From contig SBFU01000419.1 of the NCBI GenBank assembly GCA_006227785.1, forward strand, positions 1 through 10,403: a DNA stretch of 10,403 nt, written 5' to 3'. The notes beneath the pieces were generated by a model that was given only the letters and a program-made list of their open reading frames with translations, did not search any database and was not told the DNA's origin. The position numbers and the translations under genes were made by a program. Shown in pieces: positions 1 to 10,403 of this stretch. How positions within the stretch are numbered: position 1 is the stretch's first letter; every line of letters starts with the position of its first letter. Source of the DNA: Burkholderiales bacterium. GTDB taxonomy: Bacteria; Pseudomonadota; Gammaproteobacteria; Burkholderiales; Burkholderiaceae_C.

Positions 1-839
1 TCCTGCGCCTGCCACTCCAGCGCCGCCCACAGTCCCTGGTGGTCCAGGATGCTGGGGCGCAGGTCGGTGATGATGCGGCCCACGTTGTCCACCGCGGTCT
101 CGATCAGCCGGCTCATGTTCTGGCACTTGCAGCGCATGCGGCTGCGCATGTCCTCGGCCTCATCCGGGCGGCGCGCGGCCTGCTCCGACAGGCGCTTGTC
201 CATCCAGTTCACGTCCATCTTCAGGGCCACCAGCAGGCTGCCGAGTTCGTCGTGCACCTCGCGCGCGATGCGGGTGCGCTCTTCCTCGCGCACCGACTCC
301 GACCAGGCCGCCAGCTCCCGGACCTGTCGCAGCGCTGTCTCCAGCGCGGCGGTGCGCTCCAGCACCCGCTCTTCCAGCTGGTCCTTGGCCTTCTGCAGCG
401 CGTCGGCCGCGCGGCGCCGCTCGGTGATGTCGACAAAGGTCACCACCGCGCCGCGCACCTCGCCCTGGTCCAGAATCGGGTGACTCGAATACTCGACCGG
501 GAACGCGCTGCCATCGCGGCGCCAGAACACCTCGCTGTCGATGCGGCAGGGCAGCCCCCGCCGGAAGGCGTTGAAGATGGGGCAGTCGGCCTCCGGGTAG
601 GGGCTGCCGTCGAGCCTTGCGTGGTGCGTGAGCTCATGCATGTTGCAGCCCAGCAGCTCGGACGGCTCGTAGCCGATCATGGCCGCGCCGGCCCGGTTGA
701 TGAAAACACAGCGGCCATCCAGATCGACCCCGTACACGCCCTCCCCGGTGGAGGCCAGCAGCAGCTCCAGGGGGTCGCGCCAGATCGCGTCGCGACCCGG
801 CAGGGTCTTGCGGTCGATCAGGGTGGGCAAAGCGGTCAT
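1..839 (-). CDS. PAS-domain sensor histidine kinase (HisKA_3 / NarX-NreB type), C-terminus cut off by window edge
   Basis: The minus-strand frame is open from ATG 839 to the window edge (279 codons visible). Residues about 20-135 form a PAS/PAC domain: 'GVYGVDLDGRCVFINRAG' is the PAS core and 'GAVVTFVDITERRRA' the typical PAC end. A charged helix (about 138-180) leads into a HisKA_3 dimerisation domain with the H-box 'EEERTRIAREVHDELGS', phospho-acceptor His196. 'ITDLRPSILDHQGLWAALEW' (about 257-276) is the family's link to the HATPase_c domain, which lies beyond the window. No transmembrane segment is present, so it is a soluble sensor. Kinases of this type phosphorylate LuxR/NarL-type response regulators; the partner would be expected downstream, outside the window. 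The start follows a weak ACAGG and is the first Met before the PAS domain. The ligand is unknown. The family call is firm; the specific role is not. Confidence 0.9.
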   Translation of the reverse strand, partial: MTALPTLIDRKTLPGRDAIWRDPLELLLASTGEGVYGVDLDGRCVFINRAGAAMIGYEPSELLGCNMHELTHHARLDGSPYPEADCPIFNAFRRGLPCRIDSEVFWRRDGSAFPVEYSSHPILDQGEVRGAVVTFVDITERRRAADALQKAKDQLEERVLERTAALETALRQVRELAAWSESVREEERTRIAREVHDELGSLLVALKMDVNWMDKRLSEQAARRPDEAEDMRSRMRCKCQNMSRLIETAVDNVGRIITDLRPSILDHQGLWAALEWQAQ

Positions 840-931
840 GCACCTGTCTAGCAATGGATGTGCCAATCTGGTGCAATCCGTCACACTGCGCCGGAGCCGA
901 TGGCGGCACAATGGGGTTTTGCCTTTCTGCC

Positions 932-1552
932 ATGCTCAACCGCCTGTTCGGATCACCACCCGACGAGACGCCACCCGAATCGCGTCTGCCCACGGACCGT
1001 CAAGCGCTGGTGGATGCGTCCGCCTCAGCCCATGAGGCGGCGCGCCTGCTGCGGGCCCCCACAGCGCTGGCCCAGCTCACCGAAGAAGAGGCGCTCGTCG
1101 TGGTCGGCTTCATGCGACCCAAGCGTTTTCGCTCCGGCACCACCATCATCCGCCAGGGGGACGCCGCCGACACCGGTTTCATGGTGCTGGTGCTCGAAGG
1201 CGAGATCACGGTCGAGACCCTGATCGCACGGCGGGTCGATCCGGCCACCGTCAACGTGCTCGGCCCGGGCAGCCTGATCGGGGAAATGGCCCTGGTCGAC
1301 GGTGCGGCCCGCTCGGCCTCTTGCACCGCCAGCACGCATGTCACCTGTGCCGTGCTGACGCGCGAGGCCCTGGAAACCCTGATCAGCGAACAACCCACCA
1401 CCGCCGCCAAACTCATGACGGCGGTGGCCCAGCGTCTGGCCGAGCGCCTGCGCGAGAGCAGCCACAAGCTGCAGATCTACAGCCGCCTGGTCCAGACCAT
1501 GCAGCAGGAGATCGACCAGCTCATGCCCACCCCCGACACCCGCCTGCGCTGA
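932..1552 (+). CDS. Cyclic nucleotide-binding domain protein without DNA-binding domain
   Basis: This 206-residue protein (from ATG 932) has one cNMP-binding beta-roll at about 45-150. The phosphate-binding cassette is recognisable as 'GSLIGEMALVDGAARSAS' (about 113-130), with Glu118 and Arg127 in the positions that contact the cyclic phosphate and ribose in Crp-type domains. The remaining C-terminus (about 155-198) is an amphipathic helix, likely for dimerisation. There is no winged helix-turn-helix, so it is not a classical Crp/Fnr transcription factor. It may act by protein-protein contact. In-frame ATGs also exist at 854 and 911, but the family-like sequence begins after 932 and a CACAAT -10-like hexamer lies at 907-912, so 932 is preferred; none of the three has a good Shine-Dalgarno. 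It is divergent from the PAS kinase and convergent with a true Crp/Fnr regulator. The ligand is not proven. Confidence 0.85.
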   Translation: MLNRLFGSPPDETPPESRLPTDRQALVDASASAHEAARLLRAPTALAQLTEEEALVVVGFMRPKRFRSGTTIIRQGDAADTGFMVLVLEGEITVETLIARRVDPATVNVLGPGSLIGEMALVDGAARSASCTASTHVTCAVLTREALETLISEQPTTAAKLMTAVAQRLAERLRESSHKLQIYSRLVQTMQQEIDQLMPTPDTRLR

Positions 1553-1573
1553 AACCGGCCGCGACGCCGGGGC

Positions 1574-2317
1574 TCACTCCAGCAGCTCGATTTCGCCGTA
1601 GTGCAGTCGCAGCAAACCACGGGCCTCCAGCTGCCGCAAGGCCCGGTTGGTCGACTGCCGGCTGATGCCCAGCATGCGCGCCAGCACCTCCTGCGCCACC
1701 CGGACCCGCCGGCGCGGCACATCGCGGCTGCCGTAGCCCTGGGCCAGCAGATGCAGGCGCCGCAGCACACGGTCCTCCAGCGGCAGTTGCGCCAGTTCTT
1801 CCAGCACCGCAAAGCTCACCCGCAGCTTGCGGCAAGCCAGGCGCGCCAGATCTCGCCAGTGCACCGGGTGGGTGTCCAGAAACGCCATCAAGGCCGTGCG
1901 GGGCACCACCAGCACCTGGCTGTCGACGTCGGCCACGGCATCGTGGGTGCGCGGCTGGCCGTCGATCATCGAGATTTCGCCGAACCACTGGTAGGGCTCC
2001 AGGTAGGCCAGCACCGCGGCCTGGCCCTCGGCATCCAGTGCACCGATCCGCAGGGCGCCCGAGGTCAGGCAGCACAGTCCGTCGGCCTCCCCGCCACGCG
2101 CAAACAGGGCCTGACCAGCGGCCAGACGGCGCAGCCGCCCCGTGCCCAGCAGAACCTGCTGAAGCCCGGGGGCGCAGCCGGCAAACCAGTCGTCGGTCTG
2201 CAAGGCCAGCCGAAGGTCGGCAACTGGACCGTGCGGGGGTTCGTCCGAAGTGCTCAAGGGGTCTGGCGGCAAGGGATTGTCGGAATTCTGACAGACGCGC
2301 CGCCACAAAAGAGGCAT
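1574..2317 (-). CDS. Crp/Fnr-family transcriptional regulator
   Basis: It has the full Crp/Fnr architecture in 247 residues from ATG 2317: an effector beta-roll (about 46-150) with the cassette 'FGEISMIDGQPRTHDA' (112-127), a long dimerisation helix (about 152-180), and a C-terminal winged helix-turn-helix with 'VAQEVLARMLGISRQSTNRA' (207-226), the recognition helix starting near Ser219. The four-cysteine Fe-S pattern of Fnr is absent, so a small ligand or other signal is more likely than oxygen sensing through a cluster. The start is uncertain. ATG 2317 has GAGG directly against it, too close to work normally. The first 20 residues (including 'NPLPPDP') look non-conserved, and TTG codons at 2257-2255 (giving 227 residues, nearer the family norm) or just upstream are alternatives. 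A 16-bp palindrome at 2278-2293 would then lie 20 nt upstream of the start. It is divergent from the Mpo1-like gene, which it may control. Confidence 0.92.
   Translation of the reverse strand: MPLLWRRVCQNSDNPLPPDPLSTSDEPPHGPVADLRLALQTDDWFAGCAPGLQQVLLGTGRLRRLAAGQALFARGGEADGLCCLTSGALRIGALDAEGQAAVLAYLEPYQWFGEISMIDGQPRTHDAVADVDSQVLVVPRTALMAFLDTHPVHWRDLARLACRKLRVSFAVLEELAQLPLEDRVLRRLHLLAQGYGSRDVPRRRVRVAQEVLARMLGISRQSTNRALRQLEARGLLRLHYGEIELLE
2278..2293. promoter_or_regulatory. 16-bp palindrome, candidate operator between Crp/Fnr gene and Mpo1-like gene
   Basis: The sequence TGTCGGAATTCTGACA is an inverted repeat with 7 of 8 base pairs matching (TGTC-n-GA/TC-n-GACA). It lies 56 nt upstream of the Mpo1-like ATG. 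It is either inside codons 9-14 of the Crp/Fnr gene (ATG start) or just upstream of it (TTG start). Twofold symmetry and placement next to a dimeric helix-turn-helix regulator suggest an operator. It does not match the Fnr consensus TTGAT-N4-ATCAA or the E. coli Crp consensus closely. Function is inferred only. Confidence 0.4.
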
Positions 2318-2349
2318 CCTCGCGGCACAAACACCACAGGAGACGCCCG

Positions 2350-2874
2350 ATGAGCCCGACCCTCGCCCTGCTGACCCAATACGCCCGCTACCACCGCGAC
2401 CCGCGCAACATCGCCACCCACTTTGTGGGCATCCCGCTGATCGTCTTTGCCATCGGCGTGCTGCTGGCCCGGATCCGGTTCGAGGTCGCCGGCCTGAACC
2501 TGGGCGCCGAGCTGGTGGTCTGGGTGCTGGCCGCCCTGTGGTACCTGCGCCAGGGCCTGAACCTGGTGACGCTGGTCACCATCGGCGCCACCGGGGCACT
2601 GGTGGCGCTGGCCCACCCGTTCGGCCAGGCCACCCTGTCGACCTGGCTGCTGGTCGGCGTGGGCACTTTCGTGGTCGGCTGGGTGTTCCAGTTCGTCGGA
2701 CACCACTGGGAAGGTCGCAAGCCGGCCTTCGTGGACGATGTGCGCGGCCTGCTGGTCGGCCCCATGTTCGTGGTGGCCGAGGTCTGGTTCGCCGCCGGTG
2801 GCGGGCGGACCCTGCACGACCACATCGTCCGCGAGGCCGGACCGGTGACGCGCCAGACACCGCGAACCGCATGA
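2350..2874 (+). CDS. Mpo1-like (DUF962 / YGL010w family) membrane protein, putative 2-hydroxy fatty acid dioxygenase
   Basis: The 174-residue protein matches the DUF962/Mpo1 family. The N-terminal signature 'YARYHRDPRNIATHFVGIPL' (11-30) and the C-terminal signature 'QFVGHHWEGRKPAFVDD' (114-130) followed by 'GLLVGPMFVVAE' flank three or four hydrophobic helices (about 28-40, 53-67, 70-90, 98-116). Conserved His15, His24, His118 and His119 are the likely metal ligands. In yeast, Mpo1 is an Fe(II)-dependent dioxygenase that shortens 2-hydroxy fatty acids by one carbon in the endoplasmic reticulum; the bacterial role is not established, so that reaction is inference. The start is well supported by AGGAGA at 2338-2343, six nt before ATG. 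The 11-nt sequence at 2334-2344 recurs exactly, at the same spacing, before the malic enzyme gene. The stop overlaps the next start as ATGA, indicating translational coupling. Confidence 0.88.
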   Translation: MSPTLALLTQYARYHRDPRNIATHFVGIPLIVFAIGVLLARIRFEVAGLNLGAELVVWVLAALWYLRQGLNLVTLVTIGATGALVALAHPFGQATLSTWLLVGVGTFVVGWVFQFVGHHWEGRKPAFVDDVRGLLVGPMFVVAEVWFAAGGGRTLHDHIVREAGPVTRQTPRTA

Positions 2875-3857
2875 CGGACACCCAGCCTCATGTGCTGGTC
2901 ATGGGGGCTGGCAGCATCGGCTGCCTGGTCGGTGGCCTCCTGCAGGCCGCCGGGGCCCGGGTCGACTTCGTCGGCCGCCCGCGCATGCTCGAGCGTCTGC
3001 ACCAGCATGGCTTGCACCTGACCGACCTGGACGGTGGCCGGCGCCAGCTGCCCACCACGGCCCTGAACCTGCACACCACCGTGCCACCGCGCGCCGAACC
3101 GGACCTGGTGCTGCTGTGCGTCAAGAGCCGCGACACCGCGACGGCCGCCCAGGCCCTTGGCCAGCAGCTGCCGCCGGGCACCGTGGTGCTGTCGCTGCAG
3201 AACGGCCTGGGCAACGCGGAGCAGGCGCAGCAAGCCGCGCCCGCGCTGTCGATGGTGCCGGGCATGGTGCCCTTCAACGTCGCCGAACTGGGCCCGGGGC
3301 ATTTCCACCGAGGCACCAGTGGCCAGCTCGCGGCCGGGTTCCACCCGCAGCTCGAACGCCTGGCCCAGCTGTTCGACCGCGCCGGGCTGCCGCTGGCGCT
3401 GTACACCGACCTGCGGCCTGTCCAACTGGGCAAATTGCTGCTGAACCTCAACAACCCGGTCAATGCCCTGTCGGGCCTGCCCCTGCGGGAGCAGCTGCTG
3501 CACAGCGGCTTCAGGCGGCAGTTTGCGGCCCTCATGCGCGAAGCCCTGGACCTGATGCGCCTGGACGGCACCGAGCCGGCGCGTGTCACGCCGCTGCCAT
3601 GGGACCTCCTGATCCAGGTGCTCAAGCTGCCCACCCCGCTGTTCCGCCTGATTGCCAGCCGCATGCTCAGGATCGACCCCAAGGCACGCTCCAGCATGGC
3701 CGATGACCTGACGGCAGGTCGACCCACCGAGATCGACGCCCTCAGTGGCGAGATCGTCCGTCTGGCCACCCGGCTCGGACACGCCGCCCCCCTGAACACC
3801 GCCATGGTGGCCCGGATACAGGCGCTACAGGCCAGGCACACCCGATCCACCGCGTGA
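2871..3857 (+). CDS. panE: 2-dehydropantoate 2-reductase (ketopantoate reductase, PanE/ApbA family)
   Basis: This 328-residue protein is of usual length for the family. It has an N-terminal Rossmann fold with GAGSIG (12-17), 'LLCVKSRDT' (81-89; Lys85) and 'VLSLQNGLGN' (106-115). The C-terminal helical domain carries 'LGKLLLNLNNPVNAL' (187-200; catalytic-type Lys188 and Asn192) and 'RSSMADDLTAGRPTEIDALS' (273-292; substrate-binding Ser and Glu287). The standard reaction is NADPH-dependent reduction of ketopantoate to pantoate (EC 1.1.1.169) in pantothenate/CoA synthesis, in the cytosol. No pan gene lies next to it. Instead it is translationally coupled (4-bp overlap) to the Mpo1-like gene, so a related 2-oxo acid could be the real substrate. 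The fold and catalytic residues are clear; substrate identity is less so. Confidence 0.85.
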   Translation: MTDTQPHVLVMGAGSIGCLVGGLLQAAGARVDFVGRPRMLERLHQHGLHLTDLDGGRRQLPTTALNLHTTVPPRAEPDLVLLCVKSRDTATAAQALGQQLPPGTVVLSLQNGLGNAEQAQQAAPALSMVPGMVPFNVAELGPGHFHRGTSGQLAAGFHPQLERLAQLFDRAGLPLALYTDLRPVQLGKLLLNLNNPVNALSGLPLREQLLHSGFRRQFAALMREALDLMRLDGTEPARVTPLPWDLLIQVLKLPTPLFRLIASRMLRIDPKARSSMADDLTAGRPTEIDALSGEIVRLATRLGHAAPLNTAMVARIQALQARHTRSTA

Positions 3858-3891
3858 CCGACGCGGGCTCATCTCCTGAAAGAATGCAATC

Positions 3892-4245
3892 ATGCACACC
3901 GCTGCCCTGACCCTGTCCCTGATCGTCTGCGCCATTCACGTCTACATCCTGGTCATCGAAATGTTCTTCTGGGACAAGCCGGCCGGCATGAAGGCCTTCA
4001 ATCTGGCACCCGACTTCGCCAAGGCCACCAAGGTGATGGCGGCCAACCAGGGTCTGTACAACGGTTTCCTGGCCGCCGGCATTGCCTGGGCGTTGTGGAA
4101 CAACGAGCGCGCAGCCCTGCTGTTCGTGCTGGGCTGCGTGGCCGTGGCCGGCCTCTACGGTGCCGCCACCGCCAGCCGCAAGATCCTGTTCGTCCAGACC
4201 GTTCCTGCCGCTCTGGCCATGGCGGCGGTCGTCACGCTGGGCTGA
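3892..4245 (+). CDS. DUF1304 family small membrane protein
   Basis: The 117-residue protein is almost entirely hydrophobic, with about four membrane helices (roughly 3-22, 52-68, 73-90, 98-116). Its features recall the DUF1304 family: 'IHVYILVIEMFFWDKP' near the N-terminus, 'AANQGLYNGFLAAG' (50-63) before the second helix, and 'GLYGAATASRKILFVQTVPA' (about 87-106) before the last. No biochemical function is established for this family, and none is claimed here. It starts 34 nt after the PanE-like stop, so co-transcription is possible. The start region has only a weak GAAAG (3878-3882), and AAGAAT at 3880-3885 could be a -10 element placing the transcript start at the ATG. Its TGA ends at 4245 and directly abuts the opposing TerC/Alx stop at 4246, leaving no room for an intergenic terminator. 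Confidence 0.85.
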   Translation: MHTAALTLSLIVCAIHVYILVIEMFFWDKPAGMKAFNLAPDFAKATKVMAANQGLYNGFLAAGIAWALWNNERAALLFVLGCVAVAGLYGAATASRKILFVQTVPAALAMAAVVTLG

Positions 4246-5196
4246 TCAGGTGTTGGGCGCCGTCTTGGCGCTCCAGACCATGGTGACCACCAGCACGCCC
4301 AGCACCACCCCCAGCGACACCGCCACCGGGATCTTGTAGATGTCGATCAGCATCATCTTGCTGCCGATGAACACCAGGATGATGGCCAGCCCGTAGTTGA
4401 GCAGGTGAAAACGGCTGGCCGCCGCCTGCAGCAGGAAGAACATGGCACGCAGGCCCAGGATGGCGAACACGTTGCTGGTCAGCACGATGAACGGGTCCTT
4501 GGTGATGGCAAAGATCGCCGGGATCGAATCGACCGCGAAGATCACGTCGGTCACGCCCACCAGGGCCACCACCATCAGCAGCGGCGTGGCGATCTTCACC
4601 CCGTTCTCCACGGTCCAGAACTTCTCGCCGTCGTAATGGCGGCTGACCGGCATCACGCGGCGCAGCAGCTTGAGCGCCGGGTTGTCATCCAGGTCGCTGT
4701 CCTCGTCGGCGCCGCGCCACATCTTGATGCCGGTGTAGATCAGGAAGGCGCCGAACAGGTACAGGATCCAGTGGAACTGGCTGAGCAACCAGGCGCCCAT
4801 CACGATCATGATGGTGCGCAGCACGATGGCGCCCAGGATGCCGATCATCAGCACCCGCTTCTGGAACGCCGGTGGCACCGCAAAGTAGGTGAAGATCAGC
4901 AGGAAGACAAAGATGTTGTCGACCGCCAGGCTTTTCTCGATCAGGTAGCCGGTGAGGAACTCCAGCGCCTTCTCGTTGGCCACCGCGGTCGAGCCGCTGA
5001 TGTCGCGCACCGCCCACCACAGCAGGGCATTGAAGACCAGGCTCACCATCACCCAGGCGACCGACCACCACAGGGCCTCCCGCACACCCACCTCGTGGGC
5101 ACCCTGCTTCTTGAGCACGGCGAAGTCGACGAAGAGAGCGACCAGAACGAAGGCCACGAACGTGGCCCACAGCCACAGGGGTGCGATGGTGTGCAA
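4246..5196 (-). CDS. alx: TerC/Alx-family integral membrane protein, putative Mn2+ exporter
   Basis: This multi-pass TerC-domain protein resembles E. coli Alx along its whole length. 'FLTGYLIEKSLAVDN' (80-94; Glu88, Asp93) and 'VTDVIFAVDSIPAIFAIT' (215-232; Asp217, Asp223) carry the conserved acidic membrane residues expected to bind metal. 'DPFIVLTSNVFAILGLRAMF' (234-253) and 'YGLAIILVFIGSKMMLID' (268-285) are also typical, and an acidic loop (about 163-171) lies between. The frame is open up to ATG 5307, but those extra 37 codons run through the riboswitch. A TTG at 5196-5194 gives a 316-residue protein whose N-terminus (MHTIAPLWLW) aligns with that of Alx, and AAGG sits 8 nt before it, so TTG is chosen. 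Alx and other TerC proteins are linked to Mn2+ export at the inner membrane. The Mn riboswitch in the leader supports that role here. Confidence 0.92.
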   Translation of the reverse strand: MHTIAPLWLWATFVAFVLVALFVDFAVLKKQGAHEVGVREALWWSVAWVMVSLVFNALLWWAVRDISGSTAVANEKALEFLTGYLIEKSLAVDNIFVFLLIFTYFAVPPAFQKRVLMIGILGAIVLRTIMIVMGAWLLSQFHWILYLFGAFLIYTGIKMWRGADEDSDLDDNPALKLLRRVMPVSRHYDGEKFWTVENGVKIATPLLMVVALVGVTDVIFAVDSIPAIFAITKDPFIVLTSNVFAILGLRAMFFLLQAAASRFHLLNYGLAIILVFIGSKMMLIDIYKIPVAVSLGVVLGVLVVTMVWSAKTAPNT

Positions 5197-5201
5197 GATG
5201 A

Positions 5202-5252
5202 AGACCTTGAAGCGATGGAGGCGGTTGACGGGCAAACACCCTGCAAGGTCTC
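5202..5252 (-). promoter_or_regulatory. Shine-Dalgarno / anti-Shine-Dalgarno pair of the TerC/Alx leader
   Basis: On the transcript, CAAGGUCU (5209-5202), which contains the AAGG Shine-Dalgarno (5208-5205) for the TTG start, is perfectly complementary to AGACCUUG (5251-5244). A G-U pair extends the helix to nine pairs. The intervening loop is 34 nt. AGACCUUG is also the 3' strand that closes riboswitch helix P1 with CAAGG (5390-5386). The two pairings exclude each other, so metal-stabilised P1 would free the ribosome-binding site. The complementarity is directly visible; the switching mechanism is inferred from translational control known for the E. coli alx leader. Confidence 0.65.
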
Positions 5253-5390
5253 GCGGAAACCGGATGCATACCCGGCCCGGGGCATCCGGTGACCAGGCTC
5301 CCGGCACGGGAAACGGTCACGTCCTGACGGATGCTCCGCCCAAGGGTGGGCCGTTCGACGGCCGCCGCAGCGGGCTGGCTACTCCCCTTG
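5244..5390 (-). promoter_or_regulatory. yybP-ykoY manganese riboswitch (aptamer) upstream of TerC/Alx
   Basis: The conserved parts of the class are present in order on the minus strand. The P1 5' strand CAAGG (5390-5386) runs straight into loop L1 GGAGUAG (5385-5379). Loop L3 GCGAGA (5254-5249) runs into the P1 3' strand CCUUG (5248-5244), giving five P1 pairs. This is the same arrangement as the Lactococcus yybP aptamer (AAAGG-GGAGUAG ... GCAAGA-CCUUU). Between them lie a 6-bp hairpin (5349-5363), a helix around 5290-5320, and an 8-bp perfect helix pairing 5260-5267 with 5282-5289. The class binds Mn2+ and controls metal exporters such as alx and mntP. It starts about 7 nt after the expected transcription start and ends 47 nt before the TTG start codon, fitting translational control. 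Confidence 0.9.
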
Positions 5391-5403
5391 ACGGGAATCT
5401 GGC

Positions 5404-5432
5404 ATTGTCGGTCGGCACGTGTTTCGTGGCAA
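5404..5432 (-). promoter_or_regulatory. Sigma70-type promoter of the TerC/Alx riboswitch transcript
   Basis: Read on the minus strand, TTGCCA (-35, 5432-5427) and GACAAT (-10, 5409-5404) are separated by exactly 17 nt. Each hexamer matches four of six consensus positions. The expected transcription start is near 5397, just upstream of riboswitch P1 at 5390, so the aptamer would occupy the 5' end of the mRNA. The leader before the TTG codon would be about 200 nt. Confidence 0.7.
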
Positions 5433-5478
5433 GCAGAAGGACCCTTCGGTTTTTCGGGAAGAACAGGTCAGGTCCGGC

Positions 5479-6651
5479 TCAGACCACGTTGCGCTCGACC
5501 AGCGGCCGGCCGTCCAGCACCCGCTGCCAGCCGAAGTCGCTCAGATCCAGGGTGGCAAAGCGCCCCTCGGTGACCAGCTCGGCCAGGGCCCGGCCAATGG
5601 CTGGCGACTGCTGCAGGCCATGCCCGCTGAAACCGTTGGCAAACAGCAGGTTGGCCACGTCCGGGTGGGCGCCGAGGATCACATTGGCGTCCAGCGTGTT
5701 CATGTCGTAGTGACCGGCCCAGCTGCGCTGCACCCGCAGCGCCTCGAAGCCGGGTACGCGGGCGGCCAGCAGCGGCCACAGCACGTCCTCGAACAGCCCG
5801 TGCTGCACCTCGAAGTCGTGGCACTCCGGGTCATGGTCCGGCTGCGGTGCGATGCCGCAGATGAAGCCCGCGCCCTCGGGCCGGAAATAGGCGCCACTGG
5901 GGTCGATCACCAGCGGGCAGGCCGGCAGCGAGGCGGGCGACGTCACGTAGAAAACGCAGCGCTTGCGCGACTGCACCGGCAGATCCAGTCCGGCGCTGCG
6001 CGCCAGCGCGACAGCGCCGGTGCCGGCGGCATTGATCACCGTGCCACAGGCCAGGCGGCTGCCGTCGGCCAGCGCGACGCCGGTGATCCGGCTGCCCTGG
6101 CGCTGCAGGGCCGTGACCCGTGCCTGTCGGTACTGCACGCCCAGCGAACGGGCCTTGCGCCGGAACGCCTGCATGAGGGCCCAGGCATCGAACCAGCCTT
6201 CGCCCGACAGGCCCAGAGAGCCGCCGGCCAGATCGTCCGTGTGCAGCCAGGGAAAACGCCGGGCCAGTTCGTCCGGGTCCAGCAGGACCACATCGGCGCC
6301 CAGGTGGCGCTGCGTCGCGTGGTTTTCGCGCAGCACCGGTGCGCCCGCCGGCGTGGCCAGGAACAGGTAACCCCCCTCATGAAAGCCCACATCCGGCGGC
6401 TGGCCGTCCACCGACAGGTGCTCTGGCAGGTGGCGCAGGAACGCGGTGCCGAACTGCGACATGGCGATGTTGCCGGGGGTCGAGAACTGGTGCCGGATCG
6501 AGGCAGCCGAGCGCGCAGTGGCGCAGAATTCGTAGCCCAGGTCCTGCTCCAGCACCAGCACACGCCCCCTGAAACCGGGCGACGAAGCCAGGAAGAAGGC
6601 GGTGGCGCTGCCGACGGCGGCGCCACCGATGATGATCACGTCAGGGTTCAT
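5479..6651 (-). CDS. FAD-dependent oxidoreductase, DAO family (FOXRED1-like)
   Basis: The protein has 390 residues from ATG 6651. The N-terminal Rossmann motif for FAD is 'DVIIIGGAAVGSATAFFLAS' (4-23), with the acidic residue for the adenosine ribose in 'VLVLEQD' (31-37; Glu35). 'CATARSAASIRHQFSTPGNI' (43-62), 'VINAAG' (205-210) and the C-terminal 'ANGFSGHGLQQSPAIGRALA' (338-357) are typical of the DAO superfamily. The latter, with 'GHYDMNTLDANVILG' (313-327), recalls the FOXRED1 branch more than sarcosine or glycine oxidases. Such enzymes oxidise amines or amino acids with FAD; the substrate here is unknown. The frame continues upstream of ATG 6651, but the glycine motif begins right after it, so this start is chosen; a CACAAT -10-like hexamer lies at 6682-6677. 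It is divergent from pepP and read in the same direction as the TerC/Alx gene, which has its own promoter. Confidence 0.88.
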   Translation of the reverse strand: MNPDVIIIGGAAVGSATAFFLASSPGFRGRVLVLEQDLGYEFCATARSAASIRHQFSTPGNIAMSQFGTAFLRHLPEHLSVDGQPPDVGFHEGGYLFLATPAGAPVLRENHATQRHLGADVVLLDPDELARRFPWLHTDDLAGGSLGLSGEGWFDAWALMQAFRRKARSLGVQYRQARVTALQRQGSRITGVALADGSRLACGTVINAAGTGAVALARSAGLDLPVQSRKRCVFYVTSPASLPACPLVIDPSGAYFRPEGAGFICGIAPQPDHDPECHDFEVQHGLFEDVLWPLLAARVPGFEALRVQRSWAGHYDMNTLDANVILGAHPDVANLLFANGFSGHGLQQSPAIGRALAELVTEGRFATLDLSDFGWQRVLDGRPLVERNVV

Positions 6652-6751
6652 GACAGGCACCGATGGACAGCGTGCCATTGTGACGCCAGCGCCGACGCCG
6701 CCACGAAGCCCCGGGCAGGCGTAAACGCGCCAAAACCCGCACAATGCGGTG

Positions 6752-8149
6752 ATGGACCCACAGACCACCTTCGCCATCTACGCCGAACGCCGCGCCCGTG
6801 TCGCCGCCCAGCTGGGGCCGGGGGGCATCGCCATCGTGCCGACCGCGCCCGAGCGCACCCGCAACCGCGACAGCGAGTACCTGTTCCGCTTCGACAGCTA
6901 CTTCTACTACTTGACCGGCTTCGCCGAACCGCGGGGCTGGCTGGTGATCACGTCCGAAGGTCACACCACCCTGTTCTGCCAGCCCAAGGACCTGGAGCGC
7001 GAGATCTGGGACGGCATCCGCCTGGGCCCGCAGGCCGCACCCGAGGCGCTGGGCGTGAGCGAGGCCTTTTCGGTCGACGAGCTGGACACCCACCTGCCCC
7101 GCTTGCTGGAGAACCGGCAGACCGTCTGGTTCCCGTTCGCCATCCACAGCGGACTGGAAAGCCGCGTCGACGGCTGGCTTCAGAAGGTGCGGGCCCGTGT
7201 GCGCTACGGCGCGCTCTGCCCCGATGCGCAGCGCGACCTGTGCGGCATCGTGGACGAGATGCGGCTGATCAAGGACGCGCACGAAATCGGCATCATGAAG
7301 CGCGCGGCCCAGATCAGCGCCCAGGCCCACGTTCGCGCCATGCAACGCTGTGCCCGCATGATCCGCGCCGGCGAGGAGGTTCGCGAATACCATCTGGACG
7401 CCGAGCTGCTGCACGAGTTCCGCCAGCACGGATCGCAGTACCCGGCCTACGGGTCCATCGTGGCGGCCGGCGCCAATGCGTGCGTGCTGCACTACCGCGC
7501 CGACAACGCGCCCGTGCGCGACGGCGAGCTGGTGCTGATCGATGCCGGCTGCGAACTCGACGGCTACGCCTCGGACATCACCCGCACCTTTCCGGCCAAC
7601 GGGCGCTTCACCGGCCCGCAGCGCGACCTCTACAACCTGGTGCTGGCCAGCCAGGACGCCGCGGTCGAGGCCACCCGGCCCGGCAAGCGGTTCATCGACC
7701 CGCACGACGCCACCGTCCGGGTGCTGGCCCAGGGCATGCTTGACCTGGGGCTGCTCGACCGCAACGACGTCGGCCACCTCGACGATGTCATCGAAAAGCG
7801 CCACTACTTCCGCCACTACATGCACCGCACCGGCCACTGGCTGGGGCTGGATGTGCACGACTGCGGCAGCTACGTCGAACCCAGCGAACGGGGGCAGCTC
7901 AACGAACGCAAGGACCCGCTTTCGGGCGAGGTCATCAAGGACCGGCCCAGCCGCATCCTGCGCCCGGGCATGGTGCTGACCATCGAGCCCGGCCTCTACA
8001 TCAGCCCGGCCGCCGACGTGCCCAAGGCCTTCTGGAACCTGGGCATCCGCATCGAGGACGATGCCGTGGTCACCCCCGAAGGCTGCGAGCTGATCACGCG
8101 CGGCGTGCCGGTCGAGGCCGACGCCATCGAAGCGCTGATGCGGGGCTGA
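6752..8149 (+). CDS. pepP: Xaa-Pro aminopeptidase (PepP, peptidase family M24B)
   Basis: The protein has 465 residues from ATG 6752; a GTG immediately before it is also in frame. The N-terminal aminopeptidase-P domain (about 6-140) contains 'DSEYLFRFDSYFYYLTGFAE', typical of PepP. The C-terminal creatinase fold holds all five dinuclear-metal ligands: Asp264 ('LVLIDAG'), Asp275 ('YASDITRTF'), His362 ('HRTGHWLGLDVHD'), Glu412 ('TIEPGLY') and Glu435 ('GIRIEDD'). It removes N-terminal residues preceding proline, normally with Mn2+, in the cytosol. An active enzyme is expected. There is no Shine-Dalgarno. CACAAT at 6740-6745 ends 6 nt before the ATG, so the mRNA may be leaderless. The MOSC gene follows after 7 nt, suggesting an operon. 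In many Gram-negatives pepP adjoins ubiquinone genes (ubiH/visC); here the divergent neighbour is a different FAD enzyme. Confidence 0.95.
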   Translation: MDPQTTFAIYAERRARVAAQLGPGGIAIVPTAPERTRNRDSEYLFRFDSYFYYLTGFAEPRGWLVITSEGHTTLFCQPKDLEREIWDGIRLGPQAAPEALGVSEAFSVDELDTHLPRLLENRQTVWFPFAIHSGLESRVDGWLQKVRARVRYGALCPDAQRDLCGIVDEMRLIKDAHEIGIMKRAAQISAQAHVRAMQRCARMIRAGEEVREYHLDAELLHEFRQHGSQYPAYGSIVAAGANACVLHYRADNAPVRDGELVLIDAGCELDGYASDITRTFPANGRFTGPQRDLYNLVLASQDAAVEATRPGKRFIDPHDATVRVLAQGMLDLGLLDRNDVGHLDDVIEKRHYFRHYMHRTGHWLGLDVHDCGSYVEPSERGQLNERKDPLSGEVIKDRPSRILRPGMVLTIEPGLYISPAADVPKAFWNLGIRIEDDAVVTPEGCELITRGVPVEADAIEALMRG

Positions 8150-8156
8150 GCCCGCG

Positions 8157-8732
8157 GTGCGCTTGCTCAGCGTCAACACCGGCGTGGTGGCCCCGCTGCA
8201 GGTGGGCCGCCGCCGCTTCGGTTCGGCCATCGGCAAACGCGCCCGCGATGGCGCGGTGCCTGTGGGCCCGCTGGGCCTGGACGGCGACGAACAGGCCGAT
8301 CCCAGCGTGCACGGCGGCCTGGCGAAGGCGGTCTATGCCTACCCGGTCGAACACCTGCCTTTCTGGCAGGACCGGCGCCGCCAGGCGGGGGTCAGCCTGT
8401 TCGACGAGACGCTGCCGCCGGGCTTTCTGGGTGAGAACCTGAGCATCAGCGGGCTGCTGGAGACCGACACCTGGATCGGCGACCGGCTGGTCTTTCCTGA
8501 CGCGGTGCTGCGCATCACCGCCCCGCGTGAACCCTGTTTCAAGTTCAATGCGGTCATGGCACTGCCGGATGCCGGCCGGCTCATGATGCAAGCCCTGTGC
8601 AGCGGGTTCTACCTGGCGGTCGAGCGGTCCGGCTCGCTGTGCGCCGGCCAGACCTTTGAGCTGCTGCCCGGTCCGCGTGGCCTGCGGGTCAGCGAGGCCT
8701 TTGCCGCCCGGCGCCTCAAGCACCTGCGCTGA
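8157..8732 (+). CDS. MOSC domain-containing protein (YiiM-like)
   Basis: This 191-residue protein begins at GTG 8157, 7 nt after the pepP stop; that start gives the expected N-terminus 'LLSVNTG' and no ATG fits. The MOSC core shows 'GPLGLDGDEQADPSVHGG' (37-54) followed by 'KAVYAYPVEHLPFW' (57-70), 'GFLGENLSISGL' (89-100), 'WIGDRL' (106-111) and the conserved cysteine in 'PREPCFKF' (123-130; Cys127). MOSC domains bind the molybdenum cofactor or carry sulfur. YiiM-type stand-alone proteins are associated with reduction of N-hydroxylated compounds, so that role is inferred from the family. The short spacing implies co-transcription and probably translational coupling with pepP. No metal-cofactor synthesis genes are visible nearby. 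Confidence 0.9.
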   Translation: MRLLSVNTGVVAPLQVGRRRFGSAIGKRARDGAVPVGPLGLDGDEQADPSVHGGLAKAVYAYPVEHLPFWQDRRRQAGVSLFDETLPPGFLGENLSISGLLETDTWIGDRLVFPDAVLRITAPREPCFKFNAVMALPDAGRLMMQALCSGFYLAVERSGSLCAGQTFELLPGPRGLRVSEAFAARRLKHLR

Positions 8733-8771
8733 GGCGCTGCACTGGCACCGAATTCGGGTACAACCGACGCC

Positions 8772-9755
8772 ATGAGTCCATCGCCCGTCGCTGCCGGCAC
8801 GGCCCTGCTGTGCCTGACCATGAACCCGTCGGTCGACCTGGCCACCGAGACCGCCGAAGTGCTGCCCACCCACAAGCTGCGCTGCAGCCCCACCGCGCAC
8901 GATGCCGGCGGGGGTGGCATCAACGTCGCCCGCACCGTGGTTCGCCTCGGTGGTGCCTGTGTCTCCCTGTGCCCCGCCGGAGGCCCCACCGGCGACTGGC
9001 TGCGTCGGCGCCTGGCCGAAGAGGGCATGGCCGGCCGGTTCGTGGCCAGCGCAGAAGACACGCGGGTGAGCTTCACCGTCCACGAAGGTCGCAGCGGGCA
9101 GGAATACCGTTTCGTCATGCCCGGCCCCCGGCTGAGCGAGACCGAGTGGCGGGCCTGCCTGGAAACGCTGGGCGCCATGGACCCTTTTCCCGGGCTGCTG
9201 GTGGCCAGCGGCAGCCTGCCGCCCGGCGTACCCGACGACTTTTATGCGCAGGTGGCGCGGCTGGCAACCGAGCGCGGCAGCCGTCTGGTGCTCGACACCA
9301 GCGGCGCGCCGCTGGACGCCGCGCTCGCGGCGGGTGTGTTCCTGGTCAAGCCCAACCTGCGCGAGCTCTCGGCCCACCTGGGCCGCGAACTGCCGGACCG
9401 ACCCGCCCAGTTGTCGGCCCTGCGCCAGCTTCTGGCCACGGGCCGCTGTTCGGCCGTCGCCCTGAGTCTGGGGCACCGGGGTGCGCTGCTGGCAACCCGC
9501 CAGGCGGCCTGGTTTGCGCCCCCGCTGGCCATCGAGGCACGCAGCGCGGTCGGCGCTGGCGACAGCTTTGTCGGTGGCCTGGTCTGGGCGCTGGCTGCAG
9601 GCCAGGACTGGCCCGACGCCCTGGTGTGGGGTGTGGCCTGCGGCACCGGCGCCTTGCTCAGCGTCAGCACCGGGTTGTGCCGGGCAGCTGACGCGATCCA
9701 CCTGAAGGACCAGGTCCGGCTGGAACCCCAGGCCTGGGAGCCGGTCGATTCCTGA
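8772..9755 (+). CDS. pfkB: PfkB-family sugar kinase, 6-phosphofructokinase II type
   Basis: The protein has 327 residues, close to E. coli Pfk-2, and resembles it in several stretches: 'LTMNPSVDLAT' near the N-terminus, 'GGGGINVARTVVRLGG' (46-61), 'GQEYRFVMPG' (109-118), 'ASGSLPPGVP' (145-154), 'LVKPNLRELS' (191-200) and 'VGAGDSFVGG' (260-269). Asp264 is the expected catalytic base in the anion-hole motif GAGD. The likely reaction is ATP-dependent phosphorylation of fructose 6-phosphate to the 1,6-bisphosphate; tagatose-6-phosphate or fructose-1-phosphate kinase activity is the alternative, since this family is promiscuous. No Shine-Dalgarno is seen. TACAAC at 8759-8764 ends 7 nt before ATG, so a leaderless transcript is possible. 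A 39-nt gap separates it from the MOSC gene. Many Burkholderiales lack PfkA and use the Entner-Doudoroff route, which makes this gene relevant to sugar flux. Confidence 0.88.
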   Translation: MSPSPVAAGTALLCLTMNPSVDLATETAEVLPTHKLRCSPTAHDAGGGGINVARTVVRLGGACVSLCPAGGPTGDWLRRRLAEEGMAGRFVASAEDTRVSFTVHEGRSGQEYRFVMPGPRLSETEWRACLETLGAMDPFPGLLVASGSLPPGVPDDFYAQVARLATERGSRLVLDTSGAPLDAALAAGVFLVKPNLRELSAHLGRELPDRPAQLSALRQLLATGRCSAVALSLGHRGALLATRQAAWFAPPLAIEARSAVGAGDSFVGGLVWALAAGQDWPDALVWGVACGTGALLSVSTGLCRAADAIHLKDQVRLEPQAWEPVDS

Positions 9756-9822
9756 CCCGGGAGTTACAAGCGGATTGACGCATACGCAGTATTGCGAACT
9801 GGGGTTTTTCCGCCTCACGCTT

Positions 9823-9828
9823 TAGAAT
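9823..9828 (+). promoter_or_regulatory. Candidate -10 element of the malic enzyme gene
   Basis: TAGAAT matches five of six positions of the sigma70 -10 consensus and lies in the only sizeable gap (9756-9876) before the malic enzyme gene. The implied transcript start near 9835 leaves about 42 nt of leader containing the AGGAGA ribosome-binding site at 9865-9870. No good -35 hexamer lies 16-18 nt upstream, so the promoter may need an activator. An imperfect dyad, CGCATAC-gca-GTATTGCG, sits at 9779-9796. Confidence 0.45.
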
Positions 9829-9876
9829 ACGCAACTCACTTTCACATGGCGAGATGGAAGCCACAGGAGACAAGGC

Positions 9877-10403
9877 ATGAGCACCGACCACAACCAGGAC
9901 AACCGCCGCGCCGAACTGCGTCGCGCCGCCCTTGAATACCATGAGAAACCGGTGCCCGGCAAAGTGGCCATCGCCGCCACCAAGCAGCTGACCAACCAGC
10001 GCGACCTGGCGCTGGCCTATTCGCCCGGCGTGGCCGCCCCCTGTGAAGAGATCGTCGCCGACCCGGTCAACGCCTTCAAATACACCAGCCGCGGCAACCT
10101 GGTGGCCGTCATCACCAACGGCACCGCCGTGCTGGGCCTGGGCGACATCGGCCCGCTGGCCGCCAAGCCGGTGATGGAAGGCAAGGGCGTGCTGTTCAAG
10201 AAGTTCTCGGGCATCGACGTGTTCGACATCGAGATCAACGAAAAGGACCCGGACAAGCTGGTCGACATCATTGCCTCGCTGGAACCGACCTTTGGCGGCA
10301 TCAACCTCGAAGACATCAAGGCGCCGGACTGCTTCTACGTCGAGCGCAAGCTGCGCGAGCGCATGAAGATCCCGGTCTTCCACGACGACCAGCACGGCAC
10401 GGC
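9877..10403 (+). CDS. maeB: NADP-dependent malic enzyme (MaeB type), 3' end beyond window
   Basis: The first 175 codons are present and clearly belong to a bacterial malic enzyme. '[20 protein letters not shown]' (21-40), '[17 protein letters not shown]' (43-59; catalytic Tyr48), '[20 protein letters not shown]' (81-100), '[20 protein letters not shown]' (101-120; catalytic Lys103), '[11 protein letters not shown]' (140-150; metal ligands Glu145, Asp146) and '[11 protein letters not shown]' (165-175) run in the usual order. The enzyme decarboxylates malate oxidatively to pyruvate, CO2 and NADPH. MaeB-type proteins usually run to about 750 residues with a C-terminal phosphotransacetylase-like domain, which would lie outside the window. 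The start is secure: CCACAGGAGAC (9861-9871) ends five nt before ATG 9877, identical in sequence and spacing to the site before the Mpo1-like gene. It is separated from pfkB by 121 nt with its own -10-like element. Confidence 0.96.

Follow-up and report, generated by a model that had tools for sequence, protein, structure and literature searches.

A probable translational Mn2+ switch upstream of a Hydrogenophaga-like alx gene, in which one strand could pair with either the aptamer or the Shine-Dalgarno region

How is the alx gene in this stretch of DNA controlled, and does the strand that would close a metal-sensing aptamer upstream of it also cover its ribosome-binding site? The window, by which we mean the whole stretch of 10,403 nucleotides analysed here, carries on its minus strand a TerC/Alx-family gene preceded by a leader in which one short strand has two possible partners. 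The source assembly is Hydrogenophaga-like (67.57% complete), and the best named relatives are Hydrogenophaga, with 85-87% protein identity. The frame downstream of the leader matches TIGR03718 ("R_switched_Alx") with 407.8 bits against a cut-off of 246.4, and also PF03741 (Pfam TerC), so that a Mn2+ homeostasis gene lies directly under the leader; the family search of alx used the longer frame 4246-5307. The TTG at 5196 corresponds to residue 1 of the relatives, and AAGG ends 8 nt 5' of it. In the 99 upstream regions compared below, the aligned start codon is ATG in 86, GTG in 3 and TTG in 1, the window; the remainder are offset or cut.

One strand with two partners

The features of the leader are collected in Table 1. 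The strand AGACCTTG (5251-5244) can form eight Watson-Crick pairs with CAAGGTCT (5209-5202), followed by one G-U wobble (5252/5201), and part of it is also the partner of CAAGG at the 5' end of the aptamer. The original prediction had given these coordinates and the strand, and had proposed that CAAGG and the Shine-Dalgarno (SD) strand compete for one and the same partner; the coordinates and both pairings are exact to the base. It had further equated the 3' strand of P1 with the anti-SD, and here a distinction has to be drawn. The equation is right for the P1.1 part, but the AGA of the anti-SD lies outside P1.1 and forms the 3' side of loop L1. Invasion by the SD would therefore reach into the metal-binding loop as well as the switch helix. 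One strand is common to the helix that the ligand would stabilise and to the helix that covers the SD, as expected for a translational ON riboswitch.

Table 1. Features of the alx leader and gene in the window (positions of the forward strand)
Feature	Position	Strand	Basis or remark
Sigma70-like promoter TTGCCA-17-GACAAT	5404..5432	-	9/12; mean in shuffles 0.0
P1.1 5' strand CAAGG	5386..5390	-	Partner 5248-5244
L1 5' box GGGGAGUAG	5379..5387	-	GGGGAG[TC]A[GA] in 81/99 upstream regions
P3 arm GCAUCCG / L3 UCAGGAC (5327-5321) / P3.2 / CGGAUGC	5282..5334	-	P1.1-forced fold, relatives
Putative Mn2+-contacting A of L3	5325	-	Compare UCA41/ACA48 in the cited passages of PMC6754395
L1 3' strand GAGA	5249..5252	-	AGACC in 78/81 leaders, partly by construction; X. 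oryzae 3' half GAGACC...
L1/P1.1 3' strand and anti-SD, AGACCUUG	5244..5251	-	Exact pairing, folds, relatives
Apical hairpin of the predicted OFF structure	5220..5240	-	Degenerate here (GGUGUU...AACCGCC); relatives GGUGUU...AACACC
SD strand CAAGGUCU, mimic of the P1.1 5' strand and complement of the L1 3' strand	5202..5209	-	Pairing, folds, relatives
TerC/Alx-family Mn2+ exporter gene	4246..5196	-	TTG start, placed by relatives; TIGR03718, PF03741

Within the window, the exact 8-mer CAAGGTCT occurs only at 5202-5209 on the minus strand and at 5244-5251 on the opposite strand; 0.16 occurrences are expected, and 3 of 200 shuffles reach 2. As proof, such single-window statistics are not decisive. 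The anti-SD:SD sequestration in the window is 0.87, and 10 or 11 of 20 spacer shuffles that keep the SD core equal or exceed this value, which makes the window typical of its own shuffles. Chance pairing is easy because ACCUU is inherently complementary to any SD. The window by itself is weak evidence, and it is conservation in relatives that lifts the pairing above chance.

In 72 of the 80 leaders examined, GGGGAG is preceded at a distance of 22-20 nt by the start of a -10-like hexamer, defined by A at position 2, T at position 6 and a match at four or more of the six positions; this count was made without a shuffle control. From this position, the transcript should begin just before P1.1, and we infer a start about 7 nt 5' of that helix. 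The prediction that no terminator lies between the aptamer and the start codon is borne out, since no intrinsic terminator-like site was found in 5150-5560.

Aptamer signatures and predicted folds

The comparison covers 109 alx loci (79 + 30), reduced to 99 by the removal of 10 flagged duplicates and including the window (L082). One unflagged duplicate (L085 = L027) is present among the 99 and also among the 81 that have an L1 box within 330 bases. Of the 18 others, L033, L070 and L108 start inside the gene, L097 is cut by a contig end, L014 is degenerate, and in L060 and L109 the aptamer is outside or off the pattern. Neither the pattern nor the covariance model R1 described below finds an aptamer upstream in 11 alx relatives (L043, L046, L050, L054, L055, L058, L078-L080, L110 and L111). 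Starts were shifted by hand in L068 (15 bases), L072 (6 bases) and L085 (3 bases). Alignment A1 holds 53 of 63 less similar leaders and omits L017, L022, L038, L040, L057, L075, L081, L093, L098 and L106, among which L075 and L081 are divergent. Two aptamers are degenerate, with the L1 box, L3 and AGACC altered: L013:1230-1371 (Comamonadaceae), where the SD is also without AGG, and L014:1327-1460 (Hydrogenophaga), which retains AGGUCU. They are natural candidates for decayed riboswitches.

The leader in the window contains CCGG as well as the L1 5' box and the L3 loop UCAGGAC with its xCA adenosine, and its GAGACC runs on into the P1.1 3' strand. The L1 5' strand GGGGAGUA and the L1 3' strand AGACC close on P1.1, and UCAGGAC, with the invariant xCA adenosine, is left as an internal loop of 7 nt in the P1.1-forced fold. 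The cited passages of PMC6754395 give GAGACCAGGGAU as the last 12 nt of L1/P1.1 in Xanthomonas oryzae, and ACA48UACU and UCA41AUUC as L3 in X. oryzae and Lactococcus lactis, respectively; they describe P1.1 of X. oryzae as a weak switch helix, one that resists strand invasion when stabilised by Mn2+. The presence of AGACC in 78 of the 81 leaders is partly by construction, because the leaders were chosen by patterns of that kind, all 81 carrying one of five permitted 3' patterns. CGTCA played no part in the selection and occurs in 78/81 as well.

The Rfam model RF00080 has no match in the window, at the locus of the window in its genome, or in 17 relatives. This silence says little, because the E. 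coli alx leader, our positive control, was missed as well, so we rejected Rfam as a yes/no test. The copy of that leader in our set (L112:5377-5478) has no RF00080 match even at E 10, though the control search did match elsewhere in E. coli. The model R1, built from 53 relatives with the window left out, scores the window at 74.9 bits (E 1.6e-17) and the E. coli alx leader at 22.2 bits (E 3.8e-4), and it matches in 33 of 40 genomes of the genus, that of the window among them. R1 does not match the E. coli mntP riboswitch at E 10 and is not suited as a general detector. Taken with the published signatures, these data suggest that the upstream RNA is a yybP-ykoY-type riboswitch, with Mn2+ as its probable ligand by analogy with the family.

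The inner architecture was approached by folding. For the four-way junction (P1.2/P2/P3/P4), arms P2, P3 and P4 are predicted when P1.1 is forced; the free fold differs. Whole-aptamer consensus folding, tried with a MAFFT alignment of 53 sequences, recovered P1.1 only, and the inner architecture therefore rests on single-sequence folding and the published signatures.

Folding of the leader with and without P1.1 had been proposed as a check of the exchange, and its two halves came out differently. In the free ensemble, the SD is predicted to be sequestered: the anti-SD:SD pairs have probabilities of 0.45-0.68, and P1.1 has 0.0. The fold with P1.1 forced is less stable by about 10 kcal/mol, a figure that excludes Mn2+ and tertiary energy, and it leaves the SD mostly paired: the four SD bases are unpaired with probabilities of 0.73, 0.16, 0.02 and 0.04 (RNAfold), so that three of four are mostly paired elsewhere and the ON state is not cleanly predicted. 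A hairpin between the two strands brings anti-SD and SD together in many relatives and is degenerate in the window. It has the form GGUGUU/AACACC in 41 of 81 leaders, and other stems stand in its place in four Polaromonas leaders (GGGACGC/GCGUCUU) and in L042 (CGGAAGUU/AACUUCCG). When the anti-SD:SD helix is forced, UCAAGGG (5391-5385), which includes most of the P1.1 5' strand, finds a second partner in CCCUUGG (5346-5340) of the P2 arm; in the window this predicted pairing is possibly a misfold.

Conservation beyond the Shine-Dalgarno core

The bases that follow the AGG of the SD are the complement of the AGA of L1. Position +1 is U in 57/67, +2 is a pyrimidine (C or U) in 58/67 and +3 is U in 49/67, where the 14 of 81 leaders without AGG in the SD window are omitted; without the window and the duplicate L085, the counts are 55, 56 and 48 of 65. 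At other upstream AGGs, U follows in 75 of 388, and the full AGGUYU, found in 41/67 at the SD, occurs in 27/388 (the background is 388 with the L1 box removed and 463 with it kept in). Pyrimidines are frequent across the spacer as a whole (sites +6 to +8). Among aptamer-less orthologues with AGG, 2 of 7 have AGGUY, and the tree-aware comparison of aptamer presence with AGGUY comes down to 2 to 4 independent pairs, which gives it no power.

The length of the pairing was compared with several nulls. Runs of at least 7 anti-SD:SD pairs are observed in 56 of 81 leaders, as against 28 under a null that preserves the purine run. Runs of at least 8 pairs through CC are found in 41/81, where shuffling the SD windows gives an expectation of 0.6, or of 17.5 if the purine run stays intact. 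Since the purine-run null is already high, a share of the effect is mere SD pairing with ACCUU. The probability that the anti-SD pairs with bases among the 22 nt directly 5' of the start is 0.9 or higher in 59/81 leaders, compared with 21.35 in spacer shuffles that preserve the SD core. Sequestration is below 0.5 in 14/81, including Hydrogenophaga pseudoflava L008 (0.21). In the leaders named Rubrivivax, Aquabacterium, Methylibium, Roseateles and Ideonella, the aptamer is present but the anti-SD:SD helix mostly is not, and the same is true of L008. The mutually exclusive pairing that had been predicted is thus supported by its recurrence in most Hydrogenophaga- and Polaromonas-type alx leaders examined, by the published signatures and by the predicted sequestration of the SD.

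Whether the three strands covary, as the original prediction would have it, can be asked mainly at the outer P1.1 positions because the AGA part hardly varies. In the 53 aligned aptamers, the outer P1.1 pair is C-G in 31, A-U in 15 and unpaired in 6. The triple formed by the 3' strand, the SD and the P1.1 5' strand is G/C/C in 29 of 67 and U/A/A in 6 of 67, four of these six being Polaromonas. The six rows, in which all three change together, are suggestive. The 3' strand pairs with the SD at the outer position in 48 leaders compared with 37.8 after permutation (p 0.003), and at the next position in 38 compared with 26.2 (0 of 1000 permutations as high); in both cases the permutations ignore relatedness. 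Columns 0, 2, 9 and 12 have no excess of pairs by permutation, and two other varying columns do. On the protein tree, the outer-strand test is reduced to 1 to 3 independent pairs, too few to give it power, and it cannot decide. At SD site +2 the tree has 21 changes of base but 6 of paired state, and at site -1 14 but 5; at sites +1 and +3, by contrast, almost every change disrupts pairing (7 changes of paired state for 8 of base, and 15 for 16). Individual leaders include L031, with UUC in the 3' strand and GAAGG at the SD, and L063, with AGACU opposite AGUCU.

Proposed switch, alternatives and known systems

We consider it very probable that alx is governed by a translational Mn2+ ON switch in which the L1/P1.1 3' strand passes directly from the aptamer to the SD and back. 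What the sequences show is the strands, conserved among relatives, together with the aptamer signatures, the alx gene and no terminator that could be recognised. The OFF fold is a computed one; analogy with the family suggests that the ligand is Mn2+ and that it turns expression on at the level of translation. Without Mn2+, AGACCUUG would leave the aptamer and pair with CAAGGUCU around the SD, and this pairing would close a hairpin and hide the ribosome site. Mn2+ would dock L1 on L3, and P1.1 would be stabilised with the anti-SD kept in the aptamer. The SD would then be freed and the Mn2+ exporter made.

The closest comparison is the E. coli alx leader (yybP-ykoY, NC_000913.3), which precedes a gene of the same family and has L1 GGGGAGUAA, L3 CGUCAUUACG, CCGG and GUGAGACCUUG. 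Its P1.1 3' strand also has an alternative partner, of 10 pairs (AGACCUUGCC/GGCGAGGUCU), but this partner comes immediately after the aptamer and is distinct from the SD, whereas in the window the main partner is the SD itself. The apparent SD of E. coli alx, upstream of the annotated start, lies about 55 nt beyond that partner and could still form 6 pairs (CCUUGC/GUAAGG). In the yybP-ykoY riboswitches of X. oryzae and L. lactis, according to the cited parts of PMC6754395 and PMC9190785, a Mn2+-stabilised P1.1 switch helix likewise competes with a downstream strand; there the competitor is a terminator hairpin, while in the window it is the SD and no terminator was found. The E. coli mntP riboswitch, which R1 misses, resembles the window in GGGGAGUAGCC and GGCGAGACC, and its downstream platform is, by eye, unrelated. 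For mntP, the cited part of PMC9603457 states that Mn2+ turns on translation initiation.

The genus also contains YjbE-type TerC riboswitches (L152-L154) in which the P1.1 3' strand CUUC and the next bases pair with the SD UCUGGAG, over 7 pairs with 1 G-U in L152 and L154 and over 9 with 3 G-U in L153. Their register differs from that in the window: the partner of the SD lies 3' of AGACC, and L1 is not involved. Among the 20 stretches L144-L163, to which these three belong, aptamers like Mn2+ riboswitches stand before YjbE-type TerC genes and one other gene, with differing platforms. That other gene we take to be MneA-like from its sequence features; it has no family match.

Three other explanations have to be weighed. 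First, the switch may sense pH or another signal along with Mn2+, as in E. coli alx and mntP. This would be compatible with the translational Mn2+ switch, and we rate it as possible though rather unlikely. In the cited part of PMC9603457, maximal activation of the mntP riboswitch needs both alkaline pH and Mn2+, and alkaline shock is reported to trigger a response of the alx riboswitch; nothing in the leader itself points to pH, and its L3 and L1 signatures are those of a Mn2+ site.

Second, the same riboswitch could act mainly on transcription, through a Rho-dependent or unrecognised terminator, with hiding of the SD only aiding Rho by excluding ribosomes. The cited passages on X. oryzae and L. 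lactis report antitermination through the same P1.1 helix, and, in a general model, Rho sites can be exposed on untranslated leaders. We nevertheless regard a mainly transcriptional mode as unlikely, since there is no intrinsic terminator in the interval searched and the partner of the anti-SD is the SD itself in most leaders, which would be superfluous in a purely transcriptional design. RNA-seq of Vibrio parahaemolyticus, in the cited part of PMC13274385, has coverage without a drop at the predicted mneA and terC riboswitches, and this fits control beyond termination in that species.

Third, that the complementarity is incidental, any SD resembling a partner of ACCUU, and that the aptamer acts otherwise or not at all in this strain, would agree with the high SD-preserving nulls (28/81 with at least 7 pairs; a window typical of its shuffles), with a P1.1-forced fold that does not free the SD and with the degenerate hairpin and TTG start of the window, but we find it very improbable, since the conserved U, Y and U (57, 58 and 49 of 67) lie outside the usual SD, the first U follows other AGGs in only 75/388, and 56 and 41 of 81 leaders reach runs of at least 7 and 8 pairs where 28 and 17.5 are expected.

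Our preferred reading thus remains the translational Mn2+ switch. The type of sensor is already known, and the leader is a clear new example of one wiring, which we do not claim to be unpublished. Because RF00080, as searched, misses the window, 17 relatives and the E. coli alx leader, annotation based on it may understate the Mn2+ regulon. As a translational output for a widespread metal riboswitch, the wiring would be compact, and the conserved loop of the metal site would itself contribute some of the anti-SD bases. More tentatively, and with somewhat less than even confidence, we suggest that the SD of Hydrogenophaga and related bacteria came by evolution to imitate the P1.1 5' strand and, at the same time, the partner of loop L1, such that a single strand of eight bases is exchanged directly between the metal-binding loop and the ribosome site and the binding of Mn2+ and of the 30S subunit is reciprocally coupled. 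If so, the Mn2+-competent aptamer would be favoured whenever a ribosome occupies the SD, and the letters around the ribosome site would be set by the conserved sequence of the metal site.
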